This document shows positions 1-64,000 of a stretch of 64,000 nt of DNA, piece by piece (position 1 is the stretch's first letter; every line of letters starts with the position of its first letter). The stretch is from contig OZ024890.1 of assembly GCA_964017195.1 (NCBI GenBank), forward strand, positions 23,869,201 to 23,933,200, read 5' to 3'. This DNA is from Siderastrea radians (Eukaryota; Cnidaria; Anthozoa; Scleractinia; Rhizangiidae). A program made the translations under genes and the position numbers. The notes under the pieces are model-generated. The model searched no databases. It saw only the letters and a list, made by a program, of their open reading frames with translations, and had not been told where the DNA came from.

Positions 1-197
1 GTATCTGATTCACATAGGTAAAACAAGCAGACATGAGCGCCGAGGGCACAAACATGAGTGCCAAAGGCAACAACTTCTGGGGGATCCGGCGGCATGCCTC
101 TCCGGGAAAATTTTGAAATTGGACTCTCTACAAATGCCATTTTCTGCGTTCCCTGGCCCAGATTTAAGTGGCTGTCTCCCTAAGATCCTCATAACCC

Positions 198-947
198 TTA
201 TAACATAGAGGGCAAAATTACTGATTGCTGATTGGTTGAGACAGGGGGCATTTTTTCTTAATTTTCTTTCCAACGAGGGCAAAATTACTGACTCCTGATT
301 GGGCAAGCGCCAAAAATACTCGCATTTGATTGGCTAAGCGCGAGAGCGCGCTATTTGGATTTTGTAAGCGTCTTGAAACGAAAAGCAGATTTTGAATTGG
401 ATTTGAGTTGTTCAACACAAGAATATAGTTTCAGAGTTTAAATTTAGCCGAGTTGGTTGGCAAAAATGGTATGGTAATCGGCTGATAGTTCGAAGAGAAA
501 TTCCAGAAGGTGAACCTGATCGTTTTACGGGAAACAGCAAATAGTTATTTGTTCTAAAACTACCGAAAACCTTGGTTAATTCAGCGAGGGAGAGGTCGCT
601 TTGCAACACAGGTAAGCTTAAATAAATTTACTTAGTTTGAGTTTTGAGTGTGAGTTTGTCAACGAACTAGAATTGTAATTATCTCAAAAGATGAACATAT
701 GCATAAAAGACAGTTTCTTTCTTTGTTCTGGACGCTGAGTAGCAGTTTAATAAACTGCTTGTGTGGAGAATTGTTTATTCTGAGTGCCAGCGGCGGATTG
801 TGTTTCGACGTGCAATGAAAAGTTTTCAGAAAATTTTGCCCTGTATGTTATAAACAAGTAATCGCATTGAGCCCTCGTAGAATTAAGGATAAATTTTCAC
901 TTGTATTTTCAAAGTTTTCACAAATTGCCCGAGTCGCGTAGCGACGA

Positions 948-984
<37 letters not shown>

Positions 985-1026
985 ATTTATCTTTAATTCT
1001 ACTCGGCCTCATGCGATTACATATAC
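198..1026. mobile_element. 829-bp insertion in left arm: inverted-repeat element plus hairpin
   Basis: The inserted block is delimited exactly by comparison with the uninterrupted right arm. Its first part, 198-854, has inverted ends: TTATAACATAGAGGGCAAAA at the left and the near reverse complement at 833-854. A subterminal GAGGGCAAAATTACTGA motif recurs at 212 and 265. The second part, 859-1021, is a long near-perfect hairpin. No clear target duplication is visible. No protein is encoded. Confidence 0.55.
859..1021. repeat. Long hairpin (foldback) with ~75-bp arms
   Basis: The left arm, about 859-937, and the right arm, about 945-1021, are reverse complements with few mismatches; the matched core includes ATTTTCAAAGTTTTCACAAA. 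The loop GTCGCGTAGCGAC is itself palindromic. It is probably a foldback MITE or a remnant subterminal structure. It is not present in the second duplicated copy because it lies left of the duplication boundary. Confidence 0.7.
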
Positions 1027-2760
1027 AAATTGGTCACAAAATAGATTTCCTTCAAATCTTGTATGTGAATTGCACTTTGTCTGGGTACTTTAAAAACACC
1101 TTGCGTTTGGGCTCTAAATGCTTTCTTCAACAGTTTACAAGGGGGTCCCCTGGTGGACAAAAATGCACATTTTATTGGTACAAAAATGCCAATTTTCAAT
1201 AACTTTGGTAACTCCTCACTACACTTAAAATTTGATGCAGGACAAAATTCTACTGTTGGTTGATAAGTACAACTCTTCCTTATCCTACATTGTTACTGGC
1301 ATTTCCATGTAGTTGTTTTGAGTAGTTAAAACAGTTCCTTTTAACAACCCAGTTTAACAGCTTTTAAAAAAGTAGGAAAAATGGGTAAACAAAAATACAT
1401 GTTAACAAAAAGTGAAACCTCATCTAGCAAATTCCTTGCAGTCATGGGAAGTTAAAGACTTGGTCTTAATTATAATAAAATAAAATCGTGCGGCCAGACG
1501 GTTTAAGAACGTGGCGCCGCTTTGAAACACCAGTATTTCTTAATTATGCAAATTACGAACTACAACCTATGCGTGGAATTTAAGAGCAACTGTGATGCGA
1601 GCAATGCTCCCTTACATCAGGAAAACACGAAAATAGTTTCAAACTACAGCAGGACACAAATGTAAACTGATAACATTTCGCATATAGCTTTAATTGAAAT
1701 GTACAGCATTCAAATAGCTCATTAACTATGTTCAATTCACAAGATAAACAAGTTATGAAGTACATGCCACTCGATGATTGCTAATTGCGCTTTACAAAAC
1801 AACCTTGATCTAGAACTATTAATCTGAGAATAAATCAATAAAAGCAAGTCATATTGCCTATATCACAGCCTGTGTTTTGCAAACTTATTTAGCGAACAAT
1901 TAGTGCCTTGCAAAACAATGAAATCAACGAAGGGCATCTTGTTCTGTTTACATTTGCACCCATTACCTCCATTATTCTGTCATCTTCGATCAAATATAGA
2001 TCCGTGCGTTTCAGAGATCATCTTAGAAGCGACAAAACAGTTGGTTTTGGGAAAATTCTTTGTTCAAAGGCCTTCATTTAGACGAAGCTTTCCATGTATT
2101 ACCTGATGTATTACTTCTCTCGTGTTAAATTTTCCGACAGTAGCCGCTGACCAGTAGCTAATGTCAACAAAAAGACCTGTTGCACTCCCGTTTCTATTTG
2201 AATGTATGATCGCTCACCAATGAAGGGTGAATTCATTTGAAAATAAGGGCTGGAGCTCATGAGGGAAAATTAAAAATTCAAAATTTTGCCCTTAATTTAG
2301 AGCTGCAAGCACATAACCACAGTGTGTGACGTGGTTGCTATTTTTTTTGTATTTTTAGCAAGGTGAAATAAAGTGATAACTCGGACTTTGGGGGGGCATC
2401 TTAACATGTTTGAAAATAAACTTCTAGTTTCATCCAAGCTGTTAAATTCTGGAATCCGACCCTGGCGAAACGTCAGTATAGCAAAAATATTACTACTTGA
2501 TAGAAATATCCTCCGTTGAATACTTTCTGTTTGGTAAAACAGTCGTGGGAGCTTGGTCCATGACGACTTAATGGTTATGATCCAGTTTGCAGTATGTAGC
2601 CCCCAGAACCACCTGATCGTGGGGTACTGCTTACCAAATGTGAACCTACGATACCCCAAAAAACGTCTTGCTTTTGAAATTTCGCCCCGACTTGGTTTTG
2701 CTGCACTTTCTCTAGATTAGCAGTTAATACCGCCAAACATAGTGAATGTCACTTCCGGAG

Positions 2761-3486
2761 GGCATGTACTTAAACGCCGGAACGCCGGAACGCCGGAACG
2801 CCGGAACGCCGGAATGCCGGAATACTAAAACCCCGAACGCGGGAATACTTAAACCCGGAACGCCGGAATTCTTAAACCCTGAACACTGGAATACTTAAAC
2901 CCGAAATGCCGGAATACCTCAACTCTAAATGACGATTCAACATACACAAGATCGCTGAAAAGACAAACAATTAGGGTTAAGCCGCGCTACCGCATTATTA
3001 ATGTTACCTTCTGACTCCCGCCAAAACCATTCTCCTCACTATCCCCTCCTTTCCCGCCAACCATTATTATTATAATTTATTTGATTGCTGGGCTGTTTTG
3101 CGCTGGCGTCGACATGGAGGACTCTCCAACAAGGTAAGCGTATGTACCTGAAATTTTCTCTTTGACTTAAAGCGTTTAAAGTAACATTTTACAAAGTGAT
3201 AAACTGTTATTCCCTTCCTTTAGTCCCAGCCAAAGTCCAGAGAAAAAGAGGTGAGACACTGAATCTTAACTAGCCTGCGCGCAGGTTTTGGCGGGAGTCA
3301 GAAGGTAACGTTAATAATGTAGCGTGGCTTAACCTTAATTGTTCGTCTTTTCAGCGATCTTTTGTATATTAAATCGTCATTTAGAGTTGAAGTATTCTAG
3401 CGTTCCGGGTTTTAGTATTCCGGCGTTCCAGGTTTAAGTGTTCCGGCGTTTCGGCGTTCCGGCGTTCCGGGTTTAAGTACATACCC
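2761..3486. mobile_element. TIR element with 8-bp target duplication and GCCGGAAC-rich ends
   Basis: TTCCGGAG at 2753-2760 is repeated directly at 3487-3494. The ends (GGCATGTACTTAAAC and its near reverse complement) begin inverted arms of more than 200 bp built from CGCCGGAA/TTAAACCC subrepeats. The centre has an ATG at 3114, a GT donor after 3133, an acceptor before 3224 and a donor after 3250. The two mini-exons join in frame as a short Ser/Pro-rich N-terminus. An 8-bp duplication fits hAT-type (or P-type) elements. It is likely a deletion derivative that kept the first exons of its parent's gene. Confidence 0.65.
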
Positions 3487-5870
3487 TTCCGGAGTTGATC
3501 ACAGACTAGCCAGCTGGGTAGTATGAGAACCAGGCTTAATCAGTGGAAGTTACGAGTATCCTCAGATTTTTGTTAGGGATTGAATAGCGGGTGAGATACT
3601 CGAGCTTGCGCAAAAATTACTCTACCATAAGTTCTATCTCCACTAGACTACTCTTAATCTACCTGTACAGTAGACGCCCGTTATCTAGAACAGAAACTCG
3701 TTTCCTCTTGAATACTGTCTCCAGTCATTTACTACTGTCATTGCCGAAGGAATTTTTGATTTCCTTGAAACCCTACTTTATTTTAAATTAACCCTATAAT
3801 GGGGGAGGGGGGGGGGAGTGCACAGACTCTGCCTTTGGGGACTTGAAACTTTTCTATTATTTTTTTAATGTGTGAACAAGCACCGCCAAAATTTTATTGA
3901 AAAATTAGTTGGGAACAAATTAGTGTGGTAGGTCAATGTACAGTGAGATTCACGTTGCTAAGGCAATCAAACTTTGACAGGCGTGTTCATCTGAAATTGT
4001 TTGGTACATTACTGTTTTAACTGAAAACGAAAATGACTTTCTTACTGAAGGTGTCATGCTATTAGATAATTTTAGAGTTCTTTTTATTATTTTTGTTCTC
4101 TTTTTGGTCAATTGGGTGGCTTTCCGAAGTCTTAGGGAAATCACGAAATCCAATACGGTGGATCCAATTGGAAATTATGACATAAATCTGACGTCGTTTG
4201 ACGTCATCAGTATCCCTTGCCGATCTCAAAGGAGACATTCTTGGACAAAATTCTTGGACATACTTTTGACCCTCTAAGTTTCATTTTCATTGCTTTATTG
4301 CTATCGGAGTTTGCTGGAGGCCTGCCCCACAACGGCTTCAGAAGACCAAAGAAGGCCCGGTCTAGATAGGGTTAAGGTTGTCTCTTAACTGCAGCTGATT
4401 ACTTTCTCAAAACTGAAGGAACCTTTCAAAGCCCCAGAAGTGGAAAACAGGAAGGTTATTTTCAAATCTATGAAGACGTACCCAGCTGTACGAGTTATTT
4501 TACTTGGCCAAACCATGGTCTTCATTGTGGTTGTGTGCTTGCAGATTAAATTAAGGACAAAAATTTGTTTCTTCTTCCCATGAGCTCCAACCCTCTTTTT
4601 CAAATAATTTCACTATTAATTCGTGAAGGATCATGAATTCAAATTTTAGATAGCTAAGAGCCAAAACGCGAGTGCAAAATGGAGCAGTACCCGGTGTTGT
4701 TGTTGACATTAGTAACTGGTCAGCGGCTACTGCTAGAATAATATAACACGAGAGAACTAAATGCAGGGAAAGCTTGTTGTAAACGAAGGTTGTTGAACGA
4801 AGAATTTTCTCAAAAACCGACTGTTTGACGCTTCTAAGATGATCTCTGAAACGCACGGATCTATATATTTCATCGAAGATGACAGAAAATTGAGGTAACG
4901 GGTGCAAATGTAAACAGAACAAGATGCCCTTCGTTGATTTCATTGTTTTGCAAGGCACTAATTGTTCGCTAAATAAGTTTGCAAAACACAGGCTGTGATA
5001 TAGGCAATATGACTTACTTTTATTGATTTATTCTCAGATTAATAGTTCTAGATCAAGGTTGTTTTCTAAAGCGCAACTAGCAATCATCGAGTGGCATGTA
5101 CTTCATAACTTGTTTATCTTGTGAATTGAACATAGTTAATGAGCTATTTGAATGCTGTACATTTTAATTAAAGCTATATGCGAAATGGTACCAGTTTACA
5201 TTTGTGTCCTGCTGTAGTTTGAAACTATTTTCGTGTTTTCCTGATGTAAGGGAGCATTGCTCGCATCACAGTTGCTCTTAAATTCCACGCATAGGTTGTG
5301 GTTCGTAATTTGCATAATTAAGAAATACTGGTGTTTCAAAGCGGCGCCACGTTCTTTAAACCGTCTGGCCGCACGATTTTATTTTATTATAATTAAGACC
5401 AAGTCTTTAACTTTCCATGACTGCAAGGAATTTGCTAGACGAGGTCTCACTTTTTGTTAACAGGTATTTTTGTTTACCCATTTTTCCTACTTTTTTAAAA
5501 GCTGTTAAACTGGGTTGTTAAAAGGAACTGTATTAACTACTCAAAACAGCTACATGGAAATGTCAGTAACAATGTAGGATAAGGAAGAGTTGTACTTATC
5601 AACCAACAGTAGAATTTTGTCCTGCATCAAATTTTAAGTGTTGTGAGGAGTTACCAAAGTTATTGAAAATTGGCATTTTTGTACCAATAAAATGTGCATT
5701 TTTGTCCACCAGGGGACCCCCCTTGTAAACTGTTGAAGGAAGCATTTAGAGCCCAAACGAAAAGTGTTTTTAAAGTACCCAGACAAAGTGCAATTCACAT
5801 ACAAGATTTGAAGGAAATCTATTTTCTGACCAATTTGGGTTATGAGGATCTTAGGGAGACAGCCACTTAA

Positions 5871-6604
5871 TTACATCTAACAGCAATGATCATTCGTTTC
5901 CAATTGTATGAGTTACATAAGTGAGCAAAATACGGCTCAACTCTGTCCGGCTTTGATGAACAAATACAAGATCATCTGATTTATTTACACTTCAGGAAAT
6001 CACGGTTCTGCGTGAAAGTACTGGACCTTACATGTCAAACGACCGGATGTTACGTCCAGCCTCCGGCCTCAAACGAAACCCGTGGATATAATATTTTATC
6101 ATTATAATAATTTATGTTTATTGTTGGCCACTCGGAAGTTAAAATTGGCTGATGTTGACCACTGCCTGTTCTTAATTGAGTAGAATGTTGAGTTTCTGCT
6201 GGATATAATATTTTATCATTATAACAATTTATGTTTATTGTTGGCCACTCGGAAGTTAAAATTGGCTGATGTTGACCACTGCCTGTTCTTAATTGAATAG
6301 AATGTTGAGTTTCTGTTGTAGTTTCATTTGTAATATTACTCTCAATACTTAAACAACATTCAAGTTAAATAAGGAGTGACTATGTTTGTGACTCTGGAAG
6401 ATCTTCAATATATGATAATTCTACTTGAATGTCGACTGACTTGTTTTCAACAAATAATATGTAAACTTCCAAGATTCAGCTTGTTAGGGTTCTATTTGGT
6501 CAATTGGCCTTTTCCTCCAGGTTTTATGTAGATTTTGCAAGGACTTTTTCCTCCTAGGCTTACAGAAGGCTTTTGAAGTTTGCAGTATTTCAATATACAA
6601 GGCT
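5871..6604. other. Gene-free spacer with a 118-bp tandem duplication
   Basis: No coding signal is seen. Bases 6083-6199 and 6200-6317 are two direct copies of a 118-bp unit starting TGGATATAATATTTTATCAT, differing at a few positions. The same pair occurs in copy 2 at about 42569-42803. Confidence 0.7.
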
Positions 6605-6608
6605 TTAA

Positions 6609-6991
6609 AGGAGCACAGTCACGAAGATTTCGCAGATTTCTGGTCAAAACTGTGCTAAAATTATCAGTAGCTAACTTTATCCATGCCCAACATTGTGTTT
6701 GAACATTTAGAGGAACATATTAACTTAATTTCATTCAGAGAAAAAAAACCATGACCATTTAATATCGATTTAATGTCAACACGCTGAAAGAATTTGAAAG
6801 TTTAGCCTAATTTTTTCAAATTGCAATCCATTTCCATCCGTGCCATCCGTAGCAACAGACGACAGAAAATAGTTTCAGTGAAGTAATATAGTCTTTGGTA
6901 ACAAAACTAGACCATTATTTGTCGGCGTTCATTGATGGGACGGCATATTTTTGACTTTTAAAGTGAACTAAAATAGCGTGACTATGCCCCT
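6609..6991. mobile_element. Small TTAA-flanked MITE
   Basis: TTAA at 6605-6608 and 6992-6995 flanks inverted ends AGGAGCACAGTCACG and CGTGACTATGCCCCT, which are reverse complements with two mismatches. The body is 383 bp, AT-rich and non-coding. The termini differ from those of the Kolobok-like element at 27669-30487, so it belongs to another TTAA family. Confidence 0.6.
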
Positions 6992-7189
6992 TTAAAAAAT
7001 ACGATGATCCCCCTTCCTGGGGTTGAAAATAGCATGACCCACCCCATTAGGAAGGCTGAAAACGTAGTGACCCACCCCCTCTGTGCTCCGGCCCACCCCC
7101 ACCTATACTTATTGACCAGTCCCTAAGGGAAAAAAGACAATGCGGCGAGTGTTCCGGAAAATAATGTTACGGGTCAAAACAACCATAGA

Positions 7190-7500
7190 ATTTGTAGATA
7201 CAAGACTTAAGCTGCTGTTTAAGACTAGCTGTTGTGACAGGGTCCTTAGGCCTGTTTTGGTGTCTCTTGATAACATCGTTCATATTGTAATTAACAATAC
7301 CAGGGGGTAACCGTTGCGTGACAGAAGTTTCTTAGGATCATCCAAAGCTGACTGTAACAAAGAGGCTGATGAGCAGATACGAAAACAACGATAGGTCAGA
7401 GTGCGAATGAGATTTATCTTGTATTTTCGAGGTGTGAAGGAGTCCCATTTAGTGTAAAGGCCAGTGAAAGTCTTCTTACGGTAAATGGATGTTGAAAAAG
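7190..7500 (-). pseudogene. Penelope-like reverse transcriptase C-terminal fragment
   Basis: On the minus strand, translation downward from 7500 gives a conserved stretch that includes YRKKTFTGLYTKWDSF, KYKINLIRTLTYR, ICSS and NGYP. I recognise this as the region after the catalytic palm of Penelope-type RTs. A frameshift after NGYP moves the continuation (IVNYNMNDVIKRHQNRP) to another frame. There is no catalytic YADD motif and no GIY-YIG endonuclease here, so it is a dead fragment. A related LINE is the alternative. The same fragment lies in copy 2. Confidence 0.6.
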
Positions 7501-7597
7501 AATTGTTACGATGTCGCTTGATTTTTCATTTTCCTTGTTAGGTACCAGTCATTCACTTCGCGTTTAAATTTATTTGTAATTTTCCCAACGGTCACTT

Positions 7598-7629
7598 CTG
7601 AAGATGTATGTTGAAGTATACGAAACGTC
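7598..7629 (+). other. Hammerhead-like motif (weak)
   Basis: CTGAAGA is followed by a short stem-loop (GTATG, six-base loop, TATAC) and then GAAAC. This resembles the hammerhead core carried by Penelope-like retroelements, and a Penelope-like RT fragment sits nearby. One extra base between CTGAAGA and the stem breaks the usual register, and the RT fragment is on the opposite strand, so activity is doubtful. Copy 2 (44084-44115) has a perfect GTATG/CATAC stem. Confidence 0.25.
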
Positions 7630-7719
7630 AAGTTCATAAATCAATGTTTTTACAACATGCGTTGTCTTGTCATGTTCGTCACCGCAGTTTGCTTTTTATT
7701 CCTATTGAACACCAGGAAC

Positions 7720-8040
7720 CTTCTCGGGGGCTTATTTAATTTCAGGCCTCATGAACCGGGTGGGGGGCTTAATAGAGAGGGGAGGCTTATTTAAACATGT
7801 AATCTTAAAATAATTTTTGCACAAAACTCAAACGCTGTTAACTTACTTCTGATCAAGTAAGACTGGCCAACTTTAATTTTTTTTTTCTACCCTTTACAAA
7901 AATACACCAACTGCATGGGCTCCTGTCAACTGGCGATATTAGGAAGGTCTAATTACAAAATCTGATGCCCCAAAGATGGGAGGGGGCTTTTAGAGGAGGG
8001 GGGTTAATAGAGAAGGGGGACAACAGAGCTTTTACGGTAA
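7720..8040. repeat. GGGGGCTTATT-type low-complexity repeat block
   Basis: Several degenerate copies of a GGGGGCTTA(A/T)TAGAG motif occur at 7725-7790 and 7975-8020, separated by AT-rich DNA. No coding signal. The block is retained in copy 2 near 44206-44526. Confidence 0.5.
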
Positions 8041-8186
8041 CGCTTAATTAAGTTTCCTGTGATAATTTTACCAGCCATTTTGGACGATTTAGCGAATTCC
8101 AAACCTTTCGAAGATAGTAGGCATTTGTCAGTTTTTTGTTTTCGGGGTACACGGTGATTATGATCGAGTGGAGACTGGGGAGCAAG

Positions 8187-8363
8187 TGACGTCAGTATAA
8201 CTTAGGAACGAGGTTGCGCGGGATTTTGAAATCTGCACATGAAATGAGCAGACATGTTGGAATTCGAATGCTTTGTTTTCTTGTTGCCTAAGAGTCAGCC
8301 CTGTCGTTGCCTACTGGTGCGCTGCTTTAGCAAACTTTGAGCTCTTGAACCCAATTCTAAAAG
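8187..8363 (+). promoter_or_regulatory. Candidate promoter / 5'-UTR exon of the Schlafen-like gene
   Basis: A full palindromic CRE (TGACGTCA) lies at 8187-8194. About 170 bp downstream a good splice donor (AAAAG, then GTGAGA) follows 8363. The first coding exon downstream is preceded by a plausible acceptor (CTTAG before 11686), so an upstream non-coding exon is expected. This is inference only: no TATA box or transcript is seen, and other donors in 8364-11600 are possible. Copy 2 has the same CRE at 44673-44680. Confidence 0.3.
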
Positions 8364-10163
8364 GTGAGAACTTCTTGATATGCTTAATTTCTACACTTTT
8401 GATTGAATATTTACACATTCTCAGTTTTAGGGAAACTCTAGGGCAATCTGTGCTGTGGACTCCCGCTGATTTTCGAGCGGGAAGTCGGTGAATTCGTGCG
8501 CGCCTAAACTAAATCTAACCCTCTAAAGATGTTCTGTGATGTAATATTTGAACAATTTCTGACGTGATTTTGGTGCTGGGGTAAGATGGAAACGTCTTAA
8601 ACTGAGATTTTAGGTTTTACGTTATGATGAGCTTTCTATAGAAGCACGGCCAGGGTATCGAATCAAACTAAGTTCATGATCGAACGAAATCGAACACGGT
8701 GGGACAGTATTTCTGTGATTCGACTCCATATCAGTTTGATTCCATTCATTTGATTCGGTGGTAGAAGTTGCATAAGAGTAATTATTTTACGTTACAATCT
8801 TGCTCGATGACAAAGCATATGAAACTCAGTTGAATGATCGACTTACATGTAGTTTGAGTTTGATGCGTTTAATAAGCTTATATTTTTTCATGACACTCTG
8901 AGAGGTACTTTGGGCCATTTTGCCAGATAGCAGGGCAAGGTAACCTTAGTACCACTGTGCCAATGTTACCCTAACAGATGAGACAGATGCTGTCCCAAAT
9001 TTCTCTAGTTGGGGGTCAAGTTAGCCTGCGTAGCAGGCGGTTTGGTGTGTTTTTGTAAAGTATTATTCATGAGAAGGAGATACGGCCGCCTGAAAGCTGA
9101 ACCAAGGTCAAACGAGAAAATGAGGGGGGAGGGGGCGAGCCAAAGAAGGCCTAGAAAAAAAACCGCCTGCGTTCAACCCTGTAGACTTTTTGAAATGCCG
9201 TTCACCAGGGGACGGACCAAACGGCATTCCTGATTGGCCGATAGAATGTTAACAAATTGTCAGCAGATGTCAAACAATCTCAGTACATACATGGATGAAA
9301 ATAAACTGGCAGAAAGAACAGAGGAACAAGTGTTCTCAAGAAATCTGCAAGAATCTTTGCGGGAGCTTGAAGAGCTTGGGTTTTCTGGTCTTATAAAAGA
9401 TTACTGCAATATTGATTTAATTATTTGATTCAACAATCCACTTTTCAAACAAGAATGAAATATTTCAAATGAAACTCAATCTGTTAGCCGAATATTAATT
9501 GGACAAATGCCTGACATCATGCTTCAGGCACGTGGGAATTTGACAGATTTCCAACGGTCATCTGATTTTAAAGTTTTCCCCTTCTTTTCTCTCCACTACC
9601 AGCTTTTTGAAACAAATCAGAATGCAGAAAAAACTTTGAGCATTTTGATGGGACTGAAATGAGGTGATTGCATTAGGAAAGCAGAAGTAAAAATTAAACA
9701 ATGTGAGAATCCATTGGAAGCAGTTTGTTCCAGAAAATATCCATACTCCCCCCACAGAGGGTTTTTGGTTTGAACCCCCCACCCCTCTGGAAATTCCATT
9801 TTAGGCCTATACTTTCCTTTAAAATTTTGGCCTTTAAGACCCCCCCTCCTCCTCAGAATTTCCAATGACCCTCGGTGGTGGGGGTATGGACGTTTTCTGG
9901 AACCACACAATCAGGAAACCTGTCAAATTCCAATCTGCCCGTCGCATGAATTATAATAATTAAATCAAAATTCTATTATGAGATCGAGTTTCAGATTGAA
10001 TATTTCATTCTTCATTTAAAAAGCGGATTATAGAAACAAATGATGAAATCAATGTTGCAATAATCCACATGAAATTTTTATTCTATGGGGGTACACTTGA
10101 CCTGGCTCGACTGTAACACAGACAAGATCTATTAATTTTGACTCTGATTCTTTCTCCACGGAT

Positions 10164-10325
10164 GTCTTAGCCTGTATAGCTGGCAGGATTGTTAGCATGT
10201 GCAAAGTTTTGGCAGAGGAGTTGCAAAGCCGTGCAGAGAATGGGGAGGAGATACTCGCTTCTTGCGGCTTCGCCGCCAAACTCTCACACACACAAAAACA
10301 ATTCCGCCAGCTACGTAGGCTACTG
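10164..10325. repeat. Inverted-repeat MITE fragment (AGCCTGNGTAGCTGGC family)
   Basis: TTAGCCTGTATAGCTGGCAG at the left is a near reverse complement of CGCCAGCTACGTAGGCTA at the right. A related but weaker pair lies at 9018-9190 (TAGCCTGCGTAGCAGGCGG and ACCGCCTGCG). Repeats of this type look like a dispersed family. Confidence 0.45.
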
Positions 10326-10668
10326 ATGTCTGATCTGGAAAAAGCTTGGTAAAAGCACGTTCCCGCCAATGTTTACATAAGGTGCACTGTGATTGGTTGG
10401 CAGTTGACATTGACAGCATGCACAAGCCACACGCGACTGGAAGGGGCATTTTAAAATCTCATCGGGCTAAATGTTTGCCTTCCCTCTTCCCCTCCCCCAC
10501 TCGCCTTCTCGTTTGACCTCGGTCCAGCTTTCGCACGGCCGTTTCATCGGAAATGTTTGCTTCTCACGAATTACCTTCCGAAACACACCCCACCCCAAAC
10601 CACCTGCCATGCAGGCTAGGATAAAGTTGGTTACCCTCGCTCACTGTGACAGTGCTTAACCGCCATGC

Positions 10669-10847
10669 ATCAGTTACCTGGGTCTTACTTCGGGTAGGAG
10701 ACACAGAATTTGCAAAACAACTAGTGTATTGTATTCTTTATTGTATGGTAGAGCATTGGTTTTGCCTGTTCATTGTTTTGAGTTTTTGTGTTAATTGTTT
10801 TGCAAATTCCGTGTCTTCTACACGAAGTAAAAGCCAGTTACCCTGAT
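10669..10847. mobile_element. 180-bp foldback MITE
   Basis: The left arm starting TCAGTTACCTGGGTCTTACT is reverse-complementary, with scattered mismatches over about 50 bp, to the right arm that ends AAAAGCCAGTTACCCTGA. It is non-coding. Copy 2 lies at 47155-47333. Confidence 0.6.
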
Positions 10848-11112
10848 AAATAAAACAGAAGTTTACTGTTAAGTTTTCAAATCGAAAACAATTGTAGGCT
10901 TTTGGTGACCAAAACAGAAAACATCTGTCATCATGGCTTTTTGCAACAACTGTTAAATTGAAAATTTTGCTAAACGCACTTGTTATTAAAACATATAGTT
11001 ACACTTACAGCAATACTTTCTGGTCCCTGGGAACAGTATCCTCATGTATGCACCACATTGGACTTGTCCCCACAACTGGTCCCCGCAACCAGGCCCATTA
11101 TTATATAAAAGG

Positions 11113-11553
11113 CTAGTTTTTACTAGTGATGGAGTCGGAGTCAGAGTCATAAATATCAGAAGCAAAGAGCATTACGATCTAGTGAAAATCACACAATGGA
11201 GTCGTAAGCAGAGTTTCTGATTGCGCTTACAATTCTGTCGCTTACGATAGAGCAAAAACCAGATTGTCAGAGTCTTAAGCAGAAGCAGAAGAATAAACCA
11301 GTAATAGGGCTCATTCTTGTTCTCTGTGATTGGTTTATTCTTCTGGCTCTACATACAATTTGGACAATCTGGTTTTCACTATATCACAAGCAACAGAGTT
11401 ACAAGCGCAATCAGAAGAAAATTGAAATGTTCTGATTCTTGCAATCCCAATTCCGTCGCCTTTACATCTCCATTGTTTGATTTTTACTAGACCATAAGCG
11501 CTGTTACAACTCTGACTCTGACTTCATCACTAGTAAATACCAGCCTTACTAAA
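11113..11553. mobile_element. MITE with GGAGTCAGAGTC-type inverted ends
   Basis: The left end includes ACTAGTGATGGAGTCGGAGT. The right end is the near reverse complement (ACTCTGACTCTGACTTCATC, then ACTAGT). A second inner inverted pair surrounds 11270-11370. The body is about 440 bp with no coding potential. The target duplication is not clear. Copy 2 lies at 47599-48039. Confidence 0.5.
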
Positions 11554-11706
11554 AACTCTATCAGTGACTTGTTCGTAGGACTTAAGTCCCTTCATGTATG
11601 GGCTACACCCTGCCTTATTTTTTCAAAATGGTGCAAACTATTGAAAGCCACTTAAAATTGGTTAACTTTGATCTTTTGATCTTAGATTGGACTCAAAATT
11701 TAAAAA

Positions 11707-11786
11707 ATGGAAGAACCTATGGAGTTAGATGAGGATCCGTGTCCTGCGGAAGTGGTTCCTGGAAATGCACGCACTGAACGATTACG
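11707..11786 (+). CDS. Schlafen-like exon 1 (coding start)
   Basis: The ATG at 11707 opens an acidic leader, MEEPMELDEDPCPAEVV, and the exon ends in a donor after 11786 (TTACG, then GTAGTG) in phase 2. Joined to 17081 it makes an Arg codon and continues in frame. The upstream acceptor (polypyrimidine, CTTAG before 11686) suggests that the exon begins at 11686 with a 21-base untranslated part. No earlier in-frame ATG is present in the exon. Confidence 0.65.
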
Positions 11787-14700
11787 GTAGTGTACCACAT
11801 GTTCTTGGTTATTTTGCAGTTTTTGCTGCTATCGCAAAGTATGCAACCTCTTAGTTAACACTGTGCAGGTTTAGGGCATTATCAAAACATAATGGAACTA
11901 GAGCAGTTTTTTGTTGAACGTAATTTCCTTTTGCTTTGGACTTTATTGGGTAACACAATTACTAGACAGGTTGATTCAGAAGATACACTAGCCTAACTGC
12001 TGAGCAGCAACACTAGAAAAGCTGAGCAGCAGCTGTATAACAATACAACTGTGTTAAGCACGCGCTAAAAAAGTGCGCGATGGTACAAAATTAAAATTTT
12101 AAAAGTGGAATTCACAAAAATGGGTAACTTTACATGTTAGGGTGTGGGTTAGGTTTGGATTATAGGTTAGGGTTTTGCTAGGGTTACCCTAACCCTGAAA
12201 CCTCTCAAAAAAAAATGTTCTTGCCACGGGGCAAAAACTTTTTTTTTTTAATTCCACTTGTCCATTGGACAAGTAACATTCAGAGTTTGGTTTTCCGAAG
12301 GTAAAATCCACTCGTCCAAAAAACTATTGAAATAAATGACAAGTCATAATATTATTAAAAACGAAGAAATTGTATAATTTGTTTTGCATCAAATCTTAAG
12401 TGTTTATTTTGAGAGTTATTCTAATTTCTGTTGTTCCTGGCACTTTTTAATACAACAGCATTTCATACACAGAGATCTTAGCCTCCCACACAGTCGCTTT
12501 TAGGGGAGTCGTATCAATTACGTTCTTTATGTACAATAAACAACTTGAAAAAATACTGCACTTCTCTGAGACATTAAAATTGCAGTCTAAGATGAAACCA
12601 TATCTAAGTCATAGCTTGTTTTTCAGGTGAGTGGCGTGGCAGTGAAAGTGTCACAGCATCAATATCTTGCTTCAGTGCCTGTTACTGCACTGAATGGTGT
12701 GGAGTGTTTTCTCATCGTTTAAATTTAACTTTGAGGCTGACAAAAAAGACACTCTAAAAGGTTTTATTTCTTCTTTAATTGCAAAACTTCCCACAAGTAC
12801 ACTACTCTTCCCACAATGCTAATTGCCTCGTTCAGGTATTAATGTAAAACAAGTACTCGTGTTCTTCGTTGTGTCATTTGCGGAACGAGGTCGTCATTTG
12901 CTATTACAATGTAAGTTTATTTTCCCTATATGACATGTGGATCCTAGTCTTTACCGAAACAGTGCCAAATATTCTCAGAAAACAGGGGTGAAAATGGCTA
13001 CAGCTGTAAGTTTGTGTGAGAAGAAACTGAAATTTGGGAAACTCCAGTTTGTTTTCAAAGTCCAGAGATGCTTGGGAAACTCAGAACTCAGTAGAGAACA
13101 AAATTTTTTTGTGGGAAATTCTACTTGTCCTGTTGGACAAGTGCTTTTGGAAATCCACTTGTCCGAGATAAGAGAGTACGTGTCTCGGACTGGCGGACAA
13201 GTCCAGAAGTTTTTTGCCCTGCGCCATATGATCACATCATTTAATTCATGTTTTAGTGCACCCTTAATGTTATTGTTTTTGTATATAAAGAGGGCAATAC
13301 CCCCAAGTAAAAAGTACCAAAAAGACAACACTGAACCATTGCCAACAACTACTTACCTCCTTACTTACCTCACAAATGACTTACTGATGACACCAACAAG
13401 ACAGATGAACAATAGACAAACTGCCTTATTAGGCGGCACGACATGCCTAGGTACGTCCGGCCATCTCATAAAATGCAACGCACATTCCTGATTTCGCGTA
13501 CGTCGGTTCACGTAGTCTCCACGTGGCCTCTAAACAATCAGGCTCGTTAGATTAAAAAGCTAATCTCTCAAATACTGGACAATTTGCTCGTGATATTACT
13601 TTTTTTCCATCTATAGCTAAGCCTATGATGTAACCAGATAGAAAAAAGTAACCGTAGAATTAAAGGAGCGTAATTTTGTTGTTTTGAGTATTGCAGCGTA
13701 TTGAAGTTAAGTAAAGGTAAGCGTTGAAATGTTTATTTCTCAGGGTAATATTGACAAAATACATTAGAACCACTGGTTGGCATTCGAACAATGGCCTTGT
13801 TGTTATCATGAAGTAAATTAAAATGGACCTGCATCGTTGTTTAAAATTAGATTGCAGTTAGCCTACACTCGTGTCATTAGGATCCGAATGGAGCCCTTGC
13901 CTGAAGGCTAAAACATTTGTCGTGAATGCCTAAGGGCCATACTTAACGATATCACAGTTTAAGAACGATTTATTTCTCCAGGTAAAGCCACAGGGTTTTC
14001 TCCTGAAGAAAGAGTTGTACAGAGGTCACTGGTTACAAACAAACAAAGTTCTCAAGTTGCATACATACATTTAATTCCTTACATACCGGAAGTGCAAATT
14101 GCCCATAACAGGTCACCAGAAACCATGAATTACTAAAGTTAAACCTTTTTTCCTTAAGAAAAGGGGAAGGGGGAGGGGGGGTGAGAGACTATGCACCACC
14201 TGTAAATTCTTCAGAATTTCTTGTTTTACTTACAATAGACCAACAGACATTTGACTAACAAAAGTCTGACTAAAAAGCACCAAATTGTTTTACAGTCTTC
14301 ATGGGCAGTGATGTCACATTTTAACTGAGTGACTTTATGAAAGCACCATTCACTTGATCATTTCCCTCGACTATCCCTGAGCGGAAAGAGAAACTGCTCG
14401 TAGTCTACACTACTTTCTCCTTCCCTTGATAGGCACTTATTGCTCGCAAAAAGCTGCTTAAGAGAAAGCATTTCAGTCTGAAAGGGTCCAGCTCCAGTTG
14501 TGGACAATGTTTTATCTTCTAGACGTTTCCAACTGGAGGTGGACCCTTTCAGACTGAAAACATCAAGCACTGGTTATTATATTGTTTTACCCTTGCATCA
14601 GGAGCCTGGCCAGACCGGGGTAGACTGGGGCCAAAGCCTGACCTGAAAGCCAAGGTGAGCCCGGCCACAAGCCAGGCTTTGGCCGGGCTGGCCAAGGGAT

Positions 14701-17700
14701 AAAAAAACCGGGGAAGCCATGGTCATGTGGCCAGCCCGGCCTGGCTTGGCAGTGGCAGACCGGGGCCAAAGCCGGGCTTGAAAACCTTGTTGAGCCAGGT
14801 CACAGGCCAGACTGGCCGGGCATAAAACACCAAGGCCAGCCTGGCCAGTGACAAAAGTAAGACAACTGTGGCTGCCAAGATCAGCTGAATTAATTCAGTC
14901 AGCACTCAGACAAATAAAAGTAACCAGGAAATTAATTACTGGCAGGTTAGTTAGTTGCCATGCAAATTGCCCAGACATTACTATAAATAAAATTGAATGC
15001 CATTTCAAAAATACTATCAGAATAACATTTAATACAATGATTTATTATGCATTGTTGAACTTCAAACATTGAAAGTTTTTCATTCAGTTGCATTATTTAC
15101 AACAATTTTATAACAGCATCTTCTTATTCATGGTTATATACAATGTATAATACAATAATGATATAATAAATATTTCGTTCAGAAAGGAATAGTGCCCAAG
15201 AATCAAAAACTAATTAAACTCAAAAAAATTGGTTTGACTTATTTTTTCTGATATACATGTATTTGCTCTTTTTATTCTTCTAAAACAAGAAGTTAAGTTT
15301 TAATTTCTAAGCAGCTATGAAAAGTGTCTTTGAATTTTTTGAATGTTTGTCCCCATGTGACTAAACATATAAAGGCAAACATGGAGAGCATTAGAATTTA
15401 GACACAAACACCCCATACATATAAATTCCGTTCAGTTAAAAAACAAGGTTTTACATTGGCTAGCAAACCAATGCAATCAGTAATCGGTTCAACTGACTAA
15501 TGCTGTGTTTACACTTGAGCATTTACCGAGGTAAACATTTACCTGGGTCAAGTTACCAAACCTTGGTAAATTCGTACAGTGTTTATACCGGCTCAAATAA
15601 CCCAAGTTAAGCCGTCAACATTGCTGCAGCGTAACAACAAATTTGCCTTGCATCATCTGCATGTTTGGCATCATTCCTTAACATTGTTGTAAGAACTGGG
15701 CAGGCTGATTGAACATAGGGTAGGGATTATCGTATCTGTAAAATCATGGATACATGGAATATTCATCCTCTCGATTCCTGGCGAGAAAACACATCGAGCA
15801 TGGTATCAACTCAAAGCTATAAAGGTTGCCGCAAGAAAGTGTAAACTATTGCAACAACAACAATTTCAACAGTGCCATCTTTTATATTTACCTGACGGGC
15901 TGCCTGTTGGAAGGAGATTTATTAGGCAAATGTCCTCCGTTTTCTGCCATGAGCGACCGATCAATTAAGCAAAGGCTTGCGGTGATAGCGTGATCTGGCC
16001 ACCATGGGAGGTGTAATATTATGCCGCCGCAAGTGGATATATCTGTCATCTTGACCTTGGTTACCATCATAAACCATACCTGATCACAGGGTTTTTACAT
16101 GTAATACTTTTACCTTGGTCAAATCTCTATTGTCTTGAGTGGCATTTACCAAGGTATCAGTTGGTGTTTACACATGCAAAATGTTTACCTTGGTATGTCA
16201 ATTCTAATACCTCGGTAAAATGCTCTAGCCTAAACACAGCATGAAACATCCAGGAAATTGCAATATTGGTAGATTACAATCTATGTTAGTTACTGCACAA
16301 AGAACTGCTGACACCATAAACTTATATGTATATGTGAACTGGAAATTAGCCATAAGCTTTTAAGCTTATATTCATTTGAATGTCCAGTTAGCAATCAAAT
16401 GTCAACTATTTAGATTGCATTGAAAGACTTGGTCACTATTTTAAATGTCTTAAATCCACATTTGAACATTGTGTTCTGTAATTATGAGTCAAATAATGCA
16501 AAAGAAAATGGTATCAACAGAATTTAGTGCCATGTTTAAGCAACTAGTATGAGCACACAAGCTCCTGAGAGTGGCCACCCATCTCTCATAATGGCCACTC
16601 TCAGGAGCTCCTGCACTCACACTAAACAACATAATAACCAGTGCATGATGTTTTCTCTTTTACAGCTTTTTGTGAGCAATAAGTGCCTATCGTGGGAAGG
16701 AGAAAGTAGTGTAGCAGCTGTGGGATTGCATGAATTCGATCCCACTCAACAGAAAAGATTCACCCTTCCGTAGACTACGAGCAGTCTCTCTTTCCGCTCA
16801 GGGATAGTCGAGGGAAACGATCAGGTGAATGGGTGCGAAAATCGCCAGCTCACTACACCAGCAGCTCGACACAGCTCGCAGGTGATTCGCACTCACTCAC
16901 TTGTTCGTTTATCTTGACTATCCCTGAGAGGAAAGAGAGACTGCTCGTAGTCTAACCCTTCTGTGTGCAACATGTTTCCTTTCTTTGCATGTTACTTACA
17001 GTGTAAACAGTGTCTTGTATGGTTTATTTTGCTGAAGATCAGCAAATTAATGCTGAATGTATGTACTTTGTTTTCCACAGGCCTTTCTGTGAGAATGTTC
17101 TACAATGCAAAATAGAGATTGCAAAAAAAAGAGCAAGTGCAGAACCTGTTCTGGAGCCAGTTTGTGCTTTACTGAATTCTGGCGGTGGGATTTTAGAGAT
17201 GGAAATTACAGACATTTCAAATTTTAAATTTCCATTAAAACAATTAGATGAATTTTGGTCCACCTTGGAGGAAAAAGTGAAGTCAATGATCAGTCCATCA
17301 GAGTACGCTGATGTCTTTGACCGTGTTGTGAGGGAGGAGGATGGTAAAGTCTTCCTTTTCATTAAGGCACCAAACCATTTGTGTACAGTTAATTTCAATA
17401 ATTGTTTGTTTCTACCGCTTGATGCAAAAACCTCACCAGCATCATACCAAAAAGTTAAGGAATTATTATCAAAGAAAAATAATGCAGCCATTCCTCAGGA
17501 TCCTCTCAAACATCTTCCATTGCATTTGTTGCCAAAGCGGTTCAGATACAAGCAGGTGCTCAATTTCCATGAATCTAAACAGGTCCAGTTAAAGAACTTT
17601 CCTCCCAAAAATGGAATATTGCATAACAATAATCAGACACAGCGGGAAAGCATCAAGAAGCAGATCTCAGCTTTTGGTAATGGTAGTGGGGGAATGATTC

Positions 17701-20700
17701 TTCTTGGTGTCAAAGATAATGGAGAAGTACATGGACAAGACATGCAGAACGACAGTATAGCAGACATTACCAGCAGAGTGGTTTCCATCATTAAAGAGAT
17801 GAGCACCACTTGGAGTTTCAGCCCTGAGAGAAAGGTTCATTGGGAAATTGAGTTTTTTCCCATTGCAGGCATGGATTCCAATTTTGTCATAGTGATTTAT
17901 GTCGCAGGGATGCGGAACTTAGGAGGAATTTTTGCCAAATATCCAAAGAGCTTTGAGCTAAGACCTGGATTTGGTGGGGAGGTGGTCATTCACTGCCTTG
18001 ATTTTGAAGAGTGGAAGCAACGGATACTATGTGGAACCAACAAGGAAAGCAAAGGTTGGTATATCAGGGCCTTATCAGGTAACTTATTAAGTGACTAAGG
18101 GAGCCCTATTTGAGTATAAAACAGCTTGTGATCTAATGCTGTTATTTGCCTTCTCCCTCCCCCCCCCCCCACCAAACCCCTAAGAATCAGGTCTCTGTCA
18201 AATCCCAGTCTCAGTCCCAGTCCCAGTCCTTGAGTCTCTGTCAAATCCCATTTTCTTGTTACTAGCAAAGTCATTTAATTGTCATTATTAGGCTTCTATA
18301 AATTGCTACAAAATTTGAAATATGAAGTCAGGACAAATTACGCAGACTCAAGTTTCAAGGAACACTGCCTTTTAGGAAACTCCAGATAGAAAGACTTTGA
18401 CCACAGTTGATTTTATGTTTTGGTGCTTTTCACTTGATCATTTTCAAAACTTCTACTAATAATAATATATCCACTAACATTCCTAGAATTGATTATAATA
18501 ATTTCTTGTCTTTGTTTGCAAGTTATCAATTCTGAAGAGATAGCAAGTTTTCATGATAAATGGATTGAAAGCTGTTTGCATTAGATTCTTTAGGAGCCCA
18601 TTTAACACACAATGTACTGATATTTTTCACTGGTTTAGCTCCTTTGCACCTCCAAAGTTACCTTGGGTCTGTTTCGTAGTGTTGTCATTTTTAGCAGTTT
18701 ATACCCTCTCTATCACTTGGTAATATTTGCTGGTAGCTGGCTCTTAGCTACTTCCCCGTATTTTTTTTAACAGGAAGAAAAGAAGTGAATAAAAAGTTTC
18801 ACACTTTAAGCATTTTGAAAGGACCCCTGTTGACTGTACGAGGCTCAGTTGGCAGGATCCGGGATACTTTCTTTGCAGGTAATTTTTCTTACAGCCAAAA
18901 CTTAACAATAAATGTCCTGCATTGTTCCCTCTATGAGTTCACTCCACTGTCATTCATTTTCAGACATTTCAGGTGGAGATACATATGTACATTCAAGTGT
19001 GAATGAATTAGGGGGCAATACACCTGAATTTTTATGAGATAGGAAGTAATTTAAGATAGAAACAGTCCACCCCCATGCCAGAGCATTTTGTTTTCCCTTT
19101 TGCTGTCCATCTATTAATTGTTTCATGTAACTACAAATTCTAATTTAAAATCACCTTTAAATGTCTTTTGTTTCTCAAGTTCTTATTCCGTCCTTTCTTC
19201 CTCTCTATAAACATTCCGAGAAAAAATGCTAAAAAAAACTGTGAAATAGTTATGGAGCCTTGGAGTGCAACACTGTGGTGGCAGTTTTGGATCGCATGAA
19301 ACCTCAGAGGGATGGTAAAGGGAAAAGGCTGAAACTAAAGAAAACAGCTTTCTGGTGAATTCCCATTCGAGTGACTTATGAAATTAAAAAAAAAAAACGA
19401 AAACGCAGTAGAACATGTAAAAAGCTAAAACATGCAATAGAACTCCAAGGCAATTGGATAAATTCAGCTCTTTGTTGTAGCTGCAGGATGATAAGCTACA
19501 AAATACGTCGGTCGCTTTGTGATGGAACACTTCTCTCAGTGTCACAATATACCTGTCTGAATCTGCAGCTTCCCCTTCTCCTCAATGTTGAGTGAACCAA
19601 TTTTCATCCTGCAGCAAGTCATTGTTATCAACATTGGGGACGGGCAGGGAAAGTTTTCCAACAAATGTGTCTGGAATTGTCTTTGGTTGGGGTTTATATT
19701 AATGAAAGTTAATGCACCATGCAAGTGGCAAATTGAGCGAAAAAGGCCACCCACTGCAAGCTTGAGCAGTATACATGGTCCCTTAAAGTACTTGAAGTGA
19801 GCAAAATAGACGATGCAATGCAGACCGTTTTGGTGTCTTTCTAATAATTACATTTAGTGTTGTATTAACTAAAAATTCTAATTCAAATCCTCTTCAAATC
19901 TCTTTTTTTTTTTCAGTTTCTTTAAAATCCATCAATACCCCCCTTCTTCCTCTTTATAAACATTAAAAATAATTCTGAAAATTCGTGGAGCCTTGCAATA
20001 CAGCACTATGACAACACTTGGATTGCGTAAAAGGGTAAAACTGGAGAAAAACACAGTCATAGCTTTCAGGTGCGAGTTGTAATTTAAGTCCCCTAGTATC
20101 AGTATTAAAAAGGCCTTGGAATTTTCGCCATAGATTAATCATCCATTTTTCATTTGACTACAAGTAGAAGAATGCTAGAAATAAAAAACGCTTTTGGAAA
20201 TAAGCATGTTGGCGCATTTTGGGTGCCAGGACTTTCAAGTGTGAGATTTTAAGGTGGTTGATAGGGGGAGTTCTCAGAATGTCTGTGGAAATTAGTTAAG
20301 TAAACACTGACTGTCTTCTTCTTACTCTTTAATATTTCACTTGTAGTCACGCGTGGATGCCCAATTTCACCTGAAGGTTTTGAAAAAAACCTCCCAGAGA
20401 GAGCAAAACGGGTTGTAGAGCGAATTCAGCAACAATGCTCAAGCGGTCGCAGTCGTGCACTTCTTGTGGCTTCCCGTTCTTGGCGTTGTTGCCTGAACAG
20501 TGGCAGTAGAGAAAATGGTGTCATCTGTGATCTGGTCCTATGCAGTCGAGACATGGAACAGCTGCATTTTATCACACTTTGCGACAGTGTCACGGAAGAG
20601 CAGTTCCTGTCATATGCACAAAGTACCGCTAAAGCCTTGAAGAAAGCGCTCGTAATTGATGGAGGCTGCCATGAAAAGTTCTACATCACCTCCCATGTGG

Positions 20701-23125
20701 TGCCTTGCCGTGCAGCAACAGCGCAAGTTGGTCCGTTTTCTCCTGACCCGCGGTACCCCAAGGACTATAAGCTGGAGGCTCCTCGGGAAAAGCTAAATGG
20801 AATTCTCACATCAATGGTAATTGTACTTGCACAGGTGCCTTCAGTCCTTTCCAACAAACAGGGGATTAGTTTCTTCAATCTCTTGACCAAAGAACAGTTC
20901 CAGTTGCTGTACCAGGAGATTGAGAGGCATAGAGAGTTGTGGATAGAGGGCCCAGCTGGCTCCGGCAAGACCCTTGTAGCAGCTGAGTTTATCAGAGAGC
21001 TCTGTCGCGGCGATCCCAACCTTACACAGGAGAACATACTTTACGTTTGTGAGAACAAGGGAATCAGGGAGAAAATGAGGTAATTTCAATTGTAATGTCT
21101 CTGATTTGTAATGTCTCTAGTTTCTATGGCACGTGTATCGTGACTTCCCCATTATGAAATGCCAGTTTACAAATATTAAAGGGTTTATCCCCACACAGCA
21201 GTTACATTAAATTGTCAACCAGGGGTCAATTTAATAAAACTTTTACCCTTGTAATTTACAAGTTGGACCATTGTATTTACAAGCGCAGATGAAAACGAGT
21301 TTAATAAACATCGTTGCAAGTCCAAGTGTCCGACTTGTAATTACAGGTGTAGCGCGACACGTGTCAAATATGGTAAGTATCAAATTTAATAAAACTTTTA
21401 CAAGAGTCCGACTTGTATTTTTACAAGAGTCCAACTTGTAAATCACAAGTGCAAATTACAAGTCGCACGTCACTTGTAAACATTGGGTACGTCTTGTAGA
21501 AAGCGTATTTTGTGACAAAATATGTTTTCCTCTAGCAAAGAAGAACTCGACGAGCTGCTGAGGCATCTAATATCCGGCAACCTAGGAATTTCAAGGAAAG
21601 GCGGCTGTTAGACACGGAAAATCCAAGGGAATTCCGGGTGAATTTTCGCTCATCTTTGGAATTAATAAACCTACGATTAGAGTAGATATTAGCATAGATT
21701 AAAGCAGAGATTGGATTGTACACTTGTAACCTACAAGTGCATTCTAGCGGAGTTTACAATTTTAGGGCTACAATTTTAATTTACTCTTGTATCTGACTCG
21801 TGCTACACGTGTAAGTTCCGGAGTAGAAAATTCTTTTATTAAATTCTTGTATTTACAAGTTGGACTTTAAACGTGTAAATTACACGTGTAAATATTACAA
21901 GTGTAGTTTCTTTATTAAATTGACCCCAGCAGTTGAAATGGTGAAGTTACATTCCACTGCCTAAGTTGTATTTTATTTGAGGTGTGACAGTATTTCCTGC
22001 CGGGAAAATGATGGGAAATTAAGGATATGTTTTAATAGTGACAAAAATTTATGTTTAGTGACACCGCTTAAATAGATTCGTCAGTTAAGGCTCCGCCGTG
22101 GCAAAATTCTAACAATGTGTTAATTCTTTCCCGATGTCCTTAGCAATCTCGAACTTTGTCTGTGCCATACCCGGAAGTCCTTCATGGGCTATATTTTTCC
22201 AGAAGTGAAACACGTCATCCTAGACGAAGTCCAAAGTTTTAGAAAGGAAGATGGAGACTGGTTAGATGAAGCGAGAAAGATTGTCCGCCAGCATTCCAAT
22301 GATTCTGAACATGACGCCGGCTCTGACTCTGATTCTGTCTCCATCCCTGACCTTGACTCAGACGCAGAATCCAACTACAAGCTTGGTCCTAATCTCGACC
22401 AAAATGTCTCCTCAGATTCCAGTTCTGATTCTGATTCCGACGCTAGTCCGTCGCCAGATTCCTATCACATCAGAGGCCCTGACAGTGGACCAGGATTTTT
22501 GTGGCTTTTCATCGACAGTAATCAAATAAATCACACATTCCCGACAGGTATACCTCAAAAGAAAGATCAAATTCCGTCTTTTCGTCTCACGAAGGTGATA
22601 AGAAATTCAAAAAATATTTTCAACTATGCAAAAAAGTTTCTTTTGCAAGATGCCGCCAGTCAAATCGAAATGGGACATGATTTTGAAGGGGAGGGAAAAA
22701 AATTTAGGAGGTATCCAAGGGGTCAAGGGATTGCTACTTTGAGGGAAGAACTTGAGTTGCTTTGTGAAGAAGGATACAGCAAAGGCGACATAGCTGTTTT
22801 ATTTGGAAGGGAAGAAGATATCCCTAAAGGCAATCTTTCAGAGGGCAGTCTTTCAAAGCAATTGGGTCTTAAACGAATTGTTGGTGCCGAAGAAAATGAT
22901 TCTGAACATGTAGTTGTAAGTACGTTCCGCATGTACAGTGGATTGGAGAGACCAGTCGTTATCCTGGTAAACATAAAAGCATATTTGTCTGTCGCATTTG
23001 GAAGCAAACGAAGAGCTTCCTTGTACTGTGCGACTACCAGGGGAATGGTAAAGCTCATTATGCTAGAAGAAAAAACAGGGGAAGAAAAGGAAAAACGGGG
23101 ATATAAAAGAAAACACATGGGGTAG
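11707..23125 (+). CDS. Schlafen-like protein (core + linker + helicase-like domain), five coding exons, copy 1
   Basis: Gene-level entry. Joining 11707-11786, 17081-18078, 18774-18878, 20347-21079 and 22144-23125 gives one open frame of 965 codons; every intron is GT-AG and all splice phases agree. The predicted protein has an N-terminal Schlafen core: an N-lobe with CALLNSGGG, and an AlbA-like C-lobe with AFGNGSGGMILLGVKDNGEV. It then has the Schlafen linker (RSW...NGVICD, with DYKLE...SMVIVL) and a C-terminal SF1-like ATPase with Walker A GPAGSGKT (596-603) and Walker B VILDEVQ (D666-E667). Vertebrate long (group III) Schlafens are about 900 residues, so the length fits. Known roles in vertebrates are tRNA/RNA cleavage, replication-stress response and antiviral restriction. 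Function here is inferred only. A non-coding first exon is likely. Confidence 0.88.
12137..12205. repeat. Short degenerate telomere-like (TTAGGG) patch
   Basis: Several GTTAGGG/GGTTAGG units in one orientation are followed by CCCTAACCCT in the other. This is the metazoan telomere motif in interstitial, degenerate form. It is too short to be a telomere. Copy 2 lies near 48623-48691. Confidence 0.45.
14356..14460. repeat. Partial copy of the 16771-16954 repeat family, inverted
   Basis: CCCTCGACTATCCCTGAGCG and the following GCTCGTAGTCTAC, TTTCTCC and GGCACTTATTGCTCGC are reverse-complementary to 16670-16820. It is therefore a solo or truncated relative of the MITE at 16771-16954 together with its flank. 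Confidence 0.6.
14471..14559. repeat. Hairpin with 30-bp arms
   Basis: Arms 14471-14500 and 14530-14559 are reverse complements with a single mismatch (core CAGTCTGAAAGGGTCCA). Copy 2, at 50946-51034, has one further mismatch. No neighbouring gene suggests a regulatory role. Confidence 0.7.
14587..14850. repeat. GC-rich GGCCAGGC-type repeat island
   Basis: A GC-rich block inside AT-rich DNA, made of about two degenerate units. Each starts near CAGACCGGGG (14612, 14757) and runs through GGCCAAAGCC..GG, GAGCC..GTCACA, GGCC and ATAAAA. Many short GGCC palindromes give it strong folding potential. Copy 2 lies at about 51062-51325. Confidence 0.55.
15501..16241. mobile_element. 740-bp MITE with TGCTGTGTTTA inverted ends
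   Basis: The left end reads TGCTGTGTTTACACTTGAGC, then ATTTACCGAGGTA. The right end is its near reverse complement (TACCTCGGTAAAATGCTCTA, then AAACACAGCA). The internal subterminal motif TTTACCNNGGTAAA recurs at both ends. No transposase and no convincing target duplication. Copy 2 lies at 51976-52716. Confidence 0.6.
16560..16609. repeat. Perfect 18-bp-arm hairpin
   Basis: AGCTCCTGAGAGTGGCCA at 16560-16577 is exactly reverse-complementary to 16592-16609, with a 14-base loop. The arms are also perfect in copy 2 (53035-53084). It could be a young foldback or an RNA hairpin within the Schlafen intron; no further evidence. Confidence 0.8.
16771..16954. mobile_element. MULE-like MITE with 9-bp target duplication
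   Basis: Inverted arms of about 70 bp begin TAGACTACGAGCAGTCTCTC and end with the reverse complement. The flanks ACCCTTCCG (16762-16770) and ACCCTTCTG (16955-16963) are 9-bp direct repeats with one mismatch. A 9-bp duplication is typical of Mutator-like elements. Non-coding, 184 bp. Copy 2 lies at 53246-53429. A related partial copy lies at 14356-14460. Confidence 0.65.
17081..18078 (+). CDS. Schlafen-like exon 2: Schlafen core domain
   Basis: The acceptor TTTTCCACAG precedes 17081; the donor CAG, then GTAACT follows 18078 (phase 1). The exon codes for residues 27-359 and holds the whole Schlafen core. The N-lobe shows CALLNSGGGILEMEI and the C-lobe shows AFGNGSGGMILLGVKDNG. Of the three acidic residues of the RNase centre in mammalian Schlafens, the first Glu (E191, in HESKQVQLK) and the Asp (D239, in GVKDNG) appear kept, but the second Glu position is Gln (Q196). 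That mapping is by eye. Reading on from 18079 would reach a stop at 18096, so intron use is required. Confidence 0.85.
18774..18878 (+). CDS. Schlafen-like exon 3
   Basis: A 105-base exon between the acceptor TTTTAACAG and the donor GCAG, then GTAATT; phase 1 on both sides, so it is symmetrical. It codes for a short basic stretch (RKEVNKKFHTLSILKGPLLTV) that joins the core to the linker. It is identical in copy 2. A symmetrical exon could be skipped without frame loss. Confidence 0.7.
18879..20346. other. Intron 3, containing a degenerate direct repeat
   Basis: Bases 19128-19365 and 19855-20085 are diverged direct repeats of about 230 bp. Each runs from CTANAAATTCTAATT through a pyrimidine tract and CCTCT(C/T)TATAAACATT to GTGGAGCCTTG or GGAGCCTTGG, then a GGATCGCATGAAA/GGATTGCGTAAAA block. 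Neither copy carries an open frame with homology. No other element is recognised. Confidence 0.5.
20347..21079 (+). CDS. Schlafen-like exon 4: linker and Walker A
   Basis: The acceptor TTCACTTGTAG precedes 20347; the donor AATGAG, then GTAATT follows 21079 (phase 2). It codes for the Schlafen linker: a RSW motif where mammalian proteins have the SWADL signature (here SWRCCL), NGVICDLVL, and YPKDYKLE. The start of the ATPase follows: FFNLLTKEQFQLL, RELWIEGPAGSGKT (Walker A, K602) and ENILYVCENKGIR. Order and spacing match vertebrate long Schlafens. The exon is unchanged at protein level in copy 2. Confidence 0.88.
21223..21926. mobile_element. PIF/Harbinger-like element remnant in intron 4
   Basis: The inverted ends are GGGTCAATTTAATAAAACTT and a matching right end TTTATTAAATTGACCC, with CAG direct repeats at 21220-21222 and 21927-21929 (3-bp duplication). 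Inside, 21541-21686 on the plus strand reads as a fragment including RQPRNFKERRLLDTEN and EFRVNFRSSLELI. This resembles the N-terminal part of HARBI1-type transposases. Many ACTTGTAAATTTACAAGT palindromes fill the rest. It is a deletion derivative with no complete transposase. Copy 2 (57700-58403) has one terminal base changed. Confidence 0.55.
22144..23125 (+). CDS. Schlafen-like exon 5: helicase-like ATPase C-terminus
   Basis: The acceptor GATGTCCTTAG precedes 22144 and the TAG stop is at 23123-23125. The exon shows Walker B VILDEVQSFRKEDGDW, a Schlafen-type LWLFIDSNQ motif, KVIRNSKNIFNYAKKF, and the late helicase motifs VVVSTFRMYSGLERPVVIL and YCATTRGMVKLIML. A Ser/Asp-rich segment at about residues 690-748 is inserted between Walker B and LWLFID. 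The C-terminus is basic (KEKRGYKRKHMG). It is identical at protein level in copy 2. Confidence 0.88.
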
Positions 23126-25233
23126 CTATCCAAAGCAATACCCTTTCCTGGGGATTCTACCTTGCGGTTGCGTTTGAGTAGTATTTCGATAGTAGGCCCT
23201 AATAGTTTTATTCCCGCGTTTATCTCTTGGTTTGTCTGGCAAAATATCTTAAGAGCGTAAATATGCGGGATGTAAAGGCCAAAAAGGTACCATCGCAAGT
23301 GCACTTTTTACGAAGACAGTAATTATATAAATGACAACTCGAAACCGTTTTCCTTTGATGAGAATTACATACGGAAGTATTCGTCCCCTACCAATTTGTT
23401 GAAATAACGTCGGTTGTCCTGAAAGGAATCTTTGCTTTTTATAGTTTATGGTGTATACCCTGGGTTGTCCTATTTGGGATTGAACTATAATTAACGTTCA
23501 TTGCTTACGTTTCTATTTCGATTGAACAAATTGAGACGATTGCGTGTTTTGGCTTGGCTGACTGATTCACTGCATTTTATATTACTTAAAGATTTACCAA
23601 ATGGGATGACCTTGGTTTGGTTTTTACATTTTGTTTTAGACTTGTTAGGTAGCTTCATGGCAAATGTAAATACGTTGTGTAAAGTTAGTATATGCGATGA
23701 TTAAATGTCGCAAAGTATTCATTTTACTCGTTGACTCTGAGCCCAATTTTGGTTGATAAGCATACTTTGTTTGTTTTTTCTCCTCGTGAGGAAAAATAAA
23801 AGCCGTAGCGGATAAGCTGACTTTTAAGCACTGTATTACTACTAATTTGTGCCCTTTCAAAAAGGTTAAATTTACCGACGTTTGTCTGGCAATGACACTC
23901 TAAAAGTACCATAGTTTTCATCGAGTTGTAATTGATTTACAACAGACTGTTTGCTGTCAGCAGTTTTATGACAGTTACTAAAATTAATAATAATGATCTT
24001 TTATAAGGAAGCTTCCTCACAAATGTGGTTTCGACTATATGTTTTTGCAGTGTAGTAAAGTGTTGTTGTGTTGTATTATTTGTTGGAGAAGTAAAGTCAA
24101 TTTTTTAAAAAATTTATCCATTTTATATTATAGTTTATTTAATTTTAAATTTATTTATTTTATCTACAATTGCAATGCAGTTGAATCTGCCGTAACCACT
24201 ACCCTCAGGAAGTGGTTTCGTACAAGAAATAATCACTGCTAAGAGATTATAGTACATCGTCGGACTGAAAGCTGCTTCAAACAGCCTTTGGCGCTGCTTT
24301 GAGGATGCCGCTTGTGAGGAAGGCGCTGAGGGAGACTCAACTGTATGGCACAGTAAGTAAAGTAGTATCCAAAAGAAAACTTGTAAGATTTTGCAACTGT
24401 TAATAAAATAGTATCTGTGAAATGTTACTTATCGAAGCCAAGAAAGTTTTAGTAAATATCATTTTGATAAGGAAACACCTCATTTGCATTTACGTTTAAC
24501 ACAAATGAGGTGTTCCGTATCAAAATAATAACATAGTAGTTATTCGCCGAAACTTTGATCGTGTTTTTCTCACTCTATGACTAGATGACGTCCTTTTCTC
24601 GAAACTGTTTTGTATATTTCATTTTCATGTTATTGACAGGTTGAAAGTTCTCAGACGTTAAATGGCAACTATATCCCTTGAGAAGCCAAAAAAACGGACG
24701 TTGGTTTTGAAACAAATATAGGTCAAATAAACAGGCTTATTGTAACCGCGCACTGGTCAAAGTCGAATGCTCTTAAACATTTTTGTTTGGCAGTGATTAG
24801 TTAGCTGCAGATGATTAGCGTACAAGGTCATTCTAAGTTTTTTTAAAGTCTGTACATAAATCCTTAAGTGTATCTCGTTCGTTCTTTCCTGTATGGCTGC
24901 TAATTACGCTGTGTAAGGTTGTTCTAGATGAAATCCTAGGGAGTGACCATGCAACCAAGTTTCCTAGCAGTACATTCCTGTGTGGTGCTTTTTGTTTCCA
25001 AACCTTCCCAAGTAAAAATTTCAGAAATTTCAACATATTTTTATTTAATTTTTATCTTGGCAGTCTTTGCAGAAATCGAACATCTAATGAATGTCACGCA
25101 ACGTCTTGGGGTATGTAATGTCAAATTGGACGAAATATACGTGAGTTGCAACACAAAACAATTTGATTTTTCTCCAATTCTAGTCATTTTCGTCGACTTT
25201 CATAGTAGGTCCCCAACGTCCGAGATGGATGAG
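23126..25233. other. Intergenic stretch downstream of the Schlafen-like gene
   Basis: It presumably includes the 3'-UTR; AATAAA signals occur near 23797 and 24404. A strong hairpin lies at 24461-24526. No open frame here is convincing. It ends at the GATGAG target site (25228-25233) of the next transposon. Confidence 0.5.
24461..24526. repeat. Hairpin with ~25-bp arms
   Basis: ATTTTGATAAGGAAACACCT, then CATTTG (24461-24486) pairs with 24502-24526 with one mismatch and one bulge. The same hairpin occurs in copy 2 at 60938-61003. It may be a tiny foldback element or a structured 3'-UTR segment. Confidence 0.65.
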
Positions 25234-25693
25234 TATGGTGGCCCATCATTATCACTCCATTTTACGCTATGAAATGTGATGTATCGCTTTCATAATAAAT
25301 TTCATTTTAAGTTAATTATTTAATTTCCAGTGTAATTTAGAACCAAAACGGAGTTTTTATTTCATTTGTTATTTCAAATGCATTTGCAAAGTCATATTAT
25401 TAAGCAGTGTTATCATTTTCAGATCAAAAGACAATCATGAAATACATATATTTTTAAAGATTAATATTAAAACTGTTGATGGATAAAAATATAAAATATA
25501 ATCATCAGTTTCCGAAGGAACAAAATAAAAAAAACATATTCGAAAGGACCAGCGTTACCATTTCACTGAAGGAACAAAATAAAAATTAAAATTCGAACGG
25601 ACCAGCGTTATCATTCCACGCGGTAAGGACTGGGGCTTGGCTGGCTTTTTCAAGATGGCGGCCGTGTTGTGATTTCAGCCGTGGATATCGCTA
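25234..25693 (+). repeat. Left terminal inverted repeat of the IS3EU-like element
   Basis: 460 bp, matching 33587-34037 reversed with few differences. It contains two tandem ~55-bp subterminal units (about 25514-25568 and 25569-25620), each with GAAGGAACAAAATAAAA and GGACCAGCGTTA; these could be transposase-binding sites. Near the inner end lies AAGATGGCGGC (25652-25662). The transposase ATG follows 20 bp after the repeat ends. Confidence 0.85.
25652..25662 (+). promoter_or_regulatory. YY1-like motif in left terminal repeat
   Basis: AAGATGGCGGC matches the metazoan YY1 core consensus and lies about 50 bp before the transposase ATG, a usual place for this initiator-type element. The mirrored site is at 33618-33628, upstream of the kinase gene; copy 2 has it at 62129-62139. 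Function is inferred. Confidence 0.4.
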
Positions 25694-26288
25694 TTTCTGT
25701 AACGCAGTAAAGTATGGCCTCGAGGAGTGAATGGAAAGAGGATAATCAGTTGGAACACGACTTAAGAAAGTACGTCAGTCAAAATTTAAAAAGGTCAGAG
25801 ATTCTTGACTTTGTTCAGAGAGATTTTTCTGAATATACTTGGAGTACAGCAACCCTTGACCGACGACTTCGCCACTTCGGTATATATTATATAAATTATG
25901 ATATCCCAGTTGAAGCTGTGTCAGATGCTGTCCAGAAAGAGTTGGAGGGGCCTGGAAAATTGTTAGGCTACAGAGCAATGAATCAGAAGCTGAGAACAGA
26001 GCATAACGTACAGGTACCACGCCATCTTGTTTACAACGTGATGGCTGAATTGGATCCCGAAGGGCTCGAGGCCAGAAACCTTCAACAAAAAAAGAAAAAA
26101 AAAAGGGTCACTTCACGTCTGACGGACCGTTGTGGGTGGTTTCCTTAGATGGCCACGACAAACTATGTGGTTATCAAAACTCCACATTTCCACTGGGTGT
26201 GTACGGCTGTATTGACACATTTTCTCGCAAAATCCTCTTTTTGTTTGTATGCTACTCAAATTCGAACCCTTTAGTCATAGGCAAGATG

Positions 26289-27440
26289 TACAGACGCTTT
26301 GCTAGCTATTCAGCACACTGTATACAGCTACTTAGATCAACCTGACTGCAAAGCTGTACGTCTTTTTACTATGGATTTTAGTAAGGCTTTTGACTCTGTC
26401 AAACACTCCTTACTACATGAAAAACTGAAAAACCTTCCACTGAACCCGTATGTTATCAATCTCTATCTGGATTTTGTAAAACACAGGCAACAAAGAGTCG
26501 TCCACAATACATTTTCAGGGCTTTGGAAAGAGGTCAATCAAGGCACTACTCAGGGTAGTGTCAGCGGCCCCTACCTATTTAATATTTTTCTAAATGACCT
26601 CGAGATTAAAAATGGCTCTACAACTTGTTTGTATAAATATGCGGACGACTCCACCATTATTGCACCGGTGTGGAGGGATATAGACTGTTCAAACAAGTTA
26701 GTAATGCAGTTCTTAGAATGGTCAAAAAACAACTGTATGACCTGTAATCCTAGTAAATGTAAAGAACTTGCCTTTGTGAAAAAAGGCAATGCACAAATCT
26801 TTGAGAGAGTAGCTGGAATACCTCAGGTTAAGGAACTTGTTCTGCTGGGTGTTACTTTCCAGTCTGACACCCGATTTAACACTCATGTAAAGAACAAACT
26901 CACAAAAGCAAACAAGTCTCTCCATGTGCTCAGGACGCTTAGAAGAGAGGGGTACAATCAATCAGAAATTGACTACCTTTTCAATTCTATTGTACTACCA
27001 AATATCTCATACGGGCTTGCGGTGTACGGAGCCGCTGAAGCTGAACTAACAACGATCCAGTGTTTTTTGGATAGGTATAAGAAGCGTAGGTACATCTCAC
27101 ATAGCATAGATATCCAAGATCTTTTAGAAAAACAAGGTAAGAAAATATGCACTAAAGTTATGGGCTTAGAGGGTCACCCGCTGTATAACATGTTGCCGGA
27201 GGTTAAGTACACCAAATACGAGCTTAGAAGAAAGTCGGCCGTGAAACCTAAAATAAACACGAAGCGCTTCATGAGCTCTTTTATTAACCGCCTTACTTTT
27301 AAATACAAATTAGCTGATTTATTTCATTAGAATAATAGTCTTAGTTCATGTAATGTAGCTTGCTTTTTACCATCAATTTTTGTGACATAGGATATGTGTA
27401 TATCTTATGAAATAAAGACTTATTATTATTTATTATTATT
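26289..27440 (+). mobile_element. 5'-truncated non-LTR retrotransposon (CR1-like LINE)
   Basis: One open frame, 26299-27330, codes for the palm of a LINE reverse transcriptase: [35 protein letters not shown] and the catalytic KYADDST (YADD at 26638-26649). A C-terminal domain ending [13 protein letters not shown] follows. No endonuclease domain is present, so it is truncated at the 5' end. The 3' end has AATAAA and a (TTATTATTA)n-like tail, as in CR1-type LINEs. It sits inside the transposase gene in both duplicated copies, so it inserted before the duplication. Confidence 0.75.
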
Positions 27441-29092
27441 TATTTGAATCAGAGATGCTGCCAAGAAATCTGCAAGTTGATAGAGGAACAGAAACTGGGA
27501 AAATGGCCACAATTCACGTATTCCTTTTAAACCGGCATGGGATTATGGATGATCCCACTGATTCCATTATTTACGGTCGCTCGACAAGCAGCAAAATAGA
27601 GCGATGGTGGCGTGAATTACACGAAAGATTAGAGAAGTTTTTTAAAGAACAACTGACAGCACTTTTAAAGTGCCACTGGGACGAAAATTCATAGGTTTAT
27701 TTTGGCCAAATTCTATCGCAGAATATCGCGTTTTGTTCATATTTCTCCAGAAAACTGAACAACAAACCTTCCGTCCTAATATTTTTTAGCTCCAAAGTCG
27801 CGTAAAATGTGTCCGCCATTACTGAAAATGTGTTCCTGGGTGATTGCGCAATTTAATGGCTTGTGACGTCAGAGGCTCACCTCAGTCGCGTTTCCTTGTG
27901 TTTTGACTGAAGATGTCGACCGTCGACTGCGAAACCTCCGAAGAGTATTTCTACGATTCGGAACAGTCTTTAGCTTCCGAAGCCTCTGAGGATTCGTTTC
28001 ATTCGGCAAATGAAGAATTTTTCGTACCGTACGATGTAAGAACTGATGTGAGGTTTCAACTAATAATCTTGTCAACAAACTGTTTAAAGTTTTTTTTCTC
28101 GCCATATTATTTGAGTTATTTGGCGGGAGTTCAAAACATAAGCGAAATATGCTTAGACAATGATTGTAGTTCAGGCCCCAGTTGCTCAGAAAGTGGATAA
28201 CTCTTTTTCAACGGATAAGTCGCTGTCCTGTGGATAAAATTTATCGCTTCATTTCAGTTGTTCAAAGCTTGGATAGCGCCGATCCAGCCAGCTGTTCAGC
28301 CGCTATCCAGCGATCATAAAGTTGTCCATTCCAAGATAGGTTGTGTAACTTTTATCCACTGTAAACCTGTAGCAAAATAGACATGGCTATTCGAAGAATT
28401 GATCTTTTAAGCTGTGGAAATTTAGACAAAACACCTACGAAAACTTTAGACTTTGATGCTCGCGAATTCTCAACCATGGGTCGATCGATGTGACTGTTGG
28501 TGTGGGAGAAAATAAAAGAAGCGATACTTTGTCTGCCGTTGTTTATGTTCATTATATATTATAAAAAAAAGCATTGAAATTTTTGGCCATTCTTGGCATA
28601 GTCTGGGAAACTTTCTTGAAAAACCGTAATTGTTGTAATCAGCTGGCAGGCAGCTTATCGTGTCTATCATGGTACAGTGGTCACTCAACACATTGAAACA
28701 CAAGTGCTTGGCGCTGCTAAATATTTTAAACAGTTTTTATAGAATTCTTTTTCTGAGCCGAAAGAAGTGAAATATATCAAAACCTTTTTTTTTCAAGAAC
28801 TGGAGGCCTTGTGTGACCGGAATCTAAATATTTGTAGTCAAAATTAAAAGCCACAAGGAAAATTTTCCGCTGCTCAACAACAACATGCGGACCGCCGAGG
28901 AAACGAAGCGTTCGCTTGCCTTATTCGCTGCGTAAAAATAATAACTTGACATTTAATCATTTTTCTTAGTAGTTCGTTTACTAAGATTGCTATGACAGGC
29001 AAAAATAAATAACATTGTTAAACCCTTAGGCAAATTGTGGCGTGTGATATTTTTCCCAACTTCAATTTCCACGCACCGACGATCGAACAACA

Positions 29093-29640
29093 ACAACATT
29101 TTATTTGCATTTCCAATCACAAATGCCATTGCACATAGAAAGGAGAAAGAAAAAAAGTTGCAAAATTGATTAATTTACAATTCCTGTGTCTATTGATCCA
29201 TTTCTTAATGCAGAATTCGTAAATGAAGTAACCTAATTTTTTACAAGTGAAAGCGTCAATGCTATTTAAGAGAAATACAATTTTAAGAATCGAAATCGGA
29301 ATATTTACTAATAATATCGTCCATTAAAGATTTTCTAATTGCATCATATTTATTGCAAGATAAGAGGAAGTGTACTTCGTTTTCAACTTCATTTGAGCTG
29401 CAGCATTGACAAATTCTCAGATGCTCAGGGAGTTTAGGGGTGGAATGTCTTCCATTTTCAATTCTTAGGTTGGAATTACCTAACCTAAGTTTTGCTACTG
29501 CCCGAACAATAATGTCAATCGACTGTTCACCGACAGGGAATAAAGAGAGAAAAGTTTCTCCACATTCAGGATGGTTTGTTATAAAATAAATGTCCATGCT
29601 TCTAAGCGATTACTGCTCTGAAATTAACACACGCGGAATT
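29093..29640 (-). mobile_element. LINE 3' fragment nested in the Kolobok-like element
   Basis: The minus-strand frame 29597-29283 reads a LINE C-terminal region: AKLRLGNSNLRIENGRH, ICQCCSS and NEVENEVHFLLSCNKY. This has the CxxC...H...C pattern seen at the end of many non-LTR retrotransposon proteins. The 3' end carries AATAAAATGTTGTTGTTGTT, a microsatellite tail. It is 5'-truncated and differs from the LINE at 26289. Confidence 0.65.
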
Positions 29641-29865
29641 AAAAAAGGAAAAGATAAGCAGTACAAACTATATCAGCTTAATCACGGCGGTCAGGATTGC
29701 ATTCGCCGAGGATCTTCGCGCTAGCAGACGGCAGAACTGAAAGGGTTTTCCTCGACGATAATAAATTTCAAAATACGTTAAAAGAAAATCAGTTTTGCAC
29801 AATGGTGGATGCGTTAAAGAAGAAACAAACTACCACTTCAACTGCGTTATAAGATTAGGTAAGTT

Positions 29866-30160
29866 ACCTTTCGTCTTGTTCGCGCAGATAATGTTTTTTT
29901 CGGTCCTTTTTTCCATATAGTTGGAATGGGCAATGGAATAATCGACCTCTGAGATCTTGCGACATGAACAGCCTTCTGGAAAAACTCGTCGGTGAAGTGA
30001 TCAAAATGCCTCTCGGGTTGAAATTCGCACTGTGTGTGAGTAAGAACATTGTCCTTTTTTCCATTGAGGGTCCGCTCGCAGGGCTTCAATGAAGGAAAAT
30101 ACCAGCTCGGTGGTTGGATTTATTGTTGTGGCATTGTACAACACAAGTACTACCTGTCAT
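29866..30160 (-). pseudogene. Degenerate THAP-like zinc-finger exon
   Basis: From an ATG at 30160 (minus strand) the frame gives MTGSTCVVQCHNNKSN, with the C-x3-C spacing of a THAP finger. A stop follows, and the later part (QCEFQPERHFDHFTDEFF, IPLPIPTIWKKG) lies in another frame. A donor (AAAG, then GTAACT) ends it. It resembles the first exon of a Kolobok-type transposase, now inactive. Confidence 0.45.
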
Positions 30161-30889
30161 TACTGCTGCAGCAAGGAAGATTTCAAAGTCGTAGACAAAC
30201 ACTTAGCAAGAAATCTTTCCTCGAGGACAATTTACTTTCCAGTGGCAAGTAACCATGTGAAGGCACTAGGTTTGAGGTGAGCCTCTGACGTCACTTCCGC
30301 TCATTCGCAAGCCAGCTTCCGGAACAAGGGCAGTAATGGCGACCGCAAAATCTCGACAAAAACCGTCCGAAAAAAGCGACTTATATTTGTCGTAATAAGT
30401 TAAAATTTGGCATGGTGACTACGAACCACAAACTATGTTCGAAAATGTAAAAATATGGAATGCCAAAATTCTGGTCTCAGTGGCACTTTAAGAGGAAGAG
30501 AATATGACCCACATGTGGCACTTGACAGACAACTGCTTGCTTATGTCTTCAGACCAATTGTCCAGCGGGAGTGTGACATATTTGTCAACTACTGGAATTT
30601 TCATAGAATTCGAGGGCAAGATGAACTAGAAATTCCAGCTGGGGTACCAGATCACATGTTTTCTTTCCTGGAGCAATATGGGGGCACCAATATGGGGATC
30701 CCATTGAGCAAGGATGAATTAAAAGAGGTTGCTGATATATCTGGTGTCATGGATGAAGATGTGTTGGATTTTATTGACCCAAGAGTGAAGAGGGAATGTT
30801 TGCAACTCCTTTCAAATCCAGAAAGAGTGGAATTAAAGAATGCTATTGAAGCATTTCGGTTTCTTAAGAGGAGTATTACATCTCCTTAG

Positions 30890-32633
30890 GATACTGGATA
30901 AAATCAACATATGTATTTTTAATACAATCAGAACAGCTGAGTTCTTGTTGAATGTTTATTTCCTGACAGTTGAACTTGGGCAAAATGTTTATCATCCATA
31001 AGGCCAACCTGAGTATTGTTTGCAACTAGGCCCATTTTTGAGTACACAAAATCATACACACAAGCGAACAAGGCTGGCAAGGCTGATTAGCATGAATATA
31101 AAAGATTAATTAAATGCCTGCCATTCATGCATTTGGTCTAGAAATTAGAGGTATAAAATGGTTCTGTGGATCATAATCCCCAAGAAGAGAGGTCCTTTAC
31201 CTATCAGTTTTTACTTTGTTTCCATGGTAACAATGTTAGCTGCATGGGGGCATGGGACCATAGTGCCCCCAAGATATGTAAGTCAATGGGGCAACAAGTG
31301 ACCTGTATGGGGGCACTTCATGCCAAACTGATAACTTTTATTAACAACTTTCATTAAACTATTTAAATTTCAAACAATGTTGGTGCTTTATGAAGTTCAC
31401 AGCAGTGCAGCGGCTCTGCTCTACACAGTTCATAGCAGTTAAAATTTCAACAATAAATGTCCAAAAATGCAGGTGCTCTGCACAGTTCAGAGCAGTTTAA
31501 ATTTTAAACAATGAATGTCCAAAAATGCAGGTGCTTTATACAGTAGATAACAGCATAGAGCTGACTAATGGTAACTGTGAGCGAGTCCACAAAGTCATAA
31601 TAGAAGAATCTGTGATACTTGTAAATAACGTTTTTAGATGTGCAAAGAATTAATGCTGAACTTAGTCACTTAAATACAGCCTAGTAACACAGAGCTAAAG
31701 GTAATAAATACAGCGTAGTAACAAATACAAGTGAAGGTAAGGCTTTACTGACCAAAGTAGAAGGTTCAATGTGTCATATGCTTATTAAACCCAACAGTTC
31801 ATTCGGAGAAGGGTGGAAGGGAGGGAAATAGCTTTAAACAAGGCTAAAAAAATTGAGGCTTTGAGCCCAAAAGTATATCAACCAGTTATTTTACTGTGCT
31901 GTCCACATGTGAAAGGATGTGTGCTATTGGTCAGTGTATGGAATAATAATAATAATAAATACATGCCATGTTTTGCCACGGACATTGTATGATCTATGAC
32001 CTTTGATCATCGTAAGGGGATTTCCCAGATAGCATGTGACACATTGCCCATGTGTGTCCTGGTTGAGGCATTAACTTAAATTTATGAATTGGCTTGTAAA
32101 TAGGATGACTCATCCCCTGCATTGTTCCAAATTATAATGACCCATATAAAAATGATGGGGGTGCTCATCAGAAATTTTCAAAGAACACTCTAAAAAGTAA
32201 GTTTTAAACAACATGAGACATTCTGTCACGTTTTTTTTTCGGCTCAGTACCCTAAAAGGTGCTGCAATAATTCCAACCATCATCATTTTAGATTTCAGCA
32301 ACTCAAAACCAGTCTACAAAATTTGACCCCAATGATTCCCCCCCCCCCTCTCCTGAGTACTTGATGTGTTGGCCATACATTTCCTTAAAATCAAAACTGA
32401 AGCAAAAATTGTAAAGTAAACACAAAATCATGTATTTTAAGACATAGCACCACTTGTTGAATGTTTTGTAATCAGATTGTCGAGAAACAAAGATTTCATG
32501 CAGTAATGCAAACAACAACAGTGTTTTGTCATTAAACACAGATCTTTACGGCAACGAGGGGAAATATCAAAATAGATGTTTGTATTTTAGCATAAACTTC
32601 AAGGGAAGCACAGCATAGAATCCTCACGATTTT
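30890..32633. other. Spacer between transposase and kinase genes, with ~58-bp tandem repeats
   Basis: Bases 31365-31545 contain about two and a half copies of a 58-bp unit (GTTCANAGCAGTT, AATGTCCAAAAATGCAGGTG, CTNTNCACA). The rest is AT-rich with a poly-C run at 32340. No gene recognised. If the two genes are convergent, their 3' ends lie here. Confidence 0.5.
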
Positions 32634-33564
32634 TTAGTATTCATCTTCGATACCCATCGTATCACAATACCTATTACATTGATGCTGCTTTCTAAACTCA
32701 TCGATGGTAACTTGGGATAGGTTTCCTGCACAAAAATAGTATTCATCCGCGTTTTCCGTTGTTAATTCAGTGGTTGCAATTTCGGGATCATACAATTGAA
32801 ACATGGATCCTTGAAGATCAACCAGCATCATCTTCCGCTTTGTAAAGACATAGCTATAATGTACAAGACATTGTGCTTTGGCAAAGACTTCGTCACACGC
32901 TTCCACTGGTGACGTTAAGCAAGCCCCGTTGTTGTTGACATATTTTCGGAATTCGCCAGGTACAAACTCTTCCAGTGTTACTGGAATGTCATCCAAAACC
33001 GAGTAAAATACCTTTCCATACTGGAAGGAATCCCCGAATTCTGCAGGTACTTTGGATGAAAATCTCTGAGTTATGTTCCTGGCTACTGCATGCATCTGGA
33101 CCTGTTTGCGAGTGTGATCTTCCACGGTCGATTTCAAGACTTCCTTGATTGTTGTAATCGACGTCGGCGTGTATTTCTTAACAACCCAGTCGCCCAAATG
33201 GAGATGGTCGTTGCAGGTGGCTTTAGAAGCATCCCTGAATGCCCTGCTCGAGAATGGTTCGTCTTCTATTATGAAATCCAGCGTAGCAACGTTCATCCAT
33301 TTACACTTCTCAACATCAAAGTTCCAGCTGTAATGCAGTAGTCTTGGGCGGTTTTACCAACTTTCCAGCTCTTAAGAGGTGGGCGATTGATACTGATTTT
33401 GGATAGACTGTATTTGGATACACTATATTTCCACTTGCACGCTTGGATGGCGCAACTGGGGCTGATCTCGCGCGCTCTGGAGGCTGCTCAAATCTTTCAA
33501 CTACTTGGGGACGAAAGATGCGTTCGGCATTCTCATTAGGTGGAAGAAATCGGATGAAGTACAC
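32634..33564 (-). pseudogene. Alpha-kinase domain gene, frameshifted near 33316-33345
   Basis: The minus-strand frame from 33296 down codes for most of an atypical alpha-kinase (MHCK/EF2K) catalytic domain. It shows DWVVKKY (K40/K41 counted from that ATG), a hinge-type EEFVPGEFRKYVNNNG, the metal-site VDLQG (D160, Q162), YDPEIAT and a C-terminal GNLSQ...H205-x-C207...C211 zinc motif. The preceding 82 codons (33564-33316), with SIAHLLRAGKLVKPPKTT, belong upstream but are in another frame; about two bases are missing at the join. No ATG lies between the terminal repeat and this frame, which opens with GTG. The kinase core itself has no stop. Splicing around the break or a sequencing error are alternatives. 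Confidence 0.7.
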
Positions 33565-33586
33565 TTCGCGACCTTTAATAGACCTT

Positions 33587-34037
33587 TAGCGATATCCACG
33601 GCTGAAATCACAACACGGCCGCCATCTTGAAAAAGCCAGCCAAGCCCCAGTCCTTACCGCGTGGAATGATAACGCTGGTCCGTTCGAATTTTTAATTTTT
33701 ATTTTCTTCCTTCAGTGAAATGGTAACGCTGGTCCTTTCGAATATATATATTTTTTATTTTGTTCCTTCGGATTATATTTTCTATTTTTATTCATCAACA
33801 GTTTTAACATTAATCTTTAAAAATATATGTATTTCATGATTGTCTTTTGATCTGAAAATGATAACACTGCTTAATATGACTTTGCAAATGCATTTAAAAT
33901 AACAAATGAAATAAAAACTCCGTTTTGGTTCTAAATTACACTTGAAATTAAATAATTAACTTAAAATGAAATTTATTATAAAAGCGATACATCACATTTC
34001 GTGGCGTAAAATGGAGTGATAATGATGGGCTACCATA
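33587..34037 (-). repeat. Right terminal inverted repeat of the IS3EU-like element
   Basis: 451 bp, the reverse complement of 25234-25693 with scattered differences. It holds the same two subterminal units and the same GCCGCCATCTT (33618-33628), here upstream of the kinase frame. The outer end CCATA is followed by the target duplication GATGAG. Confidence 0.85.
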
Positions 34038-34043
34038 GATGAG

Positions 34044-34745
34044 ACCTAAAATAGTGTGGGAAAGCCAGTTAATCCAAACATAATACATATTTGGATTTCC
34101 TACGGGGAGAGGGATTGCAAAACCGTTCATTGGTGATGTTATGTGGTTGCTAAATGCTAGCACGTTACTTGATGATTTCGGCGCGCAAGATTGAAAAAAC
34201 GAACGCACGAGACAATTCAGTTGATAGGAGAATGGGTCAGTGACAGATAATAGGGATTTCAAGGGCCTTTACGAAAATGGCGAGGAAAGTACATAACTTC
34301 TGTGCCCTGTAAGTCATTTTAATAGTTTTTTCGCTTCGTTTGATAATTTGCAAATCCATCCTTAATTAAGGGGCGTTTCTGTTGTGAGGACGAAGTTGTT
34401 GCCCAGCTTTCTGCCGTATTGACTGGCCATTTACGGTGGAACCCCGATAAAGCAAAGAGCCAAGGGACTGGCAAAATGTGTTCGTTGGAACAGGGGTTCG
34501 TTATATCGGGGGTTCGTTTTATTGGGGTTCTTCTTTACACATTTAACTATTACTGGGCTGGAGAATACCGTTCGTTATACCGGGGTCTTCGTTATGGGGT
34601 TCGGTATATCGGGGTTTCACCGTACATGGGGAAACCGGTTGGTTCAAGATTTGCGAAAATGGTACTGTTTGCAAGGTCTGGAACTAGTTGGATTAGCGCC
34701 GCCCCGGAACTGAGCACAATTTTCCATTCGTATACTCCGGTTGGG
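34044..34745. other. Gene-free stretch with GGGGTTCGTTATATCGG repeats
   Basis: Bases 34435-34625 are a degenerate array of GTTCGTTATATCGGGG-like units (34495, 34510, 34570, 34600). The remaining sequence shows no coding or structural signal I can support. Confidence 0.5.
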
Positions 34746-34754
34746 GATCCGCTG

Positions 34755-36101
34755 TAACCTGCGATCAGGCTCTATTTTCGTTTCGCTCGGTGAAACATTC
34801 AGGCGGGACAGGCGAAACGAAAATAAGAGCCTGATACAATTCTTCTACGGAACGCCTGCCGCCCACTTTTTTGATTGATTGACATTCAACAAATCAACCA
34901 ATCAAAATTTCTTCTGCTTGCACGATCCTCGGTATGCAAATTTCCAATAACGGCAATTCGCAAAAAGTCACGCAAATGTCGGCAAAATAAGAAAATCATA
35001 GGCTACGATGTATCTTCTAGGCACAAGCACTCAAATTTACACGATTGCTAACTTGAAGGTTCCGGTATTGTGCATGGTTACTCTGTCTGAGCTGAAACTG
35101 AATGAAAATTCAAAACACGACGAGGTTGTCATGTACCAAAATATGCTGCATGCTTGAATCCTTTCCCATTTCAGGTGGTATCCGGAAATATTCTCTTCGC
35201 ATTTGTCACCGATTTTCTGCGTAAAAAACCTTGGGCAATTAAGAGAAATACCTTCAGTTTCATTCTTTAGAATAAAGATATAAATAAAACCGTTTATAAA
35301 CAAAGGAGTATGTTGTAATTTAATTTAGTTCCAGAAGTGATAAATATTTGAGATCAGCAGCGAATTTTATCTCTAAACAGCAGCGAATTTTGAAACGAAG
35401 AACATTTATTATAAAACTAGTCAGATCCTTTGATGTCAATGTCAGAGATCAATAAAACGACAGAAGTATGAATAAACTGAAAATCGTTATTGCGACTTGA
35501 TTGCGGCTCTCGCCAAACATCAGTTTACCGTTAAGTTTATAATTACCGAATTATCGGTTGACTTGTTGATCATTCTTGGCGAAATATACTTGATCGTCTG
35601 CTATTCGTTTTGTTTCGTAAAACGCGGAAACAACCACTACTCTGTTCATGTTATCAATACTAGCTGAAAGCCGTCAAATGCAAATTCCGAGACACGATGC
35701 CATAAAACGGAATAAATACTTCACTGTTGCTGTACTTCTCTGCTCCAGGTGAGAGACAGCTTGCGTCAAACCGAACGCCATTCTCAGGAGAGAAAGAATG
35801 GTGGCAATTCTCCTAGAACGACGAGAATTTATTAGAGCAACACATTTTACTTCGGCAGACTTCTTCCTTGGTTGTTCCTTGGCGACGGCGGTCAAATCGA
35901 AATTGTGAGCGAGTCTCCTAGACAATTTACTTCCGTTGACAGCTCTATCGTTAAAGGGCCAATCAGGTTGCGAGATTCCCGCGGCCAAAATTTGGCCGCC
36001 GACACGAACTCCTGTGAGAGATTGTATCAGGCCCTATTTTAGCGAGCGACCAACGTAAGAGAATATGAGAGCGATGCTAAAATCGGCCTGATCGCAGGTT
36101 A
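34755..36101. mobile_element. 1.35-kb MULE-like element with 9-bp target duplication
   Basis: The ends TAACCTGCGATCAGGC and GCCTGATCGCAGGTTA are exact reverse complements. The flanks GATCCGCTG (34746-34754) and GATCCGGTG (36102-36110) are 9-bp direct repeats with one mismatch, as made by Mutator-like transposases. An inner copy of the terminal motif lies at 34815-34840. The longest frame (35674-35988, minus) resembles nothing I know. Non-autonomous. Confidence 0.6.
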
Positions 36102-36110
36102 GATCCGGTG

Positions 36111-37430
36111 GGGCAAATTAAAATAGCCCCACCACCAATATTGGACAACATTAGAATCCAAATTTTCGGACTTTTGTGAAATGTGGACTGAACGTGTTTC
36201 GTTCCCAGGCGGGTGACTTTCATGCAAGCATGTGATCCACCTTGTCCCGGGAACAAGGTTGCCGAAACACGTGCATGACACGTGAAATCGAAGGTGCTTC
36301 AGTATTTCGCAGAATTTCTGGCGTTAGTAGTAACCTTTATTAACGTAGTCAGAATACACTTAGCTCATTACATTTTGTAAGTATATCGCTACCTTTCATG
36401 CATTGCTACAAACAGAAATGCGTAAAAGAAAAACAAAGCGCTAAGATACAATATAAAAATCTGAAAATATGTACAACAAAACTATGTACGGATAAAACAA
36501 TAAAACTATGTACACATTATTGTTACTGTGTGACGTCAATTTTTTCCAAGCGTCTTTTAAAGCTACTGAGTTTAGTTTCAAATCATTTCTTTTATTCCAA
36601 CGATTTGCTGGATTAATTTCTTAACCAAACAGACCCCGACTGCGATGGATTTAATCTAGACCGGTACTTAACTGATACGTCATGCCAAAATGTAATCTAA
36701 TTTTCCTAATTTCCCGTCCAGGGAATAAACGACAGAGTTCCGTTTTGGCAGACTGATTTATAGCTGCATCTGACCCGGTAAAACTTACAACATGTTATGG
36801 GTTTTCTGTTATAATTTAAAGTTCTCTTTGGCTGAATGCCATTGAAAATTCATCTTTTCAGCAATCCCTGCTCACTCAATCCCAGCGACCTTTTTCAACT
36901 TTTGAATGCGTGGCGACTTTACAGTGTCACCTTTTAAAAGTTGACAGAGTGTTGCTCAGTCAGTTACGTTGTTTATTTCCAGTTGTCTCATGTGAAAAGT
37001 TTCTATGTTAACACTTTCAGGAGGTCGGATTCAACGAAAGATGGTTCAGTTTACAATTTTCCCAGCCGCCCCAAATACAGTCAACCGTAAACTGAACATG
37101 GCAAATTACACTTAGCAAAAATGTAATACTTGTTAACATAAGCGAAAAACTAACAGGGCCGTTTCATTGCTTGGGTTTGCCTGAGATGAAAATTGTTTAC
37201 GAGTAAAGGCAAATTTGAACTAGAGCCCTATGAAAATTACCCGAACTACTACTACACATTCCAATTAAAATTACCACTTGTCTCCCTACATAAGCGAAGA
37301 TCAAACAGGGCTTTCACTGCTAGGGTTTGCCTGAAATGTAGGACTGATCTACAGTCATGGCTAGGGACAAGTGACCCTTGTTACGAAAGTAAGTGAAAGC
37401 CGGTGTGGCTAAAGACGGCATTAGGCCCGA
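36111..37430. other. Gene-free stretch
   Basis: AT-rich sequence without convincing coding frames, splice structure or repeats on either strand. Confidence 0.5.
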
Positions 37431-37438
37431 GTTATACG

Positions 37439-37809
37439 CCCGGGGGGACTCCCATATGAAACTGACGGGGATGCTCGTCGTCTCGCTTAGGGGTGTAAAT
37501 TGCAGATTTTGGTCTCGCTTAGGGTTTTCAGGAAGGAAAGCCAAAATTTTTACCCATACAGGTATCGCTTAGGGTTGTGCGTAAAGAAATATCTTTATGA
37601 AAAAACCAAACGCCTTCAATCTTGAGCGCCAGTCTTTAGCGCAATTAAAATCACTGTAGCTCTTATTTGGTTGTCTGTTTTAGCATGGTATCCTTTAGGG
37701 GTCAAATAACGCCTGAGCCACGCCCAGATTGGTCTCCTTTAGGGGTTTAATTCTAATTTTCCGACGAGCATCCCCGTCAGTTTCATATGGGAGTCCCCCA
37801 CCCCCCGGG
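37439..37809. mobile_element. hAT-like MITE with 8-bp target duplication
   Basis: GTTATACG at 37431-37438 and 37810-37817 flanks the inverted ends CCCGGGGGGACTCCCATATG and its reverse complement, with arms of about 50 bp. Internal CTCGCTTAGGG/CCTTTAGGGG motifs recur. It is 371 bp and non-coding. The 8-bp duplication fits hAT-type elements. Confidence 0.65.
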
Positions 37810-37817
37810 GTTATACG

Positions 37818-38506
37818 TCGCGTTTCAGTGGCGTCGACTGTAATCGAACCGCCAGTAAACTCGAGAAAACCGCAGTATATCACCTACACAACAATTCTGC
37901 TTTCAAGCCGAGTTAAGTGTAATATTTGTTTTTTTTTCTGATCTTGGACTGATTTATTGCAACTTTAGCCGTTTTTTGCCAAATGAATTACATTCGACGC
38001 GACTGAAATGCGAGATTTCTCAATATTAATTAGCTGGCGCCTAGCTTTCTGTGGAGGAAAATGCGTGGAAGACCTGTGGAACAAGCTGAACAAGAAGCAA
38101 CTTTCACGCCTCGCGCTCGATCGTTTTACCGTGCACCAAAACCGTGCACGGGGCGTCACATACGGCAAGCTAACTCGTTACCTTAGAGTGCTAGTGTCTG
38201 AGGTTTCGCTTTTAAATTTAGAAATCGCTTTGCCTGCTCACCTCGAAATCCATTCGGAAATAGACGACCAAAAGACTTTATCGAGGAAGCCACGAACTGA
38301 AAGAGGTTGAGAGGACCATTGCACGAATGTGTTTTTTTTCCAGGTTATCAAAGGTAAAGGATTAAGCAGGCTTAGTTGTAACTTTTCAGGTTATTGTTCC
38401 TTTTTTTTTGTTTAACTTTATTGTCGTACAGATTTACTTAAGAACTGTTTACACTTCCATGAAAAGTTATTCAAGCTGTTATTGTTTTGATTAATTTCGT
38501 AGCCGA
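37818..38506. other. Gene-free stretch before the duplication junction
   Basis: It contains an open frame of 100 codons (38008-38310, plus strand) with an ATG start but no recognisable domain and no family resemblance. Coding status is unknown. Confidence 0.35.
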
Positions 38507-38674
38507 TCGAGTGAAAATTGGTCTCCATATTTGTCGATAAAAGTCGATAGTCAGTTGAAAATCTTGTGATTATCGACTTTTATCGACAAATTAAACTTGT
38601 CGATTGACAATTATCGACAAATATCGAGTACTTTCGACTTATCGACTACGTTTTCGATGATCGATTTTGATCGA
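38507..38674. repeat. TCGA-rich palindromic patch at the duplication junction
   Basis: Thirteen TCGA tetramers occur in 168 bp, arranged as overlapping palindromes such as TTATCGACTTTTATCGACAA and TGTCGATAAAAGTCGATA. It ends 14 bp before copy 2 starts at 38689. Such foldable DNA is a plausible breakage site. Confidence 0.6.
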
Positions 38675-39253
38675 CATGTTACGCCCTGATTTGAATGTAT
38701 GATCGCTCACCAATGAAGGGTGAATTCATTTGAAAATAAGGGCTGGAGCTCATGAGGGAAAATTAAAAATTCAAAATTTTGCCCTTAATTTAGAGCTGCA
38801 AGCACATAACCACAGTGTGTGACGTGGTTGCTATTTTTTTTGTATTTTTAGCAAGGTGAAATAAAGTGATAACTCGGACTTTGGGGGGGCATCTTAACAT
38901 GTTTGAAAATAAACTTCTAGTTTCATCCAAGCTGTTAAATTCTGGAATCCGACCCTGGCGAAACGTCAGTATAGCAAAAATATTACTACTTGATAGAAAT
39001 ATCCTCCGTTGAATACTTTCTGTTTGGTAAAACAGTCGTGGGAGCATGGTCCATGACGACTTAATGGTTATGATCCAGTTTGCAGTATGTAGCCCCCAGA
39101 ACCACCTGATCGTGGGGTACTGCTTACCAAATGTGAACCTACGATACCCCAAAAAACGTCTTGCTTTTGAAATTTCGCCCCGACTTGGTTTTGCTGCACT
39201 TTCTCTAGATTAGCAGTTAATACCGCCAAACATAGTGAATGTCACTTCCGGAG

Positions 39254-39971
39254 GGCATGTACTTAAACGCCGGAACGCCGGAACGCCGGAATGCCGGAAT
39301 ACTAAAACCCCGAACGCGGGAATACTTAAACCCGGAACGCCGGAATTCTTAAACCCTGAACACTGGAATACTTAAACCCGAAATGCCGGAATACCTCAAC
39401 TCTAAATGACGATTCAACATACACAAGATCGCTGAAAAGACAAACAATTAGGGTTAAGCCGCGCTACCGCATTATTAATGTTACCTTCTGACTCCCGCCA
39501 AAACCATTCTCCTCACTATCCCCTCCTTTCCCGCCAACCATTATTATTATAATTTATTTGATTGCTGGGCTGTTTTGCGCTGGCGTCGACATGGAGGACT
39601 CTCCAACAAGGTAAGCGTATGTACCTGAAATTTTCTCTTTGACTTAAAGCGTTTAAAGTAACATTTTACAAAGTGATAAACTGTTATTCCCTTCCTTTAG
39701 TCCCAGCCAAAGTCCAGAGAAAAAGAGGTGAGACACTGAATGACTGAATCTTAACTAGCCTGCGCGCAGGTTTTGGCGGGAGTCAGAAGGTAACGTTAAT
39801 AATGTAGCGTGGCTTAACCTTAATTGTTCGTCTTTTCAGCGATCTTTTGTATATTAAATCGTCATTTAGAGTTGAAGTATTCTAGCGTTCCGGGTTTTAG
39901 TATTTGGGCGTTCCAGGTTTAAGTGTTCCGGCGTTTCGGCGTTCCGGCGTTCCGGGTTTAAGTACATACCC
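39254..39971. mobile_element. TIR element with GCCGGAAC-rich ends, copy 2
   Basis: Counterpart of 2761-3486, with the same TTCCGGAG duplications (39246-39253 and 39972-39979). It has two fewer 8-bp GCCGGAAC units in the left arm and an extra 8 bp (CTGAATGA) near 39740. Confidence 0.6.
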
Positions 39972-41153
39972 TTCCGGAGTTGATCACAGACTAGCCAGCT
40001 GGGTAGTATGAGAACCAGGCTTAATCAGTGGAAGTTACGAGTATCCTCAGATTTTTGTTAGGGATTGAATAGCGGGTGAGATACTCCAGCTTGCGCAAAA
40101 ATTACTCTACTATAAGTTCTATCTCCACTAGACTACTCTTAATCTACCTGTACAGTAGACGCCCGTTATCTAGAACAGAAACTCGTTTCCTCTTGAATAC
40201 TGTCTCCAGTCATTTACTACTGTCATTGCCGAAGGAATTTTTGATTTCCTTGAAACCCTACTTTATTTTAAATTAACCCTATAATGGGGGAGGGGGGGGG
40301 GGAGTGCACAGACTCTGCCTTTGGGGACTTGAAACTTTTCTATTATTTTTTTAATGTGTGAACAAGCACCGCCAAAATTTTATTGAAAAATTAGTTGGGA
40401 ACAAATTAGTGTGGTAGGTCAATGTACAGTGAGATTCACGTTGCTAAGGCAATCAAACTTTGACAGGCGTGTTCATCTGAAATTGTTTGGTACATTACTG
40501 TTTTAACTGAAAACGAAAATGACTTTCTTACTGAAGGTGTCATGCTATTAGATAATTTTAGAGTTCTTTTTATTATTTTTGTTCTCTTTTTGGTCAATTG
40601 GGTGGCTTTCCGAAGTCTTAGGGAAATCACGAAATCCAATACGGTGGATCCAATTGGAAATTATGACATAAATCTGACGTCGTTTGACGTCATCAGTATC
40701 CCTTGCCGATCTCAAAGGAGACATTCTTGGACAAAATTCTTGGACATACTTTTGACCCTCTAAGTTTCATTTTCATTGCTTTATTGCTATCGGAGTTTGC
40801 TGGAGGCCTGCCCCACAACGGCTTCAGAAGACCAAAGAAGGCCCGGTCTAGATAGGGTTAAGGTTGTCTCTTAACTGCAGCTGATTACTTTCTCAAAACT
40901 GAAGGAACCTTTCAAAGCCCCAGAAGTGGAAAACAGGAAGGTTATTTTCAAATCTATGAAGACGTACCCAGCTGTACGAGTTATTTTACTTAGCCAAACC
41001 ATGGTCTTCATTGTGGTTGTGTGCTTGCAGATTAAATTAAGGACAAAAATTTGTTTCTTCTCCCCATGAGCTCCAACCCTCTTTTTCAAATAATTTCACT
41101 ATTAATTCGTGAAGGATCATGAATTCAAATTTTAGATAGCTAAGAGCCAAAAC

Positions 41154-42352
41154 GCGAGTGCAAAATGGAGCAGTACCCGGTGTTGTTGTTGACATTAGTA
41201 ACTGGTCAGCGGCTACTGCTAGAATAATATAACACGAGAGAACTAAATGCAGGGAAAGCTTGTTGTAAACGAAGGTTGTTGAACGAAGAATTTTCTCAAA
41301 AACCGACTGTTTGACGCTTCTAAGATGATCTCTGAAACGCACGGATCTATATATTTCATCGAAGATGACAGAAAATTGAGGTAACGGGTGCAAATGTAAA
41401 CAGAACAAGATGCCCTTCGTTGATTTCATTGTTTTGCAAGGCACTAATTGTTCGCTAAATAAGTTTGCAAAACACAGGCTGTGATATAGGCAATATGACT
41501 TACTTTTATTGATTTATTCTCAGATTAATAGTTCTAGATCAAGGTTGTTTTCTAAAGCGCAACTAGCAATCATCGAGTGGCATGTACTTCATAACTTGTT
41601 TATCTTGTGAATTGAACATAGTTAATGAGCTATTTGAATGCTGTACATTTTAATTAAAGCTATATGCGAAATGGTACCAGTTTACATTTGTGTCCTGCTG
41701 TAGTTTGAAACTATTTTCGTGTTTTCCTGATGTAAGGGAGCATTGCTCGCATCACAGTTGCTCTTAAATTCCACGCATAGGTTGTGGTTCGTAATTTGCA
41801 TAATTAAGAAATACTGGTGTTTCAAAGCGGCGCCACGTTCTTTAAACCGTCTGGCCGCACGATTTTATTTTATTATAATTAAGACCAAGTCTTTAACTTT
41901 CCATGACTGCAAGGAATTTGCTTGACGAGGTCTCACTTTTTGTTAACAGGTATTTTTGTTTACCCATTTTTCCTACTTTTTTAAAAGCTGTTAAACTGGG
42001 TTGTTAAAAGGAACTGTATTAACTACTCAAAACAGCTACATGGAAATGTCAGTAACAATGTAGGATAAGGAAGAGTTGTACTTATCAACCAACAGTAGAA
42101 TTTTGTCCTGCATCAAATTTTAAGTGTTGTGAGGAGTTACCAAAGTTATTGAAAATTGGCATTTTTGTACCAATAAAATGTGCATTTTTGTCCACCAGGG
42201 GACCCCCCTTGTAAACTGTTGAAGAAAGCATTTAGAGCCCAAACGAAAAGTGTTTTTAAAGTACCCAGACAAAGTGCAATTCACATACAAGATTTGAAGG
42301 AAATCTATTTTCTGACCAATTTGGGTTATGAGGATCTTAGGGAGACAGCCAC
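41154..42352 (-). repeat. Right arm of the TTAA-flanked element, copy 2 (left arm absent)
   Basis: It matches 4668-5866 and is followed by TTAA at 42353-42356. The matching left arm is missing because the duplication starts at the inner end of that arm. Confidence 0.75.
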
Positions 42353-43094
42353 TTAATTACATCTAACAGCAATGATCATTCGTTTCCAATTGTATGAGTT
42401 ACGTAAGTGAGCAAAATACGGCTCAACTCTGTCCGGCTTTGATGAACAAATACAAGATCATCTGATTTATTTACACTTCAGGAAATCACGGTTCTGCGTG
42501 AAAGTACTGGACCTTACATGTCAAACGACCGGATGTTACGTCCAGCCTCCGGCCTCAAATGAAACCCGTGGATATAATATTTTATCATTATAATAATTTA
42601 TGTTTATTGTTGGCCACTCGGAAGTTAAAATTGGCTGATGTTGACCACTGCCTGTTCTTAATTGAGTAGAATGTTGAGTTTCTGCTGGATATAATATTTT
42701 ATCATTATAACAATTTATGTTTATTGTTGGCCACTCGGAAGTTAAAATTGGCTGATGTTGACCACTGCCTGTTCTTAATTGAATAGAATGTTGAGTTTCT
42801 GTTGTAGTTTCATTTGTAATATTACTCTCAATACTTAAACAACATTCAAGTTAAATAAGGAGTGACTATGTTTGTGACTCTGGAAGATCTTCAATATATG
42901 ATAATTCTACTTGAATGTCGACTGACTTGTTTTCAACAAATAATATGTAAACTTCCAAGATTCAGCTTGTTAGGGTTCTATTTGGTCAATTGGCCTTTTC
43001 CTCCAAGTTTTATGTAGATTTTGCAAGGACTTTTTCCTCCTAGGCTTACAGAAGGCTTTTGAAGTTTGCAGTATTTCAATATACAAGGCTTTAA

Positions 43095-43477
43095 AGGAGC
43101 ACAGTCACGAAGATTTCGCAGATTTCTGGTCAAAACTGTGCTAAAATTATCAGTAGCTAACTTTATCCATGCCCAACATTGTGTTTGAACATTTAGAGGA
43201 ACATATTAACTTAATTTCATTCAGAGAAAAAAAACCATGACCATTTAATATCGATTTAATGTCAACACGCTGAAAGAATTTGAAAGTTTAGCCTAATTTT
43301 TTCAAATTGCAATCCATTTCCATCCGTGCCATCCGTAGCAACAGACGACAGAAAATAGTTTCAGTGAAGTAATATAGTCTTTGGTAACAAAACTAGACCA
43401 TTATTTGTCGGCGTTCATTGATGGGACGGCATATCTTTGACTTTTAAAGTGAACTAAAATAGCGTGACTATGCCCCT
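43095..43477. mobile_element. Small TTAA-flanked MITE, copy 2
   Basis: Counterpart of 6609-6991 with the same TTAA flanks and inverted ends. Confidence 0.55.
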
Positions 43478-43675
43478 TTAAAAAATACGATGATCCCCCT
43501 TCGTGGGGTTGAAAATAGCATGACCCACCCCATTAGGAAGGCTGAAAACGTAGTGACCCACCCCCTCTGTGCTCCGGCCCACCCCCACCTATACTTATTG
43601 ACCAGTCCCTAAGGGAAAAAAGACAATGCGGCGAGTGTTCCGGAAAATAATGTTACGGGTCAAAACAACCATAGA

Positions 43676-43986
43676 ATTTGTAGATACAAGACTTAAGCTG
43701 CTGTTTAAGACTAGCTGTTGTGACAGGGTCCTTAGGCCTGTTTTGGTGTCTCTTGATAACATCGTTCATATTGTAATTAACAATACCAGGGGGTAACCGT
43801 TGCGTGACAGAAGTTTCTTAGGATCATCCAAAGCTGACTGTAACAAAGAGGCTGATGAGCAGATACGAAAACAACGATAGGTCAGAGTGCGAATGAGATT
43901 TATCTTGTATTTTCGAGGTGTGAAGGAGTCCCATTTAGTGTAAAGGCCAGTGAAAGTCTTCTTACGGTAAATGGATGTTGAAAAAG
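43676..43986 (-). pseudogene. Penelope-like RT fragment, copy 2
   Basis: Counterpart of 7190-7500, with the same conserved YRKKTFTGLY, KYKINLIRTL and NGYP blocks and the same frameshift. Confidence 0.55.
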
Positions 43987-44074
43987 AATTGTTACGATGT
44001 CGCTTGATTTTTCATTTTCCTTGTTAGGTACCAGTCATTCACTTCGCGTTTAAATTTATTTGTAATTTTCCCAA

Positions 44075-44107
<33 letters not shown>

Positions 44108-44672
44108 GAAACGTCAAGTTCATAAATCAATGTTTTTACAACATGCGTTGTCTTGTCATGTTCGTCACCGCAGTTTGCTTTTTATTCCTATTGAACACCA
44201 GGAACCTTCTCGGGGGCTTATTTAATTTCAGGCCTCATGAACCGGGTGGGGGGCTTAATAGAGAGGGGAGGCTTATTTAAACATGTAATCTTAAAATAAT
44301 TTTTGCACAAAACTCAAACGCTGTTAACTTACTTCTGATCAAGTAAGACTGGCCAACTTTAATTTTTTTTTTCTACCCTTTACAAAAATACACCAACTGC
44401 ATGGGCTCCTGTCAACTGGCGATATTAGGAAGGTCTAATTACAAAATCTGATGCCCCAAAGATGGGAGGGGGCTTTTAGAGGAGGGGGGTTAATAGAGAA
44501 GGGGGACAACAGAGCTTTTACGGTAACGCTTAATTAAGTTTCCTGTGGTAATTTTACCAGCCATTTTGGACGATTTAGCGAATTCCAAACCTTTCGAAGA
44601 TAGTAGGCATTTGTCAGTTTTTTGTTTTCGGGGTACACGGTGATTATGATCGAGTGGAGACTGGGGAGCAAG

Positions 44673-44849
44673 TGACGTCAGTATAACTTAGGAACGAGGT
44701 TGCGCGGGATTTTGAAATCTGCACATGAAATGAGCAGACATGTTGGAATTCGAATGCTTTGTTTTCTTGTTGCCTAAGAGTCAGCCCTGTCGTTGCCTAC
44801 TGGTGCGCTGCTTTAGCAAACTTTGAGCTCTTGAACCCAATTCTAAAAG
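44673..44849 (+). promoter_or_regulatory. Candidate promoter / 5'-UTR exon, copy 2
   Basis: CRE TGACGTCA at 44673-44680 and the same splice donor after 44849 as in copy 1. Inference only. Confidence 0.28.
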
Positions 44850-47800
44850 GTGAGAACTTCTTGATATGCTTAATTTCTACACTTTTGATTGAATATTTAC
44901 ACATTCTCAGTTTTAGGGAAACTCTAGGGCAATCTGTGCTGTGGACTCCCGCTGATTTTCGAGCGGGAAGTCGGTGAATTCGTGCGCGCCTAAACTAAAT
45001 CTAACCCTCTAAAGATGTTCTGTGATGTAATATTTGAACAATTTCTGACGTCATTTTGGTGCTGGGGTAAGATGGAAACGTCTTAAACTGAGATTTTAGG
45101 TTTTACGTTATGATGAGCTTTCTATAGAAGCACGGCCAGGGTATCGAATCAAACTAAGTTCATGATCGAACGAAATCGAACACGGTGGGACAGTATTTCT
45201 GTGATTCGACTCCATATCAGTTTGATTCCATTCATTTGATTCGGTGGTAGAAGTTGCATAAGAGTAATTATTTTACGTTACAATCTTGCTCGATGACAAA
45301 GCATATGAAACTCAGTTGAATGATCGACTTACATGTAGTGTGAGTTTGATGCGTTTAATAAGCTTATATTTTTTCATGACACTCTGAGAGGTACTTTGGG
45401 CCATTTTGCCAGATAGCAGAGCAAGGTAACCTTAGTACCACTGTGCCAATGTTACCCTAACAGATGAGACAGATGCTGTCCCAAATTTCTCTAGTTGGGG
45501 GTCAAGTTAGCCTGCGTAGCAGGCGGTTTGGTGTGTTTTTGTAAAGTATTATTCATGAGAAGGAGATACGGCCGCCTGAAAGCTGAACCAAGGTCAAACG
45601 AGAAAATGAGGGGGGAGGGGGCGAGCCAAAGAAGGCCTAGAAAAAAAACCGCCTGCGTTCAACCCTGTAGACTTTTTGAAATGCCGTTCGCCAGGGGACG
45701 GACCAAACGGCATTCCTGATTGGCCGATAGAATGTTAACAAATTGTCAGCAGATGTCAAACAATCTCAGTACATACATGGATGAAAATAAACTGGCAGAA
45801 AGAACAGAGGAACAAGTGTTCTCAAGAAATCTGCAAGAATCTTTGCGGGAGCTTGAAGAGCTTGGGTTTTCTGGTCTTATAAAAGATTACTGCAATATTG
45901 ATTTAATTATTTGATTCAACAATCCACTTTTCAAACAAGAATGAAATATTTCAAATGAAACTCAATCTGTTAGCCGAATATTAATTGGACAAATGCCTGA
46001 CATCATGCTTCAGGCACGTGGGAATTTGACAGATTTCCAACGGTCATCTGATTTTAAAGTTTTCCCCTTCTTTTCTCTCCACTACCAGCTTTTTGAAACA
46101 AATCAGAATGCAGAAAAAACTTTGAGCATTTTGATGAGACTGAAATGAGGTGATTGCATTAGGAAAGCAGAAGTAAAAATTAAACAATGTGAGAATCCAT
46201 TGGAAGCAGTTTGTTCCAGAAAATATCCATACTCCCCCCACAGAGGGTTTTTGGTTTGAACCCCCCACCCCTCTGGAAATTCCATTTTAGGCCTATACTT
46301 TCCTTTAAAATTTTGGCCTTTAAGACCCCCCCTCCTCCTCAGAATTTCCAATGACCCTCGGTGGTGGGGGTATGGACGTTTTCTGGAACCACACAATCAG
46401 GAAACCTGTCAAATTCCAATCTGCCCGTCGCATGAATTATAATAATTAAATCAAAATTCTATTATGAGATCGAGTTTCAGATTGAATATTTCATTCTTCA
46501 TTTAAAAAGCGGATTATAGAAACAAATGATGAAATCAATGTTGCAATAATCCACATGAAATTTTTATTCTATGGGGGTACACTTGACCTGGCTCGACTGT
46601 AACACAGACAAGATCTATTAATTTTGACTCTGATTCTTTCTCCATGGATGTCTTAGCCTGCATAGCTGGCAGGATTGTTAGCATGTGCAAAGTTTTGGCA
46701 GAGGAGTTGCAAAGCCGTGCAGAGAATGGGGAGGAGATACTCGCTTCTTGCGGCTTCGCCGCCAAACTCTCACACACACAAAAACAATTCCGCCAGCTAC
46801 GTAGGCTACTGATGTCTGATCTGGAAAAAGCTTGGTAAAAGCACGTTCCCGCCAATGTTTACATAAGGTGCACTGTGATTGGTTGGCAGTTGACATTGAC
46901 AGCATGCACAAGCCACACGCGACTGGAAGGGGCATTTTAAAATCTCATCGGGCTAAATGTTTGCCTTCCCTCTTCCCCTCCCCCACTCGCCTTCTCGTTT
47001 GACCTCGGTCCAGCTTTCGCACGGCCGTTTCATCGGAAATGTTTGCTTCTCACGAATTACCTTCCGAAACACACCCCACCCCAAACCACCTGCCATGCAG
47101 GCTAGGATAAAGTTGGTTACCCTCGCTCACTGTGACAGTGCTTAACCGCCATGCATCAGTTACCTGGGTCTTACTTCGGGTAGGAGACACAGAATTTGCA
47201 AAACAACTAGTGTATTGTATTCTTTATTGTATGGTAGAGCATTGGTTTTGCCTGTTCATTGTTTTGAGTTTTTGTGTTAATTGTTTTGCAAATTCCGTGT
47301 CTTCTACACGAAGTAAAAGCCAGTTACCCTGATAAATAAAACAGAAGTTTACTGTTAAGTTTTCAAATCGAAAACAATTGTAGGCTTTTGGTGACCAAAA
47401 CAGAAAACATCTGTCATCATGGCTTTTTGCAACAACTGTTAAATTGAAAATTTTGCTAAACGCACTTGTTATTAAAACATATAGTTACACTTACAGCAAT
47501 ACTTTCTGGTCCCTGGGAACAGTATCCTCATGTATGCACCACATTGGACTTGTCCCCACAACTGGTCCCCGCAACCAGGCCCATTATTATATAAAAGGCT
47601 AGTTTTTACTAGTGATGGAGTCGGAGTCAGAGTCATAAATATCAGAAGCAAAGAGCATTACGATCTAGTGAAAATCACACAATGGAGTCGTAAGCAGAGT
47701 TTCTGATTGCGCTTACAATTCTGTCGCTTACGATAGAGCAAAAACCAGATTGTCAGAGTCTTAAGCAGAAGCAGAAGAATAAACCAGTAATAGGGCTCAT

Positions 47801-48192
47801 TCTTGTTCTCTGTGATTGGTTTATTCTTCTGGCTCTACATACAATTTGGACAATCTGGTTTTCACTATATCACAAGCAACAGAGTTACAAGCGCAATCAG
47901 AAGAAAATTGAAATGTTCTGATTCTTGCAATCCCAATTCCGTCGCCTTTACATCTCCATTGTTTGATTTTTACTAGACCATAAGCGCTGTTACAACTCTG
48001 ACTCTGACTTCATCACTAGTAAATACCAGCCTTACTAAAAACTCTATCAGTGACTTGTTCGTAGGACTTAAGTCCCTTCATGTATGGGCTACACCCTGCC
48101 TTATTTTTTCAAAATGGTGCAAACTATTGAAAGCCACTTAAAATTGGTTAACTTTGATCTTTTGATCTTAGATTGGACTCAAAATTTAAAAA

Positions 48193-48272
48193 ATGGAAGA
48201 ACCTATGGAGTTAGATGAGGATCCGTGTCCTGCGGAAGTGGTTCCTGGAAATGCACGCACTGAACGATTACG
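48193..48272 (+). CDS. Schlafen-like exon 1, copy 2
   Basis: Same acidic leader MEEPMELDEDP and the same phase-2 donor as copy 1. Confidence 0.63.
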
Positions 48273-51200
48273 GTAGTGTACCACATGTTCTTGGTTATTT
48301 TGCAGTTTTTGCTGCTATCGCAAAGTATGCAACCTCTTAGTTAACACTGTGCAGGTTTAGGGCATTATCAAAACATAATGGAACTAGAGCAGTTTTTTGT
48401 TGAACGTAATTTCCTTTTGCTTTGGACTTTATTGGGTAACACAATTACTAGACAGGTTGATTCAGAAGATACACTAGCCTAACTGCTGAGCAGCAACACT
48501 AGAAAAGCTGAGCAGCAGCTGTATAACAATACAACTGTGTTAAGCACGCGCTAAAAAAGTGCGCGATGGTACAAAATTAAAATTTTAAAAGTGGAATTCA
48601 CAAAAATGGGTAACTTTACATGTTAGGGTGTGGGTTAGGTTTGGATTATAGGTTAGGGTTTTGCTAGGGTTACCCTAACCCTGAAACCTCTCAAAAAAAA
48701 ATGTTCTTGCCACGGGGCAAAAACTTTTTTTTTTAATTCCACTTGTCCATTGGACAAGTAACATTCAGAGTTTGGTTTTCCGAAGGTAAAATCCACTCGT
48801 CCAAAAAACTATTGAAATAAATGACAAGTCATAATATTATTAAAAACGAAGAAATTGTATAATTTGTTTTGCATCAAATCTTAAGTGTTTATTTTGAGAG
48901 TTCTGTTGTTCCTGGCACTTTTTAATACAACAGCATTTCATACACAGAGATCTTAGCCTCCCACACAGTCGCTTTTAGGGGAGTCGTATCAATTACGTGC
49001 TTTATGTACAATAAACAACTTGAAAAAATACTGCACTTCTCTGAGACATTAAAATTGCAGTCTAAGATGAAACCATATCTAAGTCATAGCTTGTTTTTCA
49101 GGTGAGTGGCGTGGCAGTGAAAGTGTCACAGCATCAATATCTTGCTTCAGTGCCTGTTACTGCACTGAATGGTGTGGAGTGTTTTCTCATCGTTTAAATT
49201 TAACTTTGAGGCTGACAAAAAAGACACTCTAAAAGGTTTTATTTCTTCTTTAATTGCAAAACTTCCCACAAGTACACTACTCTTCCCACAATGCTAATTG
49301 CCTCGTTCAGGTATTAATGTAAAACAAGTACTCATGTTCTTCGTTGTGTCATTTGCGGAACGAGGTCGTCATTTGCTATTACAATGTAAGTTTATTTTCC
49401 ATATATGACATGTGGATCCCAGTCTTTACCGAAACAGTGCCAAATATTCTCAGAAAACAGGGGTGAAAATGGCTACAGCTGTAAGTTTGTGTGAGAAGAA
49501 ACTGAAATTTGGGAAACTCCAGTTTGTTTTCAAAGTCCAGAGATGCTTGGGAAACTCAGAACTCAGTAGAGAACAAAATTTTTTTGTGGGAAATTCTACT
49601 TGTCCTGTTGGACAAGTGCTTTTGGAAATCCACTTGTCCGAGATAAGAGAGTACGTGTCTCGGACTGGCGGACAAGTCCAGAAGTTTTTTGCCCTGCGCC
49701 ATATGATCACATCATTTAATTCATGTTTTAGTGCACCCTTAATGTTATTGTTTTTGTATATAAAGAGGGCAATACCCCCAAGTAAAAAGTACCAAAAAGA
49801 CAACACTGAACCATTGCCAACAACTACTTACCTCCTTACTTACCTCACAAATGACTTACTGATGACACCAACAAGACAGATGAACAATAGACAAACTGCC
49901 TTATTAGGCGGCGCGACATGCCTAGGTACGTCCGGCCATCTCATAAAATGCAACGCACATTCCTGATTTCGCGTACGTCGGTTCACGTAGTCTCCACGTG
50001 GCCTCTAAACAATCAGGCTCGTTAGATTAAAAAGCTAATCTCTCAAATACTGGACAATTTGCTCGTGATATTACTTTTTTTCCATCTATAGCTAAGCCTA
50101 TGATGTAACCAGATAGAAAAAAGTAACCGTAGAATTAAAGGAGCGTAATTTTGTTGTTTTGAGTATTGCAGCGTATTGAAGTTAAGTAAAGGTAAGCGTT
50201 GAAATGTTTATTTCTCAGGGTAATATTGACAAAATACATTAGAACCACTGGTCGGCATTCGAACAATGGCCTTGTTGTTATCATGAAGTAAATTAAAATG
50301 GACCTGCATCGTTGTTTAAAATTAGATTGCAGTTAGCCTGCACTCGTGTCATTAGGATCCGAATGGAGCCCTTGCCTGAAGGCTAAAACATTTGTCGTGA
50401 ATGCCTAAGGGCCATACTTAACGATATCACGGTTTAAGAACGATTTATTTCTCCAGGTAAAGCCACAGGGTTTTCTCCTGAAGAAAGAGTTGTACAGAGG
50501 TCACTGGTTACAAACAAACAAAGTTCTCAAGTTGCATACATACATTTAATTCCTTACATACCGGAAGTGCAAATTGCCCATAACAGGTCACCAGAAACCA
50601 TGAATTACTAAAGTTAAACCTTTTTTCCTTAAGAAAAGGGGAAGGGGGAGGGGGGGTGAGAGACTATGCACCACCTGTAAATTCTTCAGAATTTCTTGTT
50701 TTACTTACAATAGACCAACAGACATTTGACTAACAAAAGTCTGACTAAAAAGCACCAAATTGTTTTACAGTCTTCATGGGCAGTGATGTCACGTTTTAAC
50801 TGAGTGACTTTATGAAAGCACCATTCACTTGATCATTTCCCTCGACTATCCCTGAGCGGAAAGAGAAACTGCTCGTAATCTACACTACTTTCTCCTTCCC
50901 TTGATAGGCACTTATTGCTCGCAAAAAGCTGCTTAAGAGAAAGCATTTCAGTTTGAAAGGGTCCAGCTCCAGTTGTGGACAATGTTTTATCTTCTAGACG
51001 TTTCCAACTGGAGGTGGACCCTTTCAGACTGAAAACATCACGCACTGGTTATTATATTGTTTTACCCTTGCATCAGGAGCCTGGCCAGACCGGGGTAGAC
51101 TGGGGCCAAAGCCTGGCCTGAAAGCCAAGGTGAGCCCGGCCACAAGCCAGGCTTTGGCCAGGCTGGCCAAGGGATAAAAAAACCGGGGAAGCCATGGTCA

Positions 51201-54200
51201 TGTGGCCAGCCCGGCCTGGCTTGGCAGTGGCAGACCGGGGCCAAAGCCGGGCTTGAAAACCTTGTTGAGCCAGGTCACAGGCCAGACTGGCCGGGCATAA
51301 AACACCAAGGCCAGCCTGGCCAGTGACAAAAGTAAGACAACTGTGGCTGCCAAGATCAGCTGAATTAATTCAGTCAGCACTCAGACAAATAAAAGTAACC
51401 AGGAAATTAATTACTGGCAGGTTAGTTAGTTGCCATGCAAATTGCCCAGACATTACTATGAATAAAATTGAATGCCATTTCAAAAATACTATCAGAATAA
51501 CATTTAATACAATGATTTATTATGCATTGTTGAACTTCAAACATTGAAAGTTTTTCATTCAGTTGCATTATTTACAACAATTTTATAACAGCATCTTCTT
51601 ATTCATGGTTATATACAATGTATAATACAATAATGATATAATAAATATTTCGTTCAGAAAGGAATAGTGCCCAAGAATCAAAAACTAATTAAACTCAAAA
51701 AAATTGGTTTGACTTATTTTTTCTGATATACATGTATTTGCTCTTTTTATTCTTCTAAAACAAGAAGTTAAGTTTTAATTTCTAAGCAGCTATGAAAAGT
51801 GTCTTTGAATTTTTTGAATGTTTGTCCCCATGTGACTAAACATATAAAGGCAAACGTGGAGAGCATTAGAATTTAGACACAAACACCCCATACATATAAA
51901 TTCCATTCAGTTAAAAAACAAGGTTTTACATTGGCTAGCAAACCAATGCAATCAGTAATCGGTTCAACTGACTAATGCTGTGTTTACACTTGAGCATTTA
52001 CCGAGGTAAACATTTACCTGGGTCAAGTTACCAAACCTTGGTAAATTCGTACAGTGTTTATACCGGCTCAAATAACCCAAGTTAAGCCGTCAACATTGCT
52101 GCAGCGTAACAACAAATTTGCCTTGCATCATCTGCATGTTTGGCATCATTTCTTAACATTGTTGTAAGAACTGGGCAGGCTGATTGAACATAGGGTAGGG
52201 ATTATCGTATCTGTAAAATCATGGATACATGGAATATTCATCCTCTCGATTCCTGGCGAGAAAACACATCGAGCATGGTATTAACTCAAAGCTATAAAGG
52301 TTGCCGCAAGAAAGTGTAAACTATTGCAACAACAACAATTTCAACAGTGCCATCTTTTATATTTACCTGACGGGCTGCCTGTTGGAAGGAGATTTATTAG
52401 GCAAATGTCCTCCGTTTTCTGCCATGAGCGACCGATCAATTAAGCAAAGGCTTGCGGTGATAGCGTGATCTGGCCACCATGGGAGGTGTAATATTATGCC
52501 GCCACAAGTGGATATATCTGTCATCTTGACCTTGGTTACCATCATAAACCATGCCTGATCACAGGGTAATTACATGTAATACTTTTACCTTGGTCAGATC
52601 TCTATTGTCTTGAGTGGCATTTACCAAGGTATCAGTTGGTGTTTACACATGCAAAATGTTTACCTTGGTATGTCAATTCTAATACCTCGGTAAAATGCTC
52701 TAGCCTAAACACAGCATGAAACATCCAGGAAATTGCAATATTGGTAGATTACAATCTATGTTAGTTACTGCACAAAGAACTGCTGACACCATAAACTTAT
52801 ATGTATATGTGAACTGGAAATTAGCCATAAGCTTTTAAGCTTATATTCATTTGAATGTCCAGTTAGCAATCAAATGTCAACTATTTAGATTGCATTGAAA
52901 GACTTGGTCACTATTTTAAATGTCTTAAATCCACATTTGAACATTGTGTTCTGTAATTATGAGTCAAATAATGCAAAAGAAAATGGTATCAACAGAATTT
53001 AGTGCCATGTTTAAGCAACTAGTATGAGCACACAAGCTCCTGAGAGTGGCCACCCATCTCTCATAATGGCCACTCTCAGGAGCTCCTGCACTCACACTAA
53101 ACAACATAACAACCAGTGCATGATGTTTTCTCTTTTACAGCTTTTTGTGAGCAATAAGTGCCTATCGTGGGAAGGAGAAAGTAGTGTAGCAGCTGTGGGA
53201 TTGCATGAATTCGATCCCACTCAACAGAAAAGATTCACCCTTCCGTAGACTACGAGCAGTCTCTCTTTCCGCTCAGGGATAGTCGAGGGAAACGATCAAG
53301 TGAATGGGTGCGAAAATCGCCAGCTCACTACACCAGCAGCTCGACACAGCTCGCAGGTGATTCGCACTCACTCACTTGTTCGTTTATCTTGACTATCCCT
53401 GAGAGGAAAGAGAGACTGCTCGTAGTCTAACCCTTCTGTGTGCAACATGTTTCCTTTCTTTGCATGTTACTTACAGTGTAAACAGTGTCTTGTATGGTTT
53501 GTTTTGCTGAAGATCAGCAAATTAATGCTGAATGTATGTACTTTGTTTTCCACAGGCCTTTCTGTGAGAATGTTCTACAATGCAAAATAGAGATTGCAAA
53601 AAAAAGAGCAAGTGCAGAACCTGTTCTGGAGCCAGTTTGTGCTTTACTGAATTCTGGCGGTGGGATTTTAGAGATGGAAATTACAGACATTTCAAATTTT
53701 AAATTTCCATTAAAACAATTAGATGAATTTTGGTCCACCTTGGAGGAAAAAGTGAAGTCAATGATCAGTCCATCAGAGTACGCTGATGTCTTTGACCGTG
53801 TTGTGAGGGAGGAGGATGGTAAAGTCTTCCTTTTCATTAAGGCACCAAACCATTTGTGTACAGTTAATTTCAATAATTGTTTGTTTCTACCGCTTGATGC
53901 AAAAACCTCACCAGCATCATACCAAAAAGTTAAGGAATTATTATCAAAGAAAAATAATGCAGCCATTCCTCAGGATCCTCTCAAACATCTTCCATTGCAT
54001 TTGTTGCCAAAGCGGTTCAGATACAAGCAGGTGCTCAATTTCCATGAATCTAAACAGGTCCAGTTAAAGAACTTTCCTTCCAAAAATGGAATATTGCATA
54101 ACAATAATCAGACACAGCGGGAAAGCATCGAGAAGCAGATCTCAGCTTTTGGTAATGGTAGTGGGGGAATGATTCTTCTTGGTGTCAAAGATAATGGAGA

Positions 54201-57200
54201 AGTACATGGACAAGACATGCAGAACGACAGTATAGCAGACATTACCAGCAGAGTGGTTTCCATCATTAAAGAGATGAGCACCACTTGGAGTTTCAGCCCT
54301 GAGAGAAAGGTTCATTGGGAAATTGAGTTTTTTCCCATTGCAGGCATGGATTCCAATTTTGTCATAGTGATTTATGTCGCAGGGATGCGGAACTTAGGAG
54401 GAATTTTTGCCAAATATCCAAAGAGCTTTGAGCTAAGACCTGGATTTGGTGGGGAGGTGGTCATTCACTGCCTTGATTTTGAAGAGTGGAAGCAACGGAT
54501 ACTATGTGGAACCAACAAGGAAAGCAAAGGTTGGTATATCAGGGCCTTATCAGGTAACTTATTAAGTGACTAAGGGAGCCCTATTTGAGTATAAAACAGC
54601 TTGTGATCTAATGCTGTTATTTGCCTTCTCCCTCCCCCCCCCCCCCCCCCACCAAACCCCTAAGAATCAGGTCTCTGTCAAATCCCAGTCTCAGTCCCAG
54701 TCCCAGTCCTTGAGTCTCTGTCAAATCCCATTTTCTTGTTACTAACAAAGTCATTTAATTGTCATTATTAGGCTTCTATAAATTGCTACAAAATTTGAAA
54801 TATGAAGTCAGGACAAATTACGCAGACTCAAGTTTCAAGGAACACTGCCTTTTAGGAAACTCCAGATAGAAAGACTTTGACCACAGTTGATTTTATGTTT
54901 TGGTGCTTTTCACTTGATCATTTTCAAAACTTCTACTAATAATAATATATCCACTAACATTCCTAGAATTGATTATAATAATTTCTTGTCTTTGTTTGCA
55001 AGTTATCAATTCTGAAGAGATAGCAAGTTTTCATGATAAATGGATTGAAAGCTGTTTGCATTAGATTCTTTAGGAGCCCATTTAACACACAATGTACTGA
55101 TATTTTTCACTGGTTTAGCTCCTTTGCACCTCCAAAGTTACCTTGGGTCTGTTTCGTAGTGTTGTCATTTTTAGCAGTTTATACCCTCTCTATCACTTGG
55201 TAATATTTGCTGGTAGCTGGCTCTTAGCTACTTCCCCGTATTTTTTTTAACAGGAAGAAAAGAAGTGAATAAAAAGTTTCACACTTTAAGCATTTTGAAA
55301 GGACCCCTGTTGACTGTACGAGGCTCAGTTGGCAGGATCCGGGATACTTTCTTTGCAGGTAATTTTTCTTACAGCCAAAACTTAACAATAAATGTCCTGC
55401 ATTGTTCCCTCTATGAGTTCACTCCACTGTCATTCATTTTCAGACATTTCAGGTGGAGATACATATGTACATTCAAGTGTGAATGAATTAGGGGGCAATA
55501 CACCTGAATTTTTATGAGATAGGAAGTAATTTAAGATAGAAACAGTCCACCCCCATGCCAGAGCATTTTGTTTTCCCTTTTGCTGTCCATCTATTAATTG
55601 TTTCATGTAACTACAAATTCTAATTTAAAATCACCTTTAAATGTCTTTTGTTTCTCAAGTTCTTATTCCGTCCTTTCTTCCTCTCTATAAACATTCCGCG
55701 AAAAAATGCTAAAAAAACTGTGAAATAGTTATGGAGCCTTGCAGTGCAACACTGTGGTGGCAGTTTTGGATCGCATGAAACCTCAGAGGGATGGTAAAGG
55801 GAAAAGGCTGAAACTAAAGAAAACAGCTTTCTGGTGAATTCCCATTCGAGTGACTTATGAAATTTAAAAAAAAAACGAAAATGCAGTAGAACATGTAAAA
55901 AGCTAAAACATGCAATAGAACTCCAAGGCAATTGGATAAATTCAGCTCTTTGTTGTAGCTGCAGGATGATAAGCTACAAAATACGTCGGTCGCTTTGTGA
56001 TGGAACACTTCTCTCAGTGTCACAATATACCTGTCTGAATCTGCAGCTTCCCCTTCTCCTCAATGTTGAGTGAACCAATTTTCATCCTGCAGCAAGTCAT
56101 TGTTATCAACATTGGGGACGGGCAGGGAAAGTTTTCCAACAAATGTGTCTGGAATTGTCTTTGGTTGGGGTTTATATTAATGGAAGTTAATGCACCATGC
56201 AAGTGGCAAATTGAGCGAAAAAGGCCACCCACTGCAAGCTTGAGCAGTATACATGGTCCCTTAAAGTACTTGAAGTGAGCAAAATAGACGATGCAATGCA
56301 GACCGTTTTGGTGTCTTTCTAATAATTACATTTAGTGTTGTATTAACTAAAAATTCTAATTCAAATCCTCTTCCAATCTCTTTTTTTTTTCAGTTTCTTT
56401 AAAATCCATCAATACCCCCCTTCTTCCTCTTTATAAACATTAAAAATAATTCTGAAAATTCGTGGAGCCTTGCAATACAGCACTATGACAACACTTGGAT
56501 TGCGTAAAAGGGTAAAACTGGAGAAAAACACAGTCATAGCTTTCAGGTGCGAGTTGTAATTTAAGTCCCCTAGTATCAGTATTAAAAAGGCCTTGGAATT
56601 TTCGCCATAGATTAATCATCCATTTTTCATTTGACTACAAGTAGAAGAATGCTAGAAATAAAAAACGCTTTTGGAAATAAGCATGTTGGCGCATTTTGGG
56701 TGCCAGGACTTTCAAGTGTGAGATTTTAAGGTGGTTGATAGGGGGAGTTCTCAGAATGTCTGTGGAAATTAGTTAAGTAAACACTGACTGTCTTCTTCTT
56801 ACTCTTTAATATTTCACTTGTAGTCACGCGTGGATGCCCAATTTCACCTGAAGGTTTTGAAAAAAACCTCCCAGAGAGAGCAAAACGGGTTGTAGAGCGA
56901 ATTCAGCAACAATGCTCAAGCGGTCGCAGTCGTGCACTTCTTGTGGCTTCCCGTTCTTGGCGTTGTTGCCTGAACAGTGGCAGTAGAGAAAATGGTGTCA
57001 TCTGTGATCTGGTCCTATGCAGTCGAGACATGGAACAGCTGCATTTTATCACACTTTGCGACAGTGTCACGGAAGAGCAGTTCCTGTCATATGCACAAAG
57101 TACCGCTAAAGCCTTGAAGAAAGCGCTCGTAATTGATGGAGGCTGCCATGAAAAGTTCTACATCACCTCCCATGTGGTGCCTTGCCGTGCAGCAACAGCG

Positions 57201-59602
57201 CAAGTTGGTCCGTTTTCTCCTGACCCGCGGTACCCCAAGGACTATAAGCTGGAGGCTCCTCGGGAAAAGCTAAATGGAATTCTCACATCAATGGTAATTG
57301 TACTTGCACAGGTGCCTTCAGTCCTTTCCAACAAACAGGGGATTAGTTTCTTCAATCTCTTGACCAAAGAACAGTTCCAGTTGCTGTACCAGGAGATTGA
57401 GAGGCATAGAGAGTTGTGGATAGAGGGCCCAGCTGGCTCCGGCAAGACCCTTGTAGCAGCTGAGTTTATCAGAGAGCTCTGTCGCGGCGATCCCAACCTT
57501 ACACAGGAGAACATACTTTACGTTTGTGAGAACAAGGGAATCAGGGAGAAAATGAGGTAATTTCAATTGTAATGTCTCTGATTTGTAATGTCTCTAGTTT
57601 CTATGGCACGTGTATCGTGACTTCCCCATTATGAAATGCCAGTTTACAAATATTAAAGGGTTTATCCCCACACAGCAGTTACATTAAATTGTCAACCAGG
57701 CGTCAATTTAATAAAACTTTTACCCTTGTAATTTACAAGTTGGACCATTGTATTTACAAGCGCAGATGAAAACGAGTTTAATAAACATCGTTGCAAGTCC
57801 AAGTGTCCGACTTGTAATTACAGGTGTAGCGCGACACGTGTCAAATATGGTAAGTATCAAATTTAATAAAACTTTTACAAGAGTCCGACTTGTATTTTTA
57901 CAAGAGTCCAACTTGTAAATCACAAGTGCAAATTACAAGTCGCACGTCACTTGTAAACATTGGGTACGTCTTGTAGAAAGCGTATTTTGTGACAAAATAT
58001 GTTTTCCTCTAGCAAAGAAGAACTCGACGAGCTGCTGAGGCATCTAATATCCGGCAACCTAGGAATTTCAAGGAAAGGCGGCTGTTAGACACGGAAAATC
58101 CAAGGGAATTCCGGGTGAATTTTCGCTCATCTTTGGAATTAATAAACCTACGATTAGAGTAGATATTAGCATAGATTAAAGCAGAGATTGGATTGTACAC
58201 TTGTAACCTACAAGTGCATTCTAGCGGAGTTTACAATTTTAGGGCTACAATTTTAATTTACTCTTGTATCTGACTCGTGCTACACGTGTAAGTTCCGGAG
58301 TAGAAAATTCTTTTATTAAATTCTTGTATTTACAAGTTGGACTTTAAACGTGTAAATTACACGTGTAAATATTACAAGTGTAGTTTCTTTATTAAATTGA
58401 CCCCAGCAGTTGAAATGGTGAAGTTACATTCCACTGCCTAAGTTGTATTTTATTTGAGGTGTGACAGTATTTCCTGCCGGGAAAATGATGGGAAATTAAG
58501 GATATGTTTTAATAGTGACAAAAATTTATGTTTAGTGACACCGCTTAAATAGATTCGTCAGTTAAGGCTCCGCCGTGGCAAAATTCTAACAATGTGTTAA
58601 TTCTTTCCCGATGTCCTTAGCAATCTCGAACTTTGTCTGTGCCATACCCGGAAGTCCTTCATGGGCTATATTTTTCCAGAAGTGAAACACGTCATCCTAG
58701 ACGAAGTCCAAAGTTTTAGAAAGGAAGATGGAGACTGGTTAGATGAAGCGAGAAAGATTGTCCGCCAGCATTCCAATGATTCTGAACATGACGCCGGCTC
58801 TGACTCTGATTCTGTCTCCATCCCTGACCTTGACTCAGACGCAGAATCCAACTACAAGCTTGGTCCTAATCTCGACCAAAATGTCTCCTCAGATTCCAGT
58901 TCTGATTCTGATTCCGACGCTAGTCCGTCGCCAGATTCCTATCACATCAGAGGCCCTGACAGTGGACCAGGATTTTTGTGGCTTTTCATCGACAGTAATC
59001 AAATAAATCACACATTCCCGACAGGTATACCTCAAAAGAAAGATCAAATTCCGTCTTTTCGTCTCACGAAGGTGATAAGAAATTCAAAAAATATTTTCAA
59101 CTATGCAAAAAAGTTTCTTTTGCAAGATGCCGCCAGTCAAATCGAAATGGGACATGATTTTGAAGGGGAGGGAAAAAAATTTAGGAGGTATCCAAGGGGT
59201 CAAGGGATTGCTACTTTGAGGGAAGAACTTGAGTTGCTTTGTGAAGAAGGATACAGCAAAGGCGACATAGCTGTTTTATTTGGAAGGGAAGAAGATATCC
59301 CTAAAGGCAATCTTTCAGAGGGCAGTCTTTCAAAGCAATTGGGTCTTAAACGAATTGTTGGTGCCGAAGAAAATGATTCTGAACATGTAGTTGTAAGTAC
59401 GTTCCGCATGTACAGTGGATTGGAGAGACCAGTCGTTATCCTGGTAAACATAAAAGCATATTTGTCTGTCGCATTTGGAAGCAAACGAAGAGCTTCCTTG
59501 TACTGTGCGACTACCAGGGGAATGGTAAAGCTCATTATGCTAGAAGAAAAAACAGGGGAAGAAAAGGAAAAACGGGGATATAAAAGAAAACACATGGGGT
59601 AG
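48193..59602 (+). CDS. Schlafen-like protein, five coding exons, copy 2
   Basis: Gene-level entry. The exons 48193-48272, 53556-54553, 55254-55358, 56824-57556 and 58621-59602 have the same lengths, splice sites and phases as in copy 1, and the 965-codon frame is intact. Only two amino-acid differences from copy 1 are seen, both in the core domain: Pro to Ser after KNF, and Lys to Glu in RESI(K/E)KQ. The linker and ATPase are unchanged. Retention of two open copies is what is expected for a very recent duplication, for selection, or for two alleles. Confidence 0.88.
51976..52716. mobile_element. 740-bp MITE, copy 2
   Basis: Counterpart of 15501-16241 with the same TGCTGTGTTTA inverted ends, in intron 1 of the second Schlafen-like gene. 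Confidence 0.55.
53246..53429. mobile_element. MULE-like MITE, copy 2
   Basis: Counterpart of 16771-16954 with the same 9-bp flanking repeats. Confidence 0.6.
53556..54553 (+). CDS. Schlafen-like exon 2 (core domain), copy 2
   Basis: It carries both amino-acid differences between the copies. The putative active-site set (Glu, Gln in place of Glu, Asp) is the same as in copy 1. Confidence 0.85.
55254..55358 (+). CDS. Schlafen-like exon 3, copy 2
   Basis: Identical in protein sequence to 18774-18878; same symmetrical phase. Confidence 0.7.
56824..57556 (+). CDS. Schlafen-like exon 4 (linker, Walker A), copy 2
   Basis: Identical in protein sequence to copy 1, including GPAGSGKT. Confidence 0.87.
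57700..58403. mobile_element. PIF/Harbinger-like remnant in intron 4, copy 2
   Basis: Counterpart of 21223-21926; the left terminus reads GCGTCAA instead of GGGTCAA. Confidence 0.5.
58621..59602 (+). CDS. Schlafen-like exon 5 (ATPase C-terminus), copy 2
   Basis: Identical in protein sequence to copy 1, including the VILDEVQ Walker B and the acidic insert. Confidence 0.87.
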
Positions 59603-62190
59603 CTATCCAAAGCAATACCCTTTCCTGGGGATTCTACCTTGCGGTTGCGTTTGAGTAGTATTTCGATAGTAGGCCCTAATAGTTTTATTCCCGCGTTTAT
59701 CTCTTGGTTTGTCTGGCAAAATATCTTAAGAGCGTAAATATGCGGGATGTAAAGGCCAAAAAGGTACCATCGCAAGTGCACTTTTTACGAAGACAGTAAT
59801 TATATAAATGACAACTCGAAACCGTTTTCCTTTGATGAGAATTACATACGGAAGTATTCGTCCCCTACCAATTTGTTGAAATAACGTCGGTTGTCCTGAA
59901 AGGAATCTTTGCTTTTTATAGTTTATGGTGTATACCCTGGGTTGTCCTATTTGGGATTGAACTATAATTAACGTTCATTGCTTACGTTTCTATTTCGATT
60001 GAACAAATTGAGACGATTGCGTGTTTTGGCTTGGCTGACTGATTCACTGCATTTTATATTACTTAAAGATTTACCAAATGGGATGACCTTGGTTTGGTTT
60101 TTACATTTTGTTTTAGACTTGTTAGGTAGCTTCATGGCAAATGTAAATACGTTGTGTAAAGTTAGTATATGCGATGATTAAATGTCGCAAAGTATTCATT
60201 TTACTCGTTGACTCTGAGCCCAATTTTGGTTGATAAGCATACTTTGTTTGTTTTTTCTCCTCGTGAGGAAAAATAAAAGCCGTAGCGGATAAGCTGACTT
60301 TTAAGCACTGTATTACTACTAATTTGTGCCCTTTCAAAAAGGTTAAATTTACCGACGTTTGTCTGGCAATGACACTCTAAAAGTACCATAGTTTTCATCG
60401 AGTTGTAATTGATTTACAACAGACTGTTTGCTGTCAGCAGTTTTATGACAGTTACTAAAATTAATAATAATGATCTTTTATAAGGAAGCTTCCTCACAAA
60501 TGTGGTTTCGACTATATGTTTTTGCAGTGTAGTAAAGTGTTGTTGTGTTGTATTATTTGTTGGAGAAGTAAAGTCAATTTTTTAAAAAATTTATCCATTT
60601 TATATTATAGTTTATTTAATTTTAAATTTATTTATTTTATCTACAATTGCAATGCAGTTGAATCTGCCGTAACCACTACCCTCAGGAAGTGGTTTCGTAC
60701 AAGAAATAATCACTGCTAAGAGATTATAGTACATCGTCGGACTGAAAGCTGCTTCAAACAGCCTTTGGCGCTGCTTTGAGGATGCCGCTTGTGAGGAAGG
60801 CGCTGAGGGAGACTCAACTGTATGGCACAGTAAGTAAAGTAGTATCCAAAAGAAAACTTGTAAGATTTTGCAACTGTTAATAAAATAGTATCTGTGAAAT
60901 GTTACTTATCGAAGCCAAGAAAGTTTTAGTAAATATCATTTTGATAAGGAAACACCTCATTTGCATTTACGTTTAACACAAATGAGGTGTTCCGTATCAA
61001 AATAATAACATAGTAGTTATTCGCCGAAACTTTGATCGTGTTTTTCTCACTCTATGACTAGATGACGTCCTTTTCTCGAAACTGTTTTGTATATTTCATT
61101 TTCATGTTATTGACAGGTTGAAAGTTCTCAGGCGTTAAATGGCAACTATATCCCTTGAGAAGCCAAAAAAACGGACGTTGGTTTTGAAACAAATATAGGT
61201 CAAATAAACAGGCTTATTGTAACCGCGCACTGGTCAAAGTCGAATGCTCTTAAACATTTTTGTTTGGCAGTGATTAGTTAGCTGCAGATGATTAGCGTAC
61301 AAGGTCATTCTAAGTTTTTTTAAAGTCTGTACATAAATCCTTAAGTGTATCTCGTTCGTTCTTTCCTGTATGGCTGCTAATTACGCTGTGTAAGGTTGTT
61401 CTAGATGAAATCCTAGGGAGTGACCATGCAACCAAGTTTCCTAGCAGTACATTCCTGTGTGGTGCTTTTTGTTTCCAAACCTTCCCAAGTAAAAATTTCA
61501 GAAATTTCAACATATTTTTATTTAATTTTTATCTTGGCAGTCTTTGCAGAAATCGAACATCTAATGAATGTCACGCAACGTCTTGGGGTATGTAATGTCA
61601 AATTGGACGAAATATACGTGAGTTGCAACACAAAACAATTTGATTTTTCTCCAATTCTAGTCATTTTCGTCGACTTTAATAGTAGGTCCCCAACGTCCGA
61701 GATGGATGAGTATGGTGGCCCATCATTATCACTCCATTTTACGCTATGAAATGTGATGTATCGCTTTCATAATAAATTTCATTTTAAGTTAATTATTTAA
61801 TTTCCAGTGTAATTTAGAACCAAAACGGAGTTTTTATTTCATTTGTTATTTCAAATGCATTTGCAAAGTCATATTATTAAGCAGTGTTATCATTTTCAGA
61901 TCAAAAGACAATCATGAAATACATATATTTTTAAAGATTAATATTAAAACTGTTGATGGATAAAAATATAAAATATAATCATCAGTTTCCGAAGGAACAA
62001 AATAAAAAAAACATATTCGAAAGGACCAGCGTTACCATTTCACTGAAGGAACAAAATAAAAATTAAAATTCGAACGGACCAGCGTTATCATTCCACGCGG
62101 TAAGGACTGGGGCTTGGCTGGCTTTTTCAAGATGGCGGCCGTGTTGTGATTTCAGCCGTGGATATCGCTATTTCTGTAACGCAGTAAAGT

Positions 62191-64000
62191 ATGGCCTCGA
62201 GGAGTGAATGGAAAGAGGATAATCAGTTGGAACACGACTTAAGAAAGTACGTCAGTCAAAATTTAAAAAGGTCAGAGATTCTTGACTTTGTTCAGAGAGA
62301 TTTTTCTGAATATACTTGGAGTACAGCAACCCTTGACCGACGACTTCGCCACTTCGGTATATATTATATAAATTATGATATCCCAGTTGAAGCTGTGTCA
62401 GATGCTGTCCAGAAAGAGTTGGAGGGGCCTGGAAAATTGTTAGGCTACAGAGCAATGAATCAGAAGCTGAGAACAGAGCATAACGTACAGGTACCACGCC
62501 ATCTTGTTTACAACGTGATGGCTGAATTGGATCCCGAAGGGCTCGAGGCCAGAAACCTTCAACAAAAAAAGAAAAAAAAAAAGGGTCACTTCACGTCTGA
62601 CGGACCGTTGTGGGTGGTTTCCTTAGATGGCCACGACAAACTATGTGGTTATCAAAACTCCACATTTCCACTGGGTGTGTACGGCTGTATTGACACATTT
62701 GCTCGCAAAATCCTCTTTTTGTTTGTATGCTACTCAAATTCGAACCCTTTAGTCATAGGCAAGATGTACAGACGCTTTGCTAGCTATTCAGCACACTGTA
62801 TACAGCTACTTAGATCAACCTGACTGCAAAGCTGTACGTCTTTTTACTATGGATTTTAGTAAGGCTTTTGACTCTGTCAAACACTCCTTACTACATGAAA
62901 AACTGAAAAACCTTCCACTGAACCCCTATGTTATCAATCTCTATCTGGATTTTGTAAAACACAGGCAACAAAGAGTCGTCCGTCCACAATACATTTTCAG
63001 GGCTTTGGAAAGAGGTCAATCAAGGCACTACTCAGGGTAGTGTCAGCGGCCCCTACCTATTCAATATTTTTCTAAATGACCTCGAGATTAAAAATGGCTC
63101 TACAGCTTGTTTGTATAAATATGCGGACGACTCCACCATTATTGCACCGGTGTGGAGGGATATAGACTGTTCAAACGAGTTAGTAATGCAGTTCTTAGAA
63201 TGGTCAAAAAACAACTGTATGACCTGTAATCCTAGTAAATGTAAAGAACTTGCCTTTGTGAAAAAAGGCAATGCACAAATCTTTGAGAGAGTAGCTGGAA
63301 TACCTCAGGTTAAGGAACTTGTTCTGCTGGGTGTTACTTTCCAGTCTGACACCCGATTTAACACTCATGTAAAGAACAAACTCACAAAAGCAAACAAGTC
63401 TCTCCATGTGCTCAGGACGCTTAGAAGAGAGGGGTACAATCAATCAGAAATTGACTACCTTTTCAATTCTATTGTACTACCAAATATCTCATACGGGCTT
63501 GCGGTGTACGGAGCCGCTAAAGCTGAACTAACAACGATCCAGTGTTTTTTGGATAGGTGTAAGAAGCGTAGGTACATCTCACATAGCATAGATATCCAAG
63601 ATCTTTTAGAAAAACAAGGTAAGAAAATATGCACTAAAGTTATGGGCTTAGAGGGTCACCCGCTGTATAACATGTTGCCGGAGGTTAAGTACACCAAATA
63701 CGAGCTTAGAAGAAAGTCGGCTGTGAAACCTAAAATAAACACGAAGCGCTTCATGAGCTCTTTTATTAACCGCCTTACTTTTAAATACAAATTAGCTGAT
63801 TTATTTCATTAGAATAATAGTCTTAGTTCATGTAATGTAGCTTGCTTTTTACCATCAATTTTTGTGACATAGGATATGTGTATATCTTATGAAATAAAGA
63901 CTTATTATTATTTATTATTATTTATTTGAATCAGTGATGCTGCCAAGAAATCTGCGAGTTGATAGAGGAACAGAAACTGGGAAAATGGCCACAATTCACG
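62191..64000 (+). pseudogene. Integrase-core transposase gene, copy 2 (partial)
   Basis: The frame stays open from the ATG at 62191 through the A-run (11 A's) to the LINE insertion. The first catalytic Asp lies in VVSLDGHDK (GAT 62626-62628, residue 146). After the LINE the gene resumes near 63920, with the second Asp (GAT 63961-63963) in RVDRGTETG. It is still interrupted by the LINE, so it is unlikely to make a full protein. Confidence 0.7.
62766..63917 (+). mobile_element. 5'-truncated LINE, copy 2, with frameshift
   Basis: Same insertion as in copy 1. A 4-bp GTCC duplication near 62977-62984 breaks the RT frame, which then resumes at 63111 with KYADDST. The microsatellite tail is kept. 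Confidence 0.72.

Follow-up and report, generated by a model that had tools for sequence, protein, structure and literature searches.

All TET+ families of IS3EU DNA transposons described in fungi comprise a transposase gene and an alpha-kinase gene in opposite orientations, according to the available part of a 2025 study (PMC12730594). This contradicts the first-pass annotation of the present locus, which knew of no described DNA transposon with such a kinase gene. The wider IS3EU/GingerRoot superfamily (PMC10045372) has in common with the element reported here TA..TA termini, usually 6-bp target-site duplications and a DDD/E transposase; the word kinase is absent from that text, whereas the element here carries a kinase gene. 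A related element, Styx of Zymoseptoria (PMC10853768), was searched for with 6-bp duplications and, as here, has extra genes beside the transposase. These encode GATA, CCHC and DUF3577 proteins, and the lone mention of a kinase in the accessible sections concerns a host gene. Alpha-kinases are also highly expanded in rusts (PMC4469406, in part); a transposon origin for them is not given in the available portions of that paper or of PMC4164029, PMC6505742, PMC5295586 and PMC5753468, all open-licence articles in PubMed Central.

The element in the Siderastrea radians window

The window, a stretch of 64,000 nucleotides from the coral Siderastrea radians, contains an element of 8,804 bp with convergent transposase (plus strand) and alpha-kinase (minus strand) genes (Table 1). 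Its terminal inverted repeats (TIRs) of 460 and 451 bp carry the termini TATGG..CCATA, and the 6-bp duplication GATGAG flanks both sides. The TIRs are complementary at 91-97% in four main ungapped pieces and at 94% across the whole arm; in full-length relatives about 404 bp are common to both ends and the inner ~56 bp occur on the transposase side only. The TIRs, the duplication and both genes are thus real, as the first-pass annotation had it when it noted GATGAG, TAT termini, repeats of about 455 bp and two convergent genes inside the ends. Its description of the element as complete holds for the ends and fails for the genes, both of which are broken in this copy.

Table 1. Coordinates of the element and its duplicate in the window
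Feature	Position	Strand	Remarks
Left target-site duplication GATGAG	25228..25233	.	
Left TIR, transposase side	25234..25693	+	begins TATGGTGGCCC
Transposase gene, 5' part	25714..26291	+	N-terminal part 25714-26106; tblastn with L010 transposase as query
LINE fragment with reverse transcriptase domain, inside transposase	26292..27436	+	3' border approximate
Transposase gene, middle part	27437..27668	+	
2.8-kb TTAA-flanked insertion	27669..30487	.	ends AGTGCCACTG..CAGTGGCACT; missing from duplicate L009
Transposase gene, 3' part	30492..30889	+	
Alpha-kinase domain, 220-aa open reading frame	32634..33296	-	PF02816, E 8e-28 at 32637-33296
Kinase gene, stretch between lost N-terminal region and kinase domain	33319..33582	-	begins at inner edge of right TIR
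Right TIR, kinase side	33587..34037	-	ends GGGCTACCATA
Right target-site duplication GATGAG	34038..34043	.	
L009, second copy of the same insertion, without the TTAA insertion	61711..64000	+	runs past window end

The transposase gene of this copy is interrupted by the LINE piece and by the TTAA-flanked element, and is also frame-shifted, with a frame change near codon 131 in its 5' part. The kinase gene has lost its first ~108 codons and its two remaining open parts lie in different frames. This copy is old and dead, with both genes broken, a point that the first-pass annotation missed. Its transposase pieces give weak hits to Pfam models of integrases or HTH domains. The transposase of a related insertion in the same genome, L013, matches the Pfam family PF24764 ('Integrase core domain') with an E value of 3e-20, with D146, D210 and E250 as candidate DDD/E residues picked by eye; a PDB sequence search with a transposase query gave one row, at E 0.85. 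The TA..TA termini, the 6-bp duplication and the DDD/E integrase-like transposase are the features of IS3EU, the class that the first-pass annotation had proposed, and on these features the locus is best classified as a decayed cut-and-paste transposon of the IS3EU type.

The second copy, L009, arose by segmental duplication at an offset of ~36.5 kb from the first. Identity between the two halves of the duplication is 99.5% across more than 25 kb, and one locus assembled twice could give the same picture; this is very improbable because the 2.8-kb insertion is present in one copy and absent from the other, and in any case the class of the element is independent of the window pair.

Recurrence of the gene pair across the genome

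In this genome of 805 Mb, 11 independent insertions contain both genes, and a 6-bp target-site duplication is perfect in 10 of 13 insertions. Most copies, like the window element, have TATGG..CCATA or TATGG ends, including L029 and L036, with L014, L015 and L025 deviating at one end. Among the 11, L013 combines a perfect duplication with open frames for a 404-aa transposase and a 424-aa kinase; its paralogous empty target site lies within the LINE fragment of the window (26901-27299, minus strand).

We then counted the pairing genome-wide, with 103 of 852 transposase candidates scored. A convergent kinase lies within 15 kb of 44 of the 54 listed transposase loci that are at least 45% identical, and of none of the 35 listed loci below 45%. 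Among the 10 exceptions in the former set, two have a nearby kinase in another arrangement, and at one of the 10 (C5:18239220) the kinase is 27 kb off, beyond a large insertion. Conversely, at this level of scoring a convergent transposase is not listed for 33 of the 78 kinase loci, and each of the three of these that were fetched (L024, L030 and L036) has one. At loci with diverged kinases (35-51% identical) the transposase was present in all eight fetched. The association is not absolute: L018 has a perfect duplication and no kinase, and the kinase domain is absent from L015 and L017. A subtype whose kinase lacks the first ~108 codons has reached at least five insertions, implying that the N-terminal domain is dispensable in some mobile copies. 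In the window family, the closest relatives of the kinase belong to one group of families and those of the transposase to another, so that some exchange may have taken place.

Nothing was found in favour of a single copy that captured, or happens to flank, a host alpha-kinase gene. The 11 independent insertions with both genes exclude such chance capture, the pairing also recurs in diverged families, and chance alone would yield about 0.1 pairs among 35 loci (estimated for 78 kinase loci in 805 Mb, with 15 kb allowed on each side). This reading is refuted, and we assign it a negligible probability; in the element and its stable pairing we have high confidence. The search for further copies, which the first-pass annotation had suggested along with that for empty sites, thus bore out its view of the alpha-kinase as a stable cargo, in this case of one transposase clade in the Siderastrea radians genome, and the outcomes that it had named as refuting did not appear there. 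Other anthozoan genomes were compared through protein lists only. On the whole, its interpretation is partly supported.

The kinase and its possible role

The alpha-kinase fold is retained, with a match to the PF02816 profile, and the predicted catalytic and zinc-binding residues, whose roles we take to be those in TRPM7, are kept in homologue alignments A1 and A4 and in the L013 protein. Within the young family pN/pS is 0.50 in the kinase domain (bootstrap 95% interval 0.32-0.85) and 0.71 upstream of it, with an interval that includes 1. Of the two properties that the first-pass annotation had proposed to look for in intact copies, an open kinase frame is found in L013, and purifying selection is moderately supported by these ratios.

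The kinase of these elements also has a conserved N-terminal domain of its own. A structure model of the homologue P0261 is confident over approximately residues 41-122, with the strand order E-E-H-E-E; it looks like a beta-grasp fold, an impression on which we make no claim. The PDB list obtained with this model was filled with kinases, and comparison with viral proteins gave non-significant matches, including two ubiquitin-family rows at E 0.6. A Crinkler-type header was considered. Scans with the homologue alignment A1 gave 12 pattern matches in viral contigs and 30 in prokaryote genomes, none of them confirmed as a relative. In a Pfam search of 76 members, no family besides Alpha_kinase occurred in more than two at E 0.1.

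We propose that the core of these elements is the integrase-type transposase, which would cut and paste the TIR-bounded unit, together with the convergent alpha-kinase, an accessory enzyme that may be retained because it helps the element to spread. The best overall explanation, which we consider probable, is that the locus is a decayed IS3EU-type element of an animal genome, with a kinase that may have been kept as such a helper. As to the kinase itself, a helper role is somewhat favoured over pure baggage. Passive carriage, in which an ancestor acquired a host kinase gene a single time and the gene has since brought the element no benefit, would be consistent with the weak selection within the young family, and with the copies that lack the kinase domain or are N-terminally shortened, which were mobile unless they were shortened after insertion. 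However, homologues preserve the catalytic residues, families with as little as ~36% kinase-domain identity still have the kinase, several copies of other families have open kinase frames, and the pair L033/L034 shows pS of 0.03 against pN of 0.003, with few changes altogether; passive carriage is accordingly rather unlikely.

If the kinase is a helper, it would most likely act by phosphorylating the transposase or host proteins in the nucleus that belong to chromatin, repair or silencing, a role comparable to that proposed for the TET dioxygenases of fungal transposons; we put forward such nuclear regulation tentatively. Alpha-kinase targets include eEF2 and myosin heavy chain, and this variety of targets outside the nucleus would suit a kinase acting on the host cell, through addiction or modulation of immunity or stress, instead of on transposition. 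No consistent second Pfam domain hints at such a function, and we regard it as improbable.

Relationship to fungal elements and to cnidarian TRPM6-like genes

The TET+ IS3EU elements of rust fungi and Tuber resemble the one described here in the opposite orientation of transposase and alpha-kinase, and the rust families further share 6-bp duplications, TIRs of more than 30 bp and TAYGG..CCRTA ends (PMC12730594, in the part available). They carry a TET/JBP gene between the two, and they reside in fungi rather than an animal; none was noticed on inspection of the open reading frames of the window element, L010 and L011. A profile built from diverged animal kinases matched 411 proteins, with no fungal name among the 120 listed, most of which are nameless; what connects the kinases of the fungal elements with those of the animal ones is therefore the layout as printed, not sequence. 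It is conceivable, though we hold it as a speculative view, that the alpha-kinase is the core second gene of one old IS3EU clade, present in at least one hemichordate besides fungi and cnidarians, and is required for licensing or de-silencing transposition; its hemichordate link is a single protein. If true, a transposon that moves by cut and paste would be supplying a protein kinase of its own, and would be the source of orphan cnidarian 'TRPM6-like' genes.

What is new here is an animal branch of kinase-bearing IS3EU-type elements, with no TET gene noticed, and the clade-wide retention of the kinase. What was a passing remark on fungi has thereby been tested as a rule in one animal genome, where an alpha-kinase stays with a single transposase clade and is missing beside the less similar relatives of that clade. 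The alpha-kinase also offers a concrete enzyme for asking how a transposon might use phosphorylation. Finally, the available part of PMC13143021 describes cnidarian 'TRPM6' or 'TRPM6-like' sequences that, as here, hold a kinase domain and none of the remaining TRPM domains; it calls the kinase-only 'TRPM6-like' sequences wrongly annotated and gives no transposon origin. The homologues P0264, P0271, P0303 and P0323 have database names similar to those sequences, a likeness of name only. An element origin likely explains kinase-only cnidarian genes of this kind, and we suggest that gene models named 'TRPM6-like' or 'myosin heavy chain kinase-like' in marine invertebrates are in some cases transposon genes.

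The window element and its intact relative

The window element (Table) carries two convergent genes, the transposase starting just inward of the left repeat and the alpha-kinase just inward of the right, and both are broken in this copy. The transposase is split by a LINE fragment and a TTAA-flanked element, which we take to be possibly Kolobok- or piggyBac-like, with a frame change near codon 131. About 108 codons are missing from the N-terminal end of the kinase, and the rest is open in two parts that differ in frame. L009, a second copy of this insertion within a segmental duplication, is without the TTAA element.

In L013, an intact relative inserted in a LINE of a kind also found in the window, there are an open 404-aa transposase and an open single-exon 424-aa kinase. 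When joined with one GCTATG, the flanks of L013 match the window LINE fragment at 395 of 400 bases with a gap-free junction. This answers, for L013, the test for an unoccupied site that the first-pass annotation had proposed for the window's GATGAG; the LINE fragment in the window keeps the empty target by luck.

Table. Coordinates, termini and duplications of the elements and related features
Feature	Location	Size or repeats	Ends	Flanking duplication	Remarks
Window element	window 25234-34037	8,804 bp; inverted repeats 460 and 451 bp	first bases TATGGTGGCCC, last bases GGGCTACCATA	GATGAG on either side	
TTAA-flanked element	window 27669-30487	2.8 kb	AGTGCCACTG..CAGTGGCACT		among the ORFs listed, short ones only
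Segmental duplication	window 2196-27518 vs 38689-64000				99.5% identical; offset ~36.5 kb
Empty target site of L013	window 26901-27299 (aligned as 27299-26901)			GCTATG (single)	
L029 and L036 (diverged kinase loci)		repeats 417 and 216 bp, 99%	TATGGTGGCC	CTAGTC and CAAATC	
L037 (other transposase class)	G000:C2:16651800-16658800				

Copies of the element in the host genome

Queried with the left repeat of the window element, the 804.8-Mb host genome of 439 contigs gave 40 matches, and 20 regions were examined. The 6-bp duplications are perfect in 10 of the 13 insertions in which both ends were compared (the window copy and L009 counted as one); at L017 five of six bases agree, and those of L015 and L019/L008 mismatch. 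The supposition that other copies would share the two-gene layout is borne out by 11 independent insertions with convergent transposase and kinase (window, L010, L011, L012, L013, L014, L016, L019/L008, L020, L021/L022 and L023/L024), nine of which have perfect duplications, with none at L019/L008 and the right end of L020 not delimited. Many two-gene copies also have broken genes; among the matches listed, full-length open kinase frames occur at L013 and the L021 locus. No kinase-domain match was seen at L015, L017 and L018 among the regions examined. L025, L026 and L027 show a single end in the stretch examined, L027 with neither gene there, and L028 has one incomplete end and a kinase just beyond that stretch.

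These copies fall into two subtypes. Full-length copies have ~404 bp common to both ends and a kinase starting MKRRK, and they cluster in the kinase sequence tree (support 92). In the shortened subtype, which comprises at least 5 insertions (window with its duplicate L009, L010, L011, L024 and L020), the transposase-side leader (~56 bp by repeat length) occurs at the kinase end as well, with the kinase sequence picking up again near codon 109.

Genome-wide pairing of kinase and transposase

Protein searches of the genome gave 110 kinase matches (110 of 167 candidates scored), merged into 78 loci, and 108 transposase matches (103 of 852 candidates scored), merged into 89 loci. Of the transposase loci, 14/19 at >=65% identity, 30/35 at 45-64% and 0/35 below 45% have a convergent kinase no more than 15 kb away; in any arrangement, the figures are 14/19, 32/35 and 0/35. 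The locus C5:18239220 (L023/L024) was counted as kinase-less, yet has a kinase 27 kb off. Conversely, at least 45 of the 78 kinase loci have a convergent transposase among the matches listed. All eight diverged kinase loci that we chose from the list have a transposase on the opposite strand, including L030 and L036, which are absent from the transposase list. Long terminal repeats delimit L029 and L036, and one repeat arm at L031 extends past the stretch examined; the five others show none within the 6 kb examined, their ends being outside view. Kinase and transposase distances across seven families are correlated (Mantel r 0.61, p 0.0099; L030 and L034 excluded, transposase coverage 246-404 residues), with the nearest group of the window family differing between the two proteins.

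A less similar PF24764 transposase class, seen at L037, has among the matches listed several open genomic copies that share one length and differ little in score, with none of the listed alpha-kinases nearby. Neighbouring ORFs at L037, on the strand opposite the transposase, match HECT ubiquitin-ligase (E 1e-7), a SAP-like domain (E 5e-5, slightly short of the curated cut-off) and, weakly, a YqaJ-like domain (E 0.045).

Homologues, proposed function and known elements

Kinase homologues elsewhere number 112 proteins, or 411 by profile search, of which 120 were listed; the organism-named ones come from Oculina, Paramuricea, Actinostola, Exaiptasia, Stylophora, Dendronephthya and the hemichordate Saccoglossus, and 6 of these 8 are labelled TRPM6 or TRPM6-like. 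Alignments of five invertebrate gene models so labelled (P0264, P0271, P0303, P0311 and P0323) cover 98-99% of the transposon-type kinase P0088. Transposase homologues number 510, and among the 120 listed the organism-named ones come from Ciona, Clytia, Dendronephthya, Exaiptasia and Actinostola. Four contig sizes >30 kb recur in both the kinase (87 distinct) and transposase (55 distinct) sets, against 0.004 expected, which suggests that the two genes share contigs in other genomes. In one of 216 kinase-family proteins examined (P0285, 482 aa, from another genome), the kinase ORF is joined to ~48 residues from the N-terminal end of a transposase of IS3EU type, as though the transposase gene had been partly taken in by a growing terminal repeat.

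The ends, duplications and empty site suggest that the integrase-type transposase would act at the repeats to transpose the element. PMC12730594 proposes that TET genes of fungal transposons counter silencing, and PMC13143021 reports that TRPM6/7 kinase fragments enter the nucleus and phosphorylate histones; by analogy with both, our first choice for the kinase, held with modest confidence, would be a nuclear regulatory role.

In the open-licence literature, we found no earlier description of an animal element of this alpha-kinase/transposase type or of clade-wide kinase-transposase pairing, and none that assigns the kinase-only TRPM6-like genes of cnidarians to transposons. The first-pass annotation knew of no described DNA transposon with an alpha-kinase gene, but PMC12730594 (2025) reports, for all TET+ IS3EU families, an alpha-kinase gene opposite the transposase.
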